A stretch of DNA of 43,739 nucleotides from assembly GCA_007695365.1 (NCBI GenBank), contig REDV01000107.1, positions 1-43,739 on the forward strand, in the 5' to 3' direction. This DNA is from Cryomorphaceae bacterium (GTDB lineage: Bacteria > Bacteroidota > Bacteroidia > Flavobacteriales_D > SKUL01). The position numbers and the translations under genes are program-made. The notes beneath the pieces were generated by a model, which had not been told where the DNA came from, searched no databases, and saw only the letters and a list, made by a program, of their open reading frames with translations. Below, piece by piece: positions 1 through 43,739 of the stretch; positions within the stretch are counted from its first letter, which is position 1; every line of letters starts with the position of its first letter.

Positions 1-26
1 AGCAACGACGGCAGGAGTTGCGTAGC

Positions 27-91
27 GGAGAAATCTATTATGAGATAAAAGTGTGAACTGAATGAGATTTCTCCCCCGAAATTCTTCGGGG
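27..91. repeat. Intergenic inverted-repeat element
   Basis: A perfect 10-bp inverted repeat is visible: GGAGAAATCT at 27-36 and AGATTTCTCC at 65-74. Directly after it lies a second stem-loop, CCCCGAA at 74-80 and TTCGGGG at 85-91, with a 4-base loop. The stretch continues to about 137 with the words CTCCGGTCGAAATGAC. From memory, similar GAGATTTCTC...GGTCGAAATGAC segments are dispersed between genes in many Bacteroidota genomes, so this is probably a copy of a short non-coding repeat. Only one copy is present here, so dispersal cannot be shown. The short open frame covering it has no protein-like character. Confidence 0.5.
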
Positions 92-150
92 CAGGCTACT
101 CCGTGCTTCGTTCCTGAGCACTCCGGTCGAAATGACAAAAAGAATGAACC

Positions 151-190
151 AAAAAAAACCCGCCTTCACCACAGGGGGCAAAGGCGGGCT
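151..190 (-). terminator. Rho-independent terminator of the PspC operon
   Basis: CCCGCCTT (159-166) pairs with AAGGCGGG (181-188) around a 14-base loop. The eight A residues at 151-158 become a U-run when read on the minus strand. It lies about 70 bases past the stop codon of the PspC gene and is correctly oriented to end that operon. Confidence 0.85.
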
Positions 191-260
191 GCAGACCCAA
201 CGCGGATTTCAAAACTTGTTGCGAATCATCAAAATCACCGGCGTTTGGGCAGTGTAATCA

Positions 261-1871
261 TCATCGCAGCGAATCGCACTGCAGGCAGGTAAGTCCGTCC
301 GAGAGCATGGTCCAGGTGTGGCCCGCCATGTCGCGATCATAGGTGTTACTCACGTTTTTAACGTCGTACAGCAGATTGCTCAACGAGGGGTCGAGGTACA
401 CCGATTTCCCGGGAGGTACACGCACTTCAACTTTTACACGCTGGTTGCGAATCAGGCTCTCGCGCGGAAACTCAATGTAAGGCTGAAGGCTCAATTCATT
501 GCCACTGATTTGGTAGGAGTACGAAATCTGCTCCGCCCGGCGGTGAGCCAACTGCTTGTCCGACGCGTTGGCTGTGCGGGTTACGACCACCTCAAACACC
601 GTGTCGCGCGCGTGCTCCACAATATTGAGGCGCATGGTTCCGAGCACAATCTTGTCGGATTCGATGCGAATCAAATCGGCAAAATCATCGTCATCATCGT
701 AGCGTTCAAAGAAAATGTCGGGCAAGGCGCGTATGTGAAGCGTATCTCCCGGAACTTCTCTCAGTGGAACTGATTCTGTAATCTTCTGGCTCTTCTGAAA
801 GTCGCGCCCGGTTGAGATACCTGTAAAAATCAATAGGCCGAGTCCCAAAAGCCAAATGATAAACAGCCCGGCTCCCACGCCGCGAACCTTCCATTTGAGC
901 CCAAAAAGAATGTGGATTCCGGTGTACATCAGGCCCAGCAGAGGCAGCCCCACAACCACAATGGATGCAATAAACAGGAATGGCCAGGCCCCGGGAGGTG
1001 ATATGGCCAGTGCGCCTATCTGGTGCAACATATGGATGGGAAATTGGCTGCTGCCTACCGTTATCAATTGAAAGGAACCCAATCCCATAAATGCAGCCAG
1101 GAGTGATACCAGCACAATCACCGTGATGAAAATCAGCAGTACCCCAACAATTTTCACAATGGCGCGTAACAGCAGCAAAATCAGCTTACCCAGAAAAACA
1201 AAGAACGATTCAATTCCGTTGCGGGCATCTCTGCTTACGCGTGCGGCTTTTTCGGAATCGGCGAGGTCACCGACGTTTTTTTTTACGCTCTCAAAGGTCT
1301 CGTTGACTTTTTTCCCGATGTTTTCGGCCGTTACCGGCTCACCGTGCATTTCGAGCTTTTCGGCGGCGGTGCGTGCTTCGGGCATGATAATCCACAGGAT
1401 GATGTAAATCGGAACTCCCGACAATCCACCAATGGCGAGCACTACGAAGAGCAGGCGCACCCATACCGGATCGACTCCAAAATAGGCGGCAATCCCAGAA
1501 GCTACACCACCAATGGTTTTTCGGTCTCCATCGCGAAAGAGCCTCCTGTTCTTTTTTCGGGTTGAGCTGCTTTGCTGCGAGGTGAACGTATCATGGGTAG
1601 ATTCCTCACCGTCCACAAAGGCTTCGGGCTTACCCAATATGCTGATTACGTGATCTACGTCGGTACTGTCAACCACCTCTCGTTTGCTGTCGAGGCGCTC
1701 ACGAAAAATTTCGGCAATGCGGATTTCGATGTCCGTCATGATTTCATCCACGCCATCGGCAGTGGTAAAGTAGCTCCGAATGGTATCCAGGTACTTTTTG
1801 AGTTGTGCGTAGGCTTCCTCTTCAATGATAAAGGCAAACCCACTGATATTGATTGATATGGTCTTCTTCAT
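261..1871 (-). CDS. PspC-domain membrane protein
   Basis: This 536-residue protein carries a PspC domain at about residues 107-168, with the characteristic segment in which a Gly-rich 'GGVASGIAAYFGVD' run leads into a hydrophobic helix ending near IIMPEA. Residues 1-90 form a soluble N-terminal region of a type often seen on Bacteroidota PspC proteins. Further hydrophobic segments follow at roughly 225-265, 285-320 and 330-355. The C-terminal 150 residues are a polar, probably extracytoplasmic domain with a short acidic run (DDDDD). PspC proteins act in envelope-stress signalling in Proteobacteria; the role of this architecture is not established. It is the last gene of a three-gene operon, one base after the PadR gene, so it is probably under PadR control. 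Confidence 0.88.
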   Translation of the reverse strand: MKKTISINISGFAFIIEEEAYAQLKKYLDTIRSYFTTADGVDEIMTDIEIRIAEIFRERLDSKREVVDSTDVDHVISILGKPEAFVDGEESTHDTFTSQQSSSTRKKNRRLFRDGDRKTIGGVASGIAAYFGVDPVWVRLLFVVLAIGGLSGVPIYIILWIIMPEARTAAEKLEMHGEPVTAENIGKKVNETFESVKKNVGDLADSEKAARVSRDARNGIESFFVFLGKLILLLLRAIVKIVGVLLIFITVIVLVSLLAAFMGLGSFQLITVGSSQFPIHMLHQIGALAISPPGAWPFLFIASIVVVGLPLLGLMYTGIHILFGLKWKVRGVGAGLFIIWLLGLGLLIFTGISTGRDFQKSQKITESVPLREVPGDTLHIRALPDIFFERYDDDDDFADLIRIESDKIVLGTMRLNIVEHARDTVFEVVVTRTANASDKQLAHRRAEQISYSYQISGNELSLQPYIEFPRESLIRNQRVKVEVRVPPGKSVYLDPSLSNLLYDVKNVSNTYDRDMAGHTWTMLSDGLTCLQCDSLR

Positions 1872-1872
1872 G

Positions 1873-2205
1873 TTACTTGGTTTTCCGTGTGGTTAGTTGT
1901 ACGGCTTGCTCCAGTTCTTTCCAGGTGTCGTCGAGCTCTTTCAAAAAGGTGTGCCCCAGTTCGGTGAGCTTGTAATACTTTCGGGGTGGACCGCTGCGCG
2001 ATTCTTCCCAGCGATAGGTGAGAACACCCATGTTTTTGAGCCGGGTAAGCAGGGGGTAAAGCGTTCCTTCAACCACCATGAGTTTCCCTTCCTTGAGGGT
2101 GTCAATGATTTCTGAAGGATACGCTTCTTCGCGGGCCAGTATCGAAAGAATACAATACTCCAGCACACCTTTGCGCATCTGGGCTTTTGTATTTTCGATG
2201 TTCAT
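1873..2205 (-). CDS. PadR-family transcriptional regulator
   Basis: A 110-residue winged-helix protein matching small (subfamily 2) PadR regulators. The recognisable stretch runs from KGVLEYCILSIL through the wing region VEGTLYPLLTRLKNMGVL and GPPRKYYKLTELG, followed by a C-terminal helix (about residues 85-105) that would dimerise. Its ATG lies two bases after the stop of the upstream small gene, and its own stop is one base before the PspC gene, so all three are co-transcribed. PadR proteins usually repress by binding an inverted repeat near their own promoter; such a palindrome sits at 2613-2633. The ligand or signal cannot be deduced. Confidence 0.92.
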   Translation of the reverse strand: MNIENTKAQMRKGVLEYCILSILAREEAYPSEIIDTLKEGKLMVVEGTLYPLLTRLKNMGVLTYRWEESRSGPPRKYYKLTELGHTFLKELDDTWKELEQAVQLTTRKTK

Positions 2206-2207
2206 GC

Positions 2208-2537
2208 TTACAGTACTTTCAGGGTGAATCGGGTGGTGAAGGTGAGGGCGCGAACCGCGAGACCCGGCAGGTTGATTTCCTCAAGCTGCTCGCGTATGTA
2301 TCGCGAAAGTGTGCGATCATTCGTGTTCAACTCAAGCACTTCAATCTGGCCTTCAGGGTGAAGCTTGATTGTGGCTTCAACCTTTTCAGAAAAGTCGCGG
2401 CGCTTGAGATGCTCAGGCACCTTAACCTTTTCGGTAATGGCTTTTGAAACATTTTCCACCGGATCTTGAACAGTGGTTTCGGCCTTGGCGCTCATCAGGC
2501 TTCCTGCCATTACGAGCAAAATCATCAGTTTTTTCAT
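2208..2537 (-). CDS. Small exported protein, possible TonB-C-like fold
   Basis: This 109-residue protein has a clear signal peptide (MKKLMILLVMAGSLMSAKA, cleavage predicted near residue 19). The mature part is about 90 residues with charged beta-strand-like segments: a VPEHLKRRDFSEKVEATIKL stretch, then EGQIEVLELN, then a C-terminal strand FTTRFTLKV. The pattern resembles the small alpha/beta C-terminal domain of TonB-like periplasmic proteins, but this is weak similarity by eye and no function is assigned. It is the first gene of the PadR/PspC operon, so it is probably envelope-related and repressed by PadR. The start is supported by the signal peptide and by a promoter 55-62 bases upstream. 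Confidence 0.75.
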   Translation of the reverse strand: MKKLMILLVMAGSLMSAKAETTVQDPVENVSKAITEKVKVPEHLKRRDFSEKVEATIKLHPEGQIEVLELNTNDRTLSRYIREQLEEINLPGLAVRALTFTTRFTLKVL

Positions 2538-2591
2538 TGTGTTCTTTTTTTGGGTTGTTTGAAAAGTGATTTCTTATAGTAGTTGCTGAGG

Positions 2592-2623
2592 CAAAGATAT
2601 GGACTAAAAAATGTACTATGCAA
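2592..2623 (-). promoter_or_regulatory. Bacteroidota-type promoter of the PadR/PspC operon
   Basis: On the minus strand a -7 box TATCTTTG (2592-2599, consensus TAnnTTTG) is preceded by TTG (2621-2623) with a 21-base spacer, matching the known -33/-7 promoter of this phylum. The box ends 54 bases before the first ATG of the operon. Confidence 0.7.
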
Positions 2624-2633
2624 TACAAAGTAC
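2613..2633. promoter_or_regulatory. Palindromic operator, probable PadR site
   Basis: A 21-base near-perfect palindrome with half-sites GTACTATGCA and, on the other strand, GTACTTTGTA, separated by one base; eight of ten positions match. It covers the -33 element of the operon promoter, where a bound repressor would block RNA polymerase. PadR proteins typically bind comparable inverted repeats upstream of their own genes. Binding by the PadR encoded at 1873-2205 is inferred from position. Confidence 0.65.
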
Positions 2634-2741
2634 CATATTTTTTTTTGACCATGATGTCATGCGCAGCTTAAGTCGCATGAAATCAATAATAAAGACCTGA
2701 AAAAAAATCAGAAAATTTTCGCTGTAGAAATGAGCGAAGGC

Positions 2742-2762
2742 GAAAAAGGGTGTAAAAACACC
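2742..2762 (-). terminator. Weak terminator after the DUF1295 gene
   Basis: A short 5-bp stem GGTGT/ACACC (2749-2753 with 2758-2762) with a 4-base loop is followed, on the minus strand, by C and five U residues. It sits about 40 bases past the stop of the DUF1295 gene. The stem is short, so efficiency is uncertain. The rest of the 264-base gap 2538-2801 holds only the PadR operon promoter/operator and AT-rich sequence. Confidence 0.35.
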
Positions 2763-2801
2763 TGTGAGCTATACCCGAAAAATCACAAAAACGACGAGTA
2801 T

Positions 2802-3734
2802 TTAGCTCTTCTTCCCGGGAAAAGGGAGAAAGCGATTCACCCGTTTCTGGTAATCGCTGTATTGGGGGTACTTGCCGGCGCTGATTTCTTCACCAAACTG
2901 GGCGCTTCCCTGAAAGAGAATGATGAGCAACAAAGCTCCTGCGATGCTCCAGTTGAACCATTCGCCTGTGGCCACCACGCTGAAAAAGTAGAATGTGACC
3001 CAAATAGCTTGTTCAGCGAAATAGTTGGGATGTCTGCTCAGCGACCACAGACCTTTATCGAGAAAACCTTTGGCGTAATCACCGGTGAGTTTTTCTCCGC
3101 GATTGATTTTGCCCCACTTGGCACTTTGAAAGGCCCAATGTTGGTTGTCGGCCACGGTTTCAAATACCAGAAATCCCAGAAATACAATGGCCAATAGGGC
3201 GTCTATCAAGCCGATTTCATCCGGATTGAATTGCAGCACCACCAACGAAGGCAGGGTAAAGAGAAGGATGAGCGCGTTTTGATAAGCCGAGATAAAAAAG
3301 AGGTTGAAAAGGCTCCACTTCCAGCGCGGCTGAAATTCGGGCTTTTTTCGGAGTACTTCCCAGCGGTGGTCTTCCTTACCCGTCCAGAACTTCCATTTGT
3401 AGGCTCCGTGGCGGGAGAAGTTGTAGGTGAGGCGTGCACCCCAAAGCGCAACAAGCACCGCCATAAGTACCAGCCTCGGCGAAAAATCACCATGAGCAGC
3501 CACTACCCACACGTAGATGGGAGGTAGAACACTCCAGAGTTTATCTACCTGGCTGTTGTTTCCGGTTACTTCGCCCAGAATGAAACAGAGCGCAGCCGAA
3601 ATTCCTGCAATGATCAGCAACGTTTGTAAAGCCTGTTGTTCGTGCCAGCCCAGTGGTGTCCCGAAGTAATAGGTAAAGATGGGCACAATGATGATCGCGA
3701 TGATGAGCAATACGGCAGTTTGAACAATACGCAT
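2802..3734 (-). CDS. DUF1295 (steroid 5-alpha-reductase-like) membrane protein
   Basis: A 310-residue polytopic membrane protein with hydrophobic segments near residues 3-24, 36-55, 68-80, 86-100, 145-168, 177-195 and 243-275. It matches the DUF1295 family, related to steroid 5-alpha reductases and isoprenylcysteine methyltransferase-like enzymes. The key motif is LSRHPNYFAEQ at about residues 232-242, preceded by the GKINRGEKLTGDYAKGF-type loop. Members are presumed to act on lipid or isoprenoid substrates with NAD(P)H, but the substrate is unknown. It is a single gene, divergent from the FISUMP lipoprotein. A TATCTTTC box, one base off the -7 consensus, lies about 30 bases upstream. Confidence 0.87.
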   Translation of the reverse strand: MRIVQTAVLLIIAIIIVPIFTYYFGTPLGWHEQQALQTLLIIAGISAALCFILGEVTGNNSQVDKLWSVLPPIYVWVVAAHGDFSPRLVLMAVLVALWGARLTYNFSRHGAYKWKFWTGKEDHRWEVLRKKPEFQPRWKWSLFNLFFISAYQNALILLFTLPSLVVLQFNPDEIGLIDALLAIVFLGFLVFETVADNQHWAFQSAKWGKINRGEKLTGDYAKGFLDKGLWSLSRHPNYFAEQAIWVTFYFFSVVATGEWFNWSIAGALLLIILFQGSAQFGEEISAGKYPQYSDYQKRVNRFLPFPGKKS

Positions 3735-3838
3735 AGATCTTTGGTGTTGGATGATGGGCGAAAGATAGCTTTCGTTGGGCTTGTTTCATTGGTTTTGGCG
3801 GATTTTGTATCATTGAGGCATCGCAAATTTTGTACACT

Positions 3839-4495
3839 ATGAAAATCACCAGATTGATTCCGTTATGCGCTTTTTCACTTGTTTTGGCCGCTTGTGGGCC
3901 GCAGGAAATGACCGACCAGGATGGCAATGTGCTGGAGGTGGTTGAAATCGGCAACCAGCTATGGACGGCCTCTAACCTCAACGTGGCTACCTTCAGCAAT
4001 GGCGACCCCATCCCGGAGGTTAAATCAGCCGATGAGTGGCGCAAAGCTGGTGAGTCAGGTCAGCCTGCATGGTGCTATTTCAACAATGACCCGAAGATGG
4101 CCGACCGTTTTGGGCGTTTGTACAATTGGTATGCAGCAACCGATCCGCGTGGCCTTGCCCCGGAAGGATGGCACGTTCCGTCTGATGAAGAGTGGCAGGC
4201 TTTGTCTGAAAGTCAGGGTGGGCTTACCCAATCAGGTATTCGGTTAAAATCGTCCTCTGGCTGGGAGCAGCAAGGAAATGGGAACAATGAAAGTGGTTTT
4301 AATGCATTGGCTGCCGGCGGCAGAGGAGGGCAGAGCGGTTTTACCGGTCAGGGAAGGGTGGCTGTGTTTTGGAGCACCACATCCAAAAGCCCGAGTTTCG
4401 CTTTCTATTATGTTCTACACGCTTCGCGCACGGGCATTTTTCGGGAGAATGACGATAAAATGAGCGGGTTTTCGATTCGCTGTGTGCGGGACTAA
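3839..4495 (+). CDS. FISUMP-domain lipoprotein
   Basis: The protein is 218 residues from the ATG at 3839; an in-frame TTG nine bases earlier is a less likely start. It opens with a lipoprotein signal (MKITRLIPLCAFSLVLAACG), so it is probably a lipidated surface or periplasmic protein. The rest matches the Fibrobacter succinogenes major paralogous (FISUMP) domain: QLWTASNLNV near the start, GRLYNWYAA, the LAPEGWHVPSDEEW motif, then ESGFNALAAGGR and the terminal SGFSIRCVRD. Function of the domain is unknown; it is frequent in secreted Bacteroidota proteins. The 3' end faces the MORN-protein gene with only three bases between the stop codons and no terminator. Confidence 0.9.
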   Translation: MKITRLIPLCAFSLVLAACGPQEMTDQDGNVLEVVEIGNQLWTASNLNVATFSNGDPIPEVKSADEWRKAGESGQPAWCYFNNDPKMADRFGRLYNWYAATDPRGLAPEGWHVPSDEEWQALSESQGGLTQSGIRLKSSSGWEQQGNGNNESGFNALAAGGRGGQSGFTGQGRVAVFWSTTSKSPSFAFYYVLHASRTGIFRENDDKMSGFSIRCVRD

Positions 4496-4498
4496 ACG

Positions 4499-5416
4499 CT
4501 ACTTTTCGGTCGGTTTGTCGTCTTTCCACTGACCTTTGTACCGCACCGCGCTGTCCATATCGTATAGCGTGCCAAAGCCGTTACGGCGGTCGTTTTTCCA
4601 CTCACCTTCGTAGCGGTCGCCATTGGGCCAGTAGTAGGTTCCCTGACCTTCGCGCACACCATTTACGTAGCTCCCCACGTATTTTTCACCGTCCACCCAT
4701 TCAAAGGTTCCTTCACCGTGTCTCAGGTTGTTTTTCCAGTTTCCGCGGTAAATACTGCCTGTGGTCCAGATACCTACGCCACCACCATTGGCTTTGCCGT
4801 TTTCTACTTCGCCCAGGTAGTGGATTTTGTGACCTCTTGGGCTGTTAAAGGTGATTACCTGTACTTTAGATACTTTTTGTAACTCTTTCTCTTTCTTTGC
4901 CAGTTGTGCTACCAGTTCTTCTTTTTCGGAATTCATGTGTGTTCCCACCTCTTTTAACCGCCCTGTGAGACTATCTACGGCGGCTTCAAGCTGTGTTATA
5001 TTTTCACGTTGCTTCGACAACAAAAAGTCTCTGGGATCTACTTTGGTTTCGTTGGTGCTTTTCTGCATTTCGAGCATGTTTTCAATATGCTCGATACGTG
5101 CATCAACACGGGCAACGAGCGCGTTGTCTCCCACAGACAAAATGTTCTGATACTGCTCAAGCGCTTTCTCATAGTTACCCTCCAAAATCAAGGTTTCATC
5201 AGCACGATTAAGATGATCCAGACGCTGCAGGCTACCCTCTATTCTGGCTGTTTCTTCCTGTTGCGTTTTAATGCGCTCGGCAATGGTTTTGTTTTGCCCC
5301 AATGCCCACATAAACATTCCGAACATGACCAGTGCAATTAGAGACAGGATGATAAACCAACCAACAAATTTCTTGTTTTGCCATAGGTTTTGGGAAGACT
5401 GATGAGGATGTGACAT
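4499..5416 (-). CDS. Membrane-anchored coiled-coil MORN-repeat protein
   Basis: A 305-residue protein with one N-terminal transmembrane helix (about residues 17-39), charged helical/coiled-coil segments at about 40-70 and 130-183, a TPR-like stretch near 70-95, and at least five C-terminal MORN repeats beginning near residues 200, 223, 246, 269 and 293. Each follows the Y-x-G-x-W/Y...G-x-G pattern (for example YEGEWKNDRRNGFG). MORN repeats mediate protein or membrane contacts. With a single N-terminal helix and no cleavable signal, the repeats could face the periplasm or the cytoplasm. It lies 77 bases after the DUF2490 gene and has its own TACCTTTG box, so it may be transcribed both separately and with the upstream pair. 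Confidence 0.85.
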   Translation of the reverse strand: MSHPHQSSQNLWQNKKFVGWFIILSLIALVMFGMFMWALGQNKTIAERIKTQQEETARIEGSLQRLDHLNRADETLILEGNYEKALEQYQNILSVGDNALVARVDARIEHIENMLEMQKSTNETKVDPRDFLLSKQRENITQLEAAVDSLTGRLKEVGTHMNSEKEELVAQLAKKEKELQKVSKVQVITFNSPRGHKIHYLGEVENGKANGGGVGIWTTGSIYRGNWKNNLRHGEGTFEWVDGEKYVGSYVNGVREGQGTYYWPNGDRYEGEWKNDRRNGFGTLYDMDSAVRYKGQWKDDKPTEK

Positions 5417-5448
5417 GTGGGAAATAAGTATGATGTTTTATGCTTCCG

Positions 5449-5456
5449 CAAAGGTA
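5449..5456 (-). promoter_or_regulatory. -7 box upstream of the MORN gene
   Basis: TACCTTTG on the minus strand matches TAnnTTTG and lies 32 bases before the ATG at 5416. No convincing TTG is seen at the expected -33 position, so this is a moderate call. Confidence 0.45.
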
Positions 5457-5493
5457 CTAAGAATAGCGGGTCTGCGCCTGACACGCTATGACC

Positions 5494-6339
5494 TTAATCG
5501 AAAACTCGCGATTCGGGAATTCTGTTCTCAAATTTCCGCAAGTCGGGTGTCCACCATAGATTGATACGTGCCACGTAGCGCTGGCGGTAGTCATATCCAC
5601 GCCCCACACGTTGCCCCAAGGTGTACATGAGGCCTGCAGAGATGGCCACTTTGGTGCTGAGAATATATCCAATTGAAGGGTAAATACGCAAATCCTCAAG
5701 AGGTGCATCTGTAACAACTTTTCCGCTTTGCATAATAATTTCTGCATTGATAACATCTGCGTAAAACACTCCAGGCTTAAAGGTGGGCCCGTTGATTGGG
5801 ATTTTAAAAAGCAAGCGGTATCTCCACCGGTCGCGATACACCCAATCAGCGCCTATGCGATTGTTTCGGTTCCATCGATGTTCTATTCGGATTCGGTGTT
5901 GAAGTACAAAGTCCTTTCGGCCGAGCTTTCCTTTCATGGGAAAACTGTACTCGTGCCATATACGGGGCTCGAGCGTTAATTCTTCAAAATCTTCGTTGCC
6001 GGGTTCTGGAGTGAAGTTTAATCTCAATACGGGCCCAACGGTAAAGATAAAGCGGTCTGAAAACTTATAGGTGATTGCGTGGCGGTTATAAATTTGTGCC
6101 ATTCGGCCCACCCATGGAGTTCCATCGTAGTTGGACCGCCGGTAGTGGTGCTGTGCCTCGTAGTACAGTTTGTCTCCCAGTCTGATGGTGGTGTAGGTTC
6201 CTAACCACACCAGGGTTCCGGGGTCTTCAAAACGTGCTCCATCGGGTATGTTGAACTCGGGGTCCTGCGCATAAGAGTGATTGGTGAACATCAGTATCGC
6301 AAATGCGACAAAGAGCAGGCCTCTTTGCAAGAAACACAT
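5494..6339 (-). CDS. DUF2490 outer-membrane beta-barrel protein
   Basis: The protein is 281 residues from the ATG at 6339. A GTG at 6375 would add 12 residues ahead of the signal sequence and is less likely. After a signal peptide ending in FTNHSYAQ it shows the alternating aromatic/polar strands of an outer-membrane barrel. It matches DUF2490: an early TLVWLGTYTTIRLGDKL strand, central LEPRIWHEYSF and RIEHRW segments, and a final strand RQRYVARINLWW. DUF2490 proteins are thought to be small outer-membrane barrels of unknown function. If the GTG is used, the upstream stop is only three bases away, so co-transcription with the 693-residue gene is nearly certain. Confidence 0.85.
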   Translation of the reverse strand: MCFLQRGLLFVAFAILMFTNHSYAQDPEFNIPDGARFEDPGTLVWLGTYTTIRLGDKLYYEAQHHYRRSNYDGTPWVGRMAQIYNRHAITYKFSDRFIFTVGPVLRLNFTPEPGNEDFEELTLEPRIWHEYSFPMKGKLGRKDFVLQHRIRIEHRWNRNNRIGADWVYRDRWRYRLLFKIPINGPTFKPGVFYADVINAEIIMQSGKVVTDAPLEDLRIYPSIGYILSTKVAISAGLMYTLGQRVGRGYDYRQRYVARINLWWTPDLRKFENRIPESRVFD

Positions 6340-6378
6340 CAAACGGGTTTGCGGAAGTACTCCTCTGGAATCCACGAA

Positions 6379-8460
6379 TTAATTCAGGTTAAGGTTCAAT
6401 GAGATGATTTGCATGATTTCTTCAGGGTCAGAAACTCTGCGGAGTTGTCTCTCCATTTCACGCGTGTCCTGATCGCGTAACTCAACCATACGCTGGTAGA
6501 GATTCACCATGTTTTGTTGCTTTTCTTGTAGTCTGCCGCATTCTGCGTTGGTCATCATATCGTCAAGCACCAAGGGAAGCAGCGTATTTTCATACACGCG
6601 ATACAAACGTTCTTTGATTCTTTCGTCCATATAGGTAAAGGTGTAGGCATTCCACACGCTGCGGGTATAAATCTCTTCGAGTCTTTCAATTCTCAGAGGA
6701 ATACGCTCTATCATCTCATACGCTTCAATAGCCTCGCGGTAACATTTCTGTACAGCTTTGATTTCGTCTATCTTTTGGTCAATATCGAGTCGTGCATACC
6801 GCTTAAACTCTTCAGTCGCCATGCTTGTCATGGCTTCTGCAATGCGTTCGTGAAACCGGTTAAAATCATCCCTTCCTGCCTGATTTTTGAAAAAAGCCAA
6901 CACAGAGTCACGTTTTTCAACAAGACGCTCTTCGCGCTCGGTTAGTTCTCCTTCCAGTTTGTAGCGTTCGAGTATTTCTTCGGTACTGTTGTTGAGGTTA
7001 ATGAGAATATCCCGAGTGCGCTCAAGATGATGGTGCAAATTATGAAGGTTCGCATCGTTGTTTAACAACGCTTTGGGAAAATCAAAAGTCTCGCTTTCCG
7101 GCTTTCCTTTCACTTCAAAGTTAACAGCCGCCTGGTATTCAATTTCCGGAGTGATGTGTGGCATAAGGTTGTTGCGGTCCAGATAGAGAAAGGCGTCATC
7201 TGTAACAATCTTTACGCAGGGTCTTAACACGGACAGGGTTTCTTCAAAAATTTCAATGACACGGGCGTACAGTGCGATTTCTTTGTGAGCGTGTCGCCCA
7301 ACCTCTAAAAGACTGTTTTGTTGAAAGCGGTGGATGAGATTTTCAGAATCACTCAACAGTTTTTTAAGTTCGTTCCTTTTACCTTCTTCTTCAGCATTCA
7401 TAGGGTATATGGTGACTTTTACGACAGGCATTACAGGCTCGTCACTACCGCTCAGTGCACTCCAAACCGGAATACTATCAAAGTCACTGAATGAGGTCAG
7501 AAATTTGCTGAATCCCAGATTGAAGTAGGAAATCAGTTCAGAGCTGGTTTCTCCTGTAATCTTTTCTTCGTTTGCAGACGGCTGAAAACCAATAGCGGAA
7601 AATTCAAGGATTTTGAAATACAATTTACCCACAGCGACTTCTGATACATGATTTTCAGAAAGATCTGCACTCAGATGAATTCCTCTGTGTTCGACATTAA
7701 AGCGCTCATTGTTTTTCTCGAAATAGTGTTCCACCAAAAGCCCATTTTGGTATACCCGTACTTCGTCTAGAGCTAGTTCGCCTCTTTGTCCTCTTTTAAA
7801 GCGCCAAAGCCCATCTAATTGCCCCAAATCGTTGAAACCTCCTGTAATTCTGAGCTCGCCTTTTTTTCCTTTGAATTCTTTTGCAAAGCGCCCTTTGTGG
7901 AAGAAAGCTTCGGATTGAAAAATAGTGTCGGAAATCTGGCTTGCTTTAATGCGATTGAGTGCGATGTTCCACTTCCCCTGGGCTTTTCCTTTTTCAAATT
8001 TGGCCGAAACAACAAAGTCTTCGCCGTCGGCTTCTTTCACCAACTGATAGCCCCTTATGGCAAAACCAGGACTTACTGTGAAGTTTTTAAAACTGAACTC
8101 CCAATTACCCGATTTGTTCCCATCAAGGTAACTGCCGGCATAGGATACTCCGAGAAGGTTGTTCTCATTTTCAGGAGCTCTTTTAGTGGCATCGAAACGA
8201 AATGGGCCGTGGTAGATTGTATCGTTTCTTTCCACTTTGTAGGCGAACTGGGCATGCCCCTCCCAGCCTGTTTTCAATGCATAATAACCTTCATAGAGTT
8301 TTTCTGACTTTCCAGACTGTGCACTGGACGGCACAGCGTGGGACAAGAATAGGAGAGTGATTGAAATACAGGCTTTTGAAATCGATTTCACCCGGATAAA
8401 ACCAGTAATCAAACTTCGGATGGCATCAGTGAAGTACAAACGGGTGCAGATTCGATTCAT
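6379..8460 (-). CDS. Large secreted protein with MORN/YwqK-like repeats
   Basis: A 693-residue protein not assigned to a named family. An N-terminal export signal is seen at about residues 25-48 (a hydrophobic run ending SHAVPSSAQ), preceded by a basic extension that may not be translated if an internal start is used. Residues 55-250 contain repeated G-x-W strands such as GSYLDGNKSGNWEF and LGQLDGLWRFKRG, the pattern of MORN or YwqK-type beta-hairpin repeats. Residues 340-693 are mostly charged helices, probably coiled coil. It is the first gene of a minus-strand run with the DUF2490 barrel and the MORN membrane protein, suggesting an envelope-spanning assembly. No enzymatic motif is visible. 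Confidence 0.75.
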   Translation of the reverse strand: MNRICTRLYFTDAIRSLITGFIRVKSISKACISITLLFLSHAVPSSAQSGKSEKLYEGYYALKTGWEGHAQFAYKVERNDTIYHGPFRFDATKRAPENENNLLGVSYAGSYLDGNKSGNWEFSFKNFTVSPGFAIRGYQLVKEADGEDFVVSAKFEKGKAQGKWNIALNRIKASQISDTIFQSEAFFHKGRFAKEFKGKKGELRITGGFNDLGQLDGLWRFKRGQRGELALDEVRVYQNGLLVEHYFEKNNERFNVEHRGIHLSADLSENHVSEVAVGKLYFKILEFSAIGFQPSANEEKITGETSSELISYFNLGFSKFLTSFSDFDSIPVWSALSGSDEPVMPVVKVTIYPMNAEEEGKRNELKKLLSDSENLIHRFQQNSLLEVGRHAHKEIALYARVIEIFEETLSVLRPCVKIVTDDAFLYLDRNNLMPHITPEIEYQAAVNFEVKGKPESETFDFPKALLNNDANLHNLHHHLERTRDILINLNNSTEEILERYKLEGELTEREERLVEKRDSVLAFFKNQAGRDDFNRFHERIAEAMTSMATEEFKRYARLDIDQKIDEIKAVQKCYREAIEAYEMIERIPLRIERLEEIYTRSVWNAYTFTYMDERIKERLYRVYENTLLPLVLDDMMTNAECGRLQEKQQNMVNLYQRMVELRDQDTREMERQLRRVSDPEEIMQIISLNLNLN

Positions 8461-8474
8461 TTTTAAGGAAGTCG

Positions 8475-8482
8475 CAAAACTA
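8475..8482 (-). promoter_or_regulatory. -7 box of the YwqK-like/DUF2490 operon
   Basis: TAGTTTTG on the minus strand fits TAnnTTTG and lies 14 bases before the ATG at 8460. The upstream -33 region contains only a TTT, not a full TTG. The gap 8461-8561 otherwise shows no gene. Confidence 0.45.
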
Positions 8483-8561
8483 AAAAACAGGGGCTATATT
8501 AAAGGTGGGTGCATGGACAATTAACAAAGTTTGAATTTTGACAACGTCAGGCACGCTGCGT

Positions 8562-9236
8562 TTAATTCAAACTCGCCTTATTGAACACATACTGCACAAT
8601 ATTGGCGCCCATTTTCAAAGACTTCAAACGGGTTTCTTCCGTATTTCCATGTACTTCGGCGTCTTCCCAACCGTCGCTGAGGTCGGTTTCGTAAGTGTAG
8701 TACAGCACCAGGCGTCCGTCGTGAAAAAGGCCGAAGCCCTGTGGTGGCTTGCCGTCGTGCTCGTGAATTTTAGGCAAACCGTCGGGAAAATGAAAACGCT
8801 GGCTGTAAATAGGATGATTAAACGGAAGTTCTACAAGCTTCTGATCGGGAAACACGCGTTCCAGTTGCGGCCGGATAAATGGATCCATTCCGTAGTTGTC
8901 GTCAATGTGTAAAAACCCTCCGCTTTCCAGGTAGGTGCGCAGGTTTTCGGCTTCGGAGGCACTGAACACCACGTTTCCGTGACCGGTCATGTGCACAAAA
9001 GGGTAGTTGAACAGATCAGGACTTCCTACTTCCACCACCGCCACGTCTTCGTTGATGTGCATTCCGAGTTCTTCATTGCAGAATTTCACCAGGTTGGGAA
9101 CGGCTGTCGGGTCGGAATACCAATCGCCACCGCCCTTGTATTTGAGCACGGCAAACTGGTAAGAGCCCTTTTGGGCATGGGCCGACATGGCAATCAGGCA
9201 CAAAAGAAAAAGAGCATTTCTAATAATCATGGACAT
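8562..9236 (-). CDS. DUF4159 exported protein
   Basis: A 224-residue protein with a signal peptide (cleavage predicted after MSAHAQ) and a DUF4159 domain over nearly all the mature region. Family landmarks are the GGGDWYSDPTAVPNL segment, LFNYPFVHMTGHGNV, LRTYLESGGFLHIDDNYGMD and GLFHDGRLVLYYTYETDLSDGW. The Gly/His-rich strands suggest a ThuA/glutamine-amidotransferase-like fold, but catalytic activity is not known. Its start overlaps the stop of the lipoprotein gene by about ten bases, making it the last gene of a coupled operon with rsmE. DUF4159 proteins often occur near gliding or envelope genes; no such link is shown here beyond neighbouring secreted proteins. Confidence 0.87.
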   Translation of the reverse strand: MSMIIRNALFLLCLIAMSAHAQKGSYQFAVLKYKGGGDWYSDPTAVPNLVKFCNEELGMHINEDVAVVEVGSPDLFNYPFVHMTGHGNVVFSASEAENLRTYLESGGFLHIDDNYGMDPFIRPQLERVFPDQKLVELPFNHPIYSQRFHFPDGLPKIHEHDGKPPQGFGLFHDGRLVLYYTYETDLSDGWEDAEVHGNTEETRLKSLKMGANIVQYVFNKASLN

Positions 9237-9544
9237 TGATTCACAAATTGATAGGTGAGTAAGCTGTCATTGCATTGAACCACCACAAGATACTGCTGCT
9301 CCTGCACAACCTGAAAGGTTCGGAAACTTCCGGGCAGTACTTTTTGGGCTTCGGGCACTCCCACGTACACCAACGCAGTATCAGCGCAGGCATTGTCCAA
9401 TACTAACTCACCCGAAAAGTGAGCGTTGTAAACGATGTTGAATCTGCGCTCCAGCACGGGCTCGCAAATCTTGTTGATCTGCGCCTGGTTACACGCTGCA
9501 AAAATCGGTAACATCGATAGAAACAGAAGTTTGTGTGCTTTCAT
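9227..9544 (-). CDS. Small lipoprotein, unknown function
   Basis: A 105-residue protein whose N-terminus is a lipoprotein signal (MKAHKLLFLSMLPIFAAC, lipidated Cys predicted at residue 18). The mature part is a compact, probably beta-rich domain with four more Cys residues (in the CEPV, NACAD, VQCND and NQCP contexts), which could form disulfides. I do not recognise a family. Its ATG overlaps the TGA of rsmE as ATGA, and its own end overlaps the DUF4159 start, so all three are translationally coupled. The pairing of an rRNA methylase with two exported proteins is more likely co-expression than a shared pathway. Confidence 0.75.
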   Translation of the reverse strand: MKAHKLLFLSMLPIFAACNQAQINKICEPVLERRFNIVYNAHFSGELVLDNACADTALVYVGVPEAQKVLPGSFRTFQVVQEQQYLVVVQCNDSLLTYQFVNQCP

Positions 9545-10242
9545 AGGGCCTTGAGCGCCACGCAGTGAACAGCAGCAATGGCCGCCGTTTCGGTGCGTAA
9601 CCTTGCGTTGCCCAAAGATACGGCTTTAAAACCGGCGGCCAGAGCAGCTTGTACTTCGGTTTCGTCAAAATCTCCTTCGGGACCAATCAAAACGGTAACC
9701 GTTTCAGCCAGATCCTGCTGCATAAGATGTGGGAGCTCATCCGCTCTGCAATGCGCAATAAAGCGCGCTTCGTCCACGCCACCTTGCTCTTTGAGGAAGT
9801 TTTTAAAAGACATGGCTTCGGTAATTTCCGGAAGATAGGCCTGCATGGATTGTTTCATGGCAGCCACCAGTATTTTACGGCAGCGCTCAATTTTTACCAC
9901 CTTGCGCTCACTGTGGTGGGTTATGAGCGGAACAATTCGCTCCACACCCAATTCGGTGGCTTTCTCCAAAAACCACTCAAAGCGATCTAATTGCTTGGTT
10001 GGTGAAACGGCCATTGTGAGTTGCACTGTGCGTTTGGGAAGGCTCTGTTTTTCAATCACATTAAAAACGCACTGCTTCTTGAGTACAGCCGCCAGGCTAC
10101 CCAGGTAGATGTTTCCTTTTCCGTCCAGAATGCGCGCCTGTGCGCCGGTTTCGAGTCGCAAAACCTTAATGGCGTGCCTGCTTTCTTCTTCGGAAAGAAG
10201 CAGCCCCTGAGGAGTGATGGTTTCGGTGTAGAAAACGTGCAA
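9541..10242 (-). CDS. rsmE: 16S rRNA (uracil1498-N3)-methyltransferase RsmE
   Basis: A 233-residue protein of typical RsmE length. It transfers a methyl group from S-adenosylmethionine to N3 of U1498 in 16S rRNA. Visible family features are the N-terminal RNA-binding (PUA-like) part with EEESRHAIKVLRL (about residues 18-30), the central FEWFLEKATELGVERIVPL segment, and the SPOUT knot motifs LIGPEGDF (185-192) and SLGNARLRTETAA (209-221). The reading frame begins with TTG; a stop lies ten codons upstream with no ATG between, so this non-ATG start seems real. It heads a run with the lipoprotein and DUF4159 genes and starts 27 bases after the T9SS cargo gene. Confidence 0.95.
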   Translation of the reverse strand: MHVFYTETITPQGLLLSEEESRHAIKVLRLETGAQARILDGKGNIYLGSLAAVLKKQCVFNVIEKQSLPKRTVQLTMAVSPTKQLDRFEWFLEKATELGVERIVPLITHHSERKVVKIERCRKILVAAMKQSMQAYLPEITEAMSFKNFLKEQGGVDEARFIAHCRADELPHLMQQDLAETVTVLIGPEGDFDETEVQAALAAGFKAVSLGNARLRTETAAIAAVHCVALKAL

Positions 10243-10269
10243 AGCCTGGTTGGGTGATTTGCGGTAAAT

Positions 10270-12159
10270 CTATCGCTTGATGACTTTTTCGGTAACCGTT
10301 TCGCCGTTTTCGCTCATCACCCTTAGGATATAGGTGCCACCTGCAAGATGTCCCATGTCAAAGCTCAGGAGGTTGCGTCCTTCTTTGATGCGGTCATTGT
10401 ACAGTTGTGCAACCACGCGACCCTGTATGTCAAAAAGCGAAACATCGGCCACAAAAGCTCTGTCATGCGTGATTTCAAGCGAAAACATGTCGCGCATTGG
10501 ATTGGGGAAGGCGGTTAATTGCATGGCAGGTTCTGCAGGTTTTTGCTCCTGCACACTCACAAACTGTCCGGAGATACTCAGTTCGGCCAACCATGTTCCG
10601 TGTCTTTGGTTGGGCAGACCGAAGGAGCCGGCAATCCAGACATTTCCGGGTGTTCCGTACACCGGTTGTGAGCCGGAGTAATCGCCCCATCGGTCGTAGG
10701 TTCCGCTGAGAACATTCACGTAATTGTCTCCTTCCTTCAGTACGATGCGCTCACTGTAATCCTGTTGGGTATGATCGTAATACACACACGATGTGCCTGC
10801 AAAATGGGTGGGGCCGGTATGTACAAACGACAGGAGTGTGTTTTGATCTACACCGTGGGTACCCATCAAGGAAATGTTGGGGTAGCCAATGTCCAGGTCA
10901 TCTTGCGGAAAGGAAACAATATTGCCTGAAACGGTAGGGCTGCTGCTCAGGTTTTCGATAAATCCGTGGTACACGGCCGTTACGCCGCTCTCAGGATCAA
11001 GGCAATTTTGCACAAACTGGATGTTGTCGTCGTCAAAAAGCACAGCACCCAGTACGCGGGAGTCGTTGGTGTCAAAAATGTGGTCATTTGCCTGACGGGC
11101 TTCGGGTGCCAGGTAGTAAGGCTGCGAGGAGGTGAGCGCCTGGATGGTCACTTCTGCCGCTCCACTGGCAAGTGTGTTGGTTACTTCCAGCAGAAAAATG
11201 GTGTCGTTTTCCAGCGCAAAATTTCGGTTCGAAAGAAGGTACATGTTGTTGCGGTCAAAAAAAGCTTCACCATCTACAGGATTCAGGTTGCGTATCAGTG
11301 TATTTCCCCAGGTGAAATCGGTAAGAAGTTCGGCTTCCATATCGTCCTCAGCGCTGTACACCGATTCTTTGTCTATTTGCCAGATCATGGAGCCGTCAAA
11401 GCCGGTTTGCCACGGCTCCCCGGGGATGATAAAGTTGGCGGTGATAAAAAAGTCTGAGGCGTTTTGTGAAAGGGCAGGGTAATCGGTCCATCGATTGTTA
11501 TCGAATGGATTTCCTGGCAGGGAATAAAAACTCCATTCACCGGTGGGGTTGCCGGGTTCTGAAACGGCAAAAATGATAAGCGACAAATTGGGGGTTGAGG
11601 CTCGTAGAAAGGTAAAAAAGAAACGGTCTGCCTGCGGGTCGTAAATGATTTTGGGGTCGTACTTTGCCGGTGTGCCAAATTGAAAGGAGGTAAAGGTATT
11701 GAAGTTCGCATCGTACAGAAGCGAGTCTTCTACAAGGTCGTAGATGTAAATGGTTGAATTGATCACAGAAATCAGCTTTCCGTCATTGGAAATGGCCATG
11801 TTATTATCGCAAGGAACACTCAAGGTGGGTGCATTTCCTTCAAACATTCTACCAACATCAGGCGAGCTCACAGAGCTGCGCTGGCTTCCTTGTGAACTAC
11901 TGTTCCGAAGCGGGTACAGCTCGCGTTGAACAGCTTTTTGTTGTCGGAGAAAAGAACGGTAATCACTTCCTCCGGGCGCAGGCATCTCAAGATTGAGCAC
12001 AGAAACGTTCCAGTCTGGCTCAGCACTTTGCTCACTGAGATTAACGGTTTGATGCTTGGTAATCGCGAACTTTTCCTGCTTGTAACTGAACGATTGCGAC
12101 ATAGCAGGTAGTACAAACAGGGCGAACAAAGTGATGGGGAGACTTGCTTTCATTTGCAT
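10270..12159 (-). CDS. T9SS type A cargo protein
   Basis: A 629-residue secreted protein. It starts MQMKASLPITLFALFVLPAMSQ (either Met could start it) with a signal peptide, and ends with a type A T9SS sorting domain at about residues 545-629: TAFPNPMRDMFSLEI, LFDIQGRVV, then GTYILRV and a terminal KVIKR. The middle (about 110-520) is a beta-rich region with many Asp/Asn/Tyr residues and segments such as SNDGKLISVINSTIYIYD, suggesting a propeller-like fold; no catalytic motif is evident. It is exported by Sec, then crosses the outer membrane through T9SS and is attached or released. A TACTTTCG box 14 bases upstream may be its promoter. Confidence 0.87.
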   Translation of the reverse strand: MQMKASLPITLFALFVLPAMSQSFSYKQEKFAITKHQTVNLSEQSAEPDWNVSVLNLEMPAPGGSDYRSFLRQQKAVQRELYPLRNSSSQGSQRSSVSSPDVGRMFEGNAPTLSVPCDNNMAISNDGKLISVINSTIYIYDLVEDSLLYDANFNTFTSFQFGTPAKYDPKIIYDPQADRFFFTFLRASTPNLSLIIFAVSEPGNPTGEWSFYSLPGNPFDNNRWTDYPALSQNASDFFITANFIIPGEPWQTGFDGSMIWQIDKESVYSAEDDMEAELLTDFTWGNTLIRNLNPVDGEAFFDRNNMYLLSNRNFALENDTIFLLEVTNTLASGAAEVTIQALTSSQPYYLAPEARQANDHIFDTNDSRVLGAVLFDDDNIQFVQNCLDPESGVTAVYHGFIENLSSSPTVSGNIVSFPQDDLDIGYPNISLMGTHGVDQNTLLSFVHTGPTHFAGTSCVYYDHTQQDYSERIVLKEGDNYVNVLSGTYDRWGDYSGSQPVYGTPGNVWIAGSFGLPNQRHGTWLAELSISGQFVSVQEQKPAEPAMQLTAFPNPMRDMFSLEITHDRAFVADVSLFDIQGRVVAQLYNDRIKEGRNLLSFDMGHLAGGTYILRVMSENGETVTEKVIKR

Positions 12160-12230
12160 TTTGTTTTGCAGAGCGAAAGTAGCAATATGTATTGGATTTT
12201 GTTAGGGCAGTTGCCATCTGCGCAGTTCGG

Positions 12231-12261
12231 TTGGACGGTTGGTGATTTTAATCTAAATTTG
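12231..12261 (+). promoter_or_regulatory. Promoter of the Cys-rich/TonB receptor pair
   Basis: TTG at 12231-12233, a 20-base spacer and TAAATTTG at 12254-12261 match the Bacteroidota -33/-7 consensus well. The -7 box ends only six bases before the ATG at 12268, so the transcript may have little or no leader. Confidence 0.65.
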
Positions 12262-12267
12262 TGCAAG

Positions 12268-12606
12268 ATGCGTACCCTGGCTGCCATACTGTTGGGTTTT
12301 GTACTTCTGCTGGTTTTTCAACCGCAAGGGTCTTGCACTACAGGTATGTTGTGCAATGCAGGCACCTGTGCTGCTGAGGTGGCCACGAATTGCGAAAACC
12401 CCTGTCAAAATGAGCAGGACGAAAATGATTGCAAAGGTGGGTGCAACCCCTTTCAGATTTGTGCTACCTGTTGTTATTGCATGCCAGGAAACACAACCGA
12501 AGCCAGCTTTTTAATGGAAGACTACCTACTGGAGCGTTCATTCGTTTACCGGGCGTCTGTTCCAATGGACTTAGCTTTAGATTTCTGGCAGCCACCGAGA
12601 GCATAA
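12268..12606 (+). CDS. Cys-rich small exported protein (DUF6660-like)
   Basis: This 112-residue protein starts at the ATG following the promoter; the frame can be extended upstream to 12154, but the extension crosses the promoter and is not protein-like. It has a hydrophobic N-terminus (residues 4-18) and 11 Cys residues between 23 and 71, ending in a dense CNPFQICATCCYC cluster. This resembles small Cys/His-rich proteins (DUF6660-like) that I recall next to metal-related TonB-dependent receptors in Bacteroidota. The Cys cluster could bind metal or form disulfides. The gene lies 61 bases before the receptor on the same strand and is probably co-transcribed with it. The specific metal, if any, is unknown. 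Confidence 0.72.
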   Translation: MRTLAAILLGFVLLLVFQPQGSCTTGMLCNAGTCAAEVATNCENPCQNEQDENDCKGGCNPFQICATCCYCMPGNTTEASFLMEDYLLERSFVYRASVPMDLALDFWQPPRA

Positions 12607-12667
12607 ATGAACCCCGCTCAGTTGCGCACTGATGCGATGAGTACTGTTCATTTTAACTCTCTTCCCC

Positions 12668-14911
12668 ATGAAACCTATTTTATTTGCCCTGCTTTGTAGT
12701 TTGCTGTACCTGTCATCCAACGCCCAGACGCTGGCCGGACGAGTAGTGGATGAGAAAGAGGAGCCCCTTCCCGGGGCGGTGGTTTTTATTCCGGCGACAC
12801 AAAAACACACGAGTACTGATTCCGAAGGTGACTTCACGCTGGATATGTCCGATGCTGACAGTGCGTTCATCGTCATACAGATGATCGGCTTTAGAACGGA
12901 CACCATTTTTTGGTCCGGGCAAACGGATATGCTTTTTCGGCTTGTTGCCTCAACAGAACTCAGTGAAGTCATCATTCAGGATGAAAAACCGGGGGTTTAC
13001 ATCTCAGAAATGAACCCCATCAAGACCGAAACCATTACCCAAACCGAATTGGGTAAAGCCGCTTGTTGCGACCTTGCCGGATGTTTTGAAACCCAAACCA
13101 CGGTGCAGCCCCAAACCACCAATGTGATTACCAATTCCAAAGAACTCCGCATTTTGGGCTTGTCGGGTGTGTATAACCAGATCCTGATAGACGGCTTGCC
13201 TATGGTGCAGGGCCTGAGCTATACCTATGGTATCAGCGGAATTCCCGGAACCATCGTCGATCAGATACACGTCTCCAAAGGGGCCAACAGCGTGGTTCAG
13301 GGGTTTGAGAGTATAAGCGGTCAAATCAACGTTGAAACGCGCAGTCCGGCTAATACGGATCAGCTCTTTGTAAACGCCTATTGGAATAGTTTCAATGAAA
13401 AGCATTTTAATGCCAACGCAGCTTTTGGGGGTAAAAAATGGCGAAACCTGGTGGCGGTGCACACAGTTCAACCCGCGGACAGAACCGATCGGCATGGTGA
13501 TGGGTTCATGGATTTGCCTTTACTCACACGTTATATGGTGTACAACCGGTTTGAGTTTGGAGAAGCTGACAAACCCGGATGGAGTGGCCGGGTGGGCCTG
13601 AGGTTGCTGCATGAAGAGCGCGTAGGAGGGCAAATGAACTTTCACCCGGAAAAAGGTTTAGGAGGGCAGGAAATCTACGGGCAACGCGTTGAAATGATGC
13701 AACCTGAGTTGTTTGGGAGACTGGATTACACCTTGAGTCAAAGGAGCAGACTATCACTGCTCGCTTCTGGATTTGCCCAGGAGCAGGACAGCTGGTTCGG
13801 GCTTCTCGGCTATCGTGCCAGCCAGCGAAATGCTTACCTGAATTTACAGCACGAATGGGACTATAGCCTGTCCGGACGCATGATTTACGGTGTGAGCTTC
13901 AGGCATCTCGATTTGCGGGAGACCATAGACCTTGAGAACGATCTGGCCGGCAGAACCTTTGCCGGTAGCTACGCCCGGCTCGAAAACATACCTGGGGTCT
14001 TTGCAGAGAATACCTCACATTTTCTCAATCAAAAACTTACGTGGATAGCAGGTATTCGTGCAGATGTGCACAATGAGTTCGGCACGCGCGTAACGCCTCG
14101 CACATTGTTGAAGTACAACATTTCAGATCGAACGAGCATACGCGCAAGTGCAGGGATGGGCTGGCGCACCGTCAACCTGTTTAGCGAGAATATTGGTTTG
14201 CTGGCTAGTTCGCGCAATGTTATTTTCCAAGAGCACTTGCAACCCGAACAGGCCCTGAATTATGGGCTCAATTTTACCCACAAGTATGAAAGCGGAAAGT
14301 GGGACGGGTTTGTGAGTGCCGATTTTTACCACACCTCATTCCAGAATCAGGTTTTTCCGGACTACGACACAGATCCAACCATGGCCATTATTTCCAATTT
14401 TACCGGTCCGAGTTATTCCAGAGCCTATCAGGCAGAGTGGCAGGTGCGCTACGATCGTGTGGTGGAACTGAAGCTGGGTTACGGCTACCTTGATGTGTAC
14501 CGGATGATTGGAGGTGAGCGCTTTGAATTGCCTTTCAATCCGCGACATAAGTTATTGGCAGTGTGGAGCTACAAGCCAAGGTCGGAGCGATTTCACCTGG
14601 ATGTGAACTTCCATTGGTACGGGCAGCAGCGATTGCCCGATACCGGATCTAACCCCGAGCTGTATCAGCGCCCGGAGTTCTCCGAGTCCTTTACGATGGT
14701 GAACGCACAGTTTACGCTAAATACCGGTATGTTTGAGTGGTACCTGGGTTGTGAGAATATTTTTGATTTCCGCCAGATGCGTCCCATTGTGGGGTGGCAA
14801 GACCCTTTCGGGCCGTATTTTGACACATCCTCGGTGTGGGGGCCGGTTCGCGGCAGGGAGTTCTATGTGGGATTCAGGTTTAGATTGACGAAGTCTACGC
14901 CTGAAGCCTGA
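12668..14911 (+). CDS. TonB-dependent outer-membrane receptor, possibly metal-related
   Basis: A 747-residue receptor. The signal peptide ends near SSNAQ (residue 20), followed by a carboxypeptidase-regulatory-like domain (GRVVDEKEEPLPGAVVFIP..., about 22-95), a plug domain (about 115-225, with LRILGLSGVYNQILIDGLP and IVDQIHVSKGANSVVQGFESISGQINVETRSP) and a 22-strand-type barrel to a terminal aromatic strand (EFYVGFRFRL). The plug start holds an unusual CCDLAGC motif at 133-139. I recall a similar CC motif in Bacteroidota receptors linked to copper or other metals; this and the Cys-rich neighbour suggest metal or metal-complex uptake, but the substrate is inferred. The 3' end faces the GT-C-like gene with three bases between. 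Confidence 0.9.
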   Translation: MKPILFALLCSLLYLSSNAQTLAGRVVDEKEEPLPGAVVFIPATQKHTSTDSEGDFTLDMSDADSAFIVIQMIGFRTDTIFWSGQTDMLFRLVASTELSEVIIQDEKPGVYISEMNPIKTETITQTELGKAACCDLAGCFETQTTVQPQTTNVITNSKELRILGLSGVYNQILIDGLPMVQGLSYTYGISGIPGTIVDQIHVSKGANSVVQGFESISGQINVETRSPANTDQLFVNAYWNSFNEKHFNANAAFGGKKWRNLVAVHTVQPADRTDRHGDGFMDLPLLTRYMVYNRFEFGEADKPGWSGRVGLRLLHEERVGGQMNFHPEKGLGGQEIYGQRVEMMQPELFGRLDYTLSQRSRLSLLASGFAQEQDSWFGLLGYRASQRNAYLNLQHEWDYSLSGRMIYGVSFRHLDLRETIDLENDLAGRTFAGSYARLENIPGVFAENTSHFLNQKLTWIAGIRADVHNEFGTRVTPRTLLKYNISDRTSIRASAGMGWRTVNLFSENIGLLASSRNVIFQEHLQPEQALNYGLNFTHKYESGKWDGFVSADFYHTSFQNQVFPDYDTDPTMAIISNFTGPSYSRAYQAEWQVRYDRVVELKLGYGYLDVYRMIGGERFELPFNPRHKLLAVWSYKPRSERFHLDVNFHWYGQQRLPDTGSNPELYQRPEFSESFTMVNAQFTLNTGMFEWYLGCENIFDFRQMRPIVGWQDPFGPYFDTSSVWGPVRGREFYVGFRFRLTKSTPEA

Positions 14912-14914
14912 TTG

Positions 14915-16708
14915 TCATGTACCGGGTACAACAAATGTGTAACGCAGCACTTCGTCCTTTTCGTTGATGAGGAAGTTCTCTCGAGTTACCTTTGCTTCCG
15001 GGTAATGGTGCAGGTAAAAAGCTTCTACTATTTCGCCAAAATTCCAGTATTGGTCAGGATGCAAACGAAAATACCAAACCACAGGTTGTTCGCGGATGGC
15101 ATAGACACTTTGCTGCCCGGTGCCCGTGTAGCGCTCCATCAGGTTCTGATTGATGGGTGAGCCTGCCGTCCAGCCCAGGTGGTAGGCCCCTTCAAGAGCG
15201 TAGGGCAACGAGAACAAGGGATAGTGATTGAGTTCAAGCCAATTCACAAAAAACGCTTCATTTTGGTTTTGAATAAATTCGTACACCTGTTGGTCGCGCA
15301 CTATACGCTCTTCAATGGCGGTGGGGTAAATCCGCAAATGGCCCCATATCGGTATCAATACTCCGAGGGTAACAAGCGCGGTAACTGCTTGCTGAAGTTT
15401 TGTACTGTGTTTATCAACCAAACTGTTGGCCAGCTCAGTGACGTCGGTCAACAACACAATCAAAATGAAGAGGGGCAGGGTGAGTCCGTACAGAACCCAC
15501 GGTTTAAGCACGCCACCTCCGTACATCACCAATACATAGCCTATCACAAAAATGTATGTCGCATAAAGAGCAAACCAACGCACGAGGGTTTTTCCTTTAA
15601 AGTAGGTCCAGGCAAGCAGCAGCGCAAAGAAAATCCAGTATCGCTTTTGCGAAAGGGAGGAGAAAAAGTTGTTGAGGGCATTCACAAACTCGGCTACTGC
15701 GGTTTTTGAAAACGTTTTCTCCAAAAGCCCTATTCGCAGGTGTTGGTTGAGGTACACGATTTTCTCCATTTCAAAGCTCGGTGGACCCGGATCGAGGTTG
15801 AAATTTGCGGCAACCTCAAAATCGTCTTTGCTCCAACCCACTTCGCGAATCAAGACTTCCTGCATCTCCCAGTTAAAATGAGGGGTATCGGTAGTTGTGA
15901 TATTGGAGCGCAGGTTGTTGAAATGTTTATATGGTCCATAATCCGGGTGTTGCGCATAGCTATTGAGGTGGTACCTCGTGCTGATTCCTCCCGCGATGAA
16001 GATGATAGCCAACAAAAGTACCCGGGTATAGCATTTCCTGTGAAGCAAGTGTGCAATGATTGGTATCGAAAGCAGTACGAACATGATGAGCACCTGATGT
16101 CTGATGGCTGCTCCAAGCAGAATAAGGACCGTACCCAATGTAAACTGAATCCACGAGTTCTTGCGGGAGAATAATACGAGCATCAGACCACCAGCCAGGC
16201 AAACGGCGGCTACGCGCGTGAAATGGGGAATAAACAACGTAAAGACCACCAACAGAAACAGAAGCAGATGGCGGTTAATGGCTGCTATCCTTGTACTTTT
16301 TAAACTTGCAACAGCATATTGTAAAGCGGCATATCCGGTCCACAACGATGCAATCAGATAATAGGTGTACCAATTGATTTGAGGCTGCCATTCATACAAC
16401 AATCGAAGCAGCTTTCCTATGACCAGATGTGTGAAAATTAAGAACTCCAGGGGTTCACCCGATCGCGCGCCCGATGCAATAGCATTCATCGCAACATCAT
16501 CATTGGTTTCAAAAACGAGGGGAACAGTGAGGACAATAAGCAGAAATTCAGCTAAACAAACCAGCAACAGGCCGAAGGTTTTGGCAACACCGGGCGGTGA
16601 CAGCTCTGGAAGCTTTCCTTCAAACAGATAGTTTAACAATTTTTGAAAGGTCGGAAACACGAGAGTATTTGAGTTGGCCTTCGTTGGTGGCCAAAAATAG
16701 CAATTCAC
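14915..16708 (-). CDS. Polytopic GT-C-like membrane protein
   Basis: A protein of up to 597 residues with about ten or more hydrophobic segments (first near residues 44-66). A FETNDD motif at about residues 66-71, just after the first helix, is what GT-C glycosyltransferases (polyprenyl-phosphate sugar donors) use for metal/donor binding in their first extracytoplasmic loop. The C-terminal ~170 residues are soluble and probably periplasmic. It is therefore a candidate membrane glycosyltransferase, close to the polysaccharide locus, but no close family is recognised. The reading frame opens with GTG at 16708; a TATTTTTG box at 16692-16699 falls inside this opening, so a second GTG at 16660 may be the true start. 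Confidence 0.7.
   Translation of the reverse strand: MNCYFWPPTKANSNTLVFPTFQKLLNYLFEGKLPELSPPGVAKTFGLLLVCLAEFLLIVLTVPLVFETNDDVAMNAIASGARSGEPLEFLIFTHLVIGKLLRLLYEWQPQINWYTYYLIASLWTGYAALQYAVASLKSTRIAAINRHLLLFLLVVFTLFIPHFTRVAAVCLAGGLMLVLFSRKNSWIQFTLGTVLILLGAAIRHQVLIMFVLLSIPIIAHLLHRKCYTRVLLLAIIFIAGGISTRYHLNSYAQHPDYGPYKHFNNLRSNITTTDTPHFNWEMQEVLIREVGWSKDDFEVAANFNLDPGPPSFEMEKIVYLNQHLRIGLLEKTFSKTAVAEFVNALNNFFSSLSQKRYWIFFALLLAWTYFKGKTLVRWFALYATYIFVIGYVLVMYGGGVLKPWVLYGLTLPLFILIVLLTDVTELANSLVDKHSTKLQQAVTALVTLGVLIPIWGHLRIYPTAIEERIVRDQQVYEFIQNQNEAFFVNWLELNHYPLFSLPYALEGAYHLGWTAGSPINQNLMERYTGTGQQSVYAIREQPVVWYFRLHPDQYWNFGEIVEAFYLHHYPEAKVTRENFLINEKDEVLRYTFVVPGT
16692..16699 (-). promoter_or_regulatory. Possible -7 box of the GT-C-like gene
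   Basis: TATTTTTG on the minus strand fits TAnnTTTG. It overlaps the first codons of the longest frame and would favour the start at 16660. No TTG is seen at the -33 position. Confidence 0.3.
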
Positions 16709-16733
16709 TTCAGGAGCGGTAAACGAGGGTGGG

Positions 16734-16751
16734 CTTGGTAACCTTGGTAAC
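16734..16751. repeat. Tandem 9-bp repeat in divergent promoter region
   Basis: Two perfect adjacent copies of CTTGGTAAC (16734-16742 and 16743-16751) lie in the 77-base region between the divergent GT-C-like and porin genes. They could be a regulator-binding site, but this rests on position only. Confidence 0.35.
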
Positions 16752-16773
16752 CATAGTTGAGCAGTGTTCGTGG

Positions 16774-16781
16774 TAGTTTTG
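16774..16781 (+). promoter_or_regulatory. -7 box of the porin gene
   Basis: TAGTTTTG fits TAnnTTTG and ends four bases before the ATG at 16786, implying an almost leaderless transcript. No TTG lies at the ideal spacing; the nearest is 14 bases upstream. Confidence 0.45.
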
Positions 16782-16785
16782 CACC

Positions 16786-18174
16786 ATGATTCGCCCTCTG
16801 TTGATTGTGTTGGTGCTGGCCGCTGTGGTACTTGATGTCAGGTCTGAGGTGTCCTCCCCTGATACCACTGCTCGTGGCAAGGAGACTTTGAAGGAGTTTT
16901 TAATGGGTGGAAAACTCGATATTCATACCCGGTCGTTTTGGATGAGCACCATCAACCGGGGAGAACTGCTTGATTACAGTACCGCCGCTTTTGGTGCCGG
17001 ACTGGGCTACCACACGCCCGAGTGGAAAGGTTTTCAGGCAGGCTTCAGTGGTTTCTTCACTTTTCAACTCTATGAGCAAAATATAAGGTTGGCTGACCCA
17101 ACGACCGGAAACGTGAATCGTTACGAGATTTTGCTTTATGATATGAACGATTTGGACAATACCAGTGATCTTGACCGCCTGGAGGATCTTTATCTGGCCT
17201 ATCGCTACAAAAACCTGAGAGCCGTGTTCGGCAGGCAAACGGTAAACTCGCCGCTGCTAAATGCCCAGGACAACCGCATGCGCCCCAACCATTTTAGTGG
17301 TCTATCCTTGTATTACACCGGTAAAAAATGGGAGCTTCAGGGCGGCTTTTACACGCACGCTACCTTGCGTGGTACGGTTGATTGGTATTCCATCGAATCG
17401 TCTTTTGGGGTGTATCCGTTTGGGCGAAATCCTTTGGGTGTTCCATCGCAGTATCGCGACAATATCAGCAGCAGGGGAATTGGAATGCTTGGGGTAAAGT
17501 GGAAGCCTGTTTCCAACGCTTCGGTGCAGGTTTGGAATTACACCGCAGAGAATGTTTTCAACCTGGTTTTTGGGCAAGTGGATGCGAACATAGGCAAGGG
17601 ATCCTGGTTTGCCGTAACCGGAGTGCAGGGTTTCTACCAACTGCCCTTGCATTATGGCGGGAATTCAGACCCCATGAAATCATACATCGGTCATGATGAA
17701 ACCAGTCTTGGGATTGGAGCCAGAGCAGGGCTGAGCAACCGCAAACACACCCTCACTGTAAACATGCTGCGCGTGGACGAAAGAGGTCGTTTTCTTTTTC
17801 CGCGGGAATGGGGCCGGGAAGTTTTTTATGCCAGTTTGCCCCGGGAGCGCTTTGAAGGAAGCGGTGATTTGTGGGCATTGAATCTGCGTTATGAGCAGAG
17901 TTTAATGCGCGACCAACTCAAAACCATGTTTGCTTTGGGTACCACCCGTATGCCCAACGTGGATGATTTTGTTCACAACAAATATGGCGTGCCCTCATAC
18001 TACCATTTTGCAGCCAGCCTGGGCTATCACTTTCACGGCTATCTTGAGGGATTGGAGCTGATGTTTCTGGCAGTGAACAAAACAGCTCACAACCCCGACT
18101 CCGTCGCAGATATATACCGCATCAACCGAGTAGATATGTGGAACCTAAACGCGGTAATCAACTACCACTTCTAG
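16786..18174 (+). CDS. OprD-family-like outer-membrane porin
   Basis: A 462-residue protein with an N-terminal export signal (MIRPLLIVLVLAAVVLDVRS) and a long barrel-like mature part rich in alternating aromatic strands, ending in NLNAVINYHF with terminal Phe as expected for an outer-membrane barrel. Segments such as KLDIHTRSFWM near the start, AAFGAGLGYHTPEWKGFQAG and AVFGRQTVNSPLLNAQDNRMRPN resemble OprD-type specific porins. It probably admits small organic solutes across the outer membrane; the solute is unknown. It has its own promoter and is divergent from the GT-C-like gene. Its last 17 bases overlap the 3' end of the convergent glycosyltransferase gene. Confidence 0.8.
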   Translation: MIRPLLIVLVLAAVVLDVRSEVSSPDTTARGKETLKEFLMGGKLDIHTRSFWMSTINRGELLDYSTAAFGAGLGYHTPEWKGFQAGFSGFFTFQLYEQNIRLADPTTGNVNRYEILLYDMNDLDNTSDLDRLEDLYLAYRYKNLRAVFGRQTVNSPLLNAQDNRMRPNHFSGLSLYYTGKKWELQGGFYTHATLRGTVDWYSIESSFGVYPFGRNPLGVPSQYRDNISSRGIGMLGVKWKPVSNASVQVWNYTAENVFNLVFGQVDANIGKGSWFAVTGVQGFYQLPLHYGGNSDPMKSYIGHDETSLGIGARAGLSNRKHTLTVNMLRVDERGRFLFPREWGREVFYASLPRERFEGSGDLWALNLRYEQSLMRDQLKTMFALGTTRMPNVDDFVHNKYGVPSYYHFAASLGYHFHGYLEGLELMFLAVNKTAHNPDSVADIYRINRVDMWNLNAVINYHF

Positions 18175-19309
18175 TGCGAAGGATTTCCTCAAAACCAGAT
18201 ATAGTATCCTTCACAACCTTTTCCCAGGTAAACCTTGAACGAATAAGCTGTTGAGCAGCAGATTTTTTTTGACTCAGCGCTAAATCAGTGCAAGCGTCTT
18301 TCATGGCCGCGGCCAATTCATCCACTCTGCCAGGCTTAATGAGCCAACCTGTTTTTGTATTCACCAATTCGGCTACGGCGCCTACATCACTGGCAATAAC
18401 GGCAAGTCCGCGGGCCATTGCTTCCAAAATGACAGTGGGCATGCCCTCAGCCAGACTGGGGCAGAGCAGCACATCGCAACCGTCAAGAATTTGTTTAAGC
18501 CGCTCTTCGTCAGATACTGCCCCGTGAAAGGTGTGAAGGGGAGATGATACCTGCTCCTGGGGCGGAATGGGCCCAACAAAGTCAATATGCGCATAGTGAT
18601 TGTCGAGATACTTTGATGCCTCAAACAGATATTGAAGCCCTTTTCGGGCCTCATTTCTACCCACAAAAACAAAGCGGGTTATGCGGTTGTCTTTTTTTTC
18701 GGTGGATGATTCCGTGCTCAACCATTTGGAGTCTAGCCCAATAGATTGCACTATGATTCGGTTTTGAGGAACGAAAGCTCCGAGAATCTCAGTGAGCTTG
18801 CCGCCCAATGAGTAGCAGTAATCCGAATGCAGGATAATGAAGCGCGCCGGTCCGCGTAATAGTTTTTGCTCAAGTTTTGTTCTTGTGGTGAGGGCCGGCT
18901 GAAACATCTCCAACCCGTGCAGGTTGGATAGAAGTGGCGTGTTCAGTTTTCCGCGTTGCTTTGCACCTGCAAATGCCCAACAAGTCAGCCCTTGCGCATA
19001 AATCAAATCAGGTGGCTCATTCTTCAGAAACAAGCGGTAAAGTTGCTGGCTATACTTCCACGACGAACGAACATAGTGCCCTGGAAGCCGGATGCTTTTG
19101 GGGAATTCAACCCGATGGAAGTAAATCCGCGATTTTTCATCCTCGGTGTACCTGCTTTGAATGGTTTCGCGCGATGAATCCGGAGACGTGTAGTACAGAT
19201 CAACCTCAACACCACTTCGAGATAAAAACCTGGCCAGGAAGTAGGAATGCTTCTGCATACCTCCCATTACATCAGGAAAAATTCCATCGGTGAGCAGGGC
19301 AATCTTCAT
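18158..19309 (-). CDS. GT4-family glycosyltransferase
   Basis: A 383-residue protein of GT-B fold. The N-terminal domain begins MKIALLTDGIFPDVMGGMQKHSYFLARFL, the Gly-rich acceptor loop typical of GT4. The C-terminal nucleotide-sugar domain has RFVFVGRNEARKGLQYL and the donor-binding E-x7-E motif (EGMPTVILE, around residue 288), followed by GLAVIASDVGAVAELV. It would transfer a sugar from a nucleotide donor to a lipid-linked glycan in the cytoplasm. It faces away from the plus-strand polysaccharide operon but adjoins it; a TACCTTCG box at 19327-19334 is a possible promoter. The last 17 bases overlap the porin gene. Sugar specificity cannot be read. Confidence 0.92.
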   Translation of the reverse strand: MKIALLTDGIFPDVMGGMQKHSYFLARFLSRSGVEVDLYYTSPDSSRETIQSRYTEDEKSRIYFHRVEFPKSIRLPGHYVRSSWKYSQQLYRLFLKNEPPDLIYAQGLTCWAFAGAKQRGKLNTPLLSNLHGLEMFQPALTTRTKLEQKLLRGPARFIILHSDYCYSLGGKLTEILGAFVPQNRIIVQSIGLDSKWLSTESSTEKKDNRITRFVFVGRNEARKGLQYLFEASKYLDNHYAHIDFVGPIPPQEQVSSPLHTFHGAVSDEERLKQILDGCDVLLCPSLAEGMPTVILEAMARGLAVIASDVGAVAELVNTKTGWLIKPGRVDELAAAMKDACTDLALSQKKSAAQQLIRSRFTWEKVVKDTISGFEEILRTRSGS

Positions 19310-19326
19310 CCTTCAAGAGTGAGCGC

Positions 19327-19334
19327 CGAAGGTA
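19327..19334 (-). promoter_or_regulatory. Possible -7 box of the GT4 gene
   Basis: TACCTTCG on the minus strand differs by one base from TAnnTTTG and lies 17 bases before the ATG at 19309. No -33 TTG at ideal spacing. The rest of the 123-base divergent gap also holds a TTCCTTTG at 19411-19418, a possible box for the ABC gene. Confidence 0.3.
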
Positions 19335-19432
19335 TGAAAGTTTTCGGCCTGTAATTGGGCTGACATCAATTGAGGAAGCGAATTATCCCGCGTCGTTGTG
19401 GGTTATTTTGTTCCTTTGTCCGGGTAAAAACA

Positions 19433-21223
19433 ATGAACGGGAGCCGCGCCAGTTTTAAGAAGCTGTTCAGGTACTACGGATTTTTCCATAAGTACCTGGG
19501 ATACAAAATTGTATTTGCTTTGTTAATCAGCATAGTAGCCACCATTCTGGATGGTTTCGGTCTGACTATGTTTCTTCCTTTGCTGCAGAGTTTTGAATCG
19601 GGTACGGTTAATCCGGATGACTTAGGAAACCTGAGTTTTCTCATTTCATTTATTGGCTGGTTTGGGTTGGATGTAAGTGTTCAATCTGTTCTTATTGTGA
19701 TGATTGCGTTGTTTTGTGCCAAAGGAATTCTCAAGTATTTTGAGATTACATACAGGGTTGGCTTGCGCTACATGTTTACCAAATTGCTCAGATTCCAGCA
19801 GATAGATTTACTTGCAGGGTTGAAATACGAGTATTTTGTGCGTTCAGATGCCGGCCGGATTCAAAATACCCTGAGTGCAGAAATTGGTAAGGTCGTGAGT
19901 GCCTTTGCAGATTATTTGCTGAGCCTGCAAAACATGGTCATTCTTATCGTTTATTTTTTTCTGGCCTTGATGGCCAATGCTGAGTTAGCTTTATTGGTTG
20001 GAATTGGAGGAGTGCTTACCAATTTTCTGTTTCTTCCGTTTTATCGCAAGTCAAAAGAGCTTTCACGTAAACATACCGCGATAAGCCATAAGTTTCAAAG
20101 TCTTCTCATTCAGCAAGTGGCACTATTTAAGTACCTTAAGGCAATCGGAAGAGCCAGCTTCTACGGAGAAAAGGTAAAGGGGAGGGTTGATGAACTTGAG
20201 GAAACAAGTAAGAAAATTGGCAAGCTTGGCTCATTGCTCGAATCGGGTCGTGAACCACTGGTAATGCTGGTGATTGTAGGTGTCATCTTTCTCGAAGTTA
20301 AGTTTTTAGGGCGAGGTTTGGCTTCGTTTATGCTGAGCCTTTTATTTCTATACCGGGGTATGGGTTACCTGATGTTGCTTCAAACACAATGGAATTCATT
20401 CCTTGGTTCAACCGGTGCGCTCGAGAATGTGTCTGCCTTTATCAACGAGTTGGGTGAATACCAGGAGAATTTCGAAAAAGGTTCGATGCCGCCCCTTAAG
20501 GAAGGCATAGAAGTTAAAGCAGTGGATTTCGGTTATGAAAACACCATACTGCACAACATAAATTTGAAAATCGCCATACGGCAAACGGTTGCCATTGTAG
20601 GGGAGAGCGGAAGTGGAAAAACCACGCTGGTGAATTTGATTTGTGGGTTGATACCACCCGGTAAAGGGGAAATTCTGATAGACGGGAAGAATCTTCATGA
20701 CTGCGATGTCCGTACCTATCAAAAACAGATAGGTTACATCACCCAGGAGCCAATGATGTTTAGCGATTCGATTTTCAACAACGTTACCCTTTGGGATGAA
20801 AAAAGTCCGGCAAACGTTGAGCGGTTTTGGCGAGCTTTGAAAAGGGCGGCTATCGACGATTTTGTTGGTAGCTTGAGCGAAAAGGAAGACTCTCCGCTTG
20901 GCTCACGGGGAGTCTTGGTGAGTGGGGGGCAAAAGCAGCGCCTGGCAATAGCCCGCGAGTTTTACAAAGACGTTGAAGTGATGATTCTTGACGAAGCCAC
21001 GGCTGCTCTGGACTCAGAAAATGAACTGATTGTACAACAAAGCATGGAGGAGCTCAAAGGCAAGGCTACATTTATCATGGTAGCACACCGTCTGGCCACA
21101 GTGCGGATTGCAGATATGATTGTACTTTTAAAAGACGGAAGAGTTGAAAGAATGGGAAGCTATGATGAACTCATGCAGCAATCGGAAAGCTTCCGCAAGA
21201 TGGTTCAATTACAAGAGCTGTAA
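19433..21223 (+). CDS. MsbA/PglK-like ABC exporter (fused TMD-NBD)
   Basis: A 596-residue half-transporter from the ATG at 19433; a longer frame from a TTG at 19370 adds 21 residues unlike a transporter N-terminus. Residues 1-330 form the six-helix transmembrane domain. The ATPase domain has Walker A GESGSGKTT (about 390-398), the signature LVSGGQKQR (about 495-503), Walker B MILDEATAALDS, and the switch His in MVAHRLATV. Such homodimeric exporters flip lipid A precursors or lipid-linked oligosaccharides. With a ligase/polymerase and glycosyltransferases directly downstream, flipping a lipid-linked glycan is the likely job here; no Wzx-type flippase is seen in the window. Confidence 0.9.
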   Translation: MNGSRASFKKLFRYYGFFHKYLGYKIVFALLISIVATILDGFGLTMFLPLLQSFESGTVNPDDLGNLSFLISFIGWFGLDVSVQSVLIVMIALFCAKGILKYFEITYRVGLRYMFTKLLRFQQIDLLAGLKYEYFVRSDAGRIQNTLSAEIGKVVSAFADYLLSLQNMVILIVYFFLALMANAELALLVGIGGVLTNFLFLPFYRKSKELSRKHTAISHKFQSLLIQQVALFKYLKAIGRASFYGEKVKGRVDELEETSKKIGKLGSLLESGREPLVMLVIVGVIFLEVKFLGRGLASFMLSLLFLYRGMGYLMLLQTQWNSFLGSTGALENVSAFINELGEYQENFEKGSMPPLKEGIEVKAVDFGYENTILHNINLKIAIRQTVAIVGESGSGKTTLVNLICGLIPPGKGEILIDGKNLHDCDVRTYQKQIGYITQEPMMFSDSIFNNVTLWDEKSPANVERFWRALKRAAIDDFVGSLSEKEDSPLGSRGVLVSGGQKQRLAIAREFYKDVEVMILDEATAALDSENELIVQQSMEELKGKATFIMVAHRLATVRIADMIVLLKDGRVERMGSYDELMQQSESFRKMVQLQEL

Positions 21224-21263
21224 TTCATGCTGGTCGCCAAAATGATTTCGCATTGAATATCGT

Positions 21264-21271
21264 TACCTTTG
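21264..21271 (+). promoter_or_regulatory. -7 box before the O-antigen ligase gene
   Basis: TACCTTTG matches TAnnTTTG in the 91-base gap after the ABC exporter and ends 43 bases before the GTG start at 21315. A TTG at the expected -33 distance is absent, so this may be an internal promoter of moderate strength. Confidence 0.4.
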
Positions 21272-21314
21272 ACCAGACCAGGTGCTTTAGGCGCTGTAAA
21301 ACCTCGCATTTGTT

Positions 21315-22703
21315 GTGAACATCAGAGAGAAAATCGCTCATAACTTAGATCTCTATCTGATTCTTTTCTCGTGGCCTCTCGTTGCTGCTGTTACTCCCTC
21401 TATTGTTGCGGTAGTTTGGTCGATTATCACTTTTTTAGCGCTATTAAAAGCAGGAGACCGCACCAAGGTACTTATTGCTTTTATGGCCATGCTCCTCATG
21501 AGCGATTCCCGAGGAAGGCTTTTCGGCTTCGCTGCCACGGCCAAAATCGCCGTTGTGCTATTCTTGTTTTTGCACGTTGTGAAGAATTTTGCTACGTACA
21601 AGAGCCAGTATGCCAAGATTTACTTGTATTTCTTGCCGTTTATTGCGTATGCTCTGCTAACCAACTTGTGGGCCAATGATCCGATAACCGGTTTTCAAAA
21701 ATCGCTTTCTTATGCGCTCATACTTTTTACCGTGCCATTGTACTTTATGAAGGCACTGGGGGATAACAAGGATCTGGCAGCAGACCTTTTTCTCTACATG
21801 ATTGCTGTGTTGTCCATAGGTTTTGTTCTTTACGTTCTAATCCCCGATTTCGTGCAACTTATGGGGCGGTATCGCGGGTTGTTGGGTAATCCCAATGGTT
21901 TGGGGATGTTTGTGGTGGTCACAGGACTTCTTGCCTACATTCTGTACCAAAGCTCGGATAAGAATGTTTCAGTGAAAACCTTGTTCCTGGTTGCTTTGAT
22001 CTTGGCACTTATGAGCATTGCACTTACCAGAAGTCGAACCTCGTTGTTTGTAATGCTAATGTTCATTTTGTTTAGCAGGTTAAGGTATTTTACCAATATC
22101 GCATCTGTTGCCGTTTTTGTTGTGCTGGTGGTTGGATATGAAGTGCTGCTTTCACAAATTCCTATCATTGCCATGGCATTGGGGCTTGAAGAGTATCTGC
22201 GGCTCGAAACGCTGGAATCCGGCTCTGGCAGACAGGTAGCATGGGATTATGCACTTTTTCAGATAGAGAAGGTATATTTTACCGGAGGAGGATTTGGCTA
22301 CACTGAATTTCTATACAAAAGAGATTACCATGAGCTCAGCATGCTTGGACACCAGGGTAATGCTCACAACACTTACCTCACTTTGTGGCTTGATACCGGC
22401 ATCATCGGTTTAGCACTTTTTGTGCTAGGTATGATCAGAACTGTTTTTGTGGCCGCTCGTCGCAGCAGTTGGGCGTTGCCTTATTTTTTCCCGATTATTT
22501 TCACAAGCTACTATGAGTCCTGGCTGGCAGCGTCTTTAAACCCTTTTACCTCCGTTTTTTTGATGTCACTCTGTTTTATGTTGAAGCCTGAAGGTGCAGT
22601 GGATGAAGTGCAAGAGAAAGAAGAGCCCAGTGCCCCAGAGCGTAATGAAGTTCTGAATCCGAGTATTACGCTCATGCCTGAGGCCCCGAAAAAATTGGGA
22701 TAG
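21315..22703 (+). CDS. O-antigen ligase/polymerase-family (Wzy/WaaL) protein
   Basis: A 462-residue polytopic protein with about eleven hydrophobic segments. It shows the O-antigen ligase/polymerase pattern: LLGNPNGLGMF (around residue 195), LTRSRTSLFV (around 238), and the large periplasmic loop with GSGRQVAWDYAL, GFGYTEF and the conserved His-containing GHQGNAHNTYLTLWLDTGIIGL. It uses lipid-linked glycans in the periplasm, either polymerising repeat units or ligating chains to a lipid core; the two activities cannot be told apart by eye. The start is a GTG. The last ~45 residues are a polar, Glu-rich cytoplasmic tail. Confidence 0.88.
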   Translation: MNIREKIAHNLDLYLILFSWPLVAAVTPSIVAVVWSIITFLALLKAGDRTKVLIAFMAMLLMSDSRGRLFGFAATAKIAVVLFLFLHVVKNFATYKSQYAKIYLYFLPFIAYALLTNLWANDPITGFQKSLSYALILFTVPLYFMKALGDNKDLAADLFLYMIAVLSIGFVLYVLIPDFVQLMGRYRGLLGNPNGLGMFVVVTGLLAYILYQSSDKNVSVKTLFLVALILALMSIALTRSRTSLFVMLMFILFSRLRYFTNIASVAVFVVLVVGYEVLLSQIPIIAMALGLEEYLRLETLESGSGRQVAWDYALFQIEKVYFTGGGFGYTEFLYKRDYHELSMLGHQGNAHNTYLTLWLDTGIIGLALFVLGMIRTVFVAARRSSWALPYFFPIIFTSYYESWLAASLNPFTSVFLMSLCFMLKPEGAVDEVQEKEEPSAPERNEVLNPSITLMPEAPKKLG

Positions 22704-22790
22704 CTAAGCTTCTTTTTAATGAGCCAGTGAACGAACAAAAACGGTCTTACTATCTTTCGACCCAATTAAAGCATTGTTTCAAAAAAGCAG

Positions 22791-23840
22791 ATGAGATTCG
22801 CAATTCTCTACACAGAGTTGGCCGCTTATACGGTTTCTTGTCTGAATGCAGCATCCAACCGTGGCATTGAAATTCGGGTTTATAGGTACCCTGTACACAA
22901 AGAAGCACCGTTTGCCCTTAAGCTAAATCCGGAAATTGAGGTCGTAGAACGGAATCAGAAGTCCGACAGTCAGATTGCAAATGAGTTGGTTGAGTGGAAA
23001 CCGGATCTGGTGCTGGTGAGCGGATGGAGAGATAAGGGATATCTAAAATGCGGAAATGTACTGGCAAAAAAAATACCGTTTATCCTGGGACTGGATAACC
23101 CATGGCATGGAGGGGTGCGGCAATGGATGGCGGCATTGTACAGTCGTGCTTTCCTCAAGAACACCTTTACCCATTGTTGGGTTCCGGGAGATAAACAGGT
23201 GAAGTACGCCCGAAAACTTGGATTTGCAGCAAACCGCATTCAAACAGGGGCGTACAGTGCGGATATTTCACTCTTCAATAGACAATATGAAGAAAACCGG
23301 TCTGGTAAAACACATCGTTTTCCTAAAAGGTTTCTGTACGTTGGACGCTACCTGAGCTTTAAAGGTACCCAAGAGCTTTGGGAAGCTTTCAAGGAGTTCC
23401 GCCAACGTGGTAACCACGCCTGGGAACTTTGGTGCGCCGGTACAGGTGCAGAGTTTGAACAACGTGACCAATCAGAGGGCATCAAGCATTTTGGTTTCCT
23501 GCAACCCGAAGAACTGCGAAAGGTGATTGAGCAGTCAGGTGTTTTTGTATTGCCGAGCCGAAAAGAACCCTGGGGTGTAGTGGTACAGGAGTTCGCCGCA
23601 GCCGGGTTTCCGCTTGTTTGCAGTGAAGCGGTTGGTGCCGCAGATACTTTTTTAAGAGAAGGAGAAAACGGGTTTTTGTTTAAAACACAATCTGTAGAGA
23701 GCCTTTTAAAAGCCATGGAAAAAATTGCTGCCTTGAGTGATGAACAGCTTGTGCTAATGGGCGACAAAAGCCACCAACTCGCGCAACAGATTACTCCCGA
23801 CACGTGGGTGCAGACCCTTTACCGCTTTCTTGACAATTAA
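22791..23840 (+). CDS. GT4-family glycosyltransferase
   Basis: A 349-residue GT-B enzyme. The N-terminal domain begins MRFAILYTELAAYTVSCLNAA; the C-terminal domain carries RFLYVGRYLSFKGTQEL (start of the donor-binding half, around residue 180), then the E-x7-E motif SRKEPWGVVVQEF (around 256-268) and GENGFLF. It probably adds a sugar to the lipid-linked glycan in the cytoplasm. It sits 87 bases after the ligase gene with a near-consensus TATCTTTC box at 22751-22758, and 38 bases before the epimerase. Donor and acceptor are unknown. Confidence 0.9.
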   Translation: MRFAILYTELAAYTVSCLNAASNRGIEIRVYRYPVHKEAPFALKLNPEIEVVERNQKSDSQIANELVEWKPDLVLVSGWRDKGYLKCGNVLAKKIPFILGLDNPWHGGVRQWMAALYSRAFLKNTFTHCWVPGDKQVKYARKLGFAANRIQTGAYSADISLFNRQYEENRSGKTHRFPKRFLYVGRYLSFKGTQELWEAFKEFRQRGNHAWELWCAGTGAEFEQRDQSEGIKHFGFLQPEELRKVIEQSGVFVLPSRKEPWGVVVQEFAAAGFPLVCSEAVGAADTFLREGENGFLFKTQSVESLLKAMEKIAALSDEQLVLMGDKSHQLAQQITPDTWVQTLYRFLDN

Positions 23841-23843
23841 ACG

Positions 23844-23851
23844 TAACTTTG
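23844..23851 (+). promoter_or_regulatory. -7 box before the epimerase gene
   Basis: TAACTTTG matches TAnnTTTG and ends 27 bases before the ATG at 23879. It could drive epimerase, amidotransferase and the two following glycosyltransferases, which overlap one another. The only nearby TTG is at 11 bases spacing. Confidence 0.45.
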
Positions 23852-23878
23852 ACTAACGCCAAAACATAAATCATCCTC

Positions 23879-24817
23879 ATGACCAAAATACTGGTAACCG
23901 GTGGAGCAGGATTCATCGCCAGCGAACTGGCAGCAAAACTGGCTCAAAACCCAAACAACCACGTTGTAGTGGTAGACAATTTCATGACCGGAAGCGAAGC
24001 CAAGATTCCGGAAAACGATCTTGGAAACATCCATTTTATTAAGTGTGACGTGAATTCGTTTCAGGATATTTCCGGAGTTTTTTACGCCTACAAGTTTGAT
24101 TATGTTTTTCACTACGCTGCGCTGGTTGGTGTGCAGCGCACGCTCAATCACCCCGTAGCCGTGCTCGATGACATCGATGGGATACGAAACATTCTTCGAC
24201 TCTCCAAAAACACCGGGGTACAAAGGGTATATTACTCTTCATCAAGCGAAGTGTACGGAGAGCCGGTAGAAATTCCCCAAAATGAAATGACCACACCTCT
24301 CAACTCCCGATTGCCCTATGCAATCGTAAAGAACCTGGGTGAGGCATTTTTGCGCTCATACCATCAGGAATACGGGTTGAGCTACACCATTTTCCGATTT
24401 TTCAATACATACGGAATCAAGCAAAGCAAGGACTTTGTGATCTCCAAGTTCATTAAAGCCGCCCTTTCCAACGAGGATATTACCATCTACGGTGACGGTA
24501 GCCAACGCCGTACGTTCTGTTATATTGACGACAATGTAGATGCCAGTCTCGAAGCATTTTACAATGAAAAATTTGTAAACGATGTGGTAAATATTGGTTC
24601 CGACAATGAAATTTCAATTTACGATCTTGCAAAGCTGGTGCTTGACATCACAGGCTCGGGCTCGCAGATTGTACATGAACCCCCTTTGAAAGAAGGTGAT
24701 ATGCAACGACGAATGCCCGACATTACCAAAATGAAAGAGTTGTTGGGCCGTGATTTATTGCCCCTGGATGAGGGTATCAAACGGGTGATTGCCAATACAG
24801 AATACATTCTCGTCTGA
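23879..24817 (+). CDS. NAD-dependent sugar-nucleotide epimerase/dehydratase
   Basis: A 312-residue extended short-chain dehydrogenase. The NAD-binding loop is TGGAGFIAS (7-15), in which the third Gly of the usual GxxGxxG is Ala. The catalytic Tyr147 and Lys151 lie in YAIVK; Ser residues at 120-123 (YYSSSSEVYGEP) complete the triad. FRFFNTYG and the GDGSQRRTFCYIDD segment are typical of UDP-sugar enzymes such as UDP-glucose 4-epimerase or UDP-glucuronate decarboxylase. It would supply an activated sugar for the surrounding glycosyltransferases; the exact reaction is not determined. Its TGA overlaps the ATG of the next gene (TGATG). Confidence 0.9.
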   Translation: MTKILVTGGAGFIASELAAKLAQNPNNHVVVVDNFMTGSEAKIPENDLGNIHFIKCDVNSFQDISGVFYAYKFDYVFHYAALVGVQRTLNHPVAVLDDIDGIRNILRLSKNTGVQRVYYSSSSEVYGEPVEIPQNEMTTPLNSRLPYAIVKNLGEAFLRSYHQEYGLSYTIFRFFNTYGIKQSKDFVISKFIKAALSNEDITIYGDGSQRRTFCYIDDNVDASLEAFYNEKFVNDVVNIGSDNEISIYDLAKLVLDITGSGSQIVHEPPLKEGDMQRRMPDITKMKELLGRDLLPLDEGIKRVIANTEYILV

Positions 24818-26688
24818 TGTGTGGCATCAGCGGTATTTTTGGGCTGGAGCGTATCGATGATCCCACCCGGGTTATTCGGCTTATGAACAACCGAATGGAA
24901 CACCGCGGACCTGATGCCGATGGTGTTTTTGTGAGCGATCAGGTAGCCCTTGGTCATCGCAGGCTGGCCATTATTGACCTAAACGAGAGTGCAAATCAAC
25001 CCATGACCTCCCACAACGGGCGCTATACGTTGGTGTTCAACGGAGAAGTTTATAATTACCGGGAGCTCAGATCTGAACTGCAGTATCCTTTTCAAACAGA
25101 ATCAGATACGGAAGTGATTATTGCAGCGTGGAACCAGTGGGGGCCTGCAGCCCTCCAGCGCTTTAACGGAATGTTCGCCTTTGCGCTCTGGGATGAGGAG
25201 CAAAAAGAACTGTTTTTGGTGCGTGATAGGTTGGGAATTAAACCGCTGTACTATGCTGAAAAAGATCATTCGGTATTGTTTGCCTCTGAGCTTCGAGCAC
25301 TGTTGGCCTCCGGTTTGGTCCAGAAAAAGTTGTGCAAAACGGCCCTGGCTGATTACATGCGCTATCAAACCGTACACGCGCCCGATACATTGGTGGAAGG
25401 AGTAAATATGTTAATGCCTGGCCACTATTTGAAAATCGCTGATACCGAAACAACCACAACCAAGTATTGGTCTATTTCGGAATGTGTTCAACGCACTTCT
25501 CTGAGTGATGCGGATAATAAAAGTCAAACACGGTCATTGCTGAGTCAGGCCGTATCCCGCAGGCTGGTTGCTGATGTGCCGTTCGGCGCATTTCTTTCAG
25601 GGGGTATTGATTCCAGTTTGATTGTGGCGCTCATGTCTCAACATCAAAAGGAACCGGTTAAAACCTTTACCATTTCGTTTGATGAATCGGAATTCAGCGA
25701 AGCCGCATATGCCAGAATGGTTGCCGAAAAGTATGGCACTCAGCATACCGAAATTATCCTTCAACCCTCAACATTTCTCAAAGATCTGCCGGCCGCTTTG
25801 GCCGCTATGGATAACCCAACCGGCGATGGCCCAAACACCTTTGTGGTATCGCGTGCCACCCGCGAGGCAGGAGTAACCATGGCCTTATCGGGCACTGGAG
25901 GTGATGAGCTTTTTGCAGGATACGAAGTCTTTAAGCGTATGGAAGCCCTGAGACAGCGACGATGGCTGCTTAGCTTTCCAAAGTGGTTCCGAAACCTGGG
26001 TGGTAATATGATCCAGATTCGCAAACGCGGATTGGCATCGTGGAAAATGGCAGCGGTATTGAGCGCCGATTACTTTGACCTGGAATACCTCTATTGGGTG
26101 AGTAGATTGATGCTGACCGACAAACGGATAAAGGATGTTGCTCATTTTCCAGAACTTCCGGCTAACAAAGTATTCGGAGCAGTTGCAGCTGAGGTGGGGT
26201 ACGGCACTCCGGGGTTTAAACTTCCGTTCTTAAGTCAGGTGAGCATTGCTGAAACCATAACCTACCTGCAAAACGTGCTTCTGCGCGATACTGATCAAAT
26301 GAGCATGGCCCACGCGCTTGAGGTAAGGGTGCCGTTTCTAGATCATGACCTTGTTGAATTTGTGCTTGGTGTACCTGATAGGCTCAAGTACCCGCATTCG
26401 CCCAAAAAATTTCTAACAGATTGTTTCAGCGACTTGCTGATGCCTGAAATTGTGAACAGACCCAAAATGGGGTTTACCTTTCCCTGGCAGGATTGGCTGC
26501 GCAATGACCTTCGCGATTTTGCAGGCGATTCACTCAGCGACCTGGGTAAATCTTCGCACTTTAACCCGGTTGGGCTTCAAAACCTCTGGTCTGATTTTGA
26601 AAAGTCGCAATATGGCATCAATTGGTCTCGCATTATGTACATCGTGACGCTGCAACAATGGCTGGCCCAAAATGAAATCAATGACTGA
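24817..26688 (+). CDS. asnB: Glutamine-dependent asparagine synthetase-like amidotransferase
   Basis: A 623-residue protein with both AsnB domains. The glutaminase domain has the N-terminal nucleophile Cys2 (MCGISGIFG), the RGPDADG loop (30-36) and the NGEVYNY motif (75-81). The synthetase domain has the ATP-pyrophosphatase loop SGGIDSS (261-267) and later EVRVPFLDHDLVEFV. It hydrolyses Gln and transfers ammonia to an AMP-activated carboxylate. In a polysaccharide cluster the acceptor may be a uronic acid or other sugar acid rather than Asp, as proposed for some O-antigen clusters; here that is inference from location only. It is tightly coupled at both ends: TGATG with the epimerase and an 8-base overlap with the next glycosyltransferase. 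Confidence 0.9.
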   Translation: MCGISGIFGLERIDDPTRVIRLMNNRMEHRGPDADGVFVSDQVALGHRRLAIIDLNESANQPMTSHNGRYTLVFNGEVYNYRELRSELQYPFQTESDTEVIIAAWNQWGPAALQRFNGMFAFALWDEEQKELFLVRDRLGIKPLYYAEKDHSVLFASELRALLASGLVQKKLCKTALADYMRYQTVHAPDTLVEGVNMLMPGHYLKIADTETTTTKYWSISECVQRTSLSDADNKSQTRSLLSQAVSRRLVADVPFGAFLSGGIDSSLIVALMSQHQKEPVKTFTISFDESEFSEAAYARMVAEKYGTQHTEIILQPSTFLKDLPAALAAMDNPTGDGPNTFVVSRATREAGVTMALSGTGGDELFAGYEVFKRMEALRQRRWLLSFPKWFRNLGGNMIQIRKRGLASWKMAAVLSADYFDLEYLYWVSRLMLTDKRIKDVAHFPELPANKVFGAVAAEVGYGTPGFKLPFLSQVSIAETITYLQNVLLRDTDQMSMAHALEVRVPFLDHDLVEFVLGVPDRLKYPHSPKKFLTDCFSDLLMPEIVNRPKMGFTFPWQDWLRNDLRDFAGDSLSDLGKSSHFNPVGLQNLWSDFEKSQYGINWSRIMYIVTLQQWLAQNEIND

Positions 26689-27841
26689 TAAAGTTTTGGT
26701 TTTTATTGATTGGTATTTGCCTGGTTTTCGGGCTGGAGGACCAACCAGGTCGTGTGCCAACATGGTTGCAGCCCTGGGCGGTGAGTTCAGCTTTTACATC
26801 GTAACACGCAATACTGATTATTGCGAGTCAGAGCCATATCCTGATATTCCCGAAAATCAATGGATAGTCCTTCCTTCCGGTGAGCGTGTTTGGTATTTAC
26901 CGGAAGGGGGTATTTCCTTACGCACCGTGAGGCAAATCATGGAATCAGAAAATTGGAGCACCATATATGTCAACGGGCTATATTCACGATTTTTTTCGGT
27001 CTATCCACTGTTAATCAGGAAAATGACGGGAAAGCTTAACGTACCCGTAATAGTTGCAGCCCGCGGTATGTTGGCGGCTTCCGCCATCGGAGTCAAGAAA
27101 ACCAAAAAGCGCATTTTTTTGAAGACGGCTAAGCTCTTCGGTCTGTACAAGGGTGTTTTTTTTCAAGCAACGCATCAAGGAGAGGAGAATGAAATTCACA
27201 AAGAAATAGGACCGAACAACAAAGTTTTTGTGGCTCCCAATATCGCACAACGCGAGCTGCTAAGCGATGAGCCGCCGGAAAAGCGCCAAGGTTCGCTCCG
27301 ATTAATCAGCATAGCCCGTATTGCACCCGAGAAGAACCTGCTTTTTTTATTGGAGGCGCTGAGTAATGTGCGTGCAAATGTTCAACTTTCAGTGTATGGC
27401 TCAATTTACGATGAGAATTACTGGAAGAGCTGCCTTCGGGTCATCAACGCATTTCCGGATAATGTTCGGGTTGAAGTGCATGGTGTTATTGAACCATCGC
27501 AAATACCGGTAGCCCTGGGAAAACATCACATGCTGGTTTTGCCTTCAAGGGGTGAGAATTTTGGTCATGTAATTGCCGAATCTATGCTCGCCGGCAGACC
27601 TGTGTTGGTATCTGACCAAACGCCCTGGAAAGGGCTGGAGAAATCCCATTCAGGAAAAGACATTCCTCTGCGAATGGACAATTGGCGTAAAGCGATAGAT
27701 TATTTTGCGGGTTTAGACAATGACGGATTCAAAGTCTGGCTTCGGGGCGCTGCCCAGCGGGGACAAGAGGTGAGCAAAGACCCTGGTCCCGTCGATCGGC
27801 ACCGGGAAATGTTCAGAGCTGTAATTTCGTTCCATGAATGA
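26681..27841 (+). CDS. GT4-family glycosyltransferase
   Basis: The protein is 386 residues from the ATG at 26681; an in-frame ATG at 26672 is also possible. It has the GT-B layout: an N-terminal acceptor domain (VFIDWYLPGFRAGGPTRSCANMVAAL, with the Gly-rich loop), and a C-terminal donor domain with LRLISIARIAPEKNLLFLLEAL and the E-x7-E motif ENFGHVIAES (around residue 293). It belongs to the same translationally coupled run as the amidotransferase and the GT2, so it probably acts on the same glycan. Sugar specificity is unknown. Confidence 0.9.
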   Translation: MTDKVLVFIDWYLPGFRAGGPTRSCANMVAALGGEFSFYIVTRNTDYCESEPYPDIPENQWIVLPSGERVWYLPEGGISLRTVRQIMESENWSTIYVNGLYSRFFSVYPLLIRKMTGKLNVPVIVAARGMLAASAIGVKKTKKRIFLKTAKLFGLYKGVFFQATHQGEENEIHKEIGPNNKVFVAPNIAQRELLSDEPPEKRQGSLRLISIARIAPEKNLLFLLEALSNVRANVQLSVYGSIYDENYWKSCLRVINAFPDNVRVEVHGVIEPSQIPVALGKHHMLVLPSRGENFGHVIAESMLAGRPVLVSDQTPWKGLEKSHSGKDIPLRMDNWRKAIDYFAGLDNDGFKVWLRGAAQRGQEVSKDPGPVDRHREMFRAVISFHE

Positions 27842-27857
27842 CCCCAGAGGTGAGCCC

Positions 27858-28610
27858 ATGAAAATTTCCGTTATTACTGTATGCTTTAACAGCGTTGATA
27901 CCATCGAGGATTGTGTTCAGTCTGTGCTTGGCCAGGATTATTCGGATGTGGAGTACGTAGTGATTGATGGAGCCTCTACCGATGGTACATTGGAATTACT
28001 GAACAACTACAGGAATCAGATTTCGACCCTGATTTCAGAGCCCGATCAAGGGATTTATGATGCCATGAATAAGGGGTTGACTCATTGTAAAGGAGACGTG
28101 ATAGCCATTCTCAACTCCGATGACCTGTACCGGGATAATTCTGTGCTCTCGCGAGTGGTACAGTACCTCACAGAAAAGCAAGTGGCTGCCTGCTATGGCG
28201 ATTTGGAGTACGTTGACCGCAGTAATACCAACAAGGTTGTTAGGTTCTGGAGGGCAGGACAATACCATCGCAAAAAGTTTCTGCATGGATGGATGCCGCC
28301 GCATCCCGCGTTTTTTTTGAAGCGCTCATGCTATCAGGAGCACGGTTTTTTTGATTTGCGATTCACTACCTCAGCAGATTATGAGTTGATGCTCAGAATG
28401 CTCTACAAACATGAACTTACCTGCGCGTACATTCCTGAGGTACTGGTACGCATGAGGGTAGGAGGGCAGAGTAACCTTTCACTTGCCAACAGACTTAAGG
28501 CTAATCGAGAGGATAGATTTGCGTGGCAAGTGAATGGATTGACTCCCCGAATTTACACCACCATCCTTAAGCCACTTTCCAAAATAGGGCAGTTCCTGAA
28601 GCGAAGCTAG
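27858..28610 (+). CDS. GT2-family glycosyltransferase
   Basis: The protein is 250 residues from the ATG at 27858, where the GT-A fold begins directly with MKISVITVCFNS. An in-frame ATG at 27834 overlapping the upstream gene end would add eight residues. The GT2 signature is clear: VIDGASTDGT, EPDQGIYDAMNKG, and the donor/metal-binding Asp pair D88-D89 in ILNSDD. HPAFFLKRSCY and FTTSADYELMLRM further match WcaA-like enzymes. It lacks membrane segments and would act on the cytoplasmic face. It is the last gene of the polysaccharide run and is followed by a hairpin. Confidence 0.92.
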   Translation: MKISVITVCFNSVDTIEDCVQSVLGQDYSDVEYVVIDGASTDGTLELLNNYRNQISTLISEPDQGIYDAMNKGLTHCKGDVIAILNSDDLYRDNSVLSRVVQYLTEKQVAACYGDLEYVDRSNTNKVVRFWRAGQYHRKKFLHGWMPPHPAFFLKRSCYQEHGFFDLRFTTSADYELMLRMLYKHELTCAYIPEVLVRMRVGGQSNLSLANRLKANREDRFAWQVNGLTPRIYTTILKPLSKIGQFLKRS

Positions 28611-28616
28611 AAAATC

Positions 28617-28645
28617 AAAAAAGCCCCTGCACAGGCAGAGGCTTC
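28617..28645 (-). terminator. Terminator between convergent GT2 and DUF6089 genes
   Basis: AGCCCCTGC (28622-28630) pairs with GCAGAGGCT, one internal mismatch, around a short loop. Six A residues at 28617-28622 form a U-run on the minus strand, so it mainly serves the DUF6089-like gene; it may also work as a stem-loop for the plus-strand run. Confidence 0.7.
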
Positions 28646-28669
28646 ATTAAAATTTCGTTTCGGATTGAT

Positions 28670-29650
28670 TTAGAACTTCGCCCTTGTTTTTCGACCTACA
28701 GCACGTTTCTTTTTGATGAAAGAGCTTTGACGGCGGGAGAAATTACTCTTACCCTTAATCAGGTATCCGTATGAAAACTGTGTAAAAAGGTAGCTATCGT
28801 TGTTACTCGCATCACCTCTTTTCTGAGGATTTTCAGGATTGTGAATGTTTTCACCGGCACCGTTCAGTTCAAAGCTTCCGTAGTTTACAGTACCGGGTAA
28901 CCCCGCTTGTTGCGCCTGGGCATTTACAAAATCGATATGTTCAGGAGTGGTTCGGTTCGAAAACTGCTGGGCGAGTTCATCCATCTCGTGCCAATTGCCG
29001 TAAGTTCCGGAGATGTCATCAAGGTAATCAGTGAAAGTAGTTCTCCAACCAAACTCCCATCCAAAGCGGTGCTTTTTCTTGTGGGTGAAGTAAAGACCAA
29101 TACCTTTTGGAATAACGAAGGCAAAAGGACTGTAGGCCACATCTTCCGTTTTCAGGGGGCGCAAATCGTGCCAGGTATTTGTTTCCGCGTCGCGCGCCTG
29201 AGGATTGTGATAGATACCACCAACACCTGCAAAAGCGTAAAGACGGAAATCAGGGTTGTAGTAACCACGACCGCCCACGTCATTATCCTGAAAAATAGTG
29301 ATTTCTGCACGGGCTGAAAGCTCAAGAATAAGATTGCGAAAACTAAGGTTTCGGGCTGCACGTGCGGCATTCAATGAAAGGTGATCTTCACCGCGAATTC
29401 TTGCTGCATTGAACTCAGCCTGAATAGACAAGAGCCTGCTTACCTTGTATCTACTGTATGCGCCGAGCGCCCAGTTGGTCTGCTCGAAACGCATATCCAC
29501 AGGACCGTCTCTACGGGGGCCTGAGTAACCGCCAATATCACCGAGGTAGTTTGCTACTCCTGCTTTTGCTCCAAACTCCCAGCGATACTGACCGTGTGCC
29601 AAGTCTGAAAAGAGAAGAAGAGTAAATAGAAAAAGTAAATTTCTCAACAT
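28670..29650 (-). CDS. DUF6089-type outer-membrane protein
   Basis: The protein is 326 residues from the ATG at 29650; four extra residues are possible from 29662. A signal peptide ends SDLAHGQ, followed by a beta-barrel-like region beginning YRWEFGAKAGVANYLGDIGG, the opening typical of Bacteroidota DUF6089/OmpA-barrel-like proteins. Later strands include YRLYAFAGVGG-like repeats and RFGWEFGWRTTFTDYLDDISG. The C-terminus is strongly basic (RRQSSFIKKKRAVGRKTRAKF), unusual after a barrel and perhaps a periplasmic tail. Some relatives are described as envelope or gliding-associated; no function is assigned here. Confidence 0.8.
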   Translation of the reverse strand: MLRNLLFLFTLLLFSDLAHGQYRWEFGAKAGVANYLGDIGGYSGPRRDGPVDMRFEQTNWALGAYSRYKVSRLLSIQAEFNAARIRGEDHLSLNAARAARNLSFRNLILELSARAEITIFQDNDVGGRGYYNPDFRLYAFAGVGGIYHNPQARDAETNTWHDLRPLKTEDVAYSPFAFVIPKGIGLYFTHKKKHRFGWEFGWRTTFTDYLDDISGTYGNWHEMDELAQQFSNRTTPEHIDFVNAQAQQAGLPGTVNYGSFELNGAGENIHNPENPQKRGDASNNDSYLFTQFSYGYLIKGKSNFSRRQSSFIKKKRAVGRKTRAKF

Positions 29651-29709
29651 AGCGCTATACAACTCTTGTGGTTAATGGTACGAAAGGTTCCGTTTCGGGT
29701 TACAATCAG

Positions 29710-29738
29710 CAAATATAGGACTTCTCCGGAACCTGCAA
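29710..29738 (-). promoter_or_regulatory. Promoter of the DUF6089-type gene
   Basis: On the minus strand TATATTTG (29710-29717) fits TAnnTTTG, with TTG at 29736-29738 and an 18-base spacer. It lies 60 bases before the start. The 184-base gap 29651-29834 otherwise holds only the upstream region of the flavoenzyme gene, with a near-consensus TAACTTCG 18 bases before its ATG. Confidence 0.5.
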
Positions 29739-29834
29739 GAATTTTTGGTTGAGGTTTTCAACGGCTTCATGTGTACTGATCACAAAGGTTTGTGGGTTGA
29801 ATTTTCTTTAACTTCGCGCACCATAGTTAAGCCA

Positions 29835-30794
29835 ATGGAAAAGAATCGTATTACATCACTTTTTGGTATTCGTTATCCGCTCATTCAGGCGGGTATGATT
29901 TGGTGCTCGGGTTGGGAACTGGCCAGTGCAGTAAGCAATGCGGGAGGCCTGGGAATCATCGGATCGGGTTCCATGTACCCGGATGTGCTTAAAACGCATG
30001 TCAAGAAGTGCAAGGCTGCTACCAATAAGCCCTTCGCTGTGAATATTCCGTTGCTATATCCTAACATCGAGGATCATATTCAAACCATCATTGAGGAAAG
30101 GGTACCGGTGGTGTTTTCTTCTGCGGGAAACCCTTCAACCTGGACATCCATCCTTAAAGCTGAGGGCATAAAAGTGGTGCACGTGGTATCGAGCGTAAAG
30201 TTTGCCCTAAAGGCCGAGGCCTGTGGTGTAGATGCCGTGGTGGCCGAAGGTTTTGAAGCCGGTGGTCACAATGGCCGTGAAGAAACAACCACCCTCTGCC
30301 TCATTCCCATGGTAAGAGAAGCCATTTCATGTCCGCTTATAGCCGCTGGTGGAATCGCAACGGGAAGAGCGATGTTGGCTGCCATGATACTGGGAGCAGA
30401 TGGCGTACAGATAGGTACTCGATTTGTTGCCAGCGAAGAGTCGTCGGCACATATGGCTTTTAAGAATCAGGTGGCTGAACTCGAAGAGGGTGGAACTCAG
30501 CTTACCCTTAAAGAGCTAACGCCTGTTAGAATGATCAAAAACCCGTTTTTCCAACAAATTCAGTCTGCATACGCTCAATGTGCAAGCAAAGAAGAACTTG
30601 CAAAATTACTGGGAAGAGGCAGAGCCAAAAAAGGCATGTTTGAAGGTAATCTCGAGGAAGGTGAGCTCGAAATCGGTCAGATTTCCGGCCTGGTGCGCGA
30701 GATTCTCCCGGCAAATACAATCGTTAATCAGATCATTGAAGAGTATGTAAACGCAGCCAGGTCGGTAGGAATCGATCCTCGATTTAAGTTTTAA
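29835..30794 (+). CDS. Nitronate monooxygenase / FabK-like flavoprotein
   Basis: The protein is 319 residues from the ATG at 29835; the frame extends upstream to 29745 but without family similarity. It is an FMN-binding TIM barrel of the nitronate monooxygenase (2-nitropropane dioxygenase)/FabK family. Visible motifs are IRYPLIQAGMIWCSG near the start, SNAGGLGIIGSG (34-45), the EAGGHNG loop (141-147) with the probable catalytic His145, AAGGIATG (170-177) and GADGVQIGTRF (187-197) for phosphate binding. It either oxidises nitronates or acts as an enoyl-ACP reductase; the sequence by eye does not decide. It is a single gene followed by the T9SS cargo gene. Confidence 0.88.
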   Translation: MEKNRITSLFGIRYPLIQAGMIWCSGWELASAVSNAGGLGIIGSGSMYPDVLKTHVKKCKAATNKPFAVNIPLLYPNIEDHIQTIIEERVPVVFSSAGNPSTWTSILKAEGIKVVHVVSSVKFALKAEACGVDAVVAEGFEAGGHNGREETTTLCLIPMVREAISCPLIAAGGIATGRAMLAAMILGADGVQIGTRFVASEESSAHMAFKNQVAELEEGGTQLTLKELTPVRMIKNPFFQQIQSAYAQCASKEELAKLLGRGRAKKGMFEGNLEEGELEIGQISGLVREILPANTIVNQIIEEYVNAARSVGIDPRFKF

Positions 30795-30882
30795 CTCCGT
30801 TTTACTTGCAACTTCATCGGGGGTCATGCCGTCAACAAAATATATATCCAACTGGGACGTTTACATGCGGAGAGAGACATTA

Positions 30883-34519
<3,637 letters not shown>

Positions 34520-34556
34520 ACCAAAAATTTAAAGGAAAACCAAATTCGTTCAACTG

Positions 34557-36527
34557 ATGAAACGCAGAAATTTGATAAACAGAGTGAAAAGAATGGCGCT
34601 GTTGTTTTGTTTACTGGGGATGATGGGAGCCACCGTTGCCCAGATGGAAGACCCGGTAATCCTTATCATTGAAGAAAATACTGTTACAAAGTCTGAGTTT
34701 GAAAGCATTTTCCGCAAAAACAATCAGGATGCAGATGTAAGCGAAGACGCATTGCGGGAGTACATGCAGTTGTTCATTAACTTCAAGCTGAAAGTTATGG
34801 AGGCCCAGGAGCTTGGAATGGATACGGTCCAGAAATTTTTGCGTGAATTAGACGGTTACCGCACGCAGCTTGCGCGACCCTACCTGACGGACGAGAGCCA
34901 GAATGAATCGCTCCTGGAAGAAGCGTACCAGCGCAAAAAAGAGGAGATCAAAGCAAGCCACCTTCTCATTCAGGTGGCCCAGGATGCCAGTCCATCGGAT
35001 ACCCTCAAGGCGTGGAAAAAAATCACCGACCTTCGCAAAAAAGCAATGGCCGGCAGCGATTTTGCTGAACTTGCCCGTCAACACTCCGAAGACCCGTCTG
35101 CGAAAGACAACGGCGGAAATTTGGGCTACTTTTCCGCGCTTCAAATGGTCTACCCTTTTGAGAATGCAGCCTATAATACCCCCGTTGGAAGTATCTCCCA
35201 GCCCATCCGCACTCGTTTTGGCTACCACCTGGTGCAGGTAAATGATCGTCGGCCAGGCAGGGGAGAGATACGCGCTGCCCACATCATGATGCGGAGCTCA
35301 GATAGTGATTCTCCTGAAAAACAAAAACGCGCCGAAAGACAAATCAAAGAAGTGTACGAAGAGCTTATGGCAGGAGGCGATTTTGCTGATCTGGCGCTGA
35401 AGTACAGCGACGATGGCTCTACCTCCGGTAAAGGAGGCGAACTGCCGTGGTTTGGTGCTGGTAAAATGGTAGAAGAATTCGAAAATGCTGCCTTTGCGCT
35501 GTCTGAGAATGGAGAGATCAGTGAGCCGGTCAAAAGCCGGTTTGGTTGGCACATCATCAAGCGCCTGGATTACAAGCCGCTTCCGTCGAAAGAAGAAATG
35601 CGCAATGACCTTAAAACCCGAATTTCTAAGGATTCACGTTCGGAAATCACCCGAAAGGCTTTTGTGAACAAGCTTAAAAAGGAGTATAACTTCAAGGAGT
35701 TTCCCCGTCAATTGAAGCCGGTAATCAGCGTGCTTGATACCAATATTTACTATGGAAGCTGGGACCCGTCGAAAGGAGCCAAGCTTAATGCCGTGCTTTT
35801 TGAACTGGACGGAAAGAAATACACCCAACAGGATTTTATCAAATACCTTGCTGAGAAGCAAACGCGGCGAAGAAGTTCAGCGACCTCGCTGGAGGCTTTT
35901 GGCAATGATATGTATGCTCAGTTTGTGGACGAAACCGTTTTCAATTACGAAGACAGCAAGCTCGAAGAGAAATATCCTGAATTCAGGGCATTGATGCGCG
36001 AATATCACGACGGAATCCTGTTGTTTGAGCTTACCGATTTAATGGTGTGGACGCGTGCAGTTCGCGATACCGCCGGACTGGAAGCATTTTACGAAGACAA
36101 CAAGGAGAGTTACAAATATGGTGAGCGTGCCGAAGGCGTTTTCTACATCTGCTCAGATGCAAGGGTAGCTGCCACGGCACAGAAAATGGCCCGGAAAGGA
36201 AAGAGTGATGAGGATATCCGCAAGAAACTGAATAAAATTTCGGATCTCAGTGTGCGTATGGAAGAGTTTAAAGCCGAGCGCGAAAGGCATGATTACCTCT
36301 CAAAAGTTGATTGGAAACCAGGTGTAAGCGACACCTTTGAATACAAGAACCAGGTGGGTTTTGTGCACATTCACCAAATTCATCCGCCTGAACCCAAGCC
36401 CCTTTCTGAGGTGCGCGGCCTCGTAACCGCCGCCTTTCAAAATCATCTGGAGCGGCAGTGGATTCAAGAACTCAGGGAAAAGTACTTCATCGAAATAAAG
36501 AATGATGTGCTGATGAGTATTCGCTGA
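34557..36527 (+). CDS. Periplasmic peptidyl-prolyl isomerase with two PpiC domains
   Basis: A 656-residue exported protein with a basic N-terminus, a hydrophobic signal (residues 13-29, ending ATVAQ) and a SurA-like N-terminal helical region. Two parvulin (PpiC) domains lie at about 131-229 and 238-337, each with the family pattern: ASHLLIQV / AAHIMMR, then FAELARQHSEDPSAKDNGGNLG / FADLALKYSDDGSTSGKGGEL, and FGYHLVQV / FGWHIIKR at the end. The C-terminal 320 residues are helical and Lys/Glu-rich, with no catalytic motif. Its TGA overlaps the ATG of the next gene, and two more foldase-related genes follow, so it probably helps outer-membrane proteins fold in the periplasm. Confidence 0.92.
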   Translation: MKRRNLINRVKRMALLFCLLGMMGATVAQMEDPVILIIEENTVTKSEFESIFRKNNQDADVSEDALREYMQLFINFKLKVMEAQELGMDTVQKFLRELDGYRTQLARPYLTDESQNESLLEEAYQRKKEEIKASHLLIQVAQDASPSDTLKAWKKITDLRKKAMAGSDFAELARQHSEDPSAKDNGGNLGYFSALQMVYPFENAAYNTPVGSISQPIRTRFGYHLVQVNDRRPGRGEIRAAHIMMRSSDSDSPEKQKRAERQIKEVYEELMAGGDFADLALKYSDDGSTSGKGGELPWFGAGKMVEEFENAAFALSENGEISEPVKSRFGWHIIKRLDYKPLPSKEEMRNDLKTRISKDSRSEITRKAFVNKLKKEYNFKEFPRQLKPVISVLDTNIYYGSWDPSKGAKLNAVLFELDGKKYTQQDFIKYLAEKQTRRRSSATSLEAFGNDMYAQFVDETVFNYEDSKLEEKYPEFRALMREYHDGILLFELTDLMVWTRAVRDTAGLEAFYEDNKESYKYGERAEGVFYICSDARVAATAQKMARKGKSDEDIRKKLNKISDLSVRMEEFKAERERHDYLSKVDWKPGVSDTFEYKNQVGFVHIHQIHPPEPKPLSEVRGLVTAAFQNHLERQWIQELREKYFIEIKNDVLMSIR

Positions 36528-37423
36528 TGCCATATTTAAAAAGCCCTTACGATTTAACCCTTTTGAGGGTGCCGGCTCAACACTTGATGCTGGTGTTGCT
36601 GCTGCCCGTTTTACTCTTTGCTTGCGATTGGCAGGACCAATCCAAATCTGACTGGGTGGTTCGCGTGGATGACCATTATTTGTCTCGTGAGGAATTGGTC
36701 AATGCATTGCCAAGACGACTATCGCCGGAAGACAGTACACGGGCGGCTGATGCCTATGTATCTCAATGGCTGAAAGACCACGTAGTGCTTTCGCAGGCCG
36801 AGCTGAACCTCTCACCTCAACGAATCAATTTTGAGGCGCAACTTCGCGATTACCGCAATTCATTGGTCGTTTACACGTTCGAGACAGAGTTGATTCGCCA
36901 AAAACTGGATACCACGGTAACTGATGCAGAAATCGCACGATACTATCAAGAATATCAACGAAATTTCGAGTTGAAAGACTACATAGTGCGTGTTCGTTAC
37001 ATCAAGGTTGCCTCGGATGCACCCAAGCTTGCAGATGTTGAGGCTTGGATGAAATCAGAGGCCGACGACGACTACTTTAAACTGGTTGACTACAGCCAAC
37101 AGTTTGCCAGCAAGAGCTTTCTTGAAGAAGAGCGCTGGCTGTACCTCGATGATTTGCTGAGGCAAGTTCCGATAAGACCTGAAGATAAGCTCGACTTTTT
37201 ACGCGGAAACAAATTCGTGAAATTGCCCGACGGAGATTACCTTTACATGCTGAATATATTGGATTATCAGCTTAAAGACGGCGTTTCGCCATTGGAGTTT
37301 GTGAAGCAAGATATTCGGAATATTATCGTGAACAAGCGTAAAAGGGAGTTCATCATTAACATGAGGCAAGATCTTTTTGAAACTGCCCTCAAAAACAATC
37401 AAATTGAGTATCGTACGCAGTAA
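36527..37423 (+). CDS. SurA-N-like lipoprotein lacking a PpiC domain
   Basis: This 298-residue protein begins at an ATG overlapping the previous stop (TGATG). Its lipoprotein signal is LMLVLLLPVLLFAC, with the predicted lipidated Cys at residue 33; an in-frame ATG at 36587 would give a shorter signal. The mature protein is helical, with VVRVDDHYLSREELVNALP resembling the N-terminal chaperone module of SurA/PpiC proteins, but no parvulin catalytic domain is visible. It may be a non-catalytic chaperone partner anchored to a membrane. It lies between two PpiC foldases, which supports a role in the same pathway. The next gene begins inside its last 47 bases. Confidence 0.8.
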   Translation: MPYLKSPYDLTLLRVPAQHLMLVLLLPVLLFACDWQDQSKSDWVVRVDDHYLSREELVNALPRRLSPEDSTRAADAYVSQWLKDHVVLSQAELNLSPQRINFEAQLRDYRNSLVVYTFETELIRQKLDTTVTDAEIARYYQEYQRNFELKDYIVRVRYIKVASDAPKLADVEAWMKSEADDDYFKLVDYSQQFASKSFLEEERWLYLDDLLRQVPIRPEDKLDFLRGNKFVKLPDGDYLYMLNILDYQLKDGVSPLEFVKQDIRNIIVNKRKREFIINMRQDLFETALKNNQIEYRTQ

Positions 37424-38777
37424 TATCATACTTGTCATTCTGGCCATTTCGTGGCTGTCAGGAACTGCTCAGTCATCTAAAGTCAAGGTGATTGACGGGA
37501 TTATTGCTACCGTGGGTGATGAGATAGTGCTTCGCTCGGACCTGGAGAATCAAAAAATTCAAATGCGTTCTCAAGGAATGAGAATGTCCAAAGACGCAGA
37601 TTGCGGTGTGATGGAAGACTTGCTCTATGAAAAGCTGCTGCTTCATCAAGGAGGGGTAGATAGCGTGGAAGTATCCGAAGCTCAGATTCAGTCGGAAATG
37701 GATAAACGACTGAACGTGTTCATTGAGCAAATCGGTTCGCGCGAAAAGCTTGAAGAGTACTATGGCAAGTCGCTGAGTGAAATCAAGGAAGAATTTTCTG
37801 AAGTGCTCCGCAAGCAAATGGTGGTGCAACAAATGCAGCAGCGCATCACACAGGATGTGAAGGTGACTCCATCGCAGGTGAGGGAGTTTTTCAACCAGCT
37901 ACCCGAAGACAGTTTGCCTTTTATCAATGCGCAGGTGGAGGTTGCGCATATCGTGAAGTATCCGCCTGAGAATTTTGATGAGAACCGAAGAGTTAGAAAC
38001 AAGCTTCGGGAATACAGGGAAGAGATACTCAGCGGAGAAAAGGATTTTGCAACCATTGCGGTACTTTATTCTGAAGACCCCGGATCGGCCGTAAGGGGAG
38101 GTGAGTTGGGAATGCAAAGCAGAGGAACATTCGTTCCGGAATTTGACGCTGTGGCCCTTTCACTTGCAGAAGGAGAAATTTCTGATGTGTTTGAAACCCA
38201 GTATGGCTTCCACATCATGCAGGTTATGGAGAAGTTGGGTGAAAAGTACAACGCCCGGCACATCCTTCTCAAGCCCCGCGTAAGCCAGGCTGATCTGATG
38301 AAAGCCAAAGCCGAGCTTGAAGATATCCGCAAATTGATCATGTCTGATTCATTGACCTTCGCCCAGGCAGCGGTGCGTTACTCAGACGATGAAGATTCCA
38401 AGAATCAAAATGGAAACATCATCAATCCATCTACCGGATCAAGTAGGTTTGAGATGAGTGAGTTAGACCCTCAGATTTTCCTCTCCATCGATACCATGAA
38501 AGTAGGGCAGGTTTCGAACCCGGCCTTTTTTCAACGACGTGATGGTCGAAAAGCCTATCGCCTCATTCAATTAAGGTTGCGCACAGAACCCCACAGGGCG
38601 AATCTCCGCGACGACTACCAAATCATTCAGGAGGCGGCACGGGGCCAGATGAGTGGCGAAGCCATCAGTGAGTGGATCCACAACAGAATTCGAGTCACCT
38701 ATATTGATATTGACGAATCATTTCACACATGCCCTTTTGAATACGATTGGGCAAAAATCCCAGATACCACAAATTAA
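37377..38777 (+). CDS. SurA-like periplasmic foldase
   Basis: A protein of up to 466 residues. There is no ATG near the N-terminus: the candidates are TTG at 37377 (47-base overlap with the upstream gene) or TTG at 37404. A signal sequence (IILVILAISWLSGTAQ) follows either. Then come the SurA N-terminal chaperone domain (from VIDGIIATVGDEIVLRSDL, about 38-165) and two PpiC domains at about 185-287 and 293-400, with VAHIVKYPP, FATIAVLYSEDPGSAVRGGELG, FGFHIMQV-type ends and ARHILLKP. It chaperones outer-membrane proteins in the periplasm. The protein ends with the TAA overlapping the MoxR ATG (TAATG). Confidence 0.9.
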   Translation: MKLPSKTIKLSIVRSNIILVILAISWLSGTAQSSKVKVIDGIIATVGDEIVLRSDLENQKIQMRSQGMRMSKDADCGVMEDLLYEKLLLHQGGVDSVEVSEAQIQSEMDKRLNVFIEQIGSREKLEEYYGKSLSEIKEEFSEVLRKQMVVQQMQQRITQDVKVTPSQVREFFNQLPEDSLPFINAQVEVAHIVKYPPENFDENRRVRNKLREYREEILSGEKDFATIAVLYSEDPGSAVRGGELGMQSRGTFVPEFDAVALSLAEGEISDVFETQYGFHIMQVMEKLGEKYNARHILLKPRVSQADLMKAKAELEDIRKLIMSDSLTFAQAAVRYSDDEDSKNQNGNIINPSTGSSRFEMSELDPQIFLSIDTMKVGQVSNPAFFQRRDGRKAYRLIQLRLRTEPHRANLRDDYQIIQEAARGQMSGEAISEWIHNRIRVTYIDIDESFHTCPFEYDWAKIPDTTN

Positions 38778-39748
38778 TGGAAGAGCTTACGAAATTGTCG
38801 GATGCTGAAGCGGTTGATCGCTTCGTTGAGAAATACAAAGAACTGAACCTCGAAATCGGAAAGGTTATCGTTGGACAGCACGATGTGATAGAACGGGTGG
38901 TGGTTTCTATTTTTAGCCGTGGCCACAGCCTGTTGGTGGGTGTGCCTGGCCTTGCCAAAACTTTGCTGGTCAATACCATCGCCAAATCGCTCGGACTTTC
39001 CTTCAACCGCGTTCAGTTCACACCCGACCTGATGCCTTCAGATATTATTGGCTCTGAAATTCTCGATGAGAACAGACAGTTTCGCTTTGTGAAAGGGCCG
39101 CTGTTTGCCAATATCATTTTGGCCGACGAGATCAACCGTACACCTCCCAAAACCCAATCGGCTTTGCTCGAAGCGATGCAGGAAAAGGCGGTTACCGCAG
39201 GAGGGCAAAACTATGTATTGCCCGAGCCTTTTTTCGTGTTGGCTACGCAAAACCCCATTGAACAGGAAGGTACCTATCCGCTTCCCGAGGCACAGCTAGA
39301 CAGGTTTATGTTCAATATTTGGGTTGATTACCCAAGTTTTGAGGAAGAACTTAATGTTGTGAAATCTACTACCAGTGACCGTGAAGTTTCACTCAATCCG
39401 GTGCTCAATGCTCAGGAAATAGTATTCTTCCAAAACCTCATTCGCAAAATTCCCGTTTCCGACAATGTGATGGAATACGCAGTTCGCCTCGCGTCTAAAA
39501 CCCGCCCGGAAACCGATGCTGCTGACGATATCGTGAAGAAATACATCTCATGGGGTGCCGGGCCACGTGCGTCGCAGTACCTTGTGGTTGGAGCCAAATG
39601 TTTGGCAGCCATCCGTGGAAAATACAGCCCGGATATTGAAGATGTTCAAGACATTGCCCTGCCCATACTTCGTCACAGATTGGTGAGAAATTACAAGGCA
39701 GAGGCAGAAGGCTACAGCATGGAAAGAATCATTCAAAGCATCCTTTAA
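38777..39748 (+). CDS. MoxR-family AAA+ ATPase
   Basis: The protein is 323 residues from the ATG at 38777, which overlaps the SurA stop as TAATG; an upstream TTG at 38747 is less likely. Walker A is GVPGLAKT (55-62), Walker B is IILADEIN (113-120), sensor 1 is ATQNP (156-160), and the lid domain follows (KYISWGAGPRASQYLVVGAKCLA). MoxR ATPases act as chaperones for metal insertion or assembly of VWA-domain partners. The usual DUF58/VWA partner genes are not adjacent; GAPDH follows 10 bases later. Co-translation with SurA suggests an envelope-folding link, which is inference. Confidence 0.93.
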   Translation: MEELTKLSDAEAVDRFVEKYKELNLEIGKVIVGQHDVIERVVVSIFSRGHSLLVGVPGLAKTLLVNTIAKSLGLSFNRVQFTPDLMPSDIIGSEILDENRQFRFVKGPLFANIILADEINRTPPKTQSALLEAMQEKAVTAGGQNYVLPEPFFVLATQNPIEQEGTYPLPEAQLDRFMFNIWVDYPSFEEELNVVKSTTSDREVSLNPVLNAQEIVFFQNLIRKIPVSDNVMEYAVRLASKTRPETDAADDIVKKYISWGAGPRASQYLVVGAKCLAAIRGKYSPDIEDVQDIALPILRHRLVRNYKAEAEGYSMERIIQSIL

Positions 39749-39758
39749 TCAAAGAGTC

Positions 39759-40751
39759 ATGAAAATTGCCATTAACGGATTTGGACGAATCGGAAGGCTG
39801 ACCCTCAGGCTACTCTCTCAGATGGAAGCCATGCACGTGGTGGCTGTTAATGACCTGAGTACCCCTGCCACTCTGGCCCACCTACTCAAATATGACAGCA
39901 GTCAGGGGGCTTATCCGGGAAGTGTCATTGCGGACGATAACAATTTGGTTGTTGATGGACGTACTATTCCTGTATACAGCGAGAAAGACCCTTCTTCGCT
40001 TCCCTGGAAAGCACTCAACGTTGATGTGGTGATAGAATGTACAGGCGTTTTTCGAAGTGAGGAGGAGGCCGGCAAGCACCTCAAGGCAGGAGCCGGCAAA
40101 GTGGTAATCAGCGCCCCCGGTAGAGGGGAGGGAGTGAAGACCGTTGTTTTCGGAATCAATCACCACGAGCTCACGCATGAGCACAGAATCATTTCCAATG
40201 CCTCCTGTACCACCAATTGCCTTGCTCCCGTTGCCGCGTTGCTGGATGAGCATTTCGGAATAGAAAAGGGATATATCAATACCATTCACGCATATACCGG
40301 GGGCCAAAACCTTCAGGATGGCCCCCATAAGGATTTGCGTCGTGCGCGGGCTGCAGCCCTGAATATTGTGCCCACTACCACAGGGGCTGCAAAAGCGGTT
40401 GGGCTGGTGCTACCTCAACTTGACGGAAAACTGGACGGCATGGCAACCAGGGTTCCAACAATTACAGGGTCTTTAACAGACCTCACAGCTATTTTACAAA
40501 CGGAAACAACAGCTGAAGAGGTAAACTCTGTAATGAAAGCAGGTGCAGAAAATCGATTCAAAGGAGTGTTGCAGTACACTGAAGATCCCATCGTTTCAAC
40601 GGATGTTATTGGAAACACGCATTCATCCATTTTTGATGCTGGCCTCACACGAGTTAACGGAAATCTCGTGAAAATTGTGAGCTGGTACGATAATGAGATG
40701 GGCTATGCCGCCCGAACGGCTGACCTTGTGAAGTACATTGGAAGCCTTTAA
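39759..40751 (+). CDS. gap: Glyceraldehyde-3-phosphate dehydrogenase
   Basis: A 330-residue glycolytic/gluconeogenic enzyme that oxidises and phosphorylates glyceraldehyde-3-phosphate with NAD+. The Rossmann loop is GFGRIGR (7-13), and the Asp at position 32 (VNDLS) indicates NAD preference. Catalytic Cys150 lies in SNASCTTNCLAP. The HAYTGGQNLQDGPHKDLRRARAAA segment and the terminal VSWYDNEMGYAARTADLV stretch are fully conserved in kind. Length is normal. It starts 10 bases after MoxR, so it may be part of the same transcript. Confidence 0.97.
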   Translation: MKIAINGFGRIGRLTLRLLSQMEAMHVVAVNDLSTPATLAHLLKYDSSQGAYPGSVIADDNNLVVDGRTIPVYSEKDPSSLPWKALNVDVVIECTGVFRSEEEAGKHLKAGAGKVVISAPGRGEGVKTVVFGINHHELTHEHRIISNASCTTNCLAPVAALLDEHFGIEKGYINTIHAYTGGQNLQDGPHKDLRRARAAALNIVPTTTGAAKAVGLVLPQLDGKLDGMATRVPTITGSLTDLTAILQTETTAEEVNSVMKAGAENRFKGVLQYTEDPIVSTDVIGNTHSSIFDAGLTRVNGNLVKIVSWYDNEMGYAARTADLVKYIGSL

Positions 40752-40766
40752 CCCAAGGTTTGGGTT
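40750..40766 (+). terminator. Possible stem-loop after gap
   Basis: AACCCAA (40750-40756) pairs with TTGGGTT (40760-40766) around a 3-base loop immediately at the gap stop. No U-run follows (GCTCCCCC comes next), so intrinsic termination is doubtful. Confidence 0.3.
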
Positions 40767-40810
40767 GCTCCCCCGGTTGTCTGATTAACTTTTTTAGGCT
40801 GCCGTACGTA

Positions 40811-40840
40811 TTGAAATGAGATTGCCCGTCGTTATCTTTG
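40811..40840 (+). promoter_or_regulatory. Promoter of the YkuD_2-type L,D-transpeptidase gene
   Basis: TTG at 40811-40813, a 19-base spacer and TATCTTTG at 40833-40840 form a near-ideal Bacteroidota promoter. The -7 box ends 18 bases before the ATG at 40859. Confidence 0.7.
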
Positions 40841-40858
40841 TAACCGCCGCTACTCAGA

Positions 40859-41578
40859 ATGAAAACACTGCTTTTAATCTCCTCCACGCTTCTTTGCACA
40901 GCCTTTCTTCATTTTTTCACTCCCTGGAGTTTTTCAGAGCGAAGCGATTTTAGTGAAACTTCGCTTCATATTGATTCAGAGGAGCGCGCTTCAATGCGGG
41001 TTCATCTTCTTGAATCAGGTTTGAGTGAAGTGGCTTTGGATACAGGCTTGGAGGGTTTTGCTAAATTGCTTGGTGCGGGGCACATTCATCGCGACGACCT
41101 TCTGTGCATCATAGATTTCAGCCTTCCTTCCAATAAGGAGAGAATGTGGATACTGAATCCCGTTACACTGGAGCCTGTACATACCTCACTTGTTGCCCAT
41201 GGTCGTAACTCTGGAAATTTGTGGGCACGCAGCTTTTCAAATGACCCCGGCTCATATGCCTCGAGTCTGGGTTTTTATGCTACAGCCGAGAACTACCACG
41301 GCAAACATGGTCTCTCCTTACGGCTGGATGGGCTCGAACCAGACTTCAACGATAAGGCCCGCGAGAGAGCAGTTGTTATGCACTCCGCGGATTATGCTGA
41401 CCCGTCATTTGTTGAAGAACACGGCCGCCTCGGTCGCAGTTTTGGCTGCCCCTCTATTCCAACTCAAGGACACGAAGAAGTACTGAGGCAAATTGCCAAC
41501 GGTGTCTGCCTGTACATTTTTGCACCCGATGAGGAGTATCTGGCGAGTTCTCCGATACTCTGCGGCAATAACTTGTAA
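40859..41578 (+). CDS. Murein L,D-transpeptidase catalytic-domain protein
   Basis: A 239-residue protein with an N-terminal hydrophobic signal (MKTLLLISSTLLCTAFLHFF) and a YkuD_2-type L,D-transpeptidase domain. The conserved His is in VVMHSADYA (H175) and the catalytic Cys is C197 in GRSFGCPSIP, set in the H...G-R-S-x-G-C-P pattern of this family. It would form or exchange peptidoglycan cross-links, or attach proteins, in the periplasm. The gene stops 10 bases before the end of a second, different L,D-transpeptidase gene on the opposite strand. No peptidoglycan-binding domain is present. Confidence 0.88.
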   Translation: MKTLLLISSTLLCTAFLHFFTPWSFSERSDFSETSLHIDSEERASMRVHLLESGLSEVALDTGLEGFAKLLGAGHIHRDDLLCIIDFSLPSNKERMWILNPVTLEPVHTSLVAHGRNSGNLWARSFSNDPGSYASSLGFYATAENYHGKHGLSLRLDGLEPDFNDKARERAVVMHSADYADPSFVEEHGRLGRSFGCPSIPTQGHEEVLRQIANGVCLYIFAPDEEYLASSPILCGNNL

Positions 41579-41588
41579 GCTCCTACTG

Positions 41589-43226
41589 CTATAACCAGGA
41601 AGGAACCCCTGCAAGTCCGCGAACAATATCTTCGTCGCGTTGGTAGATGTCTTCCCGAAATTCCAACACGCCATCCGGTCTGGCCCAAGCGGTGAAATAG
41701 GTGAGGTAAACCTCAACTCCTTGCTTCAGACGTACCGTAGTTTCTCTGCCTGAAAGCGCCACATCTCTGATGCGCTGAGAAGTCCAGGAAGGCTGATCTG
41801 AAAGGAGAAGTTCGGCGAGTTCCAAGGGACGCTCAATACGAATACAGCCCGAACTGAATGCACGCGACTCTCGCTCAAACAGTTCTCTCGAAGGTGTGTC
41901 GTGAATGTACACATTGTAGATGTTGGGAAACATAAACTTTACCCTTCCCAACGCATTTTGGGCACCGGGCAATTGTCTTACCATGTAGGGGAAATTCCTT
42001 GCAGTTATCTCAGACCAGTTGATACTCTCATAAGAAACAGGCCTCCCCGAGGTCGTGATGATTTGCATGTTTTTTTCGTTGAGATAGCCGGGTCCTTTTT
42101 TCAATTGAGGCAGTACATCAACGCGAAGAATTGTTGGTGGTACCACCCAATCAGGGCTGAGTACCATATAAGTCATGGTTTCATTAAAAACGGGAGTCTT
42201 TCGATAGTGCTTACCTACGATGGCCCTACTGCTGAATAGGGTGTCTCCATGATCAATAAAATCAATCCTGAAATTGGCGATATTAACAATGATTTTGCGC
42301 TTCTCCGGAAATTCGGAGAGCCACCTGTAGCGTTCTATGTTGGCCTTTAAGGTATTGATGTAACCCTCTGGTGTTCTGTTGAGGAATGACAATGTGCGCG
42401 GCCCGATGACCCCGTCAGGATGAAGCCCCTGGTGTAGTTGAAATCTTTTGATTGTTTTGAGCAGCTCATCATTGTATTGCTGAGAAGTGGTGTCACCCGG
42501 ATGGTACGTTAGGCTGTAAAGCCGCTTTCGGATTTTTAGGATGGTCACAGACGAATCACCTGGTTCAATTTTTTTTTCACTTCGAATGGTTTCCCAAGGT
42601 TCATCAAGAATCGAGTTGAAGAATTCAATTTTTTGAACCAAAAGGAGGTACGCCGAATCTCCCGGTGCGAGCATTTCCAGCATCTGAGGCACCTCCTGCA
42701 TGGAAATGGCCTTCTCAAGTTTTTCGTCAAGCATCAGCTCCGGGGCGTTTCTTTGGATTTTCCAGGTGGCTTCGATGGTATGTGCTTGTAGTTTACCTTG
42801 ATGCAAGTGAGAGCCGAGCAACATGAAAGCATCTGTGAGCAAAAGATCTATTATGGTAAGTAAACTTGTGTCGGGTTCCGCGTTGTGTTGATAATTTTCA
42901 AACAAAATGTTGAGTTTGTCTGAGTGATAAGCCTTGTCAGTGAGTCCGTGTCGCCATACCGTGCCGATATACGCTTGCATGGCATATGCTGCTTTCCTTA
43001 ATTCGCCTTGAGCATTGAACCAGGCTGGCTCAAAGGCGCGATGGGCATAAAACCGCGGCAGCACCTGAGAAGAGTAGAGGGGGGTTCCATTAATTTTGTA
43101 TTTCTCACCTTCGGGTTTGTTTTCAATAAACACCCTTATGCGTTGCGCCAGCTGGGATTTTGCAGCTTGCAATTCCATTGCCGACGAGAGAAGAACAATC
43201 AGGATGAGAAGTCTTGAAACAGTCAT
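41589..43226 (-). CDS. YcbB/LdtD-type L,D-transpeptidase
   Basis: The protein is 545 residues from the ATG at 43226; the frame extends to a TTG at 43253, but the promoter lies there. Layout: signal sequence (MTVSRLLILIVLLSSAMELQA); an N-terminal region with LPRFYAHRAFEPAWFN, typical of YcbB; a peptidoglycan-binding helix bundle with LHPDGVIGPRTLSFLN (around residue 275); and a YkuD domain with the catalytic His in YIHDTPSRELF and Cys461 in SSGCIR. It makes 3-3 cross-links between peptidoglycan stem peptides in the periplasm. A second, smaller L,D-transpeptidase lies convergently downstream. Family membership is clear; the physiological role is inferred. Confidence 0.9.
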   Translation of the reverse strand: MTVSRLLILIVLLSSAMELQAAKSQLAQRIRVFIENKPEGEKYKINGTPLYSSQVLPRFYAHRAFEPAWFNAQGELRKAAYAMQAYIGTVWRHGLTDKAYHSDKLNILFENYQHNAEPDTSLLTIIDLLLTDAFMLLGSHLHQGKLQAHTIEATWKIQRNAPELMLDEKLEKAISMQEVPQMLEMLAPGDSAYLLLVQKIEFFNSILDEPWETIRSEKKIEPGDSSVTILKIRKRLYSLTYHPGDTTSQQYNDELLKTIKRFQLHQGLHPDGVIGPRTLSFLNRTPEGYINTLKANIERYRWLSEFPEKRKIIVNIANFRIDFIDHGDTLFSSRAIVGKHYRKTPVFNETMTYMVLSPDWVVPPTILRVDVLPQLKKGPGYLNEKNMQIITTSGRPVSYESINWSEITARNFPYMVRQLPGAQNALGRVKFMFPNIYNVYIHDTPSRELFERESRAFSSGCIRIERPLELAELLLSDQPSWTSQRIRDVALSGRETTVRLKQGVEVYLTYFTAWARPDGVLEFREDIYQRDEDIVRGLAGVPSWL

Positions 43227-43229
43227 ATC

Positions 43230-43237
43230 CAAAGATA
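43230..43237 (-). promoter_or_regulatory. -7 box of the YcbB-like gene
   Basis: TATCTTTG on the minus strand matches TAnnTTTG and ends three bases before the ATG at 43226, again implying a leaderless or nearly leaderless transcript. The nearest TTG is at 13-base spacing. Confidence 0.5.
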
Positions 43238-43273
43238 ACCATTCTGGTCGCAAGATTGACTTGCCATTAAATT

Positions 43274-43308
43274 GAAAACCCCCGCTCCATTGAGGAACGG
43301 GGGTTTTC
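43274..43308 (-). terminator. Terminator of the T9SS cargo gene at the right edge
   Basis: AAAACCCCCG (43275-43284) pairs perfectly with CGGGGGTTTT (43298-43307). On the minus strand the stem ends in a U-run, 25 bases past the stop codon at 43334. Confidence 0.8.
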
Positions 43309-43333
43309 TATAGGATTGGTTAACACTTACAAC

Positions 43334-43739
43334 TTAGCGTGCAATCATCAATTTCTCAACGTATGCACCTTCGTTGGTAGTGAGTTTGTACAGGTAGATA
43401 CCGCTTGCAAGTCCGCTCACGTCGTACTGGAACCAGTACTCCTGGTTTGCAAAGGCATCACCTTCATAGATAGCCTGCATCAGCTTTCCGTCCATGTTGA
43501 ATACTTCGAGTCTCACACGAGATTCAAAGGGCAATTCAAAGGTGAACTGAGTGCGGGTTGCAGTTGGATTGGGGAATGCTGTGAGCGATACCGCTGGAAT
43601 CTCAACCTGATTGGCAAGATCAAACTGTGGCATGTCACTTTCATCTCCAGGCTGCACAGTGATGATTTGTACGGCATGGGTTGTGTTTCCACAATCATCG
43701 GTAGCAGTCCAGATGCGCGTAATGGTGTAGTCACACTCG
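43334..43739 (-). CDS. T9SS type A cargo protein, C-terminal fragment
   Basis: The frame is open from the right edge of the window to the TAA at 43334, so only the last ~134 residues are visible; the apparent start at 43657 is an internal GTG. The visible part begins with ECDYTITRIWTATDDCGNTT and VQIITVQPGDES, the end of an HYR/Ig-like repeat of the type found in long Bacteroidota surface proteins. It ends with a type A T9SS sorting domain (LTAFPNPTATRTQFTFEL, LEVFNMDGKL, SGIYLYKL, KLMIAR). It is secreted through the T9SS. Total length and N-terminal function are not visible. Confidence 0.88.
   Translation of the reverse strand, partial: ECDYTITRIWTATDDCGNTTHAVQIITVQPGDESDMPQFDLANQVEIPAVSLTAFPNPTATRTQFTFELPFESRVRLEVFNMDGKLMQAIYEGDAFANQEYWFQYDVSGLASGIYLYKLTTNEGAYVEKLMIAR

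Follow-up and report, generated by a model that had tools for sequence, protein, structure and literature searches.

Organization of the locus

Three open reading frames (ORFs) follow one another on the minus strand of the window, by which we mean the whole 43,739-nucleotide stretch that was analysed. An earlier note on this DNA had claimed this run of genes, and all three ORFs have been recovered at the coordinates collected in Table 1. We will use the term “BIG” to define the largest product, which belongs to a family of about 650–700 residues, and the terms “barrel” and “MORN protein” for the products of the two genes that follow it.

Table 1. Coordinates of the three genes and of the features predicted within their products
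Feature	Position	Strand	Basis
BIG (693 aa, predicted to be exported)	6379..8460	-	ORF; in no named family
BIG residues 24-42, predicted hydrophobic helix of export signal	8335..8391	-	helix in model, low pLDDT
BIG residues 54-255, predicted MORN-fold antiparallel sheet	7696..8301	-	AlphaFold2 model; RSPH1 7dmp Z 10.4, Morn1 6t68 Z 10.2
BIG residues 279-685, predicted mainly helical domain, long helix 472-525 (54 residues)	6406..7626	-	model
BIG residues 598-614, predicted hairpin with conserved N[PA]YT motif (N604)	6619..6669	-	N604 invariant in 11 members
BIG residues 663-684, conserved C-terminal ERxLRRxxxPE helix	6409..6474	-	R671 invariant in 11 members
DUF2490 barrel, predicted outer-membrane (293 aa from GTG)	5494..6375	-	ORF; PF10677 7.6e-27
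Barrel residues 54-275, 11-12 predicted strands, one polar face with invariant Arg/Glu	5551..6216	-	model and alignment
MORN protein: single-pass membrane protein, spacer, C-terminal MORN repeats (305 aa)	4499..5416	-	ORF; PF02493 1.1e-23
MORN protein residues 21-39, membrane segment	5300..5356	-	hydropathy 2.55 over 19 residues
MORN protein residues 41-187, spacer of near-constant length and poorly conserved sequence	4856..5296	-	15-member comparison
MORN protein residues 190-303, MORN repeats	4508..4849	-	PF02493 and alignment

A FISUMP-domain protein (window 3830–4495) converges on the MORN gene, and its cluster is present in only 3 loci of the 27-locus neighbour set described below. A type IX-sorted secreted protein is encoded upstream of the gene set (10270–12159). 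The promoter box consensus of Bacteroidota is TAnnTTTG, and it is resembled by TACCTTTG before the MORN gene (minus strand, 5449–5456) and by TAGTTTTG before BIG (minus strand, 8475–8482). Sigma-70-like sites in the window are not above shuffles (4 against a shuffle mean of 5.1), terminator-like sites number 9 against 5.3 (sd 1.9) in shuffles, and an Rfam scan of the window matched no RNA element.

The DUF2490 barrel

The earlier note had assigned the middle gene to DUF2490, and the assignment is borne out by a match to PF10677 at 94.7 bits against a cut-off of 29.8, which makes the window barrel a clear member of the family. DUF2490 corresponds to TCDB family 1.B.81, which the entry in PMC4827864 names only as a putative porin, and a Bacteroides thetaiotaomicron DUF2490 gene is listed beside DUF4956 in a list within PMC10434189. 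The predicted model has a pLDDT of 85.9 and 11 strand elements, one of which is bent and has been counted once, so that the barrel probably has 12 strands. Fold comparison returns PcoB, BrkA, VhGalP, NanC, and KdgM at Z 13.6–14.1, LpxR at 12.9, and OMPLA at 10.5; every fold row is a membrane beta barrel (Z up to 14.1). Foldseek on the same model gives no E of 0.001 or better, and the barrel profile finds no relative at E up to 1 among the PDB sequences. The protein is thus best described as a predicted outer-membrane beta barrel.

Of the 11 strands, 8 have two clearly unlike faces, one being the more hydrophobic and the other bearing the charged residues. The residues invariant in 28 members include R79, R98, R138, R163, E165, R167, R183, R185, E212, and R230. 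In the simplest reading, the interior of the barrel would be arginine-rich, which leans to an anionic cargo.

The fold matches also include the enzymes LpxR and OMPLA, which are 12-stranded. The barrel could be a lipid A or phospholipid enzyme of the outer membrane in the manner of LpxR or OMPLA, with BIG and the MORN protein controlling the access of lipids. The two Z scores and the invariant polar residues agree with such a role, as does the frequent description of MORN repeats as lipid-binding in the relevant part of PMC8934682. On the other hand, the search of PDB sequences at E up to 1 returned no relative, and porins and autotransporter domains score equally well or better in the fold comparison, so that we consider this reading improbable.

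BIG: sequence, export signal, and fold

BIG has been compared with Pfam and NCBIfam, where nothing scores above the cut-off, and with the PDB sequences, where no relative has been found (best E 0.2). When 26 members of the family are compared with Pfam, 17 families appear, each in a single member, and no known domain is therefore common to the BIG members. The earlier note had described MORN- or YwqK-like hairpins and long helices in this protein. None of the 26 members, each scanned singly, gives a MORN match in Pfam at E up to 0.1. The YwqK/MORN_2 identity is likewise rejected at the level of sequence, with no such family among the Pfam and NCBIfam matches of BIG or the Pfam matches of the 26 members. 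The MORN-like part of the claim holds in the structure prediction, in which the AlphaFold2 model (mean pLDDT 86.1, pTM 0.67) places the strands of residues 54–255 in hairpins that align with MORN proteins. In the structural alignment of this N-terminal domain, MORN proteins, either axonemal or MORN1, fill the first 11 rows (Z 9.0–10.4), and the next row is OspA, another single-layer sheet (Z 8.9); Foldseek alone on the model finds nothing at E 0.001 or better. By this prediction, the N-terminal domain has the MORN fold, a single-layer antiparallel hairpin sheet like that of MORN1 and RSPH1.

The long helices are also present in the model and make up the second domain. Its structural matches are limited to designed repeats and DnaK-like bundles, which are generic, and no known fold has been assigned to it. 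Asn604 is at least 90% conserved in the 26 members. A regular expression for the export site finds an A-x-A-Q-like sequence in 57 of 95 members and a lipobox-like sequence in 6 of 95, and the NCBIfam model of the type IX C-terminal sorting domain gives no match in BIG. Two irregular genes have been seen among the relatives. In one locus (L151:5168-5950), the BIG that precedes an intact barrel and MORN gene is 261 aa long and may represent a truncated gene or a short form. In the other (L089:4929-6697, on the same contig as L139), a stop splits BIG into two ORFs, with the barrel and MORN genes open.

The MORN protein

The third gene matches PF02493 at 82.1 bits against a cut-off of 22.5, in three tandem stretches. 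The count of five repeats in the earlier note is fair, as inspection by eye shows four complete repeats followed by half a repeat at the end, of which HMMER passes three stretches. The repeats also match phrog_7324, and the helical part matches PbeC of PADLOC (E 0.004). Hydropathy clearly marks a single membrane segment near the N-terminus. The charge is more positive before this segment in 75 of 93 MORN proteins (15 aligned members and 78 search matches, with some overlap), which favours a periplasmic C-terminus; the window protein has equal charge on both sides of the segment, and its topology is therefore uncertain.

Measured by rule in the 93 sequences, the spacer between the membrane segment and the repeats has a median of 148 residues (5–95% range, 138–154). 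Among the 15 aligned members it spans 135–150 residues at a mean pairwise identity of 0.18, against 0.53 in the repeats. This constancy of length may come from common descent only. A straight helix of the spacer length would measure ~22 nm, near the width of the periplasm. The coiled coil proposed in the earlier note finds little support, since the heptad periodicity exceeds that of shuffles (below 0.05 of shuffles) in only 4 of the 15 members. This weak periodicity, together with a TPR-like stretch recognised by eye, is evidence against one straight coiled coil. The spacer may fold back and may fall short of 20 nm.

Conservation of the gene set

A query made from the barrel alone, built from the barrels of the main BIG–barrel–MORN arrangement, has been compared with 84,980 species genomes. 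The best 80 of 158 relatives were kept, and these are the closest relatives rather than a random draw. Among them, BIG lies directly upstream of the barrel in 79 of 80 loci, with Brumimicrobium mesophilum as the only exception, and the MORN gene follows the barrel in the same orientation in 77 of 80. It is inverted in one further locus, and the contigs of the two loci without it end 5 bases and 1 base past the barrel. Thirteen of the 80 loci are on contigs that supplied rows of the query; when these are excluded, BIG is upstream in 66 of 67 loci and MORN downstream in 64 of 67. Clustering of the neighbours in the same best 80 of 158 places only BIG, the barrel, and MORN in 78 or more of the loci. 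The next cluster is found in 18 of 80 and all others in 11 or fewer, and the 27-locus set is similar. The gap between BIG and the barrel is at most 5 nt in 71 of 84 pairs, a count that took the first possible start codon and so favours short gaps.

The association has also been followed from the side of BIG. In the order and class samples, all BIG matches above about 70 bits that have room on their contig adjoin a DUF2490-like barrel, giving 27 BIG–barrel loci (L012–L020, L085–L100, L102, and the window), 15 of which also have MORN. A match of 82 bits at a contig end (L101) was not counted. Neither a barrel nor a MORN gene adjoins the thirteen matches under 63 bits (L103–L115), which resemble other MORN-like sheets and were excluded from the counts. 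BIG is locked to the barrel in the 95 pairs examined. In 395 class genomes, one group of six makes up both the top barrel tier (at least 414 bits) and the top MORN tier (at least 297), and BIG is present in every one of them. Seven other DUF2490-like barrels, by comparison, have no adjoining BIG or full MORN partner, and one of them is accompanied by a 144-aa ORF with a weak MORN match. Within the 3.5 Mb of the window genome, a single gene carries MORN repeats and DUF2490 is found at four places; together with the recurrence of the trio in many other genomes, this excludes chance. The conservation of the gene order across Bacteroidota, on which the earlier note had made its proposal depend, is thus strong.

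The three genes could be linked by operon inheritance only, with products that do not act together, as direct interaction between the products is putative. Against this, the trio is kept across families while all other neighbours change, and three diverged barrel lineages, described below, each keep their own BIG lineage. We regard this as the least probable of the readings weighed here.

The hosts span several orders of Bacteroidota. BIG matches at E 0.001 occur in 12 of 395 phylum genomes, and eight of these (including the window genome) score above 350 bits and belong to one class. This patchy distribution points to an accessory trait. A plasmid-borne origin was considered and set aside, as a tblastn search with BIG gave no match in 72,556 plasmid records, and so was a phage or defence origin, as neither BIG nor the barrel matches PHROG or PADLOC.

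Some of the hosts (Zobellia, Maribacter, and Aquimarina) come from gliding, polymer-degrading groups, and the type IX-sorted protein at 10270–12159 is encoded near the window genes. In a further reading, the set would serve Bacteroidota as an accessory at the surface or in secretion, assisting type IX secretion or gliding, for instance. The lack of a match between BIG and the type IX sorting model, the neighbours, which are not conserved, and the presence of BIG in just 12 of 395 phylum genomes speak against such a role, and we hold it to be very improbable.

A small outer-membrane barrel of the PF13568 type accompanies the set, adjacent or close by, in 21 of 80 loci, three of which are weak matches, and is absent from the 23 control loci. 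It is sometimes convergent after MORN and sometimes upstream (for example, L152:7726-8442, L131:7746-8405, L157:7710-8351, L123:7735-8532, and L013:905-1585), and it may be a facultative fourth part. The PF13568 barrel of a sister genome was not found in the window genome by a search run without a positive control.

Barrel lineages and partial gene sets

In a barrel tree of 112 rows, the main lineage holds 86 rows, 77 of which are BIG–barrel–MORN sets. A second lineage, in which the barrel gene comes first, forms one clade of 7 rows with support of 100/100, and a third contains tandem BIG–barrel pairs and barrel–MORN pairs. Some standalone barrels are on long, unsure branches. In a FastTree of 95 BIG rows, the BIGs of the second lineage form one clade and those of the third another. 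Two changes are needed for the main lineage in this tree, because the MORN-less L019, L093, L098, and L099 are outside its core; they are outside the main core in the barrel tree too, and the contig of L019 ends there. The trees omit L131 and L153, which share their contigs with L015 and L017, and the BIG tree also omits BIG rows no longer than 500 aa. Both trees separate the same three lineages, so the barrel and BIG have diversified together. In both, a Pontibacter clusters with one member of the Saprospiraceae and with members of the Flavobacteriales, a hint that the gene unit may have been transferred.

Partial sets occur in both directions. The barrel-first and third barrel–BIG lineages have, as a rule, no adjoining MORN gene; the window genome itself has a second, barrel-first pair of this kind on another contig (L012:4286-7005, G000:C126). 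Barrel–MORN pairs without BIG are found, below the top score tier of the class genomes, at L272–L275 in a separate barrel lineage and at L276 in genome G393, and another is at L122. In five loci (L118, L119, L120, L123, and L124), a tandem second BIG–barrel pair, or a BIG followed by two barrels, is present beside the main set. The barrel is the hub of these arrangements, being the constant partner, and BIG and MORN are each optional.

Because two lineages lack a MORN neighbour as a rule, bridging is not essential for the barrel–BIG pair. The set may be an outer-membrane module that bridges nothing, with BIG and the MORN protein as periplasmic assembly factors, a plug, or regulators, and a membrane segment that only places the MORN protein near its export site. 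The barrel–BIG pairs without MORN in two further lineages, the barrel–MORN pairs without BIG, and the weak heptad signal in the spacer agree with this. It fits less well with a spacer length that stays near-constant at 18% identity and with a trio that is complete in every genome of the top score tier. We consider a module without bridging the strongest of the alternatives, if still unlikely.

A proposed envelope assembly

Starting from the gene set, the co-conservation, the co-diversification, the folds, and the spacer length computed here, we propose that the three genes are one functional unit, encoding a Bacteroidota envelope complex around the DUF2490 barrel with bridging of the periplasm and passage of a solute. 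We give this reading a probability of about 0.5. An envelope-spanning assembly had already been suggested in the earlier note, and the present results support that suggestion in part. At its simplest, the model has a barrel whose periplasmic partners are of the MORN fold, with an inner-membrane anchor on one of them, since the barrel is constant, BIG and MORN need not be present, and each of the two supplies a MORN-fold sheet (a predicted one for BIG). Such an arrangement may serve the passage of a cargo, the tethering of the membranes, or the control of a lipid enzyme. Physical contact between the products, their periplasmic topology, the bridging, the cargo, and its direction are what we infer beyond this.

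In the full proposal, the barrel would sit in the outer membrane as a channel, probably 12-stranded, with an arginine-rich interior. BIG would reach the periplasm by export, and both its MORN-fold sheet and its helical domain would dock there on the periplasmic face of the barrel, acting as an adaptor or gate. The MORN protein would be anchored in the inner membrane, and its spacer of near-constant length would carry the MORN repeats across the periplasm to the assembly of barrel and BIG, tying the channel to the inner membrane. A solute, perhaps anionic, would then most likely cross the outer membrane, with the inner membrane either coupled to this passage or setting its position. Against the proposal, the genes near the set include no energy source or transporter.

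The gene set is a real, undescribed, and widely conserved three-gene unit with a putative complex and job. A search of the literature on DUF2490, MORN in Bacteroidetes, and YwqK, with subscription journals mostly outside its scope, found no description of it. With an unnamed family of ~650–700 residues so firmly tied to an outer-membrane barrel, the knowledge of the Bacteroidota envelope has a considerable gap. MORN repeats are best known from eukaryotic membrane junctions and cilia; if the bridge is true, they would be at work in a bacterial envelope, and DUF2490 barrels would gain their first functional context. The cultured hosts Zobellia, Maribacter, Sphingobacterium, and Psychroflexus make direct tests possible.

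Comparison with known systems

Systems that combine an outer-membrane channel with partners in the periplasm and the inner membrane are of a kind already known. The likeness of the barrel to the 12-stranded channels KdgM, NanC, and PcoB lies in the predicted fold (Z 13.6–14.1) and the presumably charged interior. KdgM and NanC have arginine tracks and are porins for acidic oligosaccharides. No sequence relation to the KdgM and NanC porins was found in the PDB comparison (E up to 1), and we know of no MORN partners of channels of the KdgM, NanC, and PcoB type.

TIC100 is described in the portion of PMC9338805 that concerns it as a MORN-sheet protein of the chloroplast-envelope translocon, hence of a double-membrane envelope. 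The MORN profile matches this protein (8z9y_D), and it appears among the fold rows of BIG at Z 6.6, a low score. No other TIC or TOC part is present here.

A further likeness, in the way the protein may work, is to the junctophilins, which have six plus two MORN motifs, a helical region, and a C-terminal membrane anchor, according to the section of PMC8934682 devoted to them. As in the MORN protein, MORN repeats, a helical spacer, and one membrane anchor are combined in a single protein, and the same section describes a protein that joins two membranes. The present protein is bacterial, has its anchor at the N-terminus and its repeats at the C-terminus, and carries 4–5 repeats rather than 6+2; with the order reversed, it is not a member of the junctophilins, and its bridging would be a parallel at the level of function. 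A MORN-based bridge of the periplasm would make it an inverted bacterial counterpart of the junctophilins, in which an anchor and a ruler-like spacer form a new contact site between the inner and outer membranes with its own channel, an idea that we put forward as tentative and rather doubtful.
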